Assembly: GCA_016871915.1 (NCBI GenBank)
Contig: VHBP01000013.1
Location: forward strand, 1-46,692
Reading direction: 5' to 3'
DNA: 46,692 nt
From: Gemmatimonadota bacterium
GTDB taxonomy: Bacteria; Gemmatimonadota; Gemmatimonadetes; Gemmatimonadales; Gemmatimonadaceae
The notes beneath the pieces are model-generated. The model saw only the letters and a list, made by a program, of their open reading frames with translations, had not been told where the DNA came from and did not search any database. The position numbers were made by a program, and so were the translations under genes. Within the stretch, counting starts at the first letter, position 1; each line of letters starts with the position of its first letter. Positions 1-46,692 of this stretch are shown here, piece by piece.

Positions 1-154
1 CGCCGTTCGCGGGGCGCGCGGGAGCGGGCGCGGGCGCCGCAGCCGGGGCGGCACCGGGCGTCGGCGTCGGGGTCGTGGATGGGGTCGAAGGCTGGCAGGC
101 GAGCGCCAACGCCGCGAGCCCACCCAGCCACAGCTTCGGACGAGTCGGGGTCAT
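1..154 (-). CDS. Putative lipoprotein, N-terminal fragment (runs off the left edge)
   Basis: Reading the minus strand from an ATG at 154 gives about 51 residues before the window ends. The start is MTPTRPKLWLGGLAALALAC: a short positively charged n-region, a hydrophobic stretch and a cysteine at residue 20, as in a type II (lipoprotein) signal peptide. The lipobox (ALAC) is slightly atypical because position -3 is Ala. After the cysteine the chain is a low-complexity Pro/Ala/Thr/Ser linker (repeated TP and AP pairs), typical of the flexible tether that follows lipidation. The functional domain is outside the window, so no function can be given. The reading frame stays open to the edge. Confidence 0.6.
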   Translation of the reverse strand, partial: MTPTRPKLWLGGLAALALACQPSTPSTTPTPTPGAAPAAAPAPAPARPANG

Positions 155-221
155 GAGGGGACGAGAGGGTGAAAGAATGCCACGGTCACCATGACCGCGG
201 CGGTGCGACAGACCAACAATC

Positions 222-1463
222 CTATACGCCGTACCGGATGGCGTCGTTGCCGAACCGCTCGCGGACGCGATCGACCGCCCGCGAGACGGCCCGATCCTCG
301 GGGCGCTCCGCGGGCACCGCGGCGGTCGCGGCGTCGGGCACGACCTGCCCACGCGCCGGTGGCGCGAAGAGCCCCAGCTGCTCGGCGTCGGGTCGCGGGA
401 CGAGGCCACCGCACGAGACGCCGATCAATCGGGCCGGGACGGTGCGTGCCTTCCGGAGCCGCGCGAGCAAGGTGATCGCCAGATCGGCGATCGCGCGGTC
501 GCTCTCCACCGCGTCGGCAACGGTCGTGCTCGCGAGCCGCGTGGTGAAGTCGGCGTCCTTGATCTTCACCGTGACCGTGCGCGCCGCGAGGCGCTCGGTG
601 CGAAGCTCGGAGGCGACACGTGCCGCGAGACTCCGCAACGTGACGGCGATCGCCCGCACGTCGCGGATATCGCGATCGAAGGTCGTCTCGCGGCTCACCT
701 GCTTGGCCGGCGCGCGCCCCTCGACCGGGGCCTCATGGCGCCCGAGACACCGCTCCCGCAGCCAGGCGGCAGGGCGTGCCCCGAGCCACCGCGTGAGCGT
801 CCGCGGATCGACGGCGAGGACATCGGGGACCCGCTCGAGTCCGAGCGAGGCGAGCTTGGTCTGGAGCTTGGGCCCGACCCCGGGGATCTCGGCGAGGGCG
901 CAGCCGCGCATGAAGGTCGCCTCATCCCCCTCCGGGACGAGGTGCACGCCATGCCCACCGACCCCCGCTCGCGGCTTCGCCTTCTCGGCGGCGAGCTTGG
1001 CGATCAGCTTCGAAGTGCCACCACCGAGGGAGAGCCAGATCCCCGTCTCGTGATGGACCGTCGCGCGGATGCGCTGCGCGGTCTGCTCGAAGCTCTCGGG
1101 GGCGTAGAGCGCCTCGGTGCCGGAGAGATCGAGATACCACTCGTCGATGCTCGCTGCCTGCACGACCGGGGTGAAGCGCTGGAGCACCGCGCCGATCGCG
1201 CGCGAGGTGGTGGTACAGGCCGCGCGCGGGACGGGGACGCAGAGCGCATCGGGGCAGAGCCGGAGCGCCTGTGCGATCGGCATCGCGGAGCGCACCCCGT
1301 AGGCGCGGGTCTCGTACGAGGCGGAGCAGACCACACCGCGGGAGTTGGGTCGCCCCCCGACGATGAGCAGCGGGGCGCGGCCCGCCCCCTCGGGATCCGC
1401 CATGCGCGCGACGGCGACGAAGAAGGCGTCGGCGTCAGCGAGGAGGATCCGGCGGGGCGTCAT
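222..1463 (-). CDS. dinB: DNA polymerase IV (Y-family translesion polymerase)
   Basis: A 413-residue Y-family polymerase that would copy past damaged template bases. The N-terminal palm motif LLADADAFF (about residues 7-15) carries the first metal-binding aspartate and the aromatic steric-gate pair. The second catalytic motif SIDEWYLDLSG supplies the Asp/Glu pair, with Trp where many DinB proteins have Ala. A helix-hairpin-helix segment (EIPGVGPKLQTKLASLG) and a little-finger domain (KQVSRETTF) follow. Near the C-terminus, QLGLF fits a beta-clamp binding motif and is followed by a tail of about 55 residues. The length is slightly above the usual 350-400. Divergent from aacS, with 32 bp between the two starts. 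ImuB-type inactive polymerases are excluded because the acidic residues are intact. Confidence 0.93.
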   Translation of the reverse strand: MTPRRILLADADAFFVAVARMADPEGAGRAPLLIVGGRPNSRGVVCSASYETRAYGVRSAMPIAQALRLCPDALCVPVPRAACTTTSRAIGAVLQRFTPVVQAASIDEWYLDLSGTEALYAPESFEQTAQRIRATVHHETGIWLSLGGGTSKLIAKLAAEKAKPRAGVGGHGVHLVPEGDEATFMRGCALAEIPGVGPKLQTKLASLGLERVPDVLAVDPRTLTRWLGARPAAWLRERCLGRHEAPVEGRAPAKQVSRETTFDRDIRDVRAIAVTLRSLAARVASELRTERLAARTVTVKIKDADFTTRLASTTVADAVESDRAIADLAITLLARLRKARTVPARLIGVSCGGLVPRPDAEQLGLFAPPARGQVVPDAATAAVPAERPEDRAVSRAVDRVRERFGNDAIRYGV

Positions 1464-1495
1464 GGGAAGAGGAACATACGATAAATTCCTCGGCG

Positions 1496-3547
1496 ATGAC
1501 GGCCCCCGACCTCCCCCTCTGGAACCCGACCCGCGAGGCGGCGGCGGAGAGTGCGCTCGCCCGGTTCTGCTGGACGGTGAGCGCCGTCGACCCGACCGCC
1601 CCCGAGGCCTCAGCCCCGTACGAGGCGTGGCACGCCTGGTCGGTGCGCGAACCCGAGCGGTTCTGGGCGCAGGTCTGGCGGCTGACCGGGGTGATCGCGG
1701 CGCCGCATGGCGAGGGGCCGGGCGCCCCGCCGCCCTGGGAGACGGTGCTGGTCGATGGCGATCGCATGGCGCCCCCGCATGGGGCCGGAGGGCCCCACTG
1801 GTTCCAGGGGGCGCGGCTCAACTTCGCGGAGAACCTCCTGCGGCGGCGCGACGGGGCGACGGCGATCGTCGCGCGCGATGAGCAGGGACGTCGCCGCACC
1901 CTGACGTTCGCCGAGCTCGCCGATGCGGTGCGTCGATTCGCTGGGGCGCTCCGCGCGGCCGGTGTCGCCCCCGGTGACCGGGTGGTGGGATTCCTCCCGA
2001 ACATCCTCGAGGCGGTGATCGGCGCGCTGGGCGCTGCGAGCGTCGGCGCCGTCTGGTCGTCGTGTTCGCCGGACTTCGGGGTGGGCGGGGTGCTCGATCG
2101 CTTCGGACAGATCGCGCCGAAGGTGCTGATCGTCGCCGATGGCTATCACTACGCGGGGAAGCGGATCGACTGCGTGGCGCGCGGCGTGCAGATCGTCGCG
2201 GCGCTGCCGAGCGTGGAGCAGCTGATCGTCGTGTCATTCCTTGGTGATGCGCAGGCGCACGCTGATGTCGCGGCGCAGCTCACGACGGCGGCTCGGTGGG
2301 ACGACTTCCTCGCGCGCGGCGCGGCGGCACCCGAGCGATTCGAACATCTCCCGTTCGATCACCCGCTCTACGTGATGTACAGCTCGGGGACCACGGGGCT
2401 CCCGAAGTGCATGGTGCATGGCGCGGGCGGTACGCTGCTCCAGCATCTCAAGGAGCATCAGCTCCATGTCGATCTGCGCGCCGGGGAGGCGATCTTCTAC
2501 TTCACCACCTGCGGGTGGATGATGTGGAACTGGCTCGTCTCCGCGCTCGCGACGGGTGCGCCGCTCGTGCTCTACGATGGCGCGCCGCTGCCGGAGTCCA
2601 ATCCAGGGATCCTGTGGGACGTGGCGGCGGAGGAGCGCGTGGCCGTCTTCGGGACGAGCGCCAAGTATCTCGCGATGGCGGAGAAGATGGGACTCACCCC
2701 CACGCGCACGCACGATCTTGGCGCGCTCCGCGCGATCCTCTCCACGGGGAGTCCGCTCGCCGAGCATAGCTACGATTATGTGTATCGCGAGGTGCGTCCA
2801 GCGGTGCACCTCGCGAGCATCTCCGGCGGGACCGATATCATCTCCTGCTTCGCGCTGGGGAATCCGATGCTCCCCGTCTGGCGCGGGGAGCTGCAGTGCC
2901 TCGGGCTCGGGATGGCGGTCGAGGTCTGGGATCCCGCGGGGCAGCCGATCGTCGGTGAGGCAGGGGAGTTGGTCTGCACGCGCCCCTTCCCGTCGATGCC
3001 GGTCGCCTTCTGGAACGATCTCGATGGGTCCAAGTACCGAGCGGCCTACTTCGACTTCTTCGATGGGGCTTGGCGCCATGGCGATTGGGTCGAGCGCACC
3101 GTGCACGGCGGGATGATCATCCATGGGCGCAGCGATGCGACGCTCAACCCCGGCGGGGTACGGATCGGGACGGCGGAGATCTATCGGCAGGTGGAGCGGT
3201 TGCCGGAGATCCTCGAGAGCATCGTGATCGGGCAGGAGGTGGGGGAGGGCGCCGATCGTGACGTGCGCATCGTGCTCTTCGTGCGACTCCAGCCGGGGAT
3301 CGTGCTGGACGACGTGCTCCGCGCGCGGATCAAGACCACCATCCGCGAGGCGACGAGCCCGCATCATGTGCCCAAGGTGATCGAGGCGGTCGCCGACATC
3401 CCGCGGACGATCAGCGGGAAAATCTCCGAGATCGCGGTCCGCGAGGTGGTCCATGGGCGGCCGGTCAAGAACACCGAAGCCCTCGCCAACCCCGCCGCAC
3501 TCGACCTCTTCCGCGACCTGCCGGCCCTCCGCCTCCCTATATTGTGA
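1496..3547 (+). CDS. aacS: Acetoacetyl-CoA synthetase (acetoacetate--CoA ligase)
   Basis: ATP-dependent ligase of the ANL superfamily that activates acetoacetate to acetoacetyl-CoA in the cytoplasm. The 683-residue length fits the acetoacetyl-CoA synthetase branch. The phosphate-binding loop YVMYSSGTTGLPK is at about residues 292-304, followed by the family-typical TTCGWMMWNW block. The C-terminal PRTISGK motif carries the adenylation lysine at residue 642. The downstream genes hppD and hmgA degrade tyrosine, whose end products are fumarate and acetoacetate, so this enzyme would recover the acetoacetate. That link is inferred from proximity. The start at 1496 is the first ATG after dinB's divergent start. 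Confidence 0.93.
   Translation: MTAPDLPLWNPTREAAAESALARFCWTVSAVDPTAPEASAPYEAWHAWSVREPERFWAQVWRLTGVIAAPHGEGPGAPPPWETVLVDGDRMAPPHGAGGPHWFQGARLNFAENLLRRRDGATAIVARDEQGRRRTLTFAELADAVRRFAGALRAAGVAPGDRVVGFLPNILEAVIGALGAASVGAVWSSCSPDFGVGGVLDRFGQIAPKVLIVADGYHYAGKRIDCVARGVQIVAALPSVEQLIVVSFLGDAQAHADVAAQLTTAARWDDFLARGAAAPERFEHLPFDHPLYVMYSSGTTGLPKCMVHGAGGTLLQHLKEHQLHVDLRAGEAIFYFTTCGWMMWNWLVSALATGAPLVLYDGAPLPESNPGILWDVAAEERVAVFGTSAKYLAMAEKMGLTPTRTHDLGALRAILSTGSPLAEHSYDYVYREVRPAVHLASISGGTDIISCFALGNPMLPVWRGELQCLGLGMAVEVWDPAGQPIVGEAGELVCTRPFPSMPVAFWNDLDGSKYRAAYFDFFDGAWRHGDWVERTVHGGMIIHGRSDATLNPGGVRIGTAEIYRQVERLPEILESIVIGQEVGEGADRDVRIVLFVRLQPGIVLDDVLRARIKTTIREATSPHHVPKVIEAVADIPRTISGKISEIAVREVVHGRPVKNTEALANPAALDLFRDLPALRLPIL
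3538..3543 (+). promoter_or_regulatory. Candidate -10 element for hppD-hmgA
   Basis: TATATT stands out in the GC-rich end of aacS, about 60 bp before the hppD ATG. No convincing -35 element is visible, so this is a weak call. The same hexamer occurs upstream of the tRNA-Ala gene. Confidence 0.25.
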
Positions 3548-3604
3548 GTCTTGGACCACTCGTCCCTCTGGGGGCGGGTGGGCTCACCCTTTCGGACGAA
3601 CCCT

Positions 3605-4729
3605 ATGGCCACCTCCACTGCCCCTGCGGTCGAGACCGCCCACGACACCTTCCCGATCAACGGGACCGATTACATCGAGCTCTGGGTCGGGAACGCCAAG
3701 CAGTCGCAGCTCTTCTACCGCGCCGTCTTGGGCTTCCAGCTGATCGCCTACCGCGGCCCCGAGACGGGGGTGCGCGACCGCGCCAGCTATGTGCTCGAGC
3801 AGGGGAAGATCCGGCTCGTCCTCACCACCCCGATGGGTCCCGAGGGGGAGGTCGCCGACCATGTGCGCCTCCATGGCGATGGCGTACGCGACATGGCCTT
3901 CTGGGTCGATGATGCGCGCGATGCCTACGCCAAGGCGATCGAGCGGGGCGCGGTCTCGGTGCAGGAGCCGACCGTCCTCTCCGACGCCCATGGCTCGGTG
4001 GTGATCGCCGGGATCCGGACCTACGGCGACACGATCCACTCGATCGTCGAGCGCACGAACTATCGCGGTCCCTTCCTCCCCGGCTTCCGCGCCGCCGACA
4101 ATCCCTTCCACGCCGAGCCGGTGGGGCTCAAGTATGTGGACCACTGCGTGGGGAATGTCGAGCTCGGGAAGATGAACCATTGGGTGGAGTTCTACTCCCG
4201 CGTCCTCGGCTTCTACAATCTCCTCTCCTTCGACGACAAGACGATCTCCACCGAGTATTCGGCGCTGATGTCGAAGGTGATGAGCAACGGGAATGGGCGG
4301 ATCAAGTTCCCGATCAACGAGCCAGCGCAGGGGAAGAAGAAGTCGCAGATCGAGGAGTATCTGGATTTCTATCGTGGCCCGGGCGTGCAGCACATCGCCG
4401 TGGCCACGGACGACATCGTGAAGACGGTGCGGATGCTCAAGGCGCGTGGGCTCGAGTTCCTCAGCATCCCCAAGACGTACTACGAGACGGTGCTCGATCG
4501 CGTGGGGACGATCGACGAGGACATCGCCCCGCTGGCCGAGCTCGGGATCCTCGTCGATCGCGATGACGAGGGGTACCTGCTCCAGATCTTCACCAAGCCG
4601 GTGCAGGATCGCCCGACGCTCTTCTTCGAGATCATCCAGCGCAAGGGCGCGAAGAGCTTCGGCGCGGGGAACTTCAAGGCGCTCTTCGAGAGCCTGGAGC
4701 GCGAGCAGGAACTCCGAGGGAATCTCTGA
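3605..4729 (+). CDS. hppD: 4-Hydroxyphenylpyruvate dioxygenase
   Basis: Non-haem Fe(II) dioxygenase converting 4-hydroxyphenylpyruvate to homogentisate, the second step of tyrosine degradation. Two vicinal-oxygen-chelate (glyoxalase-fold) domains are present. The iron ligands can be placed at His180 (YVDHCVGNV), His263 (GVQHIAVATDD) and Glu342 (FFEIIQRKG). The ATG at 3605 gives 374 residues, near the usual 350-380. An upstream in-frame TTG at 3551 would add 18 residues of poor quality and is rejected. The TGA overlaps the hmgA ATG in an ATGA junction, which indicates translational coupling. Confidence 0.95.
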   Translation: MATSTAPAVETAHDTFPINGTDYIELWVGNAKQSQLFYRAVLGFQLIAYRGPETGVRDRASYVLEQGKIRLVLTTPMGPEGEVADHVRLHGDGVRDMAFWVDDARDAYAKAIERGAVSVQEPTVLSDAHGSVVIAGIRTYGDTIHSIVERTNYRGPFLPGFRAADNPFHAEPVGLKYVDHCVGNVELGKMNHWVEFYSRVLGFYNLLSFDDKTISTEYSALMSKVMSNGNGRIKFPINEPAQGKKKSQIEEYLDFYRGPGVQHIAVATDDIVKTVRMLKARGLEFLSIPKTYYETVLDRVGTIDEDIAPLAELGILVDRDDEGYLLQIFTKPVQDRPTLFFEIIQRKGAKSFGAGNFKALFESLEREQELRGNL

Positions 4730-5910
4730 TGCCGTACTACCACACGCTGGGGCAGATCCCCCGCAAGCGACACATCGCCTTCCGGAAGCCCGACGGGTCC
4801 CTGTATCACGAGCAGCTCGTCGGGATCGAGGGGTTCACGGGGCCGGCGGCGCTCCTCTACCATCTCTACCCACCGACGATGGTGAAGTCGGTCCGCCGCG
4901 TGCGCGAGACGCCGTACGAGGCCGACCCCGACAAGACGCTGCGTCACCGGCACTTCCGCACCGCGCCGATCGCGCGCGGCGGGAGCCCGACCTTGGATCG
5001 CGTCCCGATGCTCTTCAACACCGACATCGCGATGCTCTATGTGGCCCCGGATACGGAAGACGAGCACTTCTACCGGAATGCGCAGGGCGACGAGGTGGTC
5101 TATGTCGCTGAAGGGGAGGGGACGCTCGAGACGCAGTACGGCGACCTCCCCTTCCGGCAGGGGGATTATCTCGTCCTGCATCGCCATATCCTGCATCGGT
5201 ATCGCTTCACCAAGCCGGCCAAGCTCTTGGTGATGGAGAGCCGCGGGCATGTGCGGCCGCCCTCGCGGTATCTAAACGCGGTGGGGCAGTTGGTCGAGGG
5301 TGCGCCCTACTCGGAGCGCGATATCCGCGTGCCGCGCGAGCTCAAGACGCACGACGTAAAGGGCGACTTCCCGATCATCATCAAGCAGTACAATGGGCTC
5401 AACGAGATCGTCCTCGATCATCATCCGCTCGATGTGATCGGGTGGGACGGCCAGTTCTATCCCTGGGCGTTCAATATCCACGATTTCGAGCCGATCGTCG
5501 GCCGCGTGCATCAGCCCCCCCCGGTGCACCAGACGTTCCAGGGCGATGGCTTCGTGATCTGCTCCTTCTGCCCGCGCCCGTACGATTTCCATCCCGAGGC
5601 GATCCCCGCGCCGTACAACCACAGCAATGTGGACTCCGATGAGGTGCTCTTCTACGCCTCGAGCGAGTTCATGAGCCGGAAGGGGATCGAGTATGGGTCG
5701 ATCACGCATCACCCCGATGGGATCCCGCACGGGCCGCACCCGGGTCGCTACGAGGCGAGCATCGGCCAGACGCACACCAACGAGCTCGCGGTGATGATGG
5801 ATTCGTTCCGTCCGCTGAAGGTCGCGAAGGCGATCCTCCCCTACGAGGACCCCAAGTACATGTACAGCTGGGTCGAGGGCGGACAGGGGTTCGCCCCGCC
5901 GACGAGCTGA
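4729..5910 (+). CDS. hmgA: Homogentisate 1,2-dioxygenase
   Basis: Ring-cleaving Fe(II) dioxygenase that turns homogentisate into maleylacetoacetate. The 393-residue cupin protein has the short bacterial architecture. Recognisable segments are EHFYRNAQGDEVVYVAEGEG with DYLVLHRHILHRY in the N-terminal cupin, and PYNHSNVDSDEVLFY with GIPHGPHPG, where the C-terminal metal-binding His and Glu residues are expected. It overlaps hppD by four bases and is followed after four bases by the aminotransferase. No maleylacetoacetate isomerase or fumarylacetoacetase is present in this window, so the later steps must be encoded elsewhere. Confidence 0.95.
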   Translation: MPYYHTLGQIPRKRHIAFRKPDGSLYHEQLVGIEGFTGPAALLYHLYPPTMVKSVRRVRETPYEADPDKTLRHRHFRTAPIARGGSPTLDRVPMLFNTDIAMLYVAPDTEDEHFYRNAQGDEVVYVAEGEGTLETQYGDLPFRQGDYLVLHRHILHRYRFTKPAKLLVMESRGHVRPPSRYLNAVGQLVEGAPYSERDIRVPRELKTHDVKGDFPIIIKQYNGLNEIVLDHHPLDVIGWDGQFYPWAFNIHDFEPIVGRVHQPPPVHQTFQGDGFVICSFCPRPYDFHPEAIPAPYNHSNVDSDEVLFYASSEFMSRKGIEYGSITHHPDGIPHGPHPGRYEASIGQTHTNELAVMMDSFRPLKVAKAILPYEDPKYMYSWVEGGQGFAPPTS

Positions 5911-5914
5911 TGCT

Positions 5915-7093
5915 GTGACGATACGCACCACCCGCCGCTTCGACTCCCTCCCGGTCTATCTCCTCGCCACCATTCCGCAGAAGAAGCGTGAGCTGATCGC
6001 GCGCGGGGTGGATGTCATCGATCTCGGGGCCGGGGATGCCGATCTCCCGGCTCCGCCGGCCGCAGTGGAGGCGCTCGCGCAGGCCGCACATGAGCCCACC
6101 CTGAGTCGCTACGGTTTCGGGCTCGGGCTCCCCGCCTTCCGCGAGGCGGTCTCTCAATGGATGGAGACGCGCTTCGGTCACGCGTTCGATCCCCTCAAGG
6201 AGATCGTCCCGCTGATCGGGAGCAAGGAGGGGCTCGCGCACCTCGCCTTCGCCTACGCACAGCCCGGTGATGCGGTGATCATCCCCGACCCGGGCTACCT
6301 CGCGTACCTCGGCGGGACCCTCCTCAGCGAGGCGGAGCCCTATCTCAATCCGATCACCCCGCGGACGAATTTCCTCGTCGACCTCGACGAGATCCCGTCG
6401 TCCGTTCTCGATCGCACGCGGCTCCTCTATCTCAACTATCCGAACAACCCCACCGCGGCGATCGCCCCGCTCGAGTATCTCGAGAAGGTCGTGGGTATCT
6501 GCCGCCAGCGCGGGATCGTCCTCGTCTACGACAACGCCTATTCGGAGATGACCTTCGACGGCTACGTGGCGCCGAGCATCTTCGATGTGCCGGGGGCGCA
6601 CGATGTGGCGATCGAGTTCCACTCGCTCTCTAAGACGTACAACATGACGGGGTGGCGCTGCGCCTGGGCGGCGGGGAACCCGACGGTCGTCGGGGCGCTC
6701 GCCAAGGTGAAGAGCTTCCTCGACACCGGGCAGTTCATGGCGGTGCAGCGCGCGGGGATCGCCGCGCTCGCCTCGTGGAAGGACTGGGTCCCGGGGAACG
6801 TCGAGATCTTCCGTCAGCGACGCGATGCCACGGTCGCCGCCTTCCGCGCGAACGGGTTCGAGATCGCTGAGGCGCCCAAGGCCTCGATGTATCTCTGGGT
6901 CCCACTCCCGGCCGGCGTTCCCTCGATGGCCTTCCATGAGCGCCTCATGCAGGAGGAGGGGGTCATCGTCCTCGCCGGCTCTGCGCTCGGCGCGGGAGGC
7001 GAGGGGTTCTTCCGCATCTCCTTCATCGCGAGCCCTGAGCGGATCGCCGAGGCGGCGCGTAGAGCGGGCAAGGTGTTGCAGTCGTTCCGGTAG
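5915..7093 (+). CDS. Class I/II PLP-dependent aminotransferase
   Basis: Fold-type I aminotransferase of 392 residues. The PLP lysine is Lys240 in SLSKTYNMTGWR, preceded by the cofactor-contacting YNPxNPT-like stretch (LNYPNNPTAA) and VYDNAYSEM. The SLSKTYNMTGW form is common in LL-diaminopimelate and aspartate aminotransferase relatives, so sequence alone does not settle the substrate. Its position four bases after hmgA, in the same operon as hppD, favours an aromatic (tyrosine to 4-hydroxyphenylpyruvate) role; this is inference. The start is GTG at 5915. An ATG at 5910 is out of frame. Confidence 0.85.
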   Translation: MTIRTTRRFDSLPVYLLATIPQKKRELIARGVDVIDLGAGDADLPAPPAAVEALAQAAHEPTLSRYGFGLGLPAFREAVSQWMETRFGHAFDPLKEIVPLIGSKEGLAHLAFAYAQPGDAVIIPDPGYLAYLGGTLLSEAEPYLNPITPRTNFLVDLDEIPSSVLDRTRLLYLNYPNNPTAAIAPLEYLEKVVGICRQRGIVLVYDNAYSEMTFDGYVAPSIFDVPGAHDVAIEFHSLSKTYNMTGWRCAWAAGNPTVVGALAKVKSFLDTGQFMAVQRAGIAALASWKDWVPGNVEIFRQRRDATVAAFRANGFEIAEAPKASMYLWVPLPAGVPSMAFHERLMQEEGVIVLAGSALGAGGEGFFRISFIASPERIAEAARRAGKVLQSFR

Positions 7094-7118
7094 GTCCCCC
7101 TTTCTCCGGAGTCCTCAC

Positions 7119-9269
7119 GTGATCCGTCGTCTCCTCGTCGCCGCGCTCGTGGCGTTCGTCCCGGTCTCGCTCTTCGCGCAGCCGCGCGCCATGCAACTCG
7201 CCGATTGGTATAAGGTCACCACCGTCTCGCAGCCGGCGATGGCGCCCGATGGTGGGCGGATCGCCTTCACCGTGGTCACGGTGAACGAGAAGGAGAACAA
7301 GCGGCATCAGGAGGTCTGGGTGGTGCCGGCAGCGGGGGGTGACCCGGTGCGCTTCACCGCGCCGGGCTATGAGAGCTCGAGCCCGCGCTTCTCGCCCGAT
7401 GGGAAGTATCTCCTCTTCTCGTCCAATCGGCCCGGTGGGACGAGCGGGGCGGGGAACACCTGGGCGATCCGGATGGACGTTCCCGGGGGTGAGGCGACGC
7501 AGCTGACCGACTATCCGAGCGGCTCGTGGCCGCGCGACGGCAAGTTCGCCATCTTCGCCGCCCCGGTGACCGAAGACAGTGCGGCAGTGCGCGGCAACGG
7601 CACCGACCCCCTCGCGCGGATGCAGCCCATGGCGCGTCCGCCGTTCGGCGCGATCACCAAGCCCGCCGACCCGGCGCGCTTCGATGGCCGCCACATCCTC
7701 GACGCTCGCTATAAGGCCAATGGACAGGGGTTCGTCCCCAGCGCACGCCAGGCGCGCGTGATCCGTCCGCAGCAGCTCTTCACGCAAACGCCGGGCACCA
7801 AGCGCGCGGCGCTCACGAACACCGCCTATTCGCATCGCTCGCCGGTGGTCTCGCCCGATGGCAAGACGATCGCCTTCATCGCTGACGTCTCCTTGCGGCC
7901 GGACAGCGTGGTCACCGCGATCAACGATTCACTCGCGCTCCTGCCGTACGACGCCGCGCGCGACGAGCGGGAACGGAACGACGCCGACATCTATGTGATC
8001 CCCGTCTCGGGTAGCGTACCACGGAAGGTCGTCACCCTCATGGGGACCGAGTCCGACCTCACCTGGTCCCCCGACGGGAAGCAACTCGCCTTCGTCCATC
8101 GCCCGGGGCGGATGGCGCAGGGGGTGCTGACGGTCGTCGATGTCGCCAACGGCACCACGCGCGTCCTCACCCCCAACTGGCGCTATGAGCCGGCGGGGAT
8201 GGAGTGGCTCCCGAACGGTGACCTTGCGATGTGGGCCGAGATCGGGGGGTCGAGCGCATTGCATCTCGTCAATCTGCGCACCGGCGTGATGCGAGAGGTG
8301 CTCGGCGGACGGCGCAAGATCAGCGGCTTCACCTTCAATGCCGCCGGGACCACCGTCGCGTATGTCTCGACGAGCGTCACCAAGCCGACCGAGCTCTTCA
8401 TCGCCAGCGCGGACGGGAAGGGGGAACGGAAGCTCACCGCATTCAATGATTCGCTGAATGCGCAGGTCGCCTGGTCGGACGCGGAGCGGCTCACCTATCG
8501 CATGGCGCGTCGTGCGGGGTCGCGGGATAGTCTTGAGATCGAAGGCTGGCTGATGAAGCCCTTCGGGTACCAGGCGGGGACGAAGTATCCCCTCGTGCTG
8601 TACATCCACGGTGGCCCGCACAGCCAGTACGGCGAGCAGTGGTTCGACGAGACGCAGAACCTCGCCGCCGCGGGCTTCATGGTGCTCTACACCAATCCGC
8701 GCGGCTCGAGCGGATATGGGGCAGACTTCACCTACGACACGCGTGGGCGTTGGTTCGCCGAGGATTACGAGGATCTGATGAAGGCGGTCGATGTCGCCGC
8801 CGCGCGGCCCGATGTCGATTCCACCCGGATGGGCGTGACCGGCGGATCGTACGGCGGCGTCATGACCGCGTGGGTGACGGTGAAGACGCAGCGCTTCAAG
8901 GCGGCGCAGGCCGACCGGATGATCGCCAACTGGTGGTCATGGTACGGCACGAGCGACGCGCAGGGGCTGACGGAGTTCGAGTTCTACGGTCGCCCGTGGG
9001 ACAACCCCGTCATGTACGACACCCTCTCGCCGATCCGCTATGTGCGGGCGGTGAAGACCCCGACCTTCATCCTTCAGTCTGAGGAAGACCACCGCACCCC
9101 GATGACCGATGCGGAGCAGTGGTTCGCCGCACTCAAGCGGCAGGGGACCCCGGTGGAGTTCGTGCGCTACCCGCGCTCGACCCACGACCTCTCACGGACG
9201 GGTGAGCCCTGGCTCCTTGTGGATCGCCTCGGGCGACTCCGCGATTGGTTCGGTCACTGGCTCAGGTGA
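7119..9269 (+). CDS. Secreted S9-family serine peptidase (acylaminoacyl/dipeptidyl peptidase type)
   Basis: Exported serine peptidase of 716 residues, probably releasing short peptides or dipeptides outside the cytoplasm. The GTG at 7119 opens a clean signal peptide (MIRRLLVAALVAFVPVSLFAQ). The frame stays open upstream into the aminotransferase, but that part is a shadow. A beta-propeller-like region with WSPDGK/FSPDGK repeats spans about residues 40-440, followed by an alpha/beta-hydrolase domain. The catalytic triad is Ser577 (GGSYGG), Asp657 (SEEDHRTP) and His689 (STHDLS), and the oxyanion HGGP motif is present. The exact S9 subfamily (S9B or S9C) cannot be fixed by eye. Confidence 0.9.
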   Translation: MIRRLLVAALVAFVPVSLFAQPRAMQLADWYKVTTVSQPAMAPDGGRIAFTVVTVNEKENKRHQEVWVVPAAGGDPVRFTAPGYESSSPRFSPDGKYLLFSSNRPGGTSGAGNTWAIRMDVPGGEATQLTDYPSGSWPRDGKFAIFAAPVTEDSAAVRGNGTDPLARMQPMARPPFGAITKPADPARFDGRHILDARYKANGQGFVPSARQARVIRPQQLFTQTPGTKRAALTNTAYSHRSPVVSPDGKTIAFIADVSLRPDSVVTAINDSLALLPYDAARDERERNDADIYVIPVSGSVPRKVVTLMGTESDLTWSPDGKQLAFVHRPGRMAQGVLTVVDVANGTTRVLTPNWRYEPAGMEWLPNGDLAMWAEIGGSSALHLVNLRTGVMREVLGGRRKISGFTFNAAGTTVAYVSTSVTKPTELFIASADGKGERKLTAFNDSLNAQVAWSDAERLTYRMARRAGSRDSLEIEGWLMKPFGYQAGTKYPLVLYIHGGPHSQYGEQWFDETQNLAAAGFMVLYTNPRGSSGYGADFTYDTRGRWFAEDYEDLMKAVDVAAARPDVDSTRMGVTGGSYGGVMTAWVTVKTQRFKAAQADRMIANWWSWYGTSDAQGLTEFEFYGRPWDNPVMYDTLSPIRYVRAVKTPTFILQSEEDHRTPMTDAEQWFAALKRQGTPVEFVRYPRSTHDLSRTGEPWLLVDRLGRLRDWFGHWLR

Positions 9270-9278
9270 TCGCGCGCT

Positions 9279-9293
9279 GATCCCGATGGGATC
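9279..9293. terminator. Small convergent hairpin
   Basis: GATCCC, a three-base loop, then GGGATC, lying between the convergent S9 peptidase and amidohydrolase genes. The stem is short and no T-run follows, so function as a terminator is uncertain. Confidence 0.25.
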
Positions 9294-9311
9294 GACGGCG
9301 GGGCGGGTGTG

Positions 9312-10673
9312 CTACGGCGCGCTCGCCCCGTCGCGTATCACGCGTCCACCCTGCATCACGAAGCGGACCGCGCGCACGGCGCGGATCTCACGCGTGGGAT
9401 CCCCGGTGACCGCGACGAGATCGGCGAGGAGGCCGGATTGGATCGTGCCGAGACGATCCCCGACTCCCAAGAGCTGCGCGTTCCCACCGGTGGCGGCGCG
9501 AAGCACGCTCGAGGCGGTCATCCCATACGCCACCATCAGTTCCATCTCCCAGGCGTTGGTGCCGTGCGCGTAGACGCCGGCATCCCCGCCCATGCAGATC
9601 GGCACGCCGGCCGCTCGAGCGGCATCGAGCGCGGCGCGCTTCTGCGTCATGCGCGGGGTCTGCGGCGTCCCCTCCCGCCATCCCGCGTAGCGTGAGGTCG
9701 CCTCGGTGGCCGCGAGGGTCGGGCAGAAACCGACCCCGCGCTCTGCCATCATCCGGAAGACGTCGGCGGTGCCGCCATTCCCATGTTCGATCGTCGCGAC
9801 GCCGGCGAGGACGGCGCGACGCATCCCTTCGGCCGTCGCGGCATGCGCGACGACACGGCGCCCACTCGACGCCGCGACCTCGACCAGCGCCCGGAGCTCC
9901 ATCTCGGAGAAGGTCGGTCGCGCCTCTCCGTTCGGACCCCACCGATAGTCAGCGTAGACCTTGATCCAGTCAGCGCCATGCCCGATCTGTGATCGTGCGA
10001 CCCGCGTGAGCCCCTCGATCCCATCGGCTTCCTCTGCGCCCTGCGGGACGCTCCACTCGTCGGCGAATCCCGTCGGGCCGTACGACCCGGTGGCGACGAT
10101 CGCCTTCGAGGTGATGAGGAGACGCGGCCCCGGAATGATTCCCTGCGCGATCGCCTCCTTGATCCCCGCGTCCGCATAGCCCGCGCCCTCGGTGCCGAGA
10201 TCGCGGGCGGTGGTGAACCCCGCCTCGAGAGTGGCGCGCGCATGATTGACGGCTCGCGCTGTGCGAAGGCTCAGCGCTTCCTTGAGGACCTGATCGTTCC
10301 AGCTCGTCTCATCGTAGGGATGGAGGAAGAGGTGGGTGTGTCCCTCGATCATCCCGGGGAGGAGGGTCGTTCCCGGGAGTGCGATGGTGCGCGCATTTGC
10401 CGGTGCGCGCAGGGACGCGCGCGGACCGACGGCCGTGATCCGATCGCCGGTGACGAGCACCGCCCAGCCGGTGCGAGCGGAATCCTCGGTGGCGAGGAAG
10501 ACCCGATCGGGCACGAGCAGGAGCACCGAGGCGGCGGGTGCGGCAGGGGCATCCTGCGCGGTGAGCGTGCCGAGCCCCGCGGTGACCGCAATCGTCATGA
10601 GTGCACGAGCGAGTGGACGTGCGAGCGCACCGGCATGAGTGCCCACCATCCCGTGGATCGACTTCGTGGTCAT
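9312..10673 (-). CDS. Secreted metal-dependent amidohydrolase (imidazolonepropionase/Xaa-Pro dipeptidase-like)
   Basis: Amidohydrolase-superfamily enzyme of 453 residues. The ATG at 10673 overlaps the DUF502 stop by four bases (ATGA), which decides the start although the frame stays open upstream. A hydrophobic export segment (about residues 17-40, ending LTAQDAPAA) implies a periplasmic or secreted enzyme. Metal-binding features are GMIEGHTHLFLH, a lysine in WIKVYADY that could be carbamylated, VVAHA, IEHGNGG and the GGDAG aspartate. Such proteins in genomes rich in S9 peptidases are often annotated as peptidases or prolidases. The substrate is not determined here. Confidence 0.82.
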   Translation of the reverse strand: MTTKSIHGMVGTHAGALARPLARALMTIAVTAGLGTLTAQDAPAAPAASVLLLVPDRVFLATEDSARTGWAVLVTGDRITAVGPRASLRAPANARTIALPGTTLLPGMIEGHTHLFLHPYDETSWNDQVLKEALSLRTARAVNHARATLEAGFTTARDLGTEGAGYADAGIKEAIAQGIIPGPRLLITSKAIVATGSYGPTGFADEWSVPQGAEEADGIEGLTRVARSQIGHGADWIKVYADYRWGPNGEARPTFSEMELRALVEVAASSGRRVVAHAATAEGMRRAVLAGVATIEHGNGGTADVFRMMAERGVGFCPTLAATEATSRYAGWREGTPQTPRMTQKRAALDAARAAGVPICMGGDAGVYAHGTNAWEMELMVAYGMTASSVLRAATGGNAQLLGVGDRLGTIQSGLLADLVAVTGDPTREIRAVRAVRFVMQGGRVIRDGASAP

Positions 10674-11236
10674 GGCGTCCCCGAACGAAGCGTCGGTACC
10701 TCGGCCACTCCGCCCGAGACGACGAAGGCGACCACATCCGAGCTCACCGCGTCCAATGGCCGCACGCGTGAGGTGGGGACGAGGACGAGTTGTCCCGAGA
10801 AGTTGTACGAGTGCGGGCAGTAGACCGCGACGTCGCCAGGCAATCCGAGTTGCGCGAGCGACTTCTGTGTGACGAAGCCGAGGGTGCGGACGGCGCCGTC
10901 CTCGGAGAGCGCGACCATCACCGGCGTCTCGAAGCGCCGCTGTTCCCCGACGAAGGCATTCATCAGATCCTTGGTTGCGGAATAGAGGAGCCGTACGAAG
11001 GGGAGCCGATCGAGCAGCTCGTCGAACCACCCTTCGATCTGCCCGGCGAAGAAGGTCCCGCCGATGAACCCGATGAGTGTGATCCCGGCGAGGGTCAGGA
11101 GGAGCCCGGCGCCCGGGACGGGGAGCCCGAGCCATCCATCAATGGTGGTGAGGACCATCCAGCAGACCGCGATGGTCACGGCGAGCGGGATGGTGAGGAC
11201 GAGGCCGCGCAGGAAGTAGGTGAGCAGACGCTTCAT
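10670..11236 (-). CDS. DUF502-family inner-membrane protein
   Basis: 188-residue membrane protein matching the DUF502 pattern. It has an N-terminal transmembrane segment (about 8-32, FLRGLVLTIPLAVTIAVCW), a second one (about 43-66, GAGLLLTLAGITLIGFIGG), the conserved segment RLPFVRLLYSATKDLMNAF, and a soluble C-terminal half ending LVLVPTSRVRPLDAVSSDVVAFVVSGG. Function is unknown for the family. It lies upstream of, and is translationally coupled to, the amidohydrolase, and is divergent from the second S9 peptidase with 93 bp between starts. Confidence 0.85.
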   Translation of the reverse strand: MKRLLTYFLRGLVLTIPLAVTIAVCWMVLTTIDGWLGLPVPGAGLLLTLAGITLIGFIGGTFFAGQIEGWFDELLDRLPFVRLLYSATKDLMNAFVGEQRRFETPVMVALSEDGAVRTLGFVTQKSLAQLGLPGDVAVYCPHSYNFSGQLVLVPTSRVRPLDAVSSDVVAFVVSGGVAEVPTLRSGTP

Positions 11237-11329
11237 CGGGGAGGGCTCCGCAACGGGGGGCGACGGCCGAACGTATCTTGAGCAGGTCCACTGGCTGTTG
11301 CAGAAGATAACCCTGCTCCCTATCCGCCG

Positions 11330-14227
11330 ATGCCCACGCGCTCCCGCACTCTCGGTTCCCTCCTAGCGGCCCTCGTGGTGATCGCCGCGCCGGTCCGCAT
11401 CATGGCGCAGGGGGAGCGGCTCCCGCTCACGCAGGACACCTACGACCTCTGGCGGTCGATCCTCCAGCCGACGCTGTCCGCCGATGGGAAGTGGGCGGTG
11501 TACACCCTCTCCCCGACGGTGGGCGATGGGATGCTCGTGGCGCGGGCCACCGGCGGGACGACCGAGCATCGCGTCGCGCGCGGGTGGACGGGACGCCCCC
11601 TCAATTCGGTGACGGGGACCCCCTTCAGTGCGCAGGCGGCGCAGATCACCGGGGATTCGCGGCACGTGATCTTCCTGCGGTATCCGATGAAGGCGGCGAT
11701 GGATTCGGCGCGCGCCAAGAAGGTGCGCCCGGCCGATCAGCCCAAGAACGCCCTGGCGATCCTCGCCCTCGAGACGGGGGCGGTGTCGACGGTCGACAAG
11801 GTCCGCGCCTTCCAGGTGCCGCGTGACGGCGGACGCTTCATCTTCTATCAGACCGAGGTCGACTCGTCGGCGAATGCCGCGAGGACACCCGGCGCCAGTG
11901 CACGTGGGGCCGCCGCAACGACTGCCGCCGCGAACGATTCCGCGAGCAAGAAGCCGAAAAAGGACACCGGAGCGCCCTTGGTGCTCCGCGAGCTCGCGAC
12001 GGGCCAGGAGACCAAGATCGACGGGGTGACCGGATACGTGGTCGATCGCGCCGAGCGTGTCCTGGTCTACGCCGTGGCCGGCGCGGACTCACTCAAGGTC
12101 GATGGCGTCTACGCGCGTGACCTCGCCACCGGGACGATCACCCCGCTCAAGGTGGGGACGGGGAACTATCGCGCGCTCGCGCTCGACGAGGCGGGGACGC
12201 AGGTCGCCTTCGTCACCGATGCCGAGGAGTTCACCACGGCGGAGAAGCCGCGGATGGCGCTCTATCATGCGGCGCTCTCCGGCCCGCACGGCCGTCCAGG
12301 CCCGCAGCCGGCGACTCTCGCCGTCGCCCCGACCGCCGCCGGCGAGGGGCTCCGCATCGCCGATCGTGGCATCGACTTCGTGAAGTCGGGCGCCGTCGTG
12401 CGCTTCGGGATCGCGAAGGTCCTCCCCGATTCGATCCCCGCCGATTCGCTCGCCGAGAAGGCGGTCGTCGATCTCTGGCATTGGCAGGACGCGCGGCCGC
12501 AGCCGATGCAGAAGTTGCAGGTCGCGCAGGATCGCAATCGTAGCGCCCTCGCCGTCTATCATGTGGCGGCCAAGCAGATGCGGCGGATCGGGAGCGACTC
12601 GCTTCCGCAGGTCACCATCTCGGATGATGGGCGCACCGCGCTCGCCTCGACCGACGTGCCCTACGAGCAGGACGCCATCCGCGGGGACGATGGCTACGAC
12701 ATCCATGTGATCAATACGCTGACCGGGGCCTCGCGCCAGGTCGCCACCAAGGTCCGGAGCGGTGGGCAGCTCTCCCCCGCGGCGAAGTTCGTCACTTGGT
12801 GGGAGAGCGGTCGCTACCGGGTGCATGAGGTGGCCACGGGGCGCACGCGTGACCTCACCACGGGGATCACTGGGATCCGCTTCGAGAACGAGGAGCACGA
12901 CACCCCGAGCGAGCCCACGCCCTACGGGCTCGGCGGGTGGACGACCAACGACGCGCGCGTCTTGGTCTATGATCGCTATGACATCTGGGAGGTCGACCCC
13001 CTCGGCGTCACTGCGCCACGGGTCCTGACGGACAGCGTCGGTCGGCGCGAGCAGCTGACCTTCCGGGCGGTCCCGCCCGATGCAGAGGTGCGCGCCTTCG
13101 ATCCCGCGACGCCCCTTACGCTGCGCACCTTCGACAACGTCTCCAAGGCCGCCGGGTTCTATCGCGAACGCCTCGGCGTGACGAGCGCGCCGGAGCGGAT
13201 CGTGATGGCGCCCAAGAGCTGGCCGGTCTACGAGAAGGCGCGTCGCGCTGACCAGGTGCTCGTGGCGCGCGCCGACTATCGCGAGTTCCCGAACCTCTGG
13301 ACGGGGCGCGCGCTCGATCAGCTCACGCAGATCAGCGATGCGATGCCGGAACAGACCCGCTATCGCTGGGGCAACGTCCAGTTGGTCCAGTGGGCGAACC
13401 TCGATGGGGTGCCGATGGAGGGGCTCCTCTTCACCCCCGAGGGGTTCGATTCCACGAAGGCGTACCCGATGGTGACCTACTTCTACGAGCAGCTCTCGGA
13501 TGGGCTGCACAGCTACGTGCGACCGTCGGGACGCAACACCATCAACCCGGTGGTCTACACCTCGCTCGGCTATCTCGTCTTCATGCCGAACATCCACTAC
13601 ACCCCGGGCTATCCGGGGCCCAGCGCGGTGAAGGCGATCGTGCCCGGGGTGCAGTCGCTGATCGCGCGCGGGATCGCCGATCCCAAGCGGCAGGGGATCA
13701 CCGGGCAATCGTGGGGCGGGTACCAGACGGCCTATGTGATCACGCAGACCTCGCTCTTCGCCGCGGCGGTCCCGAACGCGACCGTGGTCAACATGACCTC
13801 GGCGTATGGCGGGATCCGGTGGGAGTCGGGGGTGGAGCGCGCGATCGTGAACTACGAGCGCGGGCAGAGCCGGATCGGCGGGTCGCTCTGGGAGTACCCG
13901 GAGCGCTACATGGAGAACTCGCCACTGTTCTTCCTCGATCGTGTGACCACGCCGGTGCTCTTCATGGCGAATGACAACGACGGGGCGGTCCCGTGGTATC
14001 AGGGAATCGAGTACTTCGTCGCGATGCGCCGTCTGGGGAAGGAGGCGTACATGCTCAACTACAACGGGGACGCGCACAACCCACGGAAGTACGCCAACCA
14101 GAAGGACGTCGACCGGCGGATGCAGGAGTTCTTCGCTGCCAAGCTCCTCGGGGCACCGGCGCCCGACTGGATGCAGCGCGGGATCCCCTTCCTCGAGAAG
14201 GGGCGCGACCAGCTCGGGCGGCCGTAG
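11330..14227 (+). CDS. Large secreted S9-family (prolyl oligopeptidase-type) serine peptidase
   Basis: 965-residue exported serine peptidase. The signal peptide is residues 1-26 (TLGSLLAALVVIAAPVRIMAQ). A long beta-propeller region is followed by a C-terminal alpha/beta-hydrolase domain with Ser794 (GQSWGGYQ), Asp884 (NDNDGAVPW) and His916 (GDAHNPRK) as the apparent triad. About 200-250 residues longer than the other S9 enzyme in this window, with a low-complexity Ala/Ser/Lys insert near residues 185-210. The two are paralogous in type but not a recent tandem copy. Peptide catabolism is the likely role; substrate unknown. Confidence 0.88.
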   Translation: MPTRSRTLGSLLAALVVIAAPVRIMAQGERLPLTQDTYDLWRSILQPTLSADGKWAVYTLSPTVGDGMLVARATGGTTEHRVARGWTGRPLNSVTGTPFSAQAAQITGDSRHVIFLRYPMKAAMDSARAKKVRPADQPKNALAILALETGAVSTVDKVRAFQVPRDGGRFIFYQTEVDSSANAARTPGASARGAAATTAAANDSASKKPKKDTGAPLVLRELATGQETKIDGVTGYVVDRAERVLVYAVAGADSLKVDGVYARDLATGTITPLKVGTGNYRALALDEAGTQVAFVTDAEEFTTAEKPRMALYHAALSGPHGRPGPQPATLAVAPTAAGEGLRIADRGIDFVKSGAVVRFGIAKVLPDSIPADSLAEKAVVDLWHWQDARPQPMQKLQVAQDRNRSALAVYHVAAKQMRRIGSDSLPQVTISDDGRTALASTDVPYEQDAIRGDDGYDIHVINTLTGASRQVATKVRSGGQLSPAAKFVTWWESGRYRVHEVATGRTRDLTTGITGIRFENEEHDTPSEPTPYGLGGWTTNDARVLVYDRYDIWEVDPLGVTAPRVLTDSVGRREQLTFRAVPPDAEVRAFDPATPLTLRTFDNVSKAAGFYRERLGVTSAPERIVMAPKSWPVYEKARRADQVLVARADYREFPNLWTGRALDQLTQISDAMPEQTRYRWGNVQLVQWANLDGVPMEGLLFTPEGFDSTKAYPMVTYFYEQLSDGLHSYVRPSGRNTINPVVYTSLGYLVFMPNIHYTPGYPGPSAVKAIVPGVQSLIARGIADPKRQGITGQSWGGYQTAYVITQTSLFAAAVPNATVVNMTSAYGGIRWESGVERAIVNYERGQSRIGGSLWEYPERYMENSPLFFLDRVTTPVLFMANDNDGAVPWYQGIEYFVAMRRLGKEAYMLNYNGDAHNPRKYANQKDVDRRMQEFFAAKLLGAPAPDWMQRGIPFLEKGRDQLGRP

Positions 14228-14258
14228 CCGCCACCCGGGTAGGTCCCTACTTTTCGGG

Positions 14259-16238
14259 ATGGCCTCTCTTCCTCGTCCCGAGACGGTGCCGTCGGCCGCG
14301 CCTGAGGCGCCGCCGCCGGCCCCGCGTGCGTGGAGCATCGATGCGGCCCGCGAGCTCTACCAGATCGATGGCTGGGGAGCGGGCTTCTTCGACATCAGCC
14401 CTGAGGGGCGGGTCGTCGTGCGCCCCGATCGGGCCCGCCCCGATCATACCCTCGACCTCTACGAGCTCGCGCACGACCTCGAGGCCCAGGGGCTCGCGCT
14501 CCCGGTGCTCCTCCGCTTCTCCGACATCCTCAAGTCCCGGATCGAGACGCTGCATGCGCGCTTCGCCAGCGCGATCGAGGAGTTCCAGTACACGGGGAGC
14601 TACACAACCGTCTACCCGGTCAAGGTCAATCAGCAGCGCCACGTGGTCGAGGAGATCGTCGAGTTCGGGCAGGCCACCGGGGTCGGGCTGGAGTGCGGGA
14701 GCAAGCCCGAACTGCAGGCGGTGCTCGCCCTCACCGATCGCACCGACCACCTGATCATCTGCAATGGCTACAAGGACGAGGAGTTCATGCGCCTCGCCCT
14801 CATGGGCCAGCGCCTCGGCCACACGGTCATCATCGTGATCGAGCAGGTGAGCGAGCTCGATGTGCTCGAGCAGGTCGCCACCGAGATGGGGATCGACCCG
14901 ACCATTGGTGTGCGCATCAAGCTCTCCAGCGAGGGCTCGGGGCGCTGGGCGCAGTCCGGGGGGGAGAAGTCCAAGTTCGGGCTCACCACGGCACAGCTCA
15001 TGCAGGTGATCGACCGCCTCAAGTCGGCGGGGCGCGCGCACTGGTTGCAGCTGATCCACTTCCACCTCGGCTCGCAGATCACCGACATCCGCTTCATCAA
15101 GCGGGGGCTCCAGGAGGTCAGCCGCTTCTACGTGGAGCTGCGCCGGCTCGGGCTCGGGATCCGCTGGGTCGATGTCGGCGGGGGGCTCGGGGTCGATTAC
15201 GATGGCTCGCAGTCGACGGCGCAGGCCTCGATGAACTACTCGATGACGGAGTACGCGAACGATATCGTGTACACCCTCGCCGAGACCTGTCGGGAGGAGG
15301 AGCTCCCGATGCCGGATATCATCTCGGAGTCGGGGCGCGCCCTCACGGCCCACCACGCGCTTCTGTTGCTGAGCGTGATCGACGTGGAATCCGCGGCGGA
15401 GCCCACCCCGCCCACGCTCGCCGAGGAGGATCACCCCCTCCTTCACGAGATGGCGGAGGACCTCAAGACGCTCTCGCGCAAGAATGTCGCGATGCGCCGC
15501 ATCCGGGAGATCTTCCACGACGCGACCTTCGACAAGGAGCGCGCACAGCAGCTCTTCAATTCCGGGGTGCTCTCGCTCCGGGAGCGGGCGATGGCGGAGA
15601 CCTTCTATCTCGCCACGCTCAACGTCGTGGCGCGACTCGCCGAGGGGAAGCGCGATCGCTTCGATGACATCGTCGGCGACCTCGACGCCGCGCTGATCGA
15701 CCGGTACTTCGCGAACTTCTCGCTCTTCCAGTCGCTCCCCGACAACTGGGCGATCGACCAGCTCTTCCCGATCATGCCGATCCATCGGCTCGACGAGGAG
15801 CCGACGCGGCGCGGGACGATCCAGGATGTCACCTGCGATTCCGACGGGAAGATCGATCGCTTCATCGGCGGGCGCGATGGGCGGCCCTCGTTGCCGCTCC
15901 ACGTCTTCCGTGACGGCGATGCCTACATCCTCGGGATCTTCCTCACCGGGGCGTATCAGGAGATCCTCGGCGACCTGCACAACCTGTTCGGCGACACCAA
16001 TGCCGTGCATGTGCGCATCGCCGATGGCGGGTATGAGCTCACGCACCTCGTGCACGGGGATACCGTGACGGAGGTGCTCAATTATGTGCAGTTCCGCGCG
16101 TCGGATCTGCTCGCGACCTTCCGTCGCAAGGTGCAGGCGGCGAAGGGGATCGGCCGCGAGGAGGCGAATCGCTTCATCGCCGAGTATGTGGCGGGGCTCG
16201 AGGGGTATACCTACCTCGAGGGCGAAGCCGCTCGGTGA
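14259..16238 (+). CDS. speA: Biosynthetic arginine decarboxylase
   Basis: PLP-dependent fold-type III decarboxylase (arginine to agmatine, entry to polyamine synthesis), 659 residues, the usual size for SpeA. The PLP lysine is Lys122 in YPVKVNQQ. Family landmarks include GLECGSKPEL, the HFHLGSQI motif, the cofactor phosphate loop DVGGGLGVDYDGS, and SESGRALTAHH. The ATG at 14259 is chosen because the open frame upstream is a shadow of the S9 peptidase. It stands alone and ends in a strong hairpin shared with the convergent superoxide dismutase gene. Confidence 0.95.
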   Translation: MASLPRPETVPSAAPEAPPPAPRAWSIDAARELYQIDGWGAGFFDISPEGRVVVRPDRARPDHTLDLYELAHDLEAQGLALPVLLRFSDILKSRIETLHARFASAIEEFQYTGSYTTVYPVKVNQQRHVVEEIVEFGQATGVGLECGSKPELQAVLALTDRTDHLIICNGYKDEEFMRLALMGQRLGHTVIIVIEQVSELDVLEQVATEMGIDPTIGVRIKLSSEGSGRWAQSGGEKSKFGLTTAQLMQVIDRLKSAGRAHWLQLIHFHLGSQITDIRFIKRGLQEVSRFYVELRRLGLGIRWVDVGGGLGVDYDGSQSTAQASMNYSMTEYANDIVYTLAETCREEELPMPDIISESGRALTAHHALLLLSVIDVESAAEPTPPTLAEEDHPLLHEMAEDLKTLSRKNVAMRRIREIFHDATFDKERAQQLFNSGVLSLRERAMAETFYLATLNVVARLAEGKRDRFDDIVGDLDAALIDRYFANFSLFQSLPDNWAIDQLFPIMPIHRLDEEPTRRGTIQDVTCDSDGKIDRFIGGRDGRPSLPLHVFRDGDAYILGIFLTGAYQEILGDLHNLFGDTNAVHVRIADGGYELTHLVHGDTVTEVLNYVQFRASDLLATFRRKVQAAKGIGREEANRFIAEYVAGLEGYTYLEGEAAR

Positions 16239-16261
16239 GCGCGATCCTCTCTGCCTGATGC

Positions 16262-16295
16262 ACGAAGGGGCCGCCCCGCGGGGCGGCCCCTTCGT
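16262..16295. terminator. Bidirectional hairpin terminator between speA and the SOD gene
   Basis: A perfect 34-base palindrome with two 17-base arms (left arm ACGAAGGGGCCGCCCCG) and no unpaired bases by sequence. It lies in the 80-bp gap between two convergent genes and is followed by CGTTT on the plus strand. Position and symmetry suit a terminator acting in both directions. Confidence 0.8.
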
Positions 16296-16318
16296 CGTTT
16301 CGAGGGTTCGACCAGCGC

Positions 16319-16927
16319 CTAGCGCGCGTCGTACCGCGCCGCGACCGCCCCCCACTGCACCACGTTCCACCACGCGTCGATGTAATCCGGCCGACGGTTC
16401 TGGTAGCGGAGGTAGTAGGCGTGCTCCCAGACGTCGAGGCCGAGGATCGCATGCCGTCCTTCCATGAGCGGGTTGTCCTGGTTCGGCGAGCTCTCGATCG
16501 CGACCGAGCCGTCCTTCGCCGCGACGAGCCAGGCCCAGCCGGAGCCGAAGCGACCGATGGCCGCCGCCTTGAAGGCATCACGGAACTTCCCGAAGTCGCC
16601 GAAGGCGGTGTCGATCGCCGTGGCGAGCGCCCCGCTCGGCGCGCCACCGGCGTTCGGCGCCATCAGCGTCCAGAAGAGGGCGTGGTTCCAGTGTCCGCCG
16701 CCGTTGTTGCGCACCGCGGTGCGGACACTCTCGGGGACCTTCGCGATGTCACGGTTGAGCTGCTCGAGGCTCCACGAGGCGAGCTCAGGGGCCTTCTCGA
16801 TCGCCGCGTTCAGGTTGGTGACGTACGCCTGGTGATGCTTCCCGTGATGGATCTGCATCGTCTGCGCGTCGATGTGCGGCTCGAGCGCCTCGGGGGCGTA
16901 GGGGAGGGCGGGGAGGGAATGCGACAT
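16319..16927 (-). CDS. sodA: Superoxide dismutase, Mn/Fe family (Mn-type signature)
   Basis: Cytoplasmic dismutase of 202 residues. Metal ligands are His27 ([11 protein letters not shown]), His82 ([11 protein letters not shown]), Asp165 and His169 (LDVWEHAYY). The glycine-rich GGGHWNH segment and SSPNQDNP are closer to Mn-dependent than to Fe-dependent members, but cambialistic use cannot be excluded. Convergent with speA. The upstream 77 bp toward dedA contain the left half of a heptamer-repeat palindrome. The start at 16927 gives the standard N-terminus [17 protein letters not shown]. Confidence 0.95.
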
Positions 16928-16932
16928 AGCAA

Positions 16933-17032
16933 GGGTCCAGGTGAGAGGTGTCAGGGAACAATGAGGGGTAGCATCGGAGCGTGGGCCGAATCAGGAGGAA
17001 CCTGTCACCTGGTCCCTGATCCCTGACCCCTG
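16933..17032. repeat. Heptamer-based inverted repeat between sodA and dedA
   Basis: The right half (17001-17032) is four and a half units of CCTGNNN with a strict seven-base period. The left half (16937-16957) holds three units in opposite orientation (CCAGGTG and variants). The 17-base stretches 16933-16949 and 17000-17016 are inverted copies with two mismatches. The right array forms the last codons and stop of dedA on the minus strand. Similar arrays occur near 33.4 and 46.0 kb. Confidence 0.75.
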
Positions 17033-17634
17033 CTCTTTATCCAGCCGATGATCCCCGGGAGGATCGAGACGACGATGATGCCGATGATCAGCTTCTCCAC
17101 GTGGGCCTCACGGCCCGGGACGAGGCGGACCACGTAGTACCCGGTCAGGAGCATCGACCAGATCCAGAGGAGCCCACCGATCACGTTGTAGAAGACGAAC
17201 ATCGGGTAGTGCATGCGAGCGGCGCCCGCGACGACTGGCGCGAACGTACGCGCGAAGGGCATGAAGCGCGCGAGGATGATCGTCTTCCCCCCGTGCTTCT
17301 CGTAGAACGCCTGCGCGGCGCGGAGATGTTCCTGCTTGAACCAGCGCGAATCGGGACGATTGAAGAGCGCTCGCCCCGAGCGACGTCCGATGGCGTAGGC
17401 GATCTGGTCACCACCGATCGCCGCGATGGAGCAGAGCACGCCCAACGTCCAGACGTTCAGCGTGCCGGTCACCGCCACGAGGCCGGCGGTCACGAGGAGG
17501 GAATCCCCGGGCAGGAAGGGGAAGAGGAGCCCGGTCTCGATGAAGATGATCGCGGTGACGCCGGCGTACCCCGCCGTCGTGACGAGACCGTTCAGATCCT
17601 TGAGTTGATGGAAGAGCTCGAGGAGGGTGTCCAT
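17005..17634 (-). CDS. DedA-family membrane protein
   Basis: 209-residue polytopic membrane protein of the DedA/SNARE-associated family, whose members act in lipid-carrier recycling and envelope homeostasis. Landmarks are FIETGLLFPFLPGDSLL near the N-terminus, the AIGGDQIAYAIGRRSG segment, the HGGKTIILARFMPFARTFAPVVAG block with its conserved arginines, and C-terminal hydrophobic helices. The last seven or so residues (GQGSGTR) are encoded by the CCTGNNN heptamer array, so the natural C-terminus may have been rewritten by repeat invasion. Divergent from the trmJ-like gene with 40 bp between starts. Confidence 0.9.
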   Translation of the reverse strand: MDTLLELFHQLKDLNGLVTTAGYAGVTAIIFIETGLLFPFLPGDSLLVTAGLVAVTGTLNVWTLGVLCSIAAIGGDQIAYAIGRRSGRALFNRPDSRWFKQEHLRAAQAFYEKHGGKTIILARFMPFARTFAPVVAGAARMHYPMFVFYNVIGGLLWIWSMLLTGYYVVRLVPGREAHVEKLIIGIIVVSILPGIIGWIKSRGQGSGTR

Positions 17635-17674
17635 GGCGCCGAAATGTAGCGGAGAGGCTTAGCTTCCAGCGGTC

Positions 17675-18421
17675 ATGTCCGCCCTCGACGCCGTCACCGT
17701 GGTCCTGAACAAGGTCCAGGACCCCGTGAACATCGCCGGCACCGTCCGCGTGATGAAGAACATGGGGCTCTCCGATCTGCGATTGGTGCAGCCGGTGGCG
17801 TACGACCCCTGGCGCATCGAGGGCGTCGCCCATGGGACGCGGGACCTCGTCGAACGTATCCGGCATTTCGACACCCTCGAGGCGGCGCTCGCCGACTGCG
17901 TGCAGGTGGCTGCCTTCGGGGCCAAGCGCCGGGCGCATCGCTGGCCGATGACCACCCCGCGCGAGATGGCCCCCCGATTGCTCGCCGCGGCAGCGGAGGG
18001 GCGCGTCGCCCTGCTCTTCGGCCAGGAGGATCATGGGCTGCCGAACGAGGCGATCGACCTTGGGCATGTGATGGTCACGATCCCCACCACCGAGCACGCC
18101 TCCCTCAACATCGCGCAAGCGGTGCTCGTGGCCGCCTATGAGCTCCACCTCGCGGCGGGGGATGCCACCCGGACGATCGCTCGGCACAAGCACCACGCCG
18201 CCCTCCCGAAGCACGAGGAGTGGGAGCGCGCCCTCGGGGATATCGACCGGAGTCTGGCGGCGATCTCGTTCTATCGGACCCGGAACCCGGAACACATCAT
18301 GCGGTCGATCCGTTCGTTACTGAATCGCGCGGGTCCCGACTCGCGGGAGCTGACGTTGGTGCGGGCGATGGCCATCGAGGTGGTACGGACGATCGACCGA
18401 GTGAAACGTGGACTCGAGTGA
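17675..18421 (+). CDS. tRNA (cytidine/uridine-2'-O-)-methyltransferase, TrmJ-like
   Basis: 248-residue SPOUT (TrmH/SpoU-superfamily) RNA methyltransferase. It has the N-terminal VLNKVQDPVNIAGTVRVMKNMG motif 1, LLFGQEDHGLPNEAIDL motif 2 and IPTTEHASLNIAQAVLVAAYEL motif 3, which form the knotted SAM site. The C-terminal helical extension (residues 170-248) with a histidine/lysine-rich segment resembles TrmJ, which modifies tRNA position 32. The precise target is inferred. The next gene, actA, begins more than 100 bp downstream and is functionally unrelated. Confidence 0.82.
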   Translation: MSALDAVTVVLNKVQDPVNIAGTVRVMKNMGLSDLRLVQPVAYDPWRIEGVAHGTRDLVERIRHFDTLEAALADCVQVAAFGAKRRAHRWPMTTPREMAPRLLAAAAEGRVALLFGQEDHGLPNEAIDLGHVMVTIPTTEHASLNIAQAVLVAAYELHLAAGDATRTIARHKHHAALPKHEEWERALGDIDRSLAAISFYRTRNPEHIMRSIRSLLNRAGPDSRELTLVRAMAIEVVRTIDRVKRGLE

Positions 18422-18476
18422 GATCATGCGACGCTTGCGTGGGGTAGGGCGACGGGTCATTTTTCCGAGGTGTCGT

Positions 18477-18498
18477 GCTTGTGAAATCATTCACAAGC
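18477..18498. promoter_or_regulatory. CRP/FNR-family-like operator upstream of the alternative complex III operon
   Basis: Two perfect nine-base inverted arms (GCTTGTGAA / TTCACAAGC) separated by four bases. The core TGTGA-N6-TCACA matches the classical CRP half-sites and spacing exactly. It lies 43 bp before the preferred actA ATG at 18541. If the alternative GTG at 18475 were used it would instead be coding. A regulator of the CRP/FNR family is the natural candidate, but none is encoded in this window. Confidence 0.5.
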
Positions 18499-18540
18499 CG
18501 AATGCTTCAGTCGGGTTTCTCCCTTTTCCAGGTCTGGCGT

Positions 18541-19263
18541 ATGACGGCTCGTAGGAAGTGGGTCATGATCCCAGGGATGGTGGCGATCGCCCTCGTGGCC
18601 ACCATGCTCTCCGCCTATGCGGGGTCGCAGTCCGCCGAGTCACCGGCCCCAGCCGGCGCCGAGGAGACCGCCACCCAAAAGGCCAATCGTGAGGCCTTCG
18701 GTAAGGCGAAGCCCGGCCCCTGGGCCTACAGTGGCGCTTCCGGCTACACCAACTACCTCGGCGGCGGGATCGGCTACTCCCCGGAGCAGCCCGTCAAGTT
18801 CCCGCACCCGGTGCATGTGAACGCGCTGAAGATGAACTGCGCGTTCTGCCACAATGCCGCCAACCAGTCGCCCGACCCGGGCCTCCCCGCGGTCGCGACC
18901 TGCATGGGGTGCCACACGATCGTCGGCGCGGGCCGCCCCGAGATCGTGAAGCTCACCGAATACTGGAACAACAAGCAGCCGGTGCCGTGGGTCCGAATCC
19001 ACAAGGTGCCGGAGTACGTGCACTTCCCACACATGCGCCATGTGAACGCCGGCGTCACCTGCCAGACCTGCCACGGTCAGGTGAACAACATGCCGCAGGT
19101 CTTCATGGCGCAGAGCCTCAACATGGGGTGGTGCGTGCAGTGCCATGTGAACGGCTACGACCCGGCGGAGGGCGTCCGCGCGGCGGGGTATGAGCCTGAT
19201 TCCGCGACGCTCGCGTTGCCCAAGAAGAAGGCGACGTACGACTGCGCCACCTGCCACTACTAG
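18541..19263 (+). CDS. actA: Alternative complex III subunit ActA, pentahaem cytochrome c
   Basis: Membrane-anchored multihaem cytochrome c of the quinol:cytochrome c oxidoreductase ACIII. Five CxxCH haem sites are visible: CAFCH, CMGCH, CQTCH, CVQCH and the C-terminal CATCHY. This matches the pentahaem ActA of characterised complexes. Residues 1-30 (MTARRKWVMIPGMVAIALVATMLSAYA) form an uncleaved anchor or signal. I prefer the ATG at 18541 because the palindrome at 18477-18498 then lies in the promoter. GTG 18475 (with a GAGG five bases upstream) and ATG 18502 are in-frame alternatives. First gene of a six-gene operon. Confidence 0.92.
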   Translation: MTARRKWVMIPGMVAIALVATMLSAYAGSQSAESPAPAGAEETATQKANREAFGKAKPGPWAYSGASGYTNYLGGGIGYSPEQPVKFPHPVHVNALKMNCAFCHNAANQSPDPGLPAVATCMGCHTIVGAGRPEIVKLTEYWNNKQPVPWVRIHKVPEYVHFPHMRHVNAGVTCQTCHGQVNNMPQVFMAQSLNMGWCVQCHVNGYDPAEGVRAAGYEPDSATLALPKKKATYDCATCHY

Positions 19264-19272
19264 GACGACGCG

Positions 19273-22326
<3,054 letters not shown>

Positions 22327-22339
22327 GGAGGCGCGACCC

Positions 22340-23737
22340 ATGGCCACTCTCGCGCACCCCGACGATCTCCGCCGGCCGAACATCGCCTCGGCGGACATCC
22401 AGCTCCCCGCGGTCACGAGCTACGAGCAGGTCGACAACGAGATCCTCGCGGTCCTCAAGCCGACCAAGGCGTGGTTCGCTTCGCTGATGCTCGCCATCGC
22501 CTGCCTGGGGCTCGGCGCCTTCAGCTGGATCTACCAGATCCATCAAGGGCTCGGCGTCGCCGGCTACAACCCGCCGGTGATGTGGGGCGTCTACATCATC
22601 ACCTTCGTCTTCTGGGTCGGTATCGGTCACGCGGGGACGCTGATCTCGGCGATCCTCTATCTCTTCCGCGCCGGCTTCCGGACCACGATCTATCGCGCGG
22701 CCGAGGCGATGACCGTGTTCGCCGTGATGACGGCGGGGCTCTTCCCGATCATCCACATCGGGCGGCCTTGGAAGTTCTTCTGGCTGATCCCGTACCCGAA
22801 CTGGCGACTCATCTGGCCGAACTTCAAGTCGCCGCTCGTCTGGGACGTCTTCGCGATCACCACGTATCTCACGATCTCCACGACCTTCCTCTTCGTCGGG
22901 CTCATCCCCGACATCGCGGTGCTCCGCGATCGGGAGACGAACCCGATCCGTCGCAAGATCCTCGGGTTCCTCAGCTTCGGGTGGCGCAACACCGAGCGCG
23001 AGTGGCGCCACTTCGCACGCGCCTATCTGTTCCTGGCGGCCTTCTCGACGCCGCTGGTGCTCTCGGTGCACTCCGTCGTGTCGTTCGACTTCGCCATGGG
23101 CATCGTCCCGGGCTGGCACACGACGATCTTCCCGCCCTACTTCGTCGCGGGCGCGATCTTCTCCGGCTTCGCGATGGTGTGGACGATCATCATCCCGATG
23201 CGCCGCTGGTTCGGTCTCCGGCACTATGTGACGCTGAATCACCTCGACGCCTCGGCGAAGATGGTGCTCTTCACCTCGCTCGTCGTCGGGCTGGCCTACA
23301 TGATCGAGTTCTTCATCGCCTGGTACGGCGGTGTGAAGTACGAACAGGACTACTTCTGGAACCGCGTCTTCGGGCAGTGGTGGTGGGCGGCCTGGATCAT
23401 GCTCACCTGCAACATGATCCTCCCGCTCTCGCTCTTCTCGCAGAAGCTGCGGCGCAATCCGACCTGGCTCTGGATCCTCTCGATCTTCATCAATATCGGG
23501 ATGTGGTTCGAGCGCTTCGTGATCGTCGTGCCCTCGCTGTCGCATGACGTCGAGCCCTGGCAGTGGTCGTCCTACATGCCGACCTGGGTCGACTACGGGC
23601 TCCTGATCGGGTCCTTCGGCTGGTTCTTCATGTGGTTCCTCCTCTTCGTGAAGCAGCTGCCCGTGATGGCGCTCGCGGAGATCAAGGAGATTATCCCGCC
23701 GAGGATGAAGCACACCCATTCGCACGGGGGGCACTGA
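22340..23737 (+). CDS. actC: Alternative complex III subunit ActC, NrfD/PsrC-type quinol-binding membrane protein
   Basis: 465-residue polytopic membrane protein of the NrfD/PsrC family with roughly ten hydrophobic helices. It is predicted to take electrons from menaquinol and pass them to ActB. Typical segments are GVYIITFVFWVGIGHAGTLISAILYLFRAGFRT near the N-terminus, SVVSFDFAMGIVPGWHTTIFPPYFVAGAIFSG in the middle and MWFERFVIVVPSL toward the C-terminus. It ends in a His-rich tail (KHTHSHGGH). A second copy of this fold, ActF, is encoded four genes later in the complex. The actD ATG overlaps nothing but begins two bases after the stop. Confidence 0.95.
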   Translation: MATLAHPDDLRRPNIASADIQLPAVTSYEQVDNEILAVLKPTKAWFASLMLAIACLGLGAFSWIYQIHQGLGVAGYNPPVMWGVYIITFVFWVGIGHAGTLISAILYLFRAGFRTTIYRAAEAMTVFAVMTAGLFPIIHIGRPWKFFWLIPYPNWRLIWPNFKSPLVWDVFAITTYLTISTTFLFVGLIPDIAVLRDRETNPIRRKILGFLSFGWRNTEREWRHFARAYLFLAAFSTPLVLSVHSVVSFDFAMGIVPGWHTTIFPPYFVAGAIFSGFAMVWTIIIPMRRWFGLRHYVTLNHLDASAKMVLFTSLVVGLAYMIEFFIAWYGGVKYEQDYFWNRVFGQWWWAAWIMLTCNMILPLSLFSQKLRRNPTWLWILSIFINIGMWFERFVIVVPSLSHDVEPWQWSSYMPTWVDYGLLIGSFGWFFMWFLLFVKQLPVMALAEIKEIIPPRMKHTHSHGGH

Positions 23738-23738
23738 G

Positions 23739-24239
23739 ATGCGCGGCATGATGGGAGTCTTCTCGGAGCTCGATAGCACGGTGGAGGCGATCGAGGAGCT
23801 CAAGCAGCGGAAGGTGGGGGACCTCACGGTCTTCTCGCCGACCCCGCGGCACGAGCTCGAGCATGCCGTGCACCCGCCGATGAGCGGGGTGCGCAAGTTC
23901 ACGCTGATCGGCGCGCTCAGTGGCGTCTGCTTCGGCTTCTGGATCGCGATCTGGGGCTCGAACTACTGGCCGCTGGTCGTCGGTGGCAAGGCGATCTCGA
24001 CCTGGTTGCCGTACGTGGTGTTCGGGTTCGAGGTGATGGTCATGGTCGGGGCGCTCTCGACCGTGTTTGGGATGTTCTATCTCGCGGGGATCCCGCGCCT
24101 GACCATGACGGTCGGGTACGACCCCCGCTTCAGCCGCGGCAGCTACGGGATCTTCTGTGAATGCGCGCCCGAGCAGCTGGTCGAGGCTGAGTCGATCCTG
24201 CGCCGTCATGGTGCGGTGGAGGTGCGCGGTGAGAAGTGA
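23739..24239 (+). CDS. actD: Alternative complex III subunit ActD (DUF3341)
   Basis: 166-residue DUF3341 protein with two transmembrane segments (about residues 47-68 and 85-112), which anchors the periphery of ACIII. The soluble N-terminus (GVFSELDSTVEAIEELKQRKVGDLTVFSPTP) and the C-terminal FFCECAPEQLVEAE-like segment (GIFCECAPEQLVEAESILRR) are characteristic. The ORF overlaps the actE start by 11 bases, and its 3' end supplies the GGAGG used by actE. Confidence 0.9.
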   Translation: MRGMMGVFSELDSTVEAIEELKQRKVGDLTVFSPTPRHELEHAVHPPMSGVRKFTLIGALSGVCFGFWIAIWGSNYWPLVVGGKAISTWLPYVVFGFEVMVMVGALSTVFGMFYLAGIPRLTMTVGYDPRFSRGSYGIFCECAPEQLVEAESILRRHGAVEVRGEK

Positions 24240-25002
24240 TCGGATGCAGGTCTCGCAGCTGGCGCTCGTGGCGCTCACGCCCTTCCTCCTCTCGGCGTGC
24301 ACGCAGGAGGAGTGGCTGACCGACATGAAGCAGCAGCCCTCCGTCGGCACCTGGCAGATGTTCACCCTGACGGACACGGCGGCGGGGGAGAAGACCCCGT
24401 TCCGTGGGAATCCGTCGGGCTCGGTCCCGACCACGGGGACGGTCGTCGCGGGGTGGCAGGTCTCGTACCAGCCTCTCCCGCAGGTCGTCGATTCGATGTC
24501 GGGGCTCGTGAATCCGGTGGCCGCCGATGCGCGGTCGCTCGAGAATGGCCACAAGCTCTATCAGATCAACTGCGCCGTCTGCCACGGCGATATCGGCGAT
24601 GGGAAGGGCGGGCTCGCCCAGCTCAATCCGGGATACGCCTTCGCCCCGAGTCTCATGACGGAGTCGGCGCGCGGGCGCACCGATGGCTACCTCTTCGGGA
24701 TGCTGCGGAATGGCCGTGGGCTGATGCCGTCGGCGAACCGCATCCCCGAGGCGATGCGCTGGGATGTCGTGAACTACGTGCGTGGGCTGCAGGGCAAGTA
24801 TGCCGTCGCCACGGGACCGGTCGGCTTCCCGGGGCAGACGGGGACGGCCCTCCCGGGGTATTCGGTGGTGGGCCCGACGGTACCGGCGAAGTTCGTGAAG
24901 CCGAGCGTCGAGGGGATCGTCGAGAAGAAGAAGGCCGAGGGTGAGTCGCATGGGGCGGCCGCTGGGAAGGCGGACGCCGGTCACAATGGAGGTCACGAAT
25001 GA
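24229..25002 (+). CDS. actE: Alternative complex III subunit ActE, monohaem lipoprotein cytochrome c
   Basis: 257-residue lipoprotein cytochrome c, the likely electron exit of the complex. The GTG at 24229 has GGAGG eight bases upstream and gives a good signal peptide with a perfect lipobox (LLSAC). ATG 24244 is a near alternative. One haem site, CAVCHGD, with a candidate axial methionine in GRGLMPSANRI. The mature chain ends in a charged Lys/Glu/Gly/His tail. Its stop overlaps the actF ATG (ATGA). Confidence 0.93.
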   Translation: MRSDRMQVSQLALVALTPFLLSACTQEEWLTDMKQQPSVGTWQMFTLTDTAAGEKTPFRGNPSGSVPTTGTVVAGWQVSYQPLPQVVDSMSGLVNPVAADARSLENGHKLYQINCAVCHGDIGDGKGGLAQLNPGYAFAPSLMTESARGRTDGYLFGMLRNGRGLMPSANRIPEAMRWDVVNYVRGLQGKYAVATGPVGFPGQTGTALPGYSVVGPTVPAKFVKPSVEGIVEKKKAEGESHGAAAGKADAGHNGGHE

Positions 25003-26342
25003 GCGGCCAGCATCACTACTCTCCGCCGCGCGATCAGCTCGTCGGGGTGCTCAAGACGAAGGAGATGCCGGCGGGGCTCAAGACGGCCGCGCTCGGGCTC
25101 GCCCTGTTCGGCCTCGGGCTCTTCGCCTTCGGCGCCGCGACCGGTGAGGCACGTGCCTGGCAGGCCTTCCTCGTCAATTGGCTCTTTTTCACCACGATCG
25201 CCTCGGCCGGTGTGATGTTCGTCGCCGTGCAGCGCATCGTGACCGCGCGCTGGTCGCGCGGGATCATCCGGTTCCTCGAAGGGTTCGTCGCCTTCCTTCC
25301 GTTCGCCGCGATCGGGCTCCTGATCATCGTCTTTGGTGGGAAGAGCCATCTCTATCCCTGGTGGGATCTCGTGGGGACGGGGGAGTTGATCCCGGAGAAG
25401 GAACTCTACTTCGGGCGCTCGTTCTTCTATGCGCGCTCGATCATCGCCTTCGGGTTGTTGCTGCTCCTGCAGGTCTGGTACATCTGGACCTCGGTGCGCC
25501 TCGATGTGGGCGTGACGCCGGAGTTCGGGGCGAAGTGGGCGGCGGGGCTGCGGGCCAAGATGCGCGCCGGCTTCGGTGAGGAGCGTCGTGAGCTCCACTC
25601 CACGCACTCGTTGCAGGGGAAGCTCGCGGTGGCGATGGCGCTCGTCTTCGGCTTCGGGTGGTGCGTCCTCGCGTGGGACCACTCGATGTCGCTCGACTAT
25701 CACTTCTTCAGCACGATGTACGGGTGGCAGGTCTTCATGGGGGGATGGTTGGTCTCCCTCATGGTCCTCGCCGTCCTGCTTCGTTGGTGGAAGGGGCAGT
25801 TCCCGGAGCTCCCGGAGCTGATCACCGAGAAGCACTATCACGATGTGGGGAAGCTCGGGTTCGCCTTCACCGCCTTTTGGGGTTACCTGACCCTCTCGCA
25901 GTTCCTCATCATCTGGTACGGCAATCTGGCCGAAGAGACGCACTTCTTCACGCTCCGGTTGACGGGCGCGTGGTCGACCACGACGATGCTCGCGGCGATC
26001 CTGACCTTCGTGGTGCCGTTCCTCGGGTTGCTCTCGGTGAAGGCCAAGACCTTCTCGCCGACGATGATCCTCTTCGCGACGAGCTCGTTCCTCGGGCTTT
26101 GGTTCGCGCGGTACACCGAGATCTATCCGTCGATCTACGGCACGCGGGTGACACAGGCGCCGCTGGGGGTCTGGGAGATCGGGATCTTCGCCGGATTCCT
26201 TGGCCTCTTCGCCTGGAGCTATGCGCAGTTCATGGACGCCTTCCCGAAGGCGCGCGTCTTCCTGATGACCTCGCCGTATCGCGACGAGGTCCAGGTGCCG
26301 TGCGATCCGGTGACCATGGAGCCGCTGCCGGCCCACGAGTAG
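24999..26342 (+). CDS. actF: Alternative complex III subunit ActF, second NrfD-like membrane subunit
   Basis: 447-residue polytopic membrane protein, the second quinol-oxidoreductase-like transmembrane subunit of ACIII. It has about ten hydrophobic segments, including AWQAFLVNWLFFTTIASAGVMF, a histidine within DHSMSLDYHFFSTMYGW, and HYHDVGKLGFAFTAFWGYLTLSQFLIIWYGNL, typical for this subunit. It closes the operon: no cytochrome oxidase genes follow, only a hairpin and then a tRNA. Partner oxidase genes must be elsewhere. Confidence 0.93.
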   Translation: MSGQHHYSPPRDQLVGVLKTKEMPAGLKTAALGLALFGLGLFAFGAATGEARAWQAFLVNWLFFTTIASAGVMFVAVQRIVTARWSRGIIRFLEGFVAFLPFAAIGLLIIVFGGKSHLYPWWDLVGTGELIPEKELYFGRSFFYARSIIAFGLLLLLQVWYIWTSVRLDVGVTPEFGAKWAAGLRAKMRAGFGEERRELHSTHSLQGKLAVAMALVFGFGWCVLAWDHSMSLDYHFFSTMYGWQVFMGGWLVSLMVLAVLLRWWKGQFPELPELITEKHYHDVGKLGFAFTAFWGYLTLSQFLIIWYGNLAEETHFFTLRLTGAWSTTTMLAAILTFVVPFLGLLSVKAKTFSPTMILFATSSFLGLWFARYTEIYPSIYGTRVTQAPLGVWEIGIFAGFLGLFAWSYAQFMDAFPKARVFLMTSPYRDEVQVPCDPVTMEPLPAHE

Positions 26343-26368
26343 GGGGTCAGGGCGGGGGGTTCGAAGGA

Positions 26369-26402
26369 GACGGGGGGCGGCGCCGTGGCGTCGCCCCCCG
26401 TC
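26369..26402 (+). terminator. Terminator hairpin after the act operon
   Basis: Eleven-base perfect arms (GACGGGGGGCG and CGCCCCCCGTC) with a 12-base, partly self-pairing loop, 26 bases after the actF stop. No T-run follows. Confidence 0.7.
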
Positions 26403-26433
26403 CGCTTCCGGCGACCGCCGGATGGTCCCCGCT

Positions 26434-26439
26434 TATATT
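26434..26439 (+). promoter_or_regulatory. Candidate -10 element of the tRNA-Ala gene
   Basis: TATATT 16 bases before the mature tRNA 5' end, in an otherwise GC-rich stretch. The spacing is right for a tRNA promoter. The -35 is not obvious. Confidence 0.4.
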
Positions 26440-26455
26440 TCAGGGTCCGTGCCAC

Positions 26456-26528
26456 GGGGCGTTAGCTCAGCTGGGAGAGCACCTGCTTTGCAAGCAGGGG
26501 GTCGCCGGTTCGATCCCGGCACGCTCCA
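26456..26528 (+). tRNA. tRNA-Ala (anticodon TGC)
   Basis: The full cloverleaf can be folded by eye. The acceptor is GGGGCGT/ACGCTCC with one G-U pair, the D arm is GCTC..GAGC, the anticodon stem is CCTGC/GCAGG with loop TTTGCAA, the T arm is GCCGG TTCGATC CCGGC, and the discriminator is A. The 3' CCA is not encoded. 73 nt. Confidence 0.97.
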
Positions 26529-26566
26529 CTTCGATGCCACACGGCTCACCTCTCGCCATCCTGCCC

Positions 26567-27034
26567 ATGTCCACACATGCCCCCGCCATCGGTTCCCTCG
26601 CTCCCGACTTCACCGTCGAGACCACGACCGGTCACGCGGTGACCCTGTCGTCCTTCCGTGGGACGCACCATGTGCTGCTCGCCTTCTTCCCCCTGGCCTT
26701 CACCGGGGTCTGCACCGAGGAGATGTGCGCGTTCACGGACGACTTCGATGTGTTCAGCTCGCATGAGGTGACGGTGTTGCCGATCAGCGTGGACTCGGTC
26801 CCCACGCTCAAGGAGTTCAAGGCGAAGTACGGCATGAAGGTCGAGCTCGGGAGTGACTTCAAGCGGGAGGTCGCCACGGCGTACGGCGTCCTGCATCCCG
26901 CCTTCTTCGCGACCCGCGCCTATTTCCTCATCGACAAGACCGGTGTCGTGCGGTGGTCATTCGTCGAGGAGACCCCGGGGACCCGGCGACAGAACGCCGA
27001 GATCCTCGCGGAGATCGCGAAGCTCGCGGGGTAA
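26567..27034 (+). CDS. Peroxiredoxin (AhpE/BCP-like thiol peroxidase)
   Basis: 155-residue thioredoxin-fold peroxidase that reduces peroxides. The peroxidatic cysteine sits in FPLAFTGVCTEEMC, with a second cysteine four residues on. The N-terminal GSLAPDFTVETTTG and C-terminal AYFLIDKTGVVRWSF segments are typical. The size fits AhpE or 1-Cys relatives. The ATG at 26567 is preferred over 26534, which lies only five bases after the tRNA. It is followed after 16 bases by a histidine kinase gene, so the two are probably co-transcribed. Confidence 0.88.
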   Translation: MSTHAPAIGSLAPDFTVETTTGHAVTLSSFRGTHHVLLAFFPLAFTGVCTEEMCAFTDDFDVFSSHEVTVLPISVDSVPTLKEFKAKYGMKVELGSDFKREVATAYGVLHPAFFATRAYFLIDKTGVVRWSFVEETPGTRRQNAEILAEIAKLAG

Positions 27035-27050
27035 GGGAGGGGCGGCGGCG

Positions 27051-28628
27051 GTGAGCCTCATACCCGACCCCGCAGCCGCGAACGCCCTCTCCGGCGAGCG
27101 CGCCTCGCGCGCCCTGGTCGCGCTCGCCTGGATCAACACGCAGTTGGCCTCAGCGCGTGGCCTCGAGCCGAACGTCGAGCGGACCCTCGACCATCTTCGG
27201 GAGGTCCTCGACGCGGATGAGATCGCGGTCTGGGTGCACACCCCACAGGGGCTCATCGAAGGGTGGGTGAGCGGGTCGGCGGGCACATCGGAGGCGGCGG
27301 TTCGGACGGCACTCGCCGGCGGCGAGCTCGACGACGCGGGCGAGGGCGTGGCGGCGATTCCCCTGGTGCGAGGGGACCGGTCAGTCGGCGGACTCGTCTG
27401 GCGTGTGCGGCGGCCGCTCACGGCGGAGGAGCGGATCCTCATGACCGCCGTCGCCGGGCTCCTCGCCCTCGAACTCACGCACGCCGAGCGCTCCCGGCGA
27501 CTCGAAGAGGAGGTCGCCGCGCGCACGGAGGAGATCGAACGGGGTCGGCGATTCACCGAGAAGATCATCGATTCACTCCCCATCGGGCTCTATGTGATCG
27601 ATCGCGCGTATCGCGTCCAAAGTTGGAATCGACGGCGGGAGACGGGGACGCAGGCGACGTCGCGCGAGGCCGCGGTGGGGCGAACCATCTTCGAGGTCCT
27701 GCACCTCGCGCCCGGCGATCCCATCCATCAGGAGTTCGACGAGGTCTTCCGCACGGGTCAGCTCCTCGAGTATCTCCGCGAGGTCGGGTCCTCAGGGGAA
27801 CGCCGCACCTTTTGGGTGACCAAGATCCCCATGCGGCTCGGCGGCGACGAGGTCACGCATGTGATCACCCTCGGCGAGGACATCACCGATTGGACCCAGG
27901 CCCAGGCGCGCGCCTCGCAGGCGGAGAAGCTCGCCGCGATCGGGCAACTCGTCGCTGGGATGATGCACGAGGTGAACAATCCGCTCGCGACGATCGCAGC
28001 GTGTGCCGAGTCGTTGGGCTACCGCATCGATCCACTGATCGCGCAGGGACTCCCTGACGCCCAAGAGGCGATCGACTACCTCGGCATCATCGGCAACGAG
28101 GTGGAACGGTGCAAGCATATCGGCGATGGGCTGCTCGACTTCACCCGGCCGCGGCCGGCGCGGCGTGAGCGGGTGCAGCCGAACGAAGTGGTGGAACGCA
28201 CCCTCTTCCTCCTCAAACATCATGCGCGGTTCCGGAAGGTCGCCGTGGTGCTCGCCCTCGATCCGGCGGTCGACAGGGTCCCGGAAGCGAGTGCGGAGCA
28301 GCTGGTGCAGGTGTTGATGGGGCTCCTCCTGAACGCCATGGATGCGATGGGGGGCGAGGGGACGGTCCGGGTCGTCACTCGCGTCGGACCATCGACCGCT
28401 GAGGGGGCGATCATCGAGGTGAGCGACGCGGGGGTGGGGATCCCCCTCCGAGAGCGCGACCGGATCTTCGAGCCCTTCTATACGACGAAGGCCCCTGGAT
28501 CGGGCACGGGGCTCGGCCTCTCGATCGCCTATGCGATCATGCAGGAGCACGGGGGCCGGATCGAGGTCGACAGCGTGGTCGGCCAAGGGAGTACCTTCCG
28601 CCTCATCCTTCCCGTGGTGGCCGAATGA
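27051..28628 (+). CDS. Soluble sensor histidine kinase (GAF-PAS-HisKA-HATPase)
   Basis: 525-residue kinase without transmembrane helices. The order is a GAF-like domain (about 20-150), a coiled linker, a PAS domain (about 170-290, IDSLPIGLYVIDRAYRVQSWNRR), a HisKA domain with phospho-acceptor His306 in GMMHEVNNPLATI, and an HATPase domain (LLLNAMDAMGG, DAGVGIP, GSGTGLGLSIAYAI). The H-box HEVNNPL is of the NtrB type. The start is GTG 27051 behind GGGAGG; the frame upstream is a shadow of the peroxiredoxin. The stop overlaps the response-regulator ATG. An intracellular signal, possibly redox given the neighbour, is inferred. Confidence 0.92.
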   Translation: MSLIPDPAAANALSGERASRALVALAWINTQLASARGLEPNVERTLDHLREVLDADEIAVWVHTPQGLIEGWVSGSAGTSEAAVRTALAGGELDDAGEGVAAIPLVRGDRSVGGLVWRVRRPLTAEERILMTAVAGLLALELTHAERSRRLEEEVAARTEEIERGRRFTEKIIDSLPIGLYVIDRAYRVQSWNRRRETGTQATSREAAVGRTIFEVLHLAPGDPIHQEFDEVFRTGQLLEYLREVGSSGERRTFWVTKIPMRLGGDEVTHVITLGEDITDWTQAQARASQAEKLAAIGQLVAGMMHEVNNPLATIAACAESLGYRIDPLIAQGLPDAQEAIDYLGIIGNEVERCKHIGDGLLDFTRPRPARRERVQPNEVVERTLFLLKHHARFRKVAVVLALDPAVDRVPEASAEQLVQVLMGLLLNAMDAMGGEGTVRVVTRVGPSTAEGAIIEVSDAGVGIPLRERDRIFEPFYTTKAPGSGTGLGLSIAYAIMQEHGGRIEVDSVVGQGSTFRLILPVVAE

Positions 28629-29293
28629 GGGTCCTGGTGATCGAGGACGACCCGACCGTCGGGGAGTTCGTGAAGCGGGGGCTCGAGGAGCAGCGTTGGA
28701 CGGTCGATCTCGTGGCCGACGGGGTGGAGGGCGAGGCCTTGGCCCGGTCGCAGCCCTATGACCTCGTGATCCTCGACCTGCGGCTCCCCGGACGTCCCGG
28801 TCCCGAAGTGCTCCGCAACCTCCGCGCGCGTGGGTTCGAGCGGCCGGTGCTGGTGCTCACCGCGCAGGATGCCGTCGATGCCAAGGTGGAGACGCTCCGA
28901 GCTGGGGCCGATGATTACGTCACCAAGCCCTTCGCCTTCGAGGAGCTCCTGGCACGCGTCGAGGCCCTCGCACGTCGTCCGCGCGCGCTCGCCTCCCCAC
29001 GCATCGCGGTCGCGGACCTAGAGATCGATCTCGATTCGCACCAGGTGCGCCGCGCCGGTCAGGCGATCGAACTCACCCCCAAGGAGTTCCTCGTCCTCGA
29101 GTACCTCGCCCGCCATGCGGGGCGGGTGATGAGCCGTACGCTGATCACCGAGTATGCCTGGGGCTATCATTTCGATCCCGGCACCAACATCGTCGATGTG
29201 CTCATCACGCATCTGCGCAAGAAGATCGATGCCGCGCACGACCGGAAGCTCATCACCACGGTCCGGGGCGTGGGTTACGTCCTGAAAGGCTGA
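28625..29293 (+). CDS. OmpR-family response regulator
   Basis: 222-residue two-domain regulator. The receiver domain has Asp8/Asp9 and phospho-acceptor Asp51 (ILDLRLPG), and the switch lysine lies in YVTKPFAFEELLAR. The C-terminal winged helix (LTPKEFLVLEYLARHAGRVMSRTLITEYAWGY and VRGVGYVLKG) resembles the CusR/CopR/QseB type more than PhoB. It overlaps the upstream kinase by four bases and is followed by a second kinase three bases later. Confidence 0.94.
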   Translation: MRVLVIEDDPTVGEFVKRGLEEQRWTVDLVADGVEGEALARSQPYDLVILDLRLPGRPGPEVLRNLRARGFERPVLVLTAQDAVDAKVETLRAGADDYVTKPFAFEELLARVEALARRPRALASPRIAVADLEIDLDSHQVRRAGQAIELTPKEFLVLEYLARHAGRVMSRTLITEYAWGYHFDPGTNIVDVLITHLRKKIDAAHDRKLITTVRGVGYVLKG

Positions 29294-29296
29294 TCG

Positions 29297-30760
29297 ATGT
29301 TCTGGAGTCTGCGCGGACGGTTGACGGCGCTCGCCGCCCTTAGCGGGGCAGGGGTCCTGCTCGCGCTCACGGTGATCCTCCTTTCGGCCGAACGGACCGC
29401 TGAGGAGCGCGAACTCCGGCGACGGGTGGACGAGCTGGCAACCATCGCCGATCGGTTGATCGCGCAGGGCGGTGTCCAGCGCTTCAGCGGGGTACTCGTC
29501 ACGGCGGACTCGGCTCGGCCTCAGGCGTTGTCCGCCGCGACGGGGCGCCTGCTGGCCGCGATCCCCGGCTATCTGATCGTCGCTGATGCGGCGCGTCCCC
29601 TGTACATCAGCCCCACCGTCGCGGACCTCGGGACGCGGGATCGGGAGACCCTGGTCCAGGCGGTCACAGGGCTCTTTGAGCCCGACCGCCAAGCCGCCTT
29701 CGTGCAGCTCGAGGCCGCACGGCTCTACGTCCGGGTGCGGTTCACCGCCGATACCATCGCGGGGGTGCCCCTCCGCATCGCCGTCGGGATGCCATCGGAC
29801 GGACTCTCCCTCGTCCGTCTCGATGGGTTCGCCTCGAGCCTGGTCGCGATCCCCCTGTTGATCCTGGGCTCGGCGGTGATCGCCTTCAGTGTGTTGGGGA
29901 CGGGGCTCCGCCCTCTGGAACGACTGGCCCGGCAGTTGGAGGCGATCCAGCATGGGCGATCGCTCCACCGCCGCGTCGCCATCGAAGGTGATGCCGAGGA
30001 GGTGGACCGACTGGCCGAGACGATCAACGCCATGCTCGAGCGCCTCGAGACGTCGTTCGCCTCGCTCCGCCGCTTCACCGCTGATGCGAGCCATGAGCTC
30101 AAGACCCCGCTGACGGTGTTGCGCGCGACCTTGGAACGGGCCATGCAGCAGCCCAACGTCCCGGCGGAGCAGTTGGCCGCTCTCGAAGATGCATTGGCGA
30201 ACACGGCTCGCATGGCCGACCTGGTCGATTCGCTCCTCACCCTGGCTCGGGCCGATGAGGGACGGTTCGATCTCCATCGGGAGCCCGTGGCGATGGAGCC
30301 GCTGGTCGTGGAGATGCTCGAGACCGCGACCATCCTGGGGGAGGCCGCGGGGATCGCGGTGCGTCGGCTCGACATCGAGCCGGTGACGGTCTTGGGGGAT
30401 CCCGATCGGCTGCGCCAGCTCCTCCTCAACATCGTCACCAACGCGATTAAGTACACGCCACGCGGGGGTACGGTCTCCATCGGCCTCGAACGCCGCGGCG
30501 AGCAGGCGGCGGTCACGATCGATGACACCGGGGTCGGGATCGCCTCGGTGGACGTCCCGTTCATCTTCGAGCGCTTCTGGCGGGCCGATCGGGCCCGATC
30601 ACGGGGTGAGCGGGGGGGGCTGGGGCTCGGGCTCTCGATCGCCGAATGGATCGCGCAGGCCCATGGGGGAACGATCACCGTGGCCTCGCGCATCGGGCGG
30701 GGGACGACCTTCACGGTGCAGCTCCCCCTCCTTCGAGACGGCGAATCGGCCGCGTCCTGA
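29297..30760 (+). CDS. Membrane sensor histidine kinase (HAMP-HisKA-HATPase)
   Basis: 487-residue kinase with TM1 at about residues 10-31, a periplasmic sensing loop of about 150 residues, TM2 near 185-205, a HAMP linker (GLRPLERLARQLEAI) and a HisKA box with His266 (FTADASHELKTPLTVL). The HATPase domain follows (LNIVTNAIKYTP, DTGVGIA, GLGLGLSIAEW). This is the usual partner form for a CusR/QseB-type regulator, such as the one directly upstream. The regulator therefore has two potential kinases in one operon. Confidence 0.93.
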   Translation: MFWSLRGRLTALAALSGAGVLLALTVILLSAERTAEERELRRRVDELATIADRLIAQGGVQRFSGVLVTADSARPQALSAATGRLLAAIPGYLIVADAARPLYISPTVADLGTRDRETLVQAVTGLFEPDRQAAFVQLEAARLYVRVRFTADTIAGVPLRIAVGMPSDGLSLVRLDGFASSLVAIPLLILGSAVIAFSVLGTGLRPLERLARQLEAIQHGRSLHRRVAIEGDAEEVDRLAETINAMLERLETSFASLRRFTADASHELKTPLTVLRATLERAMQQPNVPAEQLAALEDALANTARMADLVDSLLTLARADEGRFDLHREPVAMEPLVVEMLETATILGEAAGIAVRRLDIEPVTVLGDPDRLRQLLLNIVTNAIKYTPRGGTVSIGLERRGEQAAVTIDDTGVGIASVDVPFIFERFWRADRARSRGERGGLGLGLSIAEWIAQAHGGTITVASRIGRGTTFTVQLPLLRDGESAAS

Positions 30761-30785
30761 GCGATTCATGGAACGCTCATCAAGC

Positions 30786-30841
30786 ATTAACCGATTCTTA
30801 ATCTTTCCGTCATTACCTCGTTAATCCACGCCCTCTAGAAT
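30786..30841 (+). promoter_or_regulatory. Promoter region of the tonB-exbBD operon with TTAA direct repeats
   Basis: An AT-rich patch with TTAACC (30787) and TTAATC (30798), 11 bases apart, and a further TTAATC at 30821. It is followed ten bases later by a -10-like TAGAAT at 30836-30841. Spacing of one helical turn and a position just upstream of the -10 suit a site for an OmpR-family activator. The start codon of tonB is 62 bases further on. Confidence 0.4.
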
Positions 30842-30903
30842 CAGGGCAGTCGGTGGCCACATGGGTCGCCGTCACGCGACTTTTCACGAGTGGAGACGGA
30901 CGC

Positions 30904-31608
30904 GTGTTCAACAACCTGATCGAGTCGGGTCCGAAGCAGAAGAAGGGGATCGGAGGCTCAGTCGCCTCGACCCTCGCCCACGCGGCCATCGTCTTCGGGA
31001 TGATCGTCGCGACCAAGAACGTCGGTGAGACGATCGCCGCGGAAGCGGAACAGGTCACCAAGTTCGTGGTCGAGGAGAAGAAGGAGCCGGAGCCGGAGCC
31101 GGAGAAGCCGCCGCCAGATGCGGTGGCCGCCCCGCCGATCGCGAAGGGGTTCCAGGTGCTCACCGCGCCGGTCGACATCCCGGACGTGATCCCGGAGATC
31201 GACCTCTCGAAGAAGCTCACCAACGAAGCCGACTTCTCGGGCCGCGGTGTGGCCGGTGGTGTGGCGTCTGGCGTCGTAGGCGGGAGCGTCCCGGTGAACC
31301 AGGACCAGCCCTTCTTCGACTTCCAAGTCGAGAAGCCGGTCGCCCCGATCCCGGGCAGCGGCTCCCCGCGCTATCCGGAGATCCTGCTGTCCGCCGGCGT
31401 CGAGGGCCAGGTCCTCGGGCAGTTCGTGGTGGACACCCTCGGCCGCGTGGAATCGGGCTCATTCAAGGTGATCCGCTCGGATCACGACCTCTTCGCGGCG
31501 GCGGTGCGCAGCGCACTCCCCGCGATGCGGTTCCTCCCCGCCGAGGTCGGCGGTCGGAAGGTGAAGCAGTTGGTCCAGCAGCCGTTCGTCTTCAACCGCC
31601 AGCGGTAA
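30904..31608 (+). CDS. tonB: TonB energy transducer
   Basis: 234-residue TonB-type protein linking the inner-membrane proton motor to outer-membrane receptors. The start is GTG 30904 with GGAG upstream, giving MFNNLIESGPKQKKG, an N-terminus I associate with Gemmatimonadota TonB proteins. A GTG at 30853 is an in-frame alternative. It has one N-terminal anchor helix (about 16-36), a Glu/Pro/Lys-rich periplasmic linker (KKEPEPEPEKPPP) and a C-terminal TonB domain (about 145-230, GQVLGQFVVDTLGRVESGSFKVI). It heads tonB-exbB-exbD-exbD. Confidence 0.88.
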   Translation: MFNNLIESGPKQKKGIGGSVASTLAHAAIVFGMIVATKNVGETIAAEAEQVTKFVVEEKKEPEPEPEKPPPDAVAAPPIAKGFQVLTAPVDIPDVIPEIDLSKKLTNEADFSGRGVAGGVASGVVGGSVPVNQDQPFFDFQVEKPVAPIPGSGSPRYPEILLSAGVEGQVLGQFVVDTLGRVESGSFKVIRSDHDLFAAAVRSALPAMRFLPAEVGGRKVKQLVQQPFVFNRQR

Positions 31609-31651
31609 CTCCCTCTCACCGGCAGCACCCTCTCTTAGGAGCAACGCAGTC

Positions 31652-32392
31652 ATGGAAATGAACATCGCTGAGATCTTCGAGAAGAGCCCCCTGTTCGCGA
31701 AGGGGATCTGGGCCCTCCTCCTCGGTATGTCCTTCTGGTCGCTGACGGTCGCGACCGGCAAGTGGTGGGGCTTCCGCAAGGCGCAGAAGGAAACGCTGAA
31801 GTTCGCCCCCGAGTTCTCGCAGTTCCTCGAGGAGGACAACCTGACCGAGGCGATCAACCTCGCCGAGGGCTATAAGAAGTCGAACGTCGCGCGTGTCCTT
31901 GGTGGGGCGCTGGGCGAGGTCAAGCCGCTGATCATGGACGGCACGATCACCGTGTCGGACATCAACTCGGTGGAGCGTGCGGTCGAGCGCAACATGCTTG
32001 TCGAGATCGTCTCACTGAAGCGCGGGCTCGCCGTCATCGCGACGGTCGGTTCGACCGCGCCGTTCGTCGGCCTCCTCGGCACCGTCGTCGGCATCATCAA
32101 CGCCTTCTCCCTGATGGGCTCGTCGGGCTCGTCGGGCATCAACGCGATCATCGTGCCGATCGCCGAGGCGCTCATCGCCACCGGCCTCGGCCTTGGCGTC
32201 GCCATCCCGGCGGTCTGGTTCTACAACTACTTCCAGACCAAGATCGACAACCTCACCTCCGAGATGACCTATGTCTCGAAGGAGATGATCGACTACCTCA
32301 TCCGCGGCGTGTCGGGGGAGTTCGGTCGGTCGCGCTTCACCCGCGAGTTCAGCACGAAGGCGCAGTCCGGTTCCGCGCCGATCTCGCAGTAA
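31652..32392 (+). CDS. exbB: ExbB/TolQ-type proton channel subunit
   Basis: 246-residue MotA/TolQ/ExbB-family inner-membrane protein that powers TonB with the proton gradient. It has one N-terminal helix, a cytoplasmic segment, then the two conserved helices. The signatures are GLAVIATVGSTAPFVGLLGTVVGIINAF and EALIATGLGLGVAIPAVWFYNYF. An AGGAG lies ahead of the ATG. Partners are the adjacent ExbD proteins and TonB. Confidence 0.94.
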   Translation: MEMNIAEIFEKSPLFAKGIWALLLGMSFWSLTVATGKWWGFRKAQKETLKFAPEFSQFLEEDNLTEAINLAEGYKKSNVARVLGGALGEVKPLIMDGTITVSDINSVERAVERNMLVEIVSLKRGLAVIATVGSTAPFVGLLGTVVGIINAFSLMGSSGSSGINAIIVPIAEALIATGLGLGVAIPAVWFYNYFQTKIDNLTSEMTYVSKEMIDYLIRGVSGEFGRSRFTREFSTKAQSGSAPISQ

Positions 32393-32424
32393 GCGACTCT
32401 ACCATCTGCTAGGAGGACTCGCCC

Positions 32425-32865
32425 ATGGGCGTGTCAGTCAAGACCGGAGGCGGCGTCAACTCGGAGCCCAACGTCGTTCCCATGATCGACGTCATGCTGG
32501 TGCTGCTCGTGATCTTCATGGTGGTGACCCCGGCGCTCGCGTCGGGGTTCTCCGCCGAGCCGCCGGCCGGGGTGAATCTGAAATCGCATCCGGAAGAGGA
32601 GTTCGATCAGATCCTCGGGATCGATCGATTTGGCCAGTATTTCCTGAACAAGAAGAAGATCGACAACGCCGCGTTGGGTGACTCCCTCACGAACATCTAC
32701 ACTGGGCGTGAGGATGCCATCCTCTATCTGAAGGCGCACCGCGAGCTCCCGTACGAGGTCGTCCAGCAGGCGTGGAACGTCGCGTCGCGCAGCGGCGTCC
32801 GCGTCGTGGCCGCCATCACCGACCAGTCCTCGGGTGCGCCCGCGGCCGAGTCCGAGAAGGAGTGA
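32425..32865 (+). CDS. exbD: ExbD/TolR-type biopolymer transport protein (copy 1)
   Basis: 146-residue ExbD with a short cytoplasmic N-terminus, a single helix with the proton-pathway aspartate in EPNVVPMIDVMLVLLVIFM, and a periplasmic domain. AGGAGG precedes the ATG. The periplasmic part (NKKKIDNAALGDSLTNIYTGREDAILYLKAHRELPYE) differs from that of copy 2, while the membrane helix is nearly identical. Confidence 0.93.
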   Translation: MGVSVKTGGGVNSEPNVVPMIDVMLVLLVIFMVVTPALASGFSAEPPAGVNLKSHPEEEFDQILGIDRFGQYFLNKKKIDNAALGDSLTNIYTGREDAILYLKAHRELPYEVVQQAWNVASRSGVRVVAAITDQSSGAPAAESEKE

Positions 32866-32871
32866 TCGACC

Positions 32872-33273
32872 ATGGGTGCCAAAGTCGGTGAGAGTGGTGG
32901 GCTGAACAACGAGCCGAACGTCGTGCCGATGATCGACGTCATGCTCGTGCTCCTCGTGATCTTCATGCTCGTGCAGCAGGTCCGGAAGGCGATCGACATC
33001 CAGCTCCCCGATCCCAATCCGGCGGTCGCGGTGGCCAACTCGGCGTCGAACCAGATCGTGCTCGAGGTGCTCCCGGGTGGACAGTTCGCGGTCAACCGTG
33101 AGCCGGTCACCAAGGACGATCTGCTCAAGCGGCTCACGGAGATCTACGAGCCGCGTCCGGAGAAGATCATCTTCGTGAAGGGCGATCCGAAGGTGCAGTT
33201 CCAGGAAGTCATCTACGCCATGGATATGGCGCGTGGCGCGGGCGTGAAGGTCATCGGCGTCCCGCCGAACTGA
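32872..33273 (+). CDS. exbD: ExbD/TolR-type biopolymer transport protein (copy 2)
   Basis: 133-residue second ExbD, six bases after copy 1. It shares the EPNVVPMIDVMLVLLVIFM helix with the catalytic aspartate and then diverges (VQQVRKAIDIQLPDPNPA). The two may form a mixed ExbD pair within one motor. The periplasmic end matches the family pattern KGDPKVQFQEVIYAMDMARGAGV. Confidence 0.93.
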   Translation: MGAKVGESGGLNNEPNVVPMIDVMLVLLVIFMLVQQVRKAIDIQLPDPNPAVAVANSASNQIVLEVLPGGQFAVNREPVTKDDLLKRLTEIYEPRPEKIIFVKGDPKVQFQEVIYAMDMARGAGVKVIGVPPN

Positions 33274-33360
33274 TCGAGCCACGGGACCGCATGTCCCGAC
33301 TGTGGTGCGATGCGGCGGACGAACCTTTTCTGGGGCGTCCGCCGTATCATTTTTGGGCGA

Positions 33361-33459
33361 AAGGCTGAAGGCTGGAAGCTGAAGCTTTAGGCGTTGAGCC
33401 TCCAGCCTCCAGCTTTCAGCATCTGTTTAGCTTTCATCTCTGATCCCTGATCTCTGGTG
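33361..33459. repeat. Heptanucleotide-periodic intergenic repeat before the second TonB-like gene
   Basis: About fourteen consecutive degenerate seven-base units fill the gap. The left part uses GCTG-type units (AAGGCTG, AAGGCTG, GAAGCTG), the middle the inverse (CAGCCTC, CAGCTTT, CAGCATC), and the right end the YCTGATC type. Left and middle parts are inverted copies with about three mismatches over 21 bases. The GTG start of the next gene falls inside the last unit. Confidence 0.7.
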
Positions 33460-34269
33460 TCCTCCCACCTCTCCTCCACACGCCCGCCGCTCCGGTCCCT
33501 CCACGGGATCCCGGAGCCGTCGCCGCGTGGCCGGTGGGCGGCATTCGTCTCGGCATTCGTGCACGTGGGGCTCATCGTGCTGGTCCTCCTCCCGCCCTTC
33601 TTGGCGGCGACGCTCGATCAGCCGCTGACCGCTGGCGGGGGTGGGGCAGGACCCGCCGGTGGCGGGGGCGGTGGCCGCACGGGGTCTGGGCTCGAGCCGG
33701 TCCGCGCCGAGCGCTTGGTGTATATGCAGATCGCGCCGGTCGCCGCCGCGGTCCCCCCTCCGATCCCCACACCGACCCCTCCACTCGTCCCTCCGGTGGA
33801 GAAGAAGCCCGACGTCCCCGTTCCCCCTCCGGTCTCCGTGCCGCCTGCGGCGGAGGCCCCAGCGGCCCCCGCCGCCGTCACATCGGGCGCTGGGGCCGGG
33901 GGGGATGGTCGAGGCGGCGCGGGGCCGGGGAGTGGCGGTGGGGTTGGCTCCGGTGTTGGGACGGGGCGTGGCTCCGCGAACGGGGCCGGCACGGGCGGGG
34001 GCACCAACGAGGTCTTTCCCCCGCAGGTCACCAACCTCGCGCTGCTCCCGATGCCCGTGCCGAACCGCGTGCGTCCCTACACGATGGTCGCGTGGTTCGA
34101 CGTCGATGAGCGGGGGAAGGCGACGCTCATCGCCTTCAATCCTACGAAGGACAATGCGTACAATCGCCGCATCCGCGAGACGCTGCAGGAGTATCGCTTC
34201 CGCCCGGCGACGCGACCCGATGGGTCCCCGGTGCGCGACACCGTCTCGGTGAAGGTCGAGGTGCCCTGA
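33457..34269 (+). CDS. TonB-like energy transducer / proline-glycine-rich periplasmic-spanning protein
   Basis: 270-residue protein with one anchor helix (about 28-50, WAAFVSAFVHVGLIVLVLLPPFLAA), a long Gly-rich then Pro-rich linker (PPPIPTPTPPLVPPVEKKPDVPVPPP) and a second Gly-rich stretch. The C-terminal domain (about 205-270, RPYTMVAWFDVDERGKATLIAF...ETLQEYRFRPATRPDGSPV) resembles TonB_C. The start is GTG 33457, inside a heptamer repeat and without a good ribosome site; later starts would cut the anchor. It may be a second transducer for the ExbB/ExbD motor upstream, or a structural homologue. Confidence 0.72.
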   Translation: MSSHLSSTRPPLRSLHGIPEPSPRGRWAAFVSAFVHVGLIVLVLLPPFLAATLDQPLTAGGGGAGPAGGGGGGRTGSGLEPVRAERLVYMQIAPVAAAVPPPIPTPTPPLVPPVEKKPDVPVPPPVSVPPAAEAPAAPAAVTSGAGAGGDGRGGAGPGSGGGVGSGVGTGRGSANGAGTGGGTNEVFPPQVTNLALLPMPVPNRVRPYTMVAWFDVDERGKATLIAFNPTKDNAYNRRIRETLQEYRFRPATRPDGSPVRDTVSVKVEVP

Positions 34270-34382
34270 GCGGAGGCCCCGTCGGCACCCCGCAGGCGCG
34301 TCAGACGCGCTCCGCCGCGACTGGTGGGCGCTTTCGGTGGCGGGTACCTTCCCGCATCCATCCTCCCCCCGCACCGACTCCC

Positions 34383-35702
34383 ATGGCTGAATCGATCGGC
34401 AACTCCGGTACCGGCATGAAGCTGCACACCAAGATCCTCCTCGCCCTCCTGGTCGGAGCGGTGTCGGGGATCGTGGTGAACACTCAGCTCGGTGCGACCC
34501 ATGCGGGTGTCACGTGGGTCAACACCTATCTCGCGGGACCGGTCGGCCAGGTCTTCCTGCGGATGCTCTTCATGATCGTGATGCCCCTCGTCTTCTCCTC
34601 GATCGCCCTCGGCGTCGCGGGGCTCGGAGACCTGCGGAAGGTGGGGCGCATCGGTGGCAAGGCGATCGGCTACTTCCTCGGCACCACCTTCATCGCCGCG
34701 TCGTTCGGGTTGTTGTTGGTCGCCATCGTCGAGCCGGGGGCCGCGGTCCCCGAGTCGGTCAAGACCGAGCTCATGGCGACCTACGCGGAGGATGCGTCCT
34801 CCAAGATCGAGGCGCAGGCCTCCGGTGGGTTCGGGATCAACACCTTCGTCAACATCGTGACCCGGAACCCGATCAAGTCGGCGGCCGATGGCGACATGCT
34901 CGGCGTGATCTTCTTCGGCCTCCTCTTCGGCGCGGCGCTCACGCAGATCCCGCGCGAGCGCTCGGAGCCGATGATCAAGGTGCTCGAGGCGATCAACGAT
35001 GTGGTGATCGTGATCGTCGGGATGGCGATGAGACTCGCGCCCTACGGGGTGGCGGGGCTGATCTTCGGCGTCACCTCGCGCTTCGGCTTCGCGCTCCTCA
35101 AGCCGCTGGGCGGTTTCGTCCTCGTCGTGATGAGCGCGCTCCTGCTCCACCTTTTCGTGAACCTCTCGCTCATCCTGAAGTTCGTGATCGGGATCAGTCC
35201 GCTCACCTATTTCTCCCGCGTGCGCTCGGCGTTGGTCACGGCCTTCAGCACCAGCTCGAGCTCGGCCACCTTGCCTGCGGCGCTCAAGACCTCCACCGAG
35301 GGGCTCGGTGTCCCGCCCAAGATCGCGGGCTTCGTCCTCCCGATCGGCTCGACGATGTGCATGAATGGGACCTCGATCTTCGAGGGGATCACCGTGATCT
35401 TCCTCTGTCAGGTCTTCGGGATCGATCTCACCCTCGGCGGGATGGTGATGGTCATCATCATGTCGGTGATCACCGCGGTCGGCGCGGCGGGCGTGCCGGG
35501 GGGCTCGATCCCGCTCCTGGTCGGGATCCTCGCGATGGTGGGTGTCCCGGGGGAGGGGATCGCGATCGTCCTCGGCGTCGATCGCATCCTCGACATGACG
35601 CGCACGGTGGTGAACGTCGCGGGGGATATCTCCGCGACGACCTTCGTGGCGAAGTCCGAAGGGGTGTGGGACGCCTCGATGGTGCCGGCGAAGACGGTCT
35701 AG
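34383..35702 (+). CDS. Dicarboxylate/amino acid:cation symporter (DAACS family)
   Basis: 439-residue sodium- or proton-coupled symporter of the GltP/DctA family. It has multiple hydrophobic helices, the serine-rich re-entrant loop TAFSTSSSSATLPAAL, the GSTMCMNGTSIFEG stretch that replaces the usual NMDGT-type motif, and the AAGVPGGSIPLL loop with the VDRILDMTRTVVNVAGD substrate segment. Substrate (glutamate, aspartate or C4-dicarboxylate) cannot be decided by eye. Convergent with the kinase gene and sharing a hairpin with it. Confidence 0.92.
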   Translation: MAESIGNSGTGMKLHTKILLALLVGAVSGIVVNTQLGATHAGVTWVNTYLAGPVGQVFLRMLFMIVMPLVFSSIALGVAGLGDLRKVGRIGGKAIGYFLGTTFIAASFGLLLVAIVEPGAAVPESVKTELMATYAEDASSKIEAQASGGFGINTFVNIVTRNPIKSAADGDMLGVIFFGLLFGAALTQIPRERSEPMIKVLEAINDVVIVIVGMAMRLAPYGVAGLIFGVTSRFGFALLKPLGGFVLVVMSALLLHLFVNLSLILKFVIGISPLTYFSRVRSALVTAFSTSSSSATLPAALKTSTEGLGVPPKIAGFVLPIGSTMCMNGTSIFEGITVIFLCQVFGIDLTLGGMVMVIIMSVITAVGAAGVPGGSIPLLVGILAMVGVPGEGIAIVLGVDRILDMTRTVVNVAGDISATTFVAKSEGVWDASMVPAKTV

Positions 35703-35715
35703 TCGCTTCGCCGCG

Positions 35716-35742
35716 TTGGCGACGGCCTCAGGCCGTCGCCAA
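35716..35742. terminator. Convergent terminator hairpin overlapping the kinase stop codon
   Basis: Thirteen-base perfect arms (TTGGCGACGGCCT / AGGCCGTCGCCAA) around a single base. It starts 13 bases after the symporter stop and includes the last codons and TGA of the minus-strand kinase gene. Confidence 0.75.
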
Positions 35743-36657
35743 GGCCTTTCGCGCGACCTTCACCGCGCCACGCGCCGCATCGATCGCTTCGCCATGGAGA
35801 TGTGACCCCGGCACCGCGGTCTTGAGTCGGTGCTCGACGAGCCGCCGCAGGAAGCTCCCGCGGCGGAGAAGGCCACCGGAGAGGGCGACCGGCACCGAGG
35901 CGCGCTCATCGACGAAGAGCTGACGCGCCAGCGTCCGCACATGTACCACGAGCTCCTCGGCGGCCATCGTGCAGAGGGAGTTCGCGCGCAGGTCGCCATC
36001 GGCGGCGAGGGTCATCGCCGGCTCGGCGAGCTGCGCGAGGTCACACGGCGTCGCGTGGGCGGCCCAGCGAATCAGGTCATCGACCTCGTCGAGCTGGAGC
36101 GCGGTGAGGATCGCCCCCACGAGCTGCGTCTCAGGCTCCCGTCCATCGTGTGACGCGGTGACGATGCTCAGGATGCGGCGTCCCATCCAAGCGCCGCTCC
36201 CTTCATCGCCGCAGTGCGGGCCCCATCCGCCGCAGCGGAGGAAGGTCCCCGTCGGTCCGCGCCCGAACGCGACCGACCCCGTCCCGCCGATCAAGAGGAT
36301 CCCGGCACCATCACCGAAGGCATCTTCGAGCGCGATCTCGGCATCGGTGGTCACGATGACCTCTTCGGCGAGCGACTGTCCCTTCAGGGCGCGCAGGAGT
36401 GCCTTCCGTTCGGCGTCCTGGCCAGCGCCCGCGACCCCGACACAGAGCAGCCGCGGCGTCTCCTCCTGGCCCGCTCGCGTCAGCGCATCACGCAGGAGCC
36501 CGCCGATCACCTCGGCGGAGTGCAGCGACTCACCGGGACGGAGTGCGCTCCCCTCACCGGTCAGCGTGGCGAGGACCTTCCCGCGAGCATCGGCGACCTG
36601 AACCGCGGTCTTGCTCCCCCCTCCATCGACTCCCACGACCAGATGCGACATAGACAT
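35728..36657 (-). CDS. BadF/BadG/BcrA-family kinase, probable N-acetylglucosamine/N-acetylmuramic acid kinase
   Basis: 309-residue ASKHA-fold kinase. The phosphate-1 loop is GVDGGGSKTAVQV at the N-terminus, with the IGGTGSVAFGR phosphate-2 loop and a GCGPHCGDEGSG-like segment (GGWGPHCGDEGSGAWMG) that in this family contacts the sugar. The C-terminal SGGLLRRGSFL closes the nucleotide site. Family members include GlcNAc kinases and the bifunctional MurNAc/GlcNAc kinase MurK. The neighbours (SSS transporter, NagB fusion, NagZ-type and NamZ-type enzymes) support an amino-sugar role. Start at 36657 or 36651. Confidence 0.82.
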   Translation of the reverse strand: MSMSHLVVGVDGGGSKTAVQVADARGKVLATLTGEGSALRPGESLHSAEVIGGLLRDALTRAGQEETPRLLCVGVAGAGQDAERKALLRALKGQSLAEEVIVTTDAEIALEDAFGDGAGILLIGGTGSVAFGRGPTGTFLRCGGWGPHCGDEGSGAWMGRRILSIVTASHDGREPETQLVGAILTALQLDEVDDLIRWAAHATPCDLAQLAEPAMTLAADGDLRANSLCTMAAEELVVHVRTLARQLFVDERASVPVALSGGLLRRGSFLRRLVEHRLKTAVPGSHLHGEAIDAARGAVKVARKALATA

Positions 36658-36669
36658 TCCGTTCCCGGT

Positions 36670-38199
36670 TCAGGCGGTGCGTGCCACGGACGGCGCGGCA
36701 TGCGTGAAGGAGGACAAGATACCCACGCTGAGGGTGATCGTGGTGCCGATCAGCACGAACCAGGGCCAGGCGATCCCCTTGACGGGGGTGAGGAGCCCAT
36801 CCAGCGCGGGGACGGCAGCGGCGATGCGCGTGGCGAAGACGATCAGCGTCATCACCGCGATCCCGGTGGCCATTCCCGTGATCGCATCGCGCTGCGTGGC
36901 GCGCGGCCACGCCATAGCGAGGAAGAACCCACCCAGGAGCCCACCATAGGTAAAGGATGCGACGCTGAGCGCGATCACCACCACCGGTGTCCCCTCCGCG
37001 CGGTAGGTGAGCGCCCCACCGATGAGGATCATCGCCCAGACGAGGGTGAAGATCTTCGAGACGCGCAGCAGCGCGGCGGCGTCAGCCCCGCGCCCGCGGA
37101 GCGGGACCCAGAGGTCGTGCGTCGTCGCGGCGGCGAGGGCGTTGATCGACCCGGAGATCGTGCTCATCGCCGCGGCGAGGATCGCGGCGATCACCACGCC
37201 GGTCATCCCCGGCGGCATCTCCTCGACGATGAAGGTGGGGAAGATCTTGTCGGGCGCCGAGAAGGTGCGGGCGTCGTAGAAGGCCCAGAGCCCGACGCCG
37301 ATGAGGAGGAAGAGGGCGAACTGGAGGATCACGCCGATCCCACTCCCGATGAGCGCCCGTCGTGCATCACGCAGGGAGCTCGACGCCATCAGGCGCTGAA
37401 CGATGATCTGGTCCGCGCCATGGGAGGCGGCGGAGAGGAAGGCGCCTCCGAGGAGCCCGCCGATGAGCGTATGCGGCTTGTCGAGCCCGAGATACGGGTC
37501 GATGAGTCGCAGCTTCCCGGCCTCACCCGCACGCGCGAGGATCGCGCTCCACCCCCCATCGACACCCTGGCCAATGAGGTAGACGGCCCCGAGTCCGCCG
37601 GCGAGGTAGACTCCGGTCTGGATCACATCGGTCCAGACCACGGCACGCATCCCACCATGGTAGGTGTAGAGCAGGGTCGTCCCACCGAGTGCGAGGATCG
37701 AGACCGGCGTGAGATACTGTGCTGGGACGATCGGCCCGAGGATCAGCGCGATCGGGATCGCCGTCGCGAAGACGCGCACCGAATCGCCGAAGGCGCGCGT
37801 GAACATAAAGGTCACTGAGGCGAAGCGGCGCGTGGCCGTCCCGAAGCGCCGTTCCAACAGCGAATACGCCGTCACCAATTCCCCATCCATGTACTTGGGG
37901 AGCAGCGTGAAGGCGATCACGATCCGTCCGAGCAGGTACCCGGTCGCGACCTGCAGGAAGGTGAAATCGCCGAGGTAGGCGAGTCCTGGGATCGAGATGA
38001 AGGTCAGCGCACTCGTCTCCGTCGCGACGATCGAGAAGAGCACCGCCCACCAGGGGATCGTCCCGCCGGCGACGAAGTAATCCTTGGCGTCCTTTTGCCC
38101 GCGCCCGAGCCAGATCCCTAGCGCCGTGGTTCCCGCGAGGTAGACGAGGAGGATCCCCCAATCGAGGGCGGTGAAGGCCGCATGTTCAGTCGACGACAT
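36670..38199 (-). CDS. Sodium:solute symporter (SSS family), possible amino-sugar importer
   Basis: 509-residue transporter of the SSS family with about 13 hydrophobic helices. Signature stretches are KDYFVAGGTIPWWAVLFSIVATETSALTFISIPG and the core YTYHGGMRAVVWTDVIQ, with GGLLGGAFLSAASHGADQIIVQR and AAILAAAMSTISGSINALA further on. The start ATG at 38199 overlaps the NagB-fusion stop by 14 bases, and the kinase starts 12 bases after its stop. It therefore sits between amino-sugar enzymes in one operon, which suggests that it imports GlcNAc, MurNAc or a related sugar. That substrate is inference. Confidence 0.85.
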   Translation of the reverse strand: MSSTEHAAFTALDWGILLVYLAGTTALGIWLGRGQKDAKDYFVAGGTIPWWAVLFSIVATETSALTFISIPGLAYLGDFTFLQVATGYLLGRIVIAFTLLPKYMDGELVTAYSLLERRFGTATRRFASVTFMFTRAFGDSVRVFATAIPIALILGPIVPAQYLTPVSILALGGTTLLYTYHGGMRAVVWTDVIQTGVYLAGGLGAVYLIGQGVDGGWSAILARAGEAGKLRLIDPYLGLDKPHTLIGGLLGGAFLSAASHGADQIIVQRLMASSSLRDARRALIGSGIGVILQFALFLLIGVGLWAFYDARTFSAPDKIFPTFIVEEMPPGMTGVVIAAILAAAMSTISGSINALAAATTHDLWVPLRGRGADAAALLRVSKIFTLVWAMILIGGALTYRAEGTPVVVIALSVASFTYGGLLGGFFLAMAWPRATQRDAITGMATGIAVMTLIVFATRIAAAVPALDGLLTPVKGIAWPWFVLIGTTITLSVGILSSFTHAAPSVARTA

Positions 38200-40075
38200 A
38201 AGCCTCGATGGCGTTGTACTCGGCGAGGCCGAGTCCGTTGAGGAGATCGGCGGTGCCGGTGTTGCGTTGCTCGACGCGCTGCCAGAATTCGCGCTCGTCC
38301 TGGCCGGGGAAGGGGGCCGAGTCCTTCTGCGATTGATGCTTGAAGATCGCCTGGATCTTGAGGCGGAGTTCGTCACCCGAGAGGGGGACGAGCCAGGTGG
38401 CCTCATGGATCGGCCACTCCTGCCAGGCCCCGCGATAGAGCCAGACTTCGGGGGCCACGGGCGACCCGTCACGCTCGGCGACTTCCGGCGCGGGGTGCTG
38501 TGGTCTGCGCGGTCGCGCCGGGTAGCAGCGTGCGAGGGCCGCATCGATCGCGTCCTTGCACATCCGGTGTGTCCCGTGCGGATCGCTCAGGTCACCGGCG
38601 ACGAAGATGTAATGGGGCTGGAGCTCGCGAATGAGCCGCTCGACGATCGCCACATCCTCAGGGCCGACGGGGCGCTTCTCGATCGTCCCCGTGTGATAGA
38701 AGGGGAGGTCGAGGAAGCGGGCATGGGCGGCATCGAGTCCCATCGCCTCGAGTCCGGAGATTGCCTCTGACTCGCGGATGATCCGCTTGAGGTCGGCGAC
38801 CTCCGTGTGATCGGGGACGCCGGCGGCCTTGTGCTGCATCGCATCGAGGAGTCGCGTCACATAGTGGTCGACCTCAGCGGTGGCGAGATGCCGCTCCGAC
38901 GCGATGCGCCGCAGCACATCGAGCTGTCGCCGCACGTCGTGATCGAAGACCGCGATGTTCCCACTCGTCATATACGCCACGGTGATCGCGTTCCCGTTCT
39001 CGACCAACTTGCGTAGGATCCCCCCCATCGAGATCACGTCATCGTCGGGATGCGGGGAGAAGCAGAGCACTCGTGCGCCTTTGGGGAGCTTGGTACGGCC
39101 TCGGATCCGTCCGACGAGATCGAGGAAGACATCGCCATTCACCGTCCCGGTCGAACCGCCATGGCGCGCCAGGAGACCGGACAGCCGATGCTCTTCGTAG
39201 TCGGTCTCGCTCAGCTTAAGGATCGCCTTGCCGACGGTCTGCGACAGCCAGATCACCGCCCGCGTCTCGAGCTCCGGGGTCCACTGGACGCTGTCGACCA
39301 ACCAGGGGGTCGCTACGCGCGTGAGCTCGGCGGCCGCCGCGGCATCGCAGTAGAACGTCGCCTTCGGGTGCCGCTGCAGGAAGGTCGCGGGGACGCCGAG
39401 GTCGACCTCGCCCTCCACCGCGCGACGGACGATCGTCGCCTTATGTTCCCCGGTGGCGAGGATCGCGATCTCACGGGCCGCGAGGATCGTCGCGACCCCC
39501 ATGGTGAGCGCCTCGTGCGGCACATGCCGCTCGCTGAAGAAGCTGCTCGCCGCATCGCGACGCGTGATGCGATCCAGGTGGATGCGGCGGGTGCGACTGT
39601 CGAGCCCCGAGCCGGGCTCATTGAAGCCGATATGCCCCGTCTTGCCGATCCCGAGGAGCTGGAAGTCGATCCCACCCGCGGCCTCGATCGCTGACTCGAA
39701 GGCGGCGCAGTGCGCGTCGATCGCCGCGCCGGTCAGACGTCCGTCGAGCAGATGCACATTCGCCGGATCGATGTCGATGTGCGAGAAGAGGTGCGTCCAC
39801 ATGAACCGGTGGTACGAGTGCGGACTCTCCGGTTCCATCGGGAGATACTCGTCCAGGTTGAAGGTCGCGACGCGAGCGAAGGAGAGCCCTTCCTCGCGAT
39901 GCAGACGTACGAGTTCGCGATAGACGCCGATCGGGGTGGAGCCGGTGGCGAGGCCGAGGACCGCGACCCGCCCCTCAGCGTTCCGCGCGCGGATCACCGC
40001 GGCGATGCGATGGGCGACCTCGCGCGCGAGCTGCGCATGGTCGGGGAGGATCCGGGTGGGGATGCGTTCGGTCAT
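38186..40075 (-). CDS. nagB: Glucosamine-6-phosphate deaminase fused to a PIG-L (LmbE) deacetylase
   Basis: 629-residue fusion. Residues about 1-270 form a NagB domain (VLGLATGSTPIGVYREL, FNLDEYL, GIGKTGHIGFNEPGSGLDS), converting glucosamine-6-phosphate to fructose-6-phosphate and ammonia. The aspartate that precedes Gly-His in E. coli NagB is threonine here. Residues about 350-600 form a zinc-dependent PIG-L/LmbE deacetylase domain with HPDDD (SPHPDDDVISMGG) and a second metal motif DPHGTH. Both domains look intact. Such fusions are known in Bacteroidota-like genomes. The start ATG 40075 lies 15 bases after a hairpin; an upstream GTG at 40120 lies inside it. First gene of nagB-SSS-kinase. 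Confidence 0.88.
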   Translation of the reverse strand: MTERIPTRILPDHAQLAREVAHRIAAVIRARNAEGRVAVLGLATGSTPIGVYRELVRLHREEGLSFARVATFNLDEYLPMEPESPHSYHRFMWTHLFSHIDIDPANVHLLDGRLTGAAIDAHCAAFESAIEAAGGIDFQLLGIGKTGHIGFNEPGSGLDSRTRRIHLDRITRRDAASSFFSERHVPHEALTMGVATILAAREIAILATGEHKATIVRRAVEGEVDLGVPATFLQRHPKATFYCDAAAAAELTRVATPWLVDSVQWTPELETRAVIWLSQTVGKAILKLSETDYEEHRLSGLLARHGGSTGTVNGDVFLDLVGRIRGRTKLPKGARVLCFSPHPDDDVISMGGILRKLVENGNAITVAYMTSGNIAVFDHDVRRQLDVLRRIASERHLATAEVDHYVTRLLDAMQHKAAGVPDHTEVADLKRIIRESEAISGLEAMGLDAAHARFLDLPFYHTGTIEKRPVGPEDVAIVERLIRELQPHYIFVAGDLSDPHGTHRMCKDAIDAALARCYPARPRRPQHPAPEVAERDGSPVAPEVWLYRGAWQEWPIHEATWLVPLSGDELRLKIQAIFKHQSQKDSAPFPGQDEREFWQRVEQRNTGTADLLNGLGLAEYNAIEAYVVD

Positions 40076-40090
40076 CGATCGGGGAGATGC

Positions 40091-40130
40091 GACGAGGCCC
40101 GCGCCCCCAGATGGGGACACGGGCCTCGTC
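40091..40130 (-). terminator. Hairpin between erpA and the nagB fusion
   Basis: Eleven-base perfect arms (GACGAGGCCCG / CGGGCCTCGTC) around an 18-base loop with further GC pairing. It probably ends the erpA transcript. It sits only 15 bases before the nagB ATG, so an effect on nagB expression is possible. Confidence 0.6.
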
Positions 40131-40179
40131 GGTCAGGTCGAGTGCGAGTGCGACGTCAGAGGGCGCACCCTCGGAGCGC

Positions 40180-40536
40180 TTACGCCGAGAAGCTGCTGCC
40201 GCAGCCGCAGCCGCCGGTGGCGTTCGGGTTCTTGAAGGTGAAGCCCGAGCCCTGCATCGAGGTCACGTAGTCGATGATGACGCCGTTGAGGTACTGCATC
40301 GAGAAGGGATCGACGAAGACGTTGAACCCGGTCTGCGCGAGGATCGTGTCATCCTCAGCCGGCTTATCCTCGATGAGGAGGCTGTACTTGAAGCCCGAGC
40401 ACCCGCCGGGCTGGACGCTCACGCGGAGCCCGCCGACCTCAGGGGCGACGTTCTCGGCGACCATGAACTTCGCGACCTCGGCCGCAGCGGCCGTGGTGAT
40501 GGTGACCATGACCTCAGGGGCATTCATCGTGCTCAT
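40180..40536 (-). CDS. erpA: A-type iron-sulfur cluster carrier (ErpA/IscA family)
   Basis: 118-residue HesB/IscA-family protein that carries Fe-S clusters to apo-enzymes. The three conserved cysteines are in GGCSGFKYSL and the C-terminal GGCGCGSSF. The ATG at 40536 is chosen because GGAGG lies seven bases upstream; the 37 residues before it in the open frame are shadow. It is useful to the Fe-S-rich ActB, but no link is shown. It stands between the hexosaminidase fusion and the nagB operon. Confidence 0.93.
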   Translation of the reverse strand: MSTMNAPEVMVTITTAAAAEVAKFMVAENVAPEVGGLRVSVQPGGCSGFKYSLLIEDKPAEDDTILAQTGFNVFVDPFSMQYLNGVIIDYVTSMQGSGFTFKNPNATGGCGCGSSFSA

Positions 40537-40630
40537 CGAGTTCCTCCGCGACAGAAGGTGAGGCCACCTGGTGGTGGCCGAACTGCGTACCCCCGAAATA
40601 TGCGACCGAGCGGGGGAGCGAACAAGATTG

Positions 40631-43555
40631 TCAGGGGCTACTGACACTCCGGGCGGGGCCCCCGCCGAGGGTCAGAGCGAGGTCGGCCACGGTGGTCCGG
40701 ACCGGGCCGATCCGGGAGTTCTCCCGCGTCGGGTTCACCCGGTTGGTCAGGAGGATCACGAATCGGTCATTGACCGGATCGATCCAGAGGGAGGTTCCGG
40801 TGAACCCGGTGTGCCCGAAGGCGGGGCGCCGCATGAGCCGGCCGGCGGAGTTGGTCCCCGTCGGGGTCTCCCATCCCAAGGCCCGGTTCGAGAACTCCGC
40901 GAACTGCACCCGGGTGAAGGCTTGGATGGTCTCGGCTCCGAAGATCCGCACCCCGTCGAGGGAGCCCCCATTGAGGTACATCTGGGCGAAGCGGGTGAGA
41001 TCGGCGGCGGTGGAGAAGAGGCCGGCGTGCCCGGAAACGCCCCCCAACAGGAAGGCGTTCTCATCATGGACCTCGCCACGCACCAGGCGCCCACGCCACG
41101 GATCGCGCTCCGTGGGGGCGGTCCGCGCGTGCAGGGCGGGGGGCGGGGTGAAGCGCGTGTCCCGCATCTGCAGCGGGCCGAAGATGTGGGTCGCGAGATA
41201 CGCATCGAGCCGCTGGCCGCTCACGCGCTCGACGATCAGCCCGAGGAGGATCGCGCCGAGGTCGGAGTAGACCATCTTCGCACCGGGGGTGGTGTCGAGC
41301 GGAGCCGCGAGGACGATCGCACGCGCCGAGTCGGCGTTGCTGGTGCGCTTCCAGAGTTGGATGAAGGGCGCGAGTCCGGAGGAGTGGGTGAGGAGATGGC
41401 GCACCGTGACGCGTTCCTTGTGGCGTCCCTTCCACTCCGGGAGGTAGCGCTGCACCGGCGCGTCGAGGACGATCTTCCCCTGTTCGCTGAGCTGCATCAC
41501 CGCCGAGGTGAGCCCGACGACCTTGGTGAGGGAGGCGAGGTCCCAGAGCGTCTCGGTGGAGGGGGCGGGGGCGTCGGCGGCCCAGTCGATCCGGCCGGCA
41601 CTGACCTGCGCGAGGATCGTGTTGCGGGAGCCGATGACGGCGATCGCGCCCGGCGTCACCGAATCACGGACGGCACGATCGAGCACGCGTTGGACTGAAT
41701 CGGCGAGCGAGAGGTTCGAGGAGGGGGCGGGGGCCGCGGTGGCGGTCACGATCCCGTCTCCGACGCGGAAGATCCCAGGGAGCGTGATCGGTGCGCGACC
41801 ACGGAAGGGGATCCGTCCGGTCAGGGCCTGCACCGCGGCGCGCTCCATGGCATCCCCGCGCCCGAAGGTGGCCACGTAGTGCCGCACCGAGGGGAACTCG
41901 CGGATCACGTATGGGTTCGAGAAGGCGACGACGACCGTCGGCTGGACCTTCGCGAGGGAATCGATCCAGCGCGCCGTCTGCTGGCCCACCGCGAAGCGCC
42001 CTTCGCCCTCGATGGTGCGGATGAAGGTCGCGAGTACCACGCGCTCCCCGGGGCGCACGAGTGAATCGAGTCGGGCCCGAGAGGTGGTGGGATTGATCCG
42101 CACGATGCGGCTCTCGGGGAGGGCCGCGCGCAGGTCCGCGGCGAAGGTGCGGCCGCCGGCGATGTCGTTCTCCCCACCGAAGGTGAGGATCACGGTCCGG
42201 CCCGTACGCGCGAGGGGGAGGAGGGTGGCGTCGTTCCGAAGGAGGGTGATCGCCTCGTCGGCGATGCGTTGCGCGGTGCGACGGTTCTCGGCCGACCCGA
42301 CGACCTCACGCAGCGAATCGAGGTCGACGATCGGGCGCTGGATCGCGCCGGTGCGGAGCTTGTACTCGAGGATGCGCCGCACCGAGGCATCGATGCGCGC
42401 CGTCGTGATCTCGCCACGTTCGATCGCCGCCGCGATGGCATTGACGGTGGCGTTCACGTCCGCCGGCATGAGGAGGATGTCAGCGCCGGCCTGCACCGCC
42501 TTCACGACGCTCTCCTCGAGGCCGTAGCCCGCCCCGATCCCGCGCATGTCCATCGCGTCGGTGACCGCGAGCCCGCGGAAGGCGAGGGTGTCGCGCAGGA
42601 GGGATTGGAAGATCGCGGGGACGAGGGTGGCCGGCGTCGAATCCTTCGAGACGGCGGGGAGCGCGATGTGCGCGCTCATCACCCCCGCCACGTTTGCAGC
42701 GATCGTGGCGCGAAAGGGACGTAGCTCGACGCTGTCCATCCGCGCCCGCGTCGCGCCGACGACGGGGAGGGCGAGGTGCGAGTCGGTGTCGGTGTCGCCA
42801 TGGCCCGGGAAGTGCTTCACCGTCGCCATCACCGCCGCCGACTGCACCCCCTCCACGAAGGCGGCGCTCATCGCCGAGACGCGCTCGGGGTCCTCGCCGA
42901 AGGAGCGGACGTTGATCACGGGGTTCGCCGGATTGTTGTTCACGTCCACGGTGGGGGCGAAGGCAAGGTGGATGCCGATCGCCCGCGACTCCTCACCGAC
43001 GATTCGGCCCGCTTCACGCGCCCAGGCGATGTTCCCCGTGGCGCCGATCGCCATGTTGTTGGGAAGCACGGTGGCGTCGCCCCCACGTAACAGGCCCGGC
43101 GCGAAGACGCCGCCCTCGAGACGCCCGAGCCCGGGTTCTACATCGGACGCCACCAACAACGGCACCTCCGCCCGACGCTGCAACGCATTCACCTTGGCGG
43201 CGACCTCGATCGGCGAGCCGAGCGACATCACCACGCCACCCACCTTGTCGACGCGCACCCGCTCGGCGGCATCGGCGAAGGTCTGGTCGGTGGTGCTGGT
43301 GTAATCGCCGAGCACCCAGATCATGATCATCTGGGCTATCTTCTCGCGCAGCGGCATCGCCGTGACCGTGGACTCGATCCAGCGTCGCGCCTCGTTCGGC
43401 AGTGGCGCCGAGAGCGAGGGCGGGAGAGCGCGGAGGTCGGCGGGGATCGTGCGCGGCGATGGCGCGCGCACGGGGCTCGAGACCGCGGGCGCACAGCTGA
43501 GCGCGACGAGGACGCCGGCAAGGCCGGCCCAACGGAGGGAGGTCGGGTGCATCAT
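40631..43555 (-). CDS. Fused NagZ-type beta-N-acetylhexosaminidase (GH3) and AmiE-like beta-lactamase-fold hydrolase
   Basis: 974-residue exported protein. The N-terminus MMHPTSLRWAGLAGVLVALSC is a lipoprotein-type signal. Residues about 55-400 are a GH3 catalytic domain with KHFPGHGDTDTDSH (Lys247-His248, the NagZ-like dyad segment) and the nucleophile Asp333 (VTDAMDM). A GH3 C-terminal domain reaches about residue 610. Residues about 620-960 are a class-C beta-lactamase-type domain with SLTK (Ser675/Lys678) and YSD as the tyrosine motif. In B. subtilis NagZ and the beta-lactamase-family amidase AmiE are separate adjacent genes; here they are one chain. Peptide-amidase or esterase activity of the second half is inferred. 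Divergent from the NamZ gene. Confidence 0.87.
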   Translation of the reverse strand: MMHPTSLRWAGLAGVLVALSCAPAVSSPVRAPSPRTIPADLRALPPSLSAPLPNEARRWIESTVTAMPLREKIAQMIMIWVLGDYTSTTDQTFADAAERVRVDKVGGVVMSLGSPIEVAAKVNALQRRAEVPLLVASDVEPGLGRLEGGVFAPGLLRGGDATVLPNNMAIGATGNIAWAREAGRIVGEESRAIGIHLAFAPTVDVNNNPANPVINVRSFGEDPERVSAMSAAFVEGVQSAAVMATVKHFPGHGDTDTDSHLALPVVGATRARMDSVELRPFRATIAANVAGVMSAHIALPAVSKDSTPATLVPAIFQSLLRDTLAFRGLAVTDAMDMRGIGAGYGLEESVVKAVQAGADILLMPADVNATVNAIAAAIERGEITTARIDASVRRILEYKLRTGAIQRPIVDLDSLREVVGSAENRRTAQRIADEAITLLRNDATLLPLARTGRTVILTFGGENDIAGGRTFAADLRAALPESRIVRINPTTSRARLDSLVRPGERVVLATFIRTIEGEGRFAVGQQTARWIDSLAKVQPTVVVAFSNPYVIREFPSVRHYVATFGRGDAMERAAVQALTGRIPFRGRAPITLPGIFRVGDGIVTATAAPAPSSNLSLADSVQRVLDRAVRDSVTPGAIAVIGSRNTILAQVSAGRIDWAADAPAPSTETLWDLASLTKVVGLTSAVMQLSEQGKIVLDAPVQRYLPEWKGRHKERVTVRHLLTHSSGLAPFIQLWKRTSNADSARAIVLAAPLDTTPGAKMVYSDLGAILLGLIVERVSGQRLDAYLATHIFGPLQMRDTRFTPPPALHARTAPTERDPWRGRLVRGEVHDENAFLLGGVSGHAGLFSTAADLTRFAQMYLNGGSLDGVRIFGAETIQAFTRVQFAEFSNRALGWETPTGTNSAGRLMRRPAFGHTGFTGTSLWIDPVNDRFVILLTNRVNPTRENSRIGPVRTTVADLALTLGGGPARSVSSP

Positions 43556-44851
43556 CTCGGACGGTGGGGCGTGAAGGTGGCGGGGCTCGTGCTCAGTGTG
43601 GCGACGGTCGCGGCCTGTGCGTCGCGCACGCCAGCACAGGGCGCGCCGACGAAGGCGCCGGCGGTCCGCCCCGGGATGACGGTGCTCCTCGAGGATTCGC
43701 TGCAGGTGATCGCGGCACGGCGCATCGCGCTCATCACCAACCATACGACCGTCGATGCCTCGGGGACGCATCTCATCGACGTCTTGCAGAAGGACCCGCG
43801 CGTGAAGCGAGCAAACGTCACGTTGGTCCGGCTCTTCTCACCCGAGCACGGGATCCGTGGCGATGTGGATCGCGAGAATCTCCCCGACCAACTCGATGAG
43901 CGGTCGGGATTGATGGTGCATTCGTTGTATACGAACGGTACGGTGCCGCCGCCCGACAGCCTGCTGCGGGACCTCGATGCGCTGGTCTTCGATCTGCAGG
44001 ACATCGGGACGCGCACCTGGACCTATGTGGGAGTGATGGTCTACGGGATGCGCGCCGCGGCGCGCGCCGGGATCCCCTTCGTGGTACTCGATCGACCGAA
44101 CCCGATCACCGGGCGCATGGAGGCCCCGCTCCTCGACTCGGCCCTCTCGAACCCAGAGGATCCCACCCCGACCCGTCGGGGCCTCGCCTTCGCATTATAC
44201 CCCGCGCCGTTGAGGCACGGAATGACAAACGGGGAGTTGGCACGCTGGTTCGCCGCCGAGCTGCGGATCCCGGTGCAACTGACGGTGGTGCCGATGCAGG
44301 GCTGGCGCCGTACGATGTGGTGGGACGAGACGGGGCTGCCCTGGGTGGTCCCGTCGCCGGCGATGGCGACGGTGGCGAGCGCGCTCGTCTATCCGGCGCT
44401 CGTCCCCTTGGAGGGGACCAACGTCTCCGTGGGGCGGGGGACCAAGGCGCCCTTCCAGCGGTTCGGCGCACCGTGGATGGATGCGCCGCGCCTCGCCACG
44501 ATGCTCAATGAGTTGGGCTTCGTCGGGGTGCGCTTCGAGGCGGAGCGCTTCACCCCGCGCGAGTCCCCCGATCGCAAGTTCAACGACCGGGAGATCCCCG
44601 GGGTGAAGATCGTGGTGACCGATCGCGACCGGGCCCCGATGGGGCGCGTGGGGGCCGCGGTGCTCTGGTCGCTCAAGAAGGTCCATGGCGATTCCCTCCG
44701 CGCCACGGAGCGCACGATCGATCAGCGGTTCGGTTCCTCCGCGGCGCGGCAGGCGCTCTTCGCGGGCACCGATCCCGATGAGGTGATCGATGCAATGCAG
44801 CCGGCGGTCGCCGCCTTCCAGCGGAAGGTGCGGCCGTACCTGCTGTACTGA
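43547..44851 (+). CDS. namZ: NamZ-like exo-beta-N-acetylmuramidase (DUF1343 / GH171)
   Basis: 434-residue DUF1343 protein, the family of B. subtilis NamZ, which releases MurNAc from the non-reducing end of peptidoglycan chains. Conserved stretches are RLFSPEHGIRGDVDRE, VFDLQDIGTRTWTYVGVMVYGM, VLDRPNPITG, GTNVSVGRGTKAPFQRFGAPWM and the terminal RPYLLY. The N-terminus has a lipoprotein signal (KVAGLVLSVATVAAC). The GTG at 43547 has a strong GGAGGGAGG upstream but overlaps the divergent gene by nine bases. GTG 43571 would give a 15-base gap and still keep the signal. Confidence 0.9.
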   Translation: MHHLGRWGVKVAGLVLSVATVAACASRTPAQGAPTKAPAVRPGMTVLLEDSLQVIAARRIALITNHTTVDASGTHLIDVLQKDPRVKRANVTLVRLFSPEHGIRGDVDRENLPDQLDERSGLMVHSLYTNGTVPPPDSLLRDLDALVFDLQDIGTRTWTYVGVMVYGMRAAARAGIPFVVLDRPNPITGRMEAPLLDSALSNPEDPTPTRRGLAFALYPAPLRHGMTNGELARWFAAELRIPVQLTVVPMQGWRRTMWWDETGLPWVVPSPAMATVASALVYPALVPLEGTNVSVGRGTKAPFQRFGAPWMDAPRLATMLNELGFVGVRFEAERFTPRESPDRKFNDREIPGVKIVVTDRDRAPMGRVGAAVLWSLKKVHGDSLRATERTIDQRFGSSAARQALFAGTDPDEVIDAMQPAVAAFQRKVRPYLLY

Positions 44852-44859
44852 GCGCGCAG

Positions 44860-45504
44860 ATGGAAGGTCGCTCGGCGGCGCTCGCGCCGTGGCACTGGAT
44901 CGTCCGCGGGTATCTGCGGCTGATCGATCCGCTGGTCGATGCCTGTGTGCGTCTCGGGATCTCCCCGAATGTGCTGACGCTGGTCGGCACGGCGGTCGCG
45001 ATCCTGGTCGGTGGGATGTTCGCAGCGGGGTGGATGCAGCTCGCGGGATGGACGCTCGGTCTCCTCGCCTTCTTTGACGTGATCGACGGCGCGGTCGCGC
45101 GGCGCGCGGGGCGGACGACCCCGTTTGGCGGCTTCCTCGATTCGACGATGGATCGGGTCGCCGACGGGGCGTTGATCGGCGGGATCGTCTCGTTCTACGC
45201 GACCCATCCGCATCCGGCGGGGCGCGGTCCCCTGATGCTCTTGGCCGCGCTGGTCGCTCTGGTCGCGATCCAACTGACGTCATATACCCGCGCCAAAGCT
45301 GACCTCCTTGGTGTCGATCTTGCAGGGGTCGGGTGGTTCGAGCGCCCTGAGCGGATCACCCTCTTGGCGGCCCCTCAAGCCTTCTTCGGCCTCCGGTGGG
45401 AGTGGGCGGTCTTCGATCTCGTGGTAGCCATCCTCGCCCTCGCCGCGGTCGTGACGGTGGGCCAGCGGCTTCGCCATGTGGCGCGCGCGCTCTATCTTTC
45501 CTGA
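44860..45504 (+). CDS. CDP-alcohol phosphatidyltransferase family membrane protein
   Basis: 214-residue integral membrane enzyme that transfers a phosphatidyl group from CDP-diacylglycerol to an alcohol. The full signature D73-x2-D76-G77-x2-A80-R81-x8-G90-x3-D94-x3-D98 is present, with about six hydrophobic helices. Size and the ERPERI segment recall phosphatidylinositol (phosphate) synthase-like members, but the acceptor cannot be told from sequence. It starts eight bases after namZ and is probably co-transcribed with it. Confidence 0.88.
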   Translation: MEGRSAALAPWHWIVRGYLRLIDPLVDACVRLGISPNVLTLVGTAVAILVGGMFAAGWMQLAGWTLGLLAFFDVIDGAVARRAGRTTPFGGFLDSTMDRVADGALIGGIVSFYATHPHPAGRGPLMLLAALVALVAIQLTSYTRAKADLLGVDLAGVGWFERPERITLLAAPQAFFGLRWEWAVFDLVVAILALAAVVTVGQRLRHVARALYLS

Positions 45505-45565
45505 GGTCTGTGGCGCCGCCGGTGCGGTGTGACGGAGCATCCCCCGATTCGGTGCAGGAGGTCGT

Positions 45566-46012
45566 ATGCGGTCCCCTCGCGCTCGGCACGTCCCACTCCT
45601 CGTCCTCCTGCTGGCGCTCGCCGCCTGCAGCGGGAAGCCGCGCGAGCATGTCATGCGACTCGGAACCGACGACTTCACCTTTCGGGTCACGGGCGATCCG
45701 ATCCCTCCGCGCGCGCTCGATGTGATCACCTACACCATCGTGGTGCAGGATCGTGAGACCAAGGAGCCGATCGCCAATGGCGAGGGGCGCCTCTTCGCGA
45801 CCAACAGCGATCGCGTCTCCGTCTGGGACGGGTTCCAGTATGGCCCGGAGCCCGGCACCTATCGCGCCCGCATCAAGTTCCTCACCGCGGGAGAGTGGGC
45901 CATCGGGCTCCAGTTCCGTCGTGATTCCACGCAGGCCCTCCAGCGCACCCTCGATTGGCGTCAGACGGTGTTGAACGAGATCATCGACACCGCGGGCGCC
46001 CCTGGCACCTGA
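45566..46012 (+). CDS. Small lipoprotein of unknown function
   Basis: 148 residues with a lipoprotein signal (VPLLVLLLALAAC) followed by a soluble domain that looks all-beta, with strands such as FTFRVTGDPIPP, VITYTIVVQD and TYRARIKFLTAGEWAIGLQF. The ending of that kind (EWAIGLQF) is reminiscent of FixH- or YtkA-like extracellular beta domains, but this is only an impression. AGGAGG lies upstream of the ATG. The last three codons are part of the CCTGNNN heptamer array that fills the gap to the next gene. Confidence 0.75.
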   Translation: MRSPRARHVPLLVLLLALAACSGKPREHVMRLGTDDFTFRVTGDPIPPRALDVITYTIVVQDRETKEPIANGEGRLFATNSDRVSVWDGFQYGPEPGTYRARIKFLTAGEWAIGLQFRRDSTQALQRTLDWRQTVLNEIIDTAGAPGT

Positions 46013-46035
46013 CCCCTGTCACCTGACCCCTGACC
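46001..46035 (+). repeat. CCTGNNN heptamer array filling the junction between two genes
   Basis: Five perfect-period seven-base units (CCTGGCA, CCTGACC, CCTGTCA, CCTGACC, CCTGACC). The array starts inside the lipoprotein gene, includes its stop codon and ends exactly at the base before the next ATG. Same unit type as the array at 17001-17032. Confidence 0.8.
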
Positions 46036-46347
46036 ATGAAGCACTTCCACCGCACCTCGCTCCACCCCGACCAGGTCCTTGCCACCGCTGACGCCTTCTT
46101 CCCGACGATCGGGATGCAGAAGGTCGCCGAAGGGGCGCGCACCCGGACCTTCAAGGGTACCGTCGGGACCCCGGAGGTCCCCTCGGGCCTCGAGCTCTCG
46201 GTCAAGATGGAGGGGGGGCACTACACCTTCATCGAGGTGCACACCGACCAGATGGGGGAGAGTCGTCTGGATCGTGGGGTGAAGACCTTCTTCGTCCGCG
46301 TGCACACCCAAGTCGACACCGCGCACACCTTCGCGCCCTCCTACTGA
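46036..46347 (+). CDS. Small uncharacterised protein
   Basis: 103-residue protein of no family that I recognise. No signal peptide or membrane segment; mixed alpha/beta composition with polar surface stretches (SGLELSVKMEGGHYTFIEVHTDQMGESRLDRGVKTFFV). It begins directly at the end of a heptamer array and lacks a clear ribosome site. Its stop overlaps the E1 alpha start (TGATG), which suggests coupling to that gene and supports it as a real gene. Confidence 0.65.
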   Translation: MKHFHRTSLHPDQVLATADAFFPTIGMQKVAEGARTRTFKGTVGTPEVPSGLELSVKMEGGHYTFIEVHTDQMGESRLDRGVKTFFVRVHTQVDTAHTFAPSY

Positions 46348-46692
46348 TGGCCGCGCGTCGGCGCCGGGGTCCGGAGACCGCCGGCGGACACCTCGGGGAG
46401 GCGCTCCCGCTCGAAAAGAAGCTCGAGCTCTACTATTGGATGCGCATGACGCGCACCCTCGAGGAGCGACTCGTCGCGCTCTATCGGCAGACCAAGGTGG
46501 TCGGTGGGCTCTTTCGCTCGCTCGGGCAAGAGGCTGACGCCGTCGGCTCCTGCTTCGCGCTCGAGTCGCGCGATGTGATGTCGCCGCTGATCCGCAACAT
46601 GGGGGCGATGCTCGTGAAGGGCGCCACCCCGCTCGAGATCCTCAAGCAGTACATGGCTAAGGGGGATTCGCCGACGCGTGGGCGCGAGCTCA
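46347..46692 (+). CDS. Thiamine-dependent 2-oxoacid dehydrogenase E1, alpha subunit (N-terminal part, truncated by window end)
   Basis: The frame is open from the ATG at 46347 to the right edge (115 residues). The sequence has the E1 alpha hallmarks: KKLELYYWMRMTRTLEERL, then a VGGLFRSLGQEADAVG stretch matching the G-(x)-GQEA motif of pyruvate/branched-chain dehydrogenase E1 alpha, SRDVMSPLIRNMGAMLVKG, and the start of the KGDSPTRGRE region. The cofactor-binding GDG region lies beyond the window. Whether it is pyruvate or 2-oxoisovalerate dehydrogenase cannot be decided. Confidence 0.85.
   Translation, partial: MAARRRRGPETAGGHLGEALPLEKKLELYYWMRMTRTLEERLVALYRQTKVVGGLFRSLGQEADAVGSCFALESRDVMSPLIRNMGAMLVKGATPLEILKQYMAKGDSPTRGREL

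Follow-up and report, generated by a model that had tools for sequence, protein, structure and literature searches.

The second exbD gene of the DNA studied here is followed by a hairpin and then by an array of degenerate seven-base units, which runs up to the start codon of the next gene and appears to turn from one strand to the other on its way, raising the question whether the array is a folded element of this gene pair or one copy of a repeat dispersed in the genome. The window, that is, the whole stretch of 46,692 nucleotides that was analysed, holds two further clusters of such units. The units belong to two families, A (GCTGRRR/CAGCYYY) and B (CCTGNYM), and the features concerned are the following:

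32872-33273, plus strand: exbD, the second of two ExbD/TolR genes and the upstream neighbour of the array (Pfam PF02472, E 5.3e-21)
33309-33354, plus strand: conserved terminator-like hairpin (arms 33309-33321 and 33336-33348), then TTTTT
33361-33384, plus strand: A+ arm, RRRGCTG units (AAGGCTG, AAGGCTG, GAAGCTG)
33385-33395, plus strand: degenerate spacer between the arms (hairpin loop)
33396-33423, plus strand: A− arm, CAGCYYY units (GAGCCTC, CAGCCTC, CAGCTTT, CAGCATC)
33424-33437, plus strand: two heptamers of poor fit (TGTTTAG and CTTTCAT)
33438-33458, plus strand: short B+ stretch up to the start codon (CTCTGAT, CCCTGAT, CTCTGGT)
33457-34269, plus strand: downstream gene, GTG start at 33457
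16932-17032, no strand assigned: second cluster of the window, B− ... B+, flanked by two minus-strand genes, with the start of a superoxide dismutase gene on one side and the stop of a DedA-family gene on the other
45999-46035, plus strand: third cluster of the window, some five B+ units that overlap the stop codon belonging to the gene at 45566-46012 and abut the ATG at 46036

The seven-base periodicity which an earlier note, made from the letters alone, had described after exbD is real. The lag-7 identity over positions 33357-33456 was 0.62, the maximum of the window (window mean 0.27, sd 0.05), with harmonics of 0.48, 0.42 and 0.35 at lags 14, 21 and 28 and values at or below 0.31 at every other lag up to 28. 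The fourteen units reported were a slight over-count, since 12 of the 14 heptamers fit the family consensus at six or more of the seven bases (the one at 33431 only at a shifted register) and those at 33389 and 33424 at only four. Three clear units are of the GCTG type (33361-33381), four of the CAGC type (33396-33423) and three of the CTGAT type (33438-33458), corresponding to the architecture A+, A−, B+; the family scan fuses the B+ stretch with the A− arm. Degenerate B-like heptamers are also found in the congener G013 where this B+ stretch stands.

The suggestion that the array can fold into a long hairpin was supported by prediction, with arms at 33361-33383 and 33394-33416 (23 nt, 83 % complementary) and a predicted RNA minimum free energy of −39.1 kcal mol−1, compared with −29.8 ± 3.3 for shuffled sequences (z = −2.86). 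Among the Rfam families above gathering score, tRNA-Ala was the only one in the whole window and the array had no match. An ordinary terminator at the array was rejected, as the stem has no U run after it and the terminator scan made no call.

The downstream gene had no Pfam or NCBIfam match, and its N-terminus (a short polar part followed by one hydrophobic segment) and its position suggest a TonB-like protein. Its GTG at 33457 pairs in the alignment with an ATG in G013, and the same ATG context is present in G004, so this GTG, placed in the last unit by the earlier note, is likely to be the true start; the gene caller used here favoured an internal GTG at 33559. Since the orthologs already have the ATG, the start codon is older than the array, which thus runs up to the start and does not create it. 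The hairpin directly after exbD (GGCGGACGAACCTTT...CGTCCGCCGTAT) occurs at the same place in seven members of the genus and predates the array. It was not called by the formal terminator scan, the loop being 14 nt and the limit of the scan 8. In G001 the distance from it to the start codon downstream is only some twelve bases, so that it may serve both genes. A reading of this hairpin as a promoter of the form GAACCTTT...GTATC was not supported, as such a spacing occurs once in 1.53 Mb.

The genome to which the window belongs (G000) is a 2.07 Mb assembly, 98.75 % complete, of which 1.53 Mb was sampled in stretches. Genes were called with a simple home-made hexamer model, on which gene borders and the distances of arrays from them depend, and several thresholds were picked while viewing the same data, making the p values given below descriptive. 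An excess of lag-7 identity in intergenic regions, on which the earlier note had staked the existence of a repeat system, was found in the 1.53 Mb (0.298 compared with 0.271 in coding regions), seven being the top lag among intergenic lags 3-29 and accompanied by harmonics. Although intergenic DNA makes up 5 % of the bases, 44 of the 68 lag-7 runs were intergenic. Exact matches to CAGCYTYCAGCYTYCAGC numbered 39 in the genome and those to its reversed control 0. In G021, a genome of the same family, the reversed control pattern, CGACYTYCGACYTYCGAC, had 24 matches (17 + 7), which possibly belong to another period-7 repeat or to a coding repeat.

Scanning of the intergenic regions for the unit families gave 95 arms in 70 clusters, compared with 16 arms in reversed sequence at the same score, and 90 and 5 arms, respectively, at a stricter score. 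The two families A and B account for the arrays, in agreement with the proposal of sub-families of one genome-wide repeat system. The variable bases of family A are nearly all purines (AAG 104, AAA 81, GAA 74, GAG 74, all others together fewer than 50). About two thirds of the clusters are single-armed, arm lengths range from 24 to 110 nt and spacers from overlap to 64 nt. In G000 the arrays at C60:7870-8016 and C44:64-88 are near the ends of contigs, and the assembly may therefore be broken within arrays in some places.

The paired arms were not found to be related to one another more closely than to other arms. The duplex energy of arms from the same locus equalled that of arms combined across loci, both in family A (p 0.39, n 27) and in family B (p 0.83, n 16), a comparison of limited power in that all arms of a family can pair with one another and under which selection on the common consensus is still possible. 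Arm lengths within a pair were weakly correlated, spacers varied and the relative phase was scattered. A local inversion or inverted duplication was consequently rejected, partner arms being no more alike than random arms, as was a covarying conserved RNA, for which the arm-pairing test was negative and the site is empty in relatives. The hairpin at 33361-33416 is thus what any A+ and any A− arm would form; it is an automatic consequence of the consensus, for which selection need not be invoked. Of the long hairpin envisaged earlier, therefore, the predicted folding stands, whereas an internal inversion or a conserved structure does not, considering the arm-pairing test, the single-armed clusters and the empty orthologous gaps.

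The closest relatives have approximately 90 % DNA identity around the array sites. Flanked by a hairpin and a start codon that are both conserved, the A array of the exbD gap is absent from three congeners (G013, G004 and G001) and is thus a recent insertion. When 23 sites were compared with G013, the B arrays were mostly common to both genomes, with changed variable bases and similar lengths (the array at 45999-46035 is one of those also present in G013 in altered form), whereas most A arrays were replaced by much shorter sequence, e.g. 4-16 bp instead of 75-115. Core and 7-bp spacing are retained through a turnover of unit sequences and of copy number. One intergenic site carries A+A− in one species (G000 C29:7667-7734) and B−B+ in the other (G013 C29:6493-6549), and similar swaps between A and B were found between G000 and G001, G004 and G009.

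The A pattern is abundant in only 4 of 395 genomes of the phylum, all of this genus. Family B is found in these four and in G013, with a few matches in three genomes of other families. Family A persists across the relatives but most of its sites do not, which points to movement in trans. Neither the Y1 transposase (RAYT, PF01797) nor a reverse transcriptase (RVT_1) had a match in G000, G001, G004, G009 or G013; control genomes were positive for the former. Mobility based on reverse transcription was accordingly rejected for these array-bearing members of the genus. Several A− arms of G000 (contig C6, around 6160-6190, 7925-7945 and 21760-21780) share GCTTTTCGCTT as their first motif, which hints at copying of arrays from one another.

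The pairs have a fixed polarity. In all 43 same-family pairs from G000, G001, G004 and G009 (27 of 27 in A and 16 of 16 in B) the purine-rich arm was on the left and the pyrimidine-rich arm on the right, although a few of them could be orthologous copies of each other, as with one A+A− site common to G000, G004 and G009, making the effective number slightly lower than 43. The purine-rich arm is the GCTG strand in A and the CAGG strand in B. Of the mixed pairs, A+B+ was found three times and A−B+, B−A+ and B+A+ once each, the last of these violating the rule. With respect to genes, the purine- or G-rich strand was the one nearest the 5′ neighbouring ORF, whatever the direction of that ORF, in 53 of 74 arms (p 0.0003), and among single arms the nearer border fitted this rule in 22 of 32 cases (p 0.05). 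Near start codons, 15 of 17 arrays had pyrimidines on the sense strand; near stop codons purines were on the sense strand in 20 of 26 A arrays and in only 10 of 25 B arrays. None of the 19 genes whose start abuts an array had a Shine-Dalgarno-like motif, compared with 32 % of genes genome-wide. Pairs of the own genome lay between divergent genes in 6 of 21 cases, and the purine-left order also held where genes converge and a stop codon forms either border, though such pairs are few. Supply of stop codons was rejected as the cause of the polarity by reasoning from the unit sequences, since it suits A (TGA in GCTGAAG) and not B, where the TGA-bearing strand is on the other side.

Taken together, the region is somewhat more probably than otherwise one copy of a dispersed, non-coding and non-autonomous family of degenerate 7-bp tandem arrays which has expanded in one small clade of the genus by slippage growth, ectopic copying and a filter of selection. 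In such a scheme, arrays would lengthen and shorten by 7-nt polymerase slippage and would now and then be copied ectopically to other gene borders, while selection would remove those which put purine-rich, Shine-Dalgarno-like strands into 5′ leaders; the transcript of the exbD gap would then form a purine/pyrimidine hairpin, with pyrimidine-rich, unstructured RNA between it and the GTG. Slippage alone does not place the family at empty sites, nor does it lead one to expect a single polarity in all 43 pairs, and the exchange of two families at the same sites of genomes in which RAYT transposase and reverse transcriptase were not found is hard for simple slippage. Avoidance of Shine-Dalgarno-like sequence leaves the same polarity between convergent genes, in the few cases available, unexplained. 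Alternatively, an intergenic break or gap might be healed as telomeres are, the same purine-rich heptamer being added to each 3′ end before the two ends are joined. Such an origin would give a purine arm on the left and a pyrimidine arm on the right of every strand and arms whose sequence and length are independent; it would also remove the old spacer, leave arrays that abut coding sequence and allow mixed pairs (A+ ... B+). Every one of these anatomical features is seen; nevertheless we know of no enzyme or template for such an addition, and consider it improbable. Reverse transcriptase was not found in the genome, so the heptamers would in that case come from a repair polymerase that slips or be copied from other arrays.

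Other explanations assign a function to the arrays. Paired arms could be an RNA hairpin selected as a terminator, 3′-end stabiliser or bidirectional gene boundary, comparable to REP/BIME elements, in keeping with the strong folding predicted at the exbD gap, the constant purine-then-pyrimidine order expected also of a bidirectional terminator, the purine-sense A arms near stops and the presence of A or B at the same site in different species. We nonetheless regard such a function as unlikely, as the arms are not co-adapted, most clusters have a single arm, more than a quarter of the own pairs lie between divergent genes, the stem is not followed by a U run, and at the exbD gap a separate conserved hairpin already stands after exbD and the array is missing in close relatives. 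B arrays before starts might instead be sites for a translational regulator or for ribosomal protein S1, as proposed for the TAACTGA repeats of Beggiatoaceae (PMC4679880), where the same position and rare ribosome binding sites were reported. Here too B arrays abut starts with CCTG on the sense strand of genes devoid of Shine-Dalgarno-like motifs, and those shared with G013 at orthologous starts keep the core while the variable bases change. This is unlikely too, however, considering that starts preceded by no such motif are common in this genome anyway and that many arrays lie away from starts; moreover, an array displaces the sequence upstream of the gene, so the absence of the motif may be a by-product.

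The GGG often present in B units on the CAGG strand (45 of 49 arms) and a position rule equal to that of quadruplex repeats speak for G-quadruplex or i-motif elements, the reading put forward for GGGNATC; but the canonical quadruplex pattern is absent from all 46 A arms and present in only 5 of the 49 B arms, and A obeys the same polarity, which leaves this very improbable. Mobile elements of REP/MITE type moved by a transposase would likewise be dispersed and intergenic, with inverted arms and recent gains at single sites, as the arrays are. They are scarcely to be expected here, given the lack of matches to Y1 transposase and reverse transcriptase in the five genomes searched, and the free variation of phase, spacer and arm length leaves neither a fixed element nor fixed termini.

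The closest known system is that of the GGGNATC heptamer repeats of Xanthomonas and Nostoc, which are intergenic, single or in inverted pairs, and have their G-rich strand closest to the 5′ neighbouring ORF in whatever direction that ORF runs (Rehm et al. 2015, PMC4692102). Like those repeats (GGGAATC, GGGGA(C/T)T), the arrays have 7-bp units repeated from two to many times, follow the same position rule, vary in length and sequence between close relatives and are spread over unrelated genes. Three successive units of GGGNATC or of GGGGAYT had 0 matches in the 1.53 Mb. Unlike the Xanthomonas and Nostoc repeats, family A has no canonical quadruplex pattern and one and the same site may carry either family, depending on the species; in addition, the majority of A sites were gained recently, while of the Xanthomonas repeats 83 % are common to the sister species (PMC4692102). 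Slippage as the cause of heptamer abundance is itself a published hypothesis, to judge from its citation in PMC4692102. Because family A, with no canonical quadruplex, obeys the position rule, to which G-quadruplexes had earlier been tied, quadruplex formation cannot be its general reason.

B arrays also resemble the TAACTGA direct repeats of marine Beggiatoaceae, many of which lie just upstream of start codons at which a canonical ribosome binding site is rare (MacGregor 2015, PMC4679880); both are intergenic heptamer arrays, and CTGA is common to that unit, CCCCTGA and GGCTGAA. The TAACTGA arrays are direct, with one indirect repeat in the Orange Guaymas genome (PMC4679880), whereas inverted pairs are common here and the units are degenerate. 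Two successive TAACTGA units had 0 matches here. The arrays are similar to REP/BIME elements in being dispersed intergenic repeats able to form hairpins, and differ from these palindromes in their 7-bp tandem structure and in having no fixed palindromic unit, no conserved foot and no Y1 transposase in the genome; identity with a REP/RAYT system was rejected on the absence of that transposase and of a fixed unit. For the STRR heptanucleotides of cyanobacteria, no inverted-pair polarity is known to us. These STRR, of which there are three kinds in Calothrix as cited in PMC4692102, are likewise dispersed intergenic 7-bp tandem arrays, a likeness by description.

No paper on heptamer arrays of the A or B unit types was found in the open-access literature, and the arrays represent a new variety, not of the quadruplex type, within the intergenic heptameric simple-sequence repeats of bacteria. 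Heptamer arrays are over-represented in bacterial intergenic DNA and have hardly been studied. In the present clade, each site can be compared between genomes that have the array and genomes that lack it, making the origin of the polarity, in the mechanism of formation or in selection, directly testable. A similar unit, CAGCTNT/GCTGANA, is found in Acidobacteria, Deltaproteobacteria, Omnitrophota and others as intergenic pairs of the opposite order (loci L263, L266, L272, L281, L295, L301, L304, L306 and L308). Among the matches listed, at least 20 pairs have CAGC on the left and GCTG on the right and 3, all inside open frames, have GCTG on the left, and no locus has both orders. From these sequences, the polarity seems to be fixed per lineage or per unit family.

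Follow-up and report, generated by a model that had tools for sequence, protein, structure and literature searches.

What does a protein do that carries a NagZ-type glycosidase and a beta-lactamase-fold hydrolase on a single chain, and is it encoded by a genuine gene? We addressed these questions for a locus from a member of the Gemmatimonadaceae (GenBank assembly GCA_016871915.1, contig VHBP01000013.1; the window is the whole stretch of 46,692 nucleotides that was analyzed). The open frame covers positions 40631–43771 of the minus strand, and translation likely starts at the ATG at 43555 (or 43552), which gives 974 residues with the following features:

40631..43555, minus strand: predicted NagZ-AmiE-type fusion lipoprotein, 974 aa (ORF, Pfam, comparison with relatives)
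43493..43555, minus strand: signal peptide with lipobox V-A-L-S-C (Cys21; permissive lipobox pattern)
42365..43351, minus strand: GH3 (NagZ-type) catalytic domain, aa 69–397 (PF00933, 277.6 bits, E 2e-82)
42776–42784, minus strand: GH3 dyad D258/H260 (motif and alignment)
42557–42559, minus strand: GH3 nucleophile D333 (motif and alignment)
41777..42250, minus strand: GH3_C domain, aa 436–593, a weak match (PF01915, 37 bits, barely above the cut-off of 31)
41654..41758, minus strand: interdomain tether, about aa 600–634, overlapping the start of the following Pfam match
40718..41680, minus strand: class-C-beta-lactamase-fold domain, apparently AmiE type, aa 626–946 (PF00144, 216.9 bits, E 5e-64; tree, motifs, fold model)
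41522–41533, minus strand: S675/K678 of the second domain
41261–41269, minus strand: Y763-S-D765 of the second domain
40805–40813, minus strand: H915-T-G of the second domain

The Pfam matches, the motifs (KHFPGHG 247–253, T332-D333, SLTK 675–678, YSD 763–765, GHTG 914–917) and the lipobox bear out the original prediction of one exported chain with a NagZ-type GH3 domain and an SLTK/YSD beta-lactamase-fold domain. The profile search that it had proposed matched all three models (GH3, GH3_C and beta-lactamase), GH3_C weakly. Within the order, each of the 20 fused ORFs has a lipobox match ahead of its GH3 domain; with a permissive pattern such as this one, lone matches mean little and consistency across ORFs counts more. 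We infer that the fusion protein is an envelope lipoprotein.

The fused reading frame is real. Of 61 genomes, made up of the window's own and 60 relatives, 20 hold matches that span both domains without an internal stop, including all 17 genomes of the genus, and the differences from the closest relative, which is 94% identical, distribute as 40/23/221 over the three codon positions. These two observations rule out an assembly artefact. A survey of 200 genomes drawn from the phylum returned 31 both-domain matches, a lower bound given the threshold of E ≤ 1e-150; one of them has an internal stop and one starts at a contig end. Viral contigs contained one relative, and 60 phage records held a match.

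Sequence comparison supports assignment of the first half as a NagZ-type GH3 beta-N-acetylglucosaminidase. It has the GH3 N-terminal domain, the KHFPGHGX4DSH dyad segment and the TD nucleophile. The best PDB match of this half is the GH3 beta-N-acetylglucosaminidase 6k5j, and B. subtilis NagZ (YbbD) ranks third. Asp333 had been numbered correctly as the nucleophile: in the alignment with B. subtilis NagZ (structure 3bmx) its counterpart is residue 318. KHFPGHG had also been named as the dyad segment. This motif is present, but the dyad itself sits in the following DSH, consistent with the description of NagZ enzymes as having their Asp-His dyad in the DSH of KHFPGHGX4DSH (PMC4974736). D258, H260 and D333 are all invariant in an alignment of 15 fusions; in a 34-row alignment D333 is invariant and the two dyad residues are nearly so.

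The identity of the second half is less obvious. For a reference, we searched a species-genome collection with B. subtilis NagZ and kept 80 of more than 585 matching loci. Bacillus sp. SKDU12, whose NagZ is 91% identical, has the order murQ-murR-murP-[PF00144-type gene]-nagZ-namZ. The gene order published for B. subtilis is the same, with amiE in the position of the PF00144-type gene (PMC5061867, PMC6148471), and amiE has been classed under PF00144 (PMC10653849). By synteny, therefore, the SKDU12 gene encodes AmiE. The AmiE references used here come from three Bacillus species; all were assigned in this way and are distinct from the assayed AmiE protein.

A tree of the second domain (IQ-TREE, 64 rows) places the window domain, Bacillus AmiE, E. 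coli YfeW and the serine hydrolases of mur clusters in one group with moderate support (90/83). The original prediction had allowed that the domain might group with unrelated esterases; instead, the esterases 7pp3 and 7uda (fragments) form a separate branch with a paralog from the same genome (100/99), and AmpC and AmpH also stand apart. Within the group, the window domain belongs to its own subclade and is not sister to Bacillus AmiE. A first tree of this domain omitted 11 fused loci from the window's own genus through thinning and every match shorter than 250 residues, and thereby lost all Bacteroidota fusions, in which the profile match is split in two; in a second tree six left-out rows were restored, four long-branch rows removed and 21 loci thinned.

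Motifs give a similar picture. The SxxK, Y-S-D and H-T-G elements of the window domain are common to the Bacillus AmiE rows. All six motifs of a set derived from a 24-row alignment are found in the window protein, in the AmiE and YfeW rows (4/4), in 13 of 16 other GH3 fusions and in 45 of 52 other split genes. The full set occurs in two of six mur-cluster rows from plasmid records and in none of three NamZ fusions; these fusions and the haloarchaeal members retain few of the six. AmpC, AmpH and the two PDB esterases have none. In relatives, the domain is linked to nagZ, namZ and murQ. Phylogeny, motifs and gene clusters together suggest that the second domain is AmiE-like, as had been predicted. 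Since the support is moderate and the domain has its own subclade, we use the label AmiE-type and claim no orthology.

Structure adds little to this assignment. The model of the second domain (pLDDT 91, pTM 0.91, from 24 rows) has a class-C-beta-lactamase fold, and in a fold comparison all 1000 chains reached Z ≥ 8. The best 50 chains listed (Z 33–39) comprise esterases, an acyltransferase and AmpC enzymes. The nearest solved structures by Foldseek are the esterases EstG and EH7, and no AmiE structure is among the Foldseek matches listed. Fold comparison, as applied to this model, is non-discriminating.

The strongest competing identity is a PBP4B-type DD-carboxypeptidase/endopeptidase that trims stem peptides, so that the fusion would remove GlcNAc and edit peptides. 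PBP4B is the best NCBIfam match of the second domain, yet at 167.7 bits it stays below the cut-off of 385. YfeW (PBP4B), a DD-carboxypeptidase according to the title of Vega and Ayala 2006, pairs with Bacillus AmiE on the tree (97/97). This stand-alone E. coli protein shares the AmiE-type clade and motifs with the window domain, but since yfeW sits within the murQP operon, YfeW may itself be an amidase. AmpH, which is annotated as a DD-carboxypeptidase, lacks the six motifs. On balance we regard a peptide-trimming second domain as unlikely. One locus from Alteromonadales encodes an AmiE-type domain joined to a zinc amidase of the Amidase_2 family (Pfam). This pairing would be redundant if both domains were MurNAc-L-Ala amidases; it counts against the AmiE reading and in favor of a DD-carboxypeptidase.

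That the domain is an esterase or another acyl hydrolase, has nothing to do with peptidoglycan and was kept by chance fusion is very improbable. The nearest solved folds are esterases, but the tree and the motifs set the domain apart from them, including the EH7- and EstG-type enzymes, and on these grounds we rejected it; repeated fusion and the neighborhood with NagZ, NamZ and murQ also speak against chance. Class C beta-lactamases carry YxN and KTG motifs. The window domain has YSD and HTG in these places and AmpC falls outside the AmiE-type clade, which led us to reject a class C enzyme and makes a beta-lactamase or beta-lactam-related part tied to peptidoglycan recycling scarcely credible, although the authors of the RmNag3 study link the corresponding domain to peptidoglycan turnover through beta-lactamase induction (PMC6987092).

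The AmiE-type reading of the second domain leads to the question of how the two halves came to share a chain. We examined the window together with 60 regions that came from 57 relatives (all 60 except G023, G024 and G050). The fused gene adjoins a divergent NamZ gene in 20 regions, and in 15 NamZ diverges from NagZ and the hydrolase as separate genes. NagZ and the hydrolase occur without NamZ in four regions, and NamZ faces the hydrolase without NagZ in two. In six relatives NamZ and NagZ are paired and the hydrolase is not nearby, which counts against our main reading; the remaining 14 regions contain one of the three alone. Among the 80 NagZ loci kept from the species-genome collection, 20 have a separate AmiE-type gene, accompanied by NamZ in 19 and by murQ in 14. 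Five others are GH3-beta-lactamase fusions (Calditrichaeota L187, Bernardetiaceae L191, Bacteroidales L193, Gemmatimonadota L194, Cytophagales L195) and one is a GH3-NamZ fusion (Lachnospiraceae L134); L134, L187 and L194 were checked with Pfam.

Records from a plasmid collection extend this series. Deinococcus records show the orders anmK-hydrolase-nagZ and anmK-murQ-hydrolase-GH3, and records of Thermomicrobium and the archaeon Halorussus also hold such clusters. GH3 fusions occur in Parabacteroides, Phocaeicola and Bacteroides, and AmiE-NamZ fusions in Burkholderiaceae (two Burkholderia records and one Cupriavidus record, two of the three checked with Pfam). The ORFs collected thus comprise 28 NagZ-AmiE, three AmiE-NamZ and one NagZ-NamZ fusions, and NagZ-AmiE-type fusions occur in several phyla. 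The fused state requires seven changes on the second-domain tree, at least five of them being forced by well-supported branches, and five, at least four forced, on a GH3 tree of 57 rows from loci hand-picked out of 144 GH3 ORFs. These sequence-derived counts point to repeated fusion, fission or both and cannot separate them.

The genes around the fusion suggest a pathway in which such an enzyme may act:

43547..44851, plus strand: NamZ exo-N-acetylmuramidase homologue with lipobox, divergent; likely start GTG 43571, nearly abutting the fusion start
40180..40647, minus strand: HesB/IscA-type Fe-S protein (Pfam), separating the fusion from the transport genes
38186..40120, minus strand: NagB-type glucosamine-6-P deaminase fused to a PIG-L deacetylase-like domain
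36670..38544, minus strand: SSF sodium:solute symporter, putative importer of MurNAc/GlcNAc, which probably starts near 38200
35728..36657, minus strand: BadF-family amino-sugar kinase (Pfam; nearest solved chain 8zo3)

The NamZ gene has both NamZ domains (PF07075 and PF20732, 215.1 and 132.9 bits, Pfam), and a lipobox match is found in all 20 NamZ ORFs that adjoin fused ORFs. The best PDB match of the BadF kinase, 8zo3, is a MurNAc/GlcNAc kinase (E 1e-34), and we infer MurNAc or GlcNAc as the substrate of the symporter. In wide regions from 15 of the 19 fused relatives, the BadF-SSF-IscA-fusion-NamZ island is present in 15/15 and includes NagB-PIG-L in five. When 20 start regions were aligned, no operator stood out as clearly conserved between the two divergent genes. 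From its gene content, the cluster looks built for import and reuse of wall sugars. In T. forsythia, free MurNAc is imported by MurT, phosphorylated by MurK and then passed to MurQ (PMC7670621, PMC10465942). MurQ scores above cut-off in all 17 genomes of the genus, AnmK is likewise found in 17/17, and none of the 17 has a match to the AmpG model; of all 61 genomes, 15 have such a match, which is above cut-off in three. Elsewhere in the window's own genome (G000:C2:30740-33745), the genes for MurQ, AnmK and another GH3 protein follow one another. This second GH3, next to AnmK, has no evident signal peptide, which points to an additional, intracellular route in this genome.

As a whole explanation, we consider it probable that the fusion is a two-step muropeptide-salvage lipoprotein feeding this import and reuse pathway. 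The GH3 half (NagZ) would remove the non-reducing GlcNAc from GlcNAc-MurNAc-peptides, and the second half, a serine hydrolase with S675/K678/Y763, would then cut the MurNAc-L-Ala amide of the resulting MurNAc-peptide. The divergent NamZ lipoprotein would trim MurNAc at non-reducing ends. Once released, GlcNAc and MurNAc could be taken up by the SSF symporter and phosphorylated by the MurK-like BadF kinase, after which MurQ (AnmK for anhydro-MurNAc) and NagB would route the sugars to glycolysis or wall synthesis.

The original prediction had taken AmiE to act before NagZ in B. subtilis, an order that is probably reversed. The title of Litzinger 2010 gives the NagZ-first order, and that study is reported to state that AmiE cuts MurNAc-peptides and not intact GlcNAc-MurNAc-peptides, and hence needs NagZ. 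A review words it the opposite way ("NagZ ortholog requires CWA AmiE", PMC6403190), and the passages of published literature that were searched yielded no plain statement of the B. subtilis step order. NagZ first and AmiE second is most likely. The description of B. subtilis amiE and nagZ as separate genes was right (PMC5061867).

It had also been proposed that fusion allows channelling. As an addition to the salvage explanation, the facing active sites would pass the MurNAc-peptide directly from one to the other. Consecutive steps in one chain and fusions in several phyla fit this idea, but the tether is not conserved in length (29–51 residues over 15 fusions) and the same pair is encoded by separate genes in many relatives. 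The full-length model (pLDDT 81.5, pTM 0.71) is only moderate, parts of the second domain being predicted with low confidence, and does not fix the packing of the domains. It was computed from alignment A3, in which only five fused homologues cover the second domain; alignment A2, in which 18 single-domain serine-hydrolase rows were misplaced onto the GH3 region, was not used. Channelling is accordingly unsupported, and we rate it as quite improbable. Because of the variable tether and a model without settled packing, equal dosage and co-anchoring are better supported, and the most likely benefit of the fusion is that both activities are made in equal amounts on one anchor, not that a tunnel connects them. 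Taken as a whole, the earlier interpretation is thus partly supported.

The architecture is already known through RmNag3 of Rhodothermus marinus, which its authors call the sole characterized enzyme of this layout (Sci Rep 2020, PMC6987092); they name Salinibacter and Rhodohalobacter proteins of similar architecture. Compared by description, RmNag3 has a signal peptide, GH3 domains 1 and 2 and a C-terminal beta-lactamase domain, and the window protein has signal peptide, GH3, GH3_C (weak) and C-terminal beta-lactamase domain in this order. According to the passages available from that report, the GH3 half is active on chitobiose and chitopentaose, GlcNAcase activity alone was measured, modelling was done without the beta-lactamase domain and, unlike here, no glycosidase gene is adjacent. 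Rhizomucor miehei RmNag (4zm6) is likewise a GH3 GlcNAcase with an extra domain, but it is fungal and this domain is a GCN5-related acetyltransferase region (PMC4680927). The B. subtilis system, murQRP-amiE-nagZ-ybbC(namZ), uses the same families (AmiE is YbbE), which are extracytoplasmic and clustered with NamZ; there, however, AmiE and NagZ are separate proteins and import proceeds through the PTS protein MurP, whereas an SSF symporter and a kinase probably serve here. A NagZ-AmiE fusion is not mentioned by name among the matches listed in open-licence literature. New within the literature searched are the AmiE-type assignment, the series from split to fused genes in a single order and pairwise fusions of all three kinds among NagZ, AmiE and NamZ.

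More tentatively, NagZ, AmiE and NamZ may form a modular, repeatedly re-fused extracytoplasmic dismantling unit that largely replaces cytosolic recycling where AmpG is absent, with mainly single sugars being imported (SSF and a MurK-type kinase); we hold this to be a tenable idea that falls somewhat short of probable. If it is true, bacteria without AmpG, this genus among them, would dismantle muropeptides outside the cytoplasm on anchored lipoproteins. With the AmiE-type assignment, the uncharacterized part of a widely distributed envelope protein would gain a concrete activity that can be tested, and the assignment points to outside-first salvage resembling that of B. subtilis in a lineage that is presumably Gram-negative and where AmpG was not detected. 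A further suggestion is that E. coli YfeW/PBP4B, next to AmiE on the tree, is worth re-examining as a MurNAc-peptide amidase.

Across window 43547-43571, the start codons of the divergent genes for the NagZ-AmiE-type fusion and NamZ abut or overlap, and the intergenic gaps between these two genes are short across the whole genus. The promoter of each gene therefore probably lies inside the opposite gene. NamZ is also divergent at a locus from a Gemmatimonadota MAG (L194), where a separate second NagZ gene immediately precedes the NagZ-AmiE fusion, resulting in two adjacent NagZ copies.

The window codes for a second fusion protein, and AmiE-type or NagZ-type domains are joined to other partners at some of the compared loci:

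window 38186-40120, one protein that combines a deaminase of the NagB type with a PIG-L/LmbE-type deacetylase domain (NCBIfam PRK02122, 868 bits)
L144:3685-6258 (Paraglaciecola MAG), AmiE-type domain, Amidase_2 zinc amidase and PG_binding_1 domain in one protein
L134:56-3157 (Lachnospiraceae MAG), NagZ-type GH3 and NamZ in a single ORF of 1034 aa

Loci L168 and L184 contain ORFs that resemble the L144 ORF in their similar length and in carrying an AmiE-type domain.

The window's own genome also encodes a related stand-alone protein:

L205:6248-7558 (own genome C27), stand-alone serine hydrolase, exported-looking

This protein falls near the AmiE-type clade and contains five of the six motifs common to the window domain, AmiE and YfeW. 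Many relatives have stand-alone serine hydrolase genes resembling it.

In two Halorussus plasmid records (L042 and L115), the genes for AnmK, NamZ, NagZ and an AmiE-type hydrolase are clustered, and one of the two clusters also encodes a peptidoglycan-recognition-family protein. Peptidoglycan synthesis is not known from Haloarchaea. These clusters apparently serve to scavenge bacterial walls.
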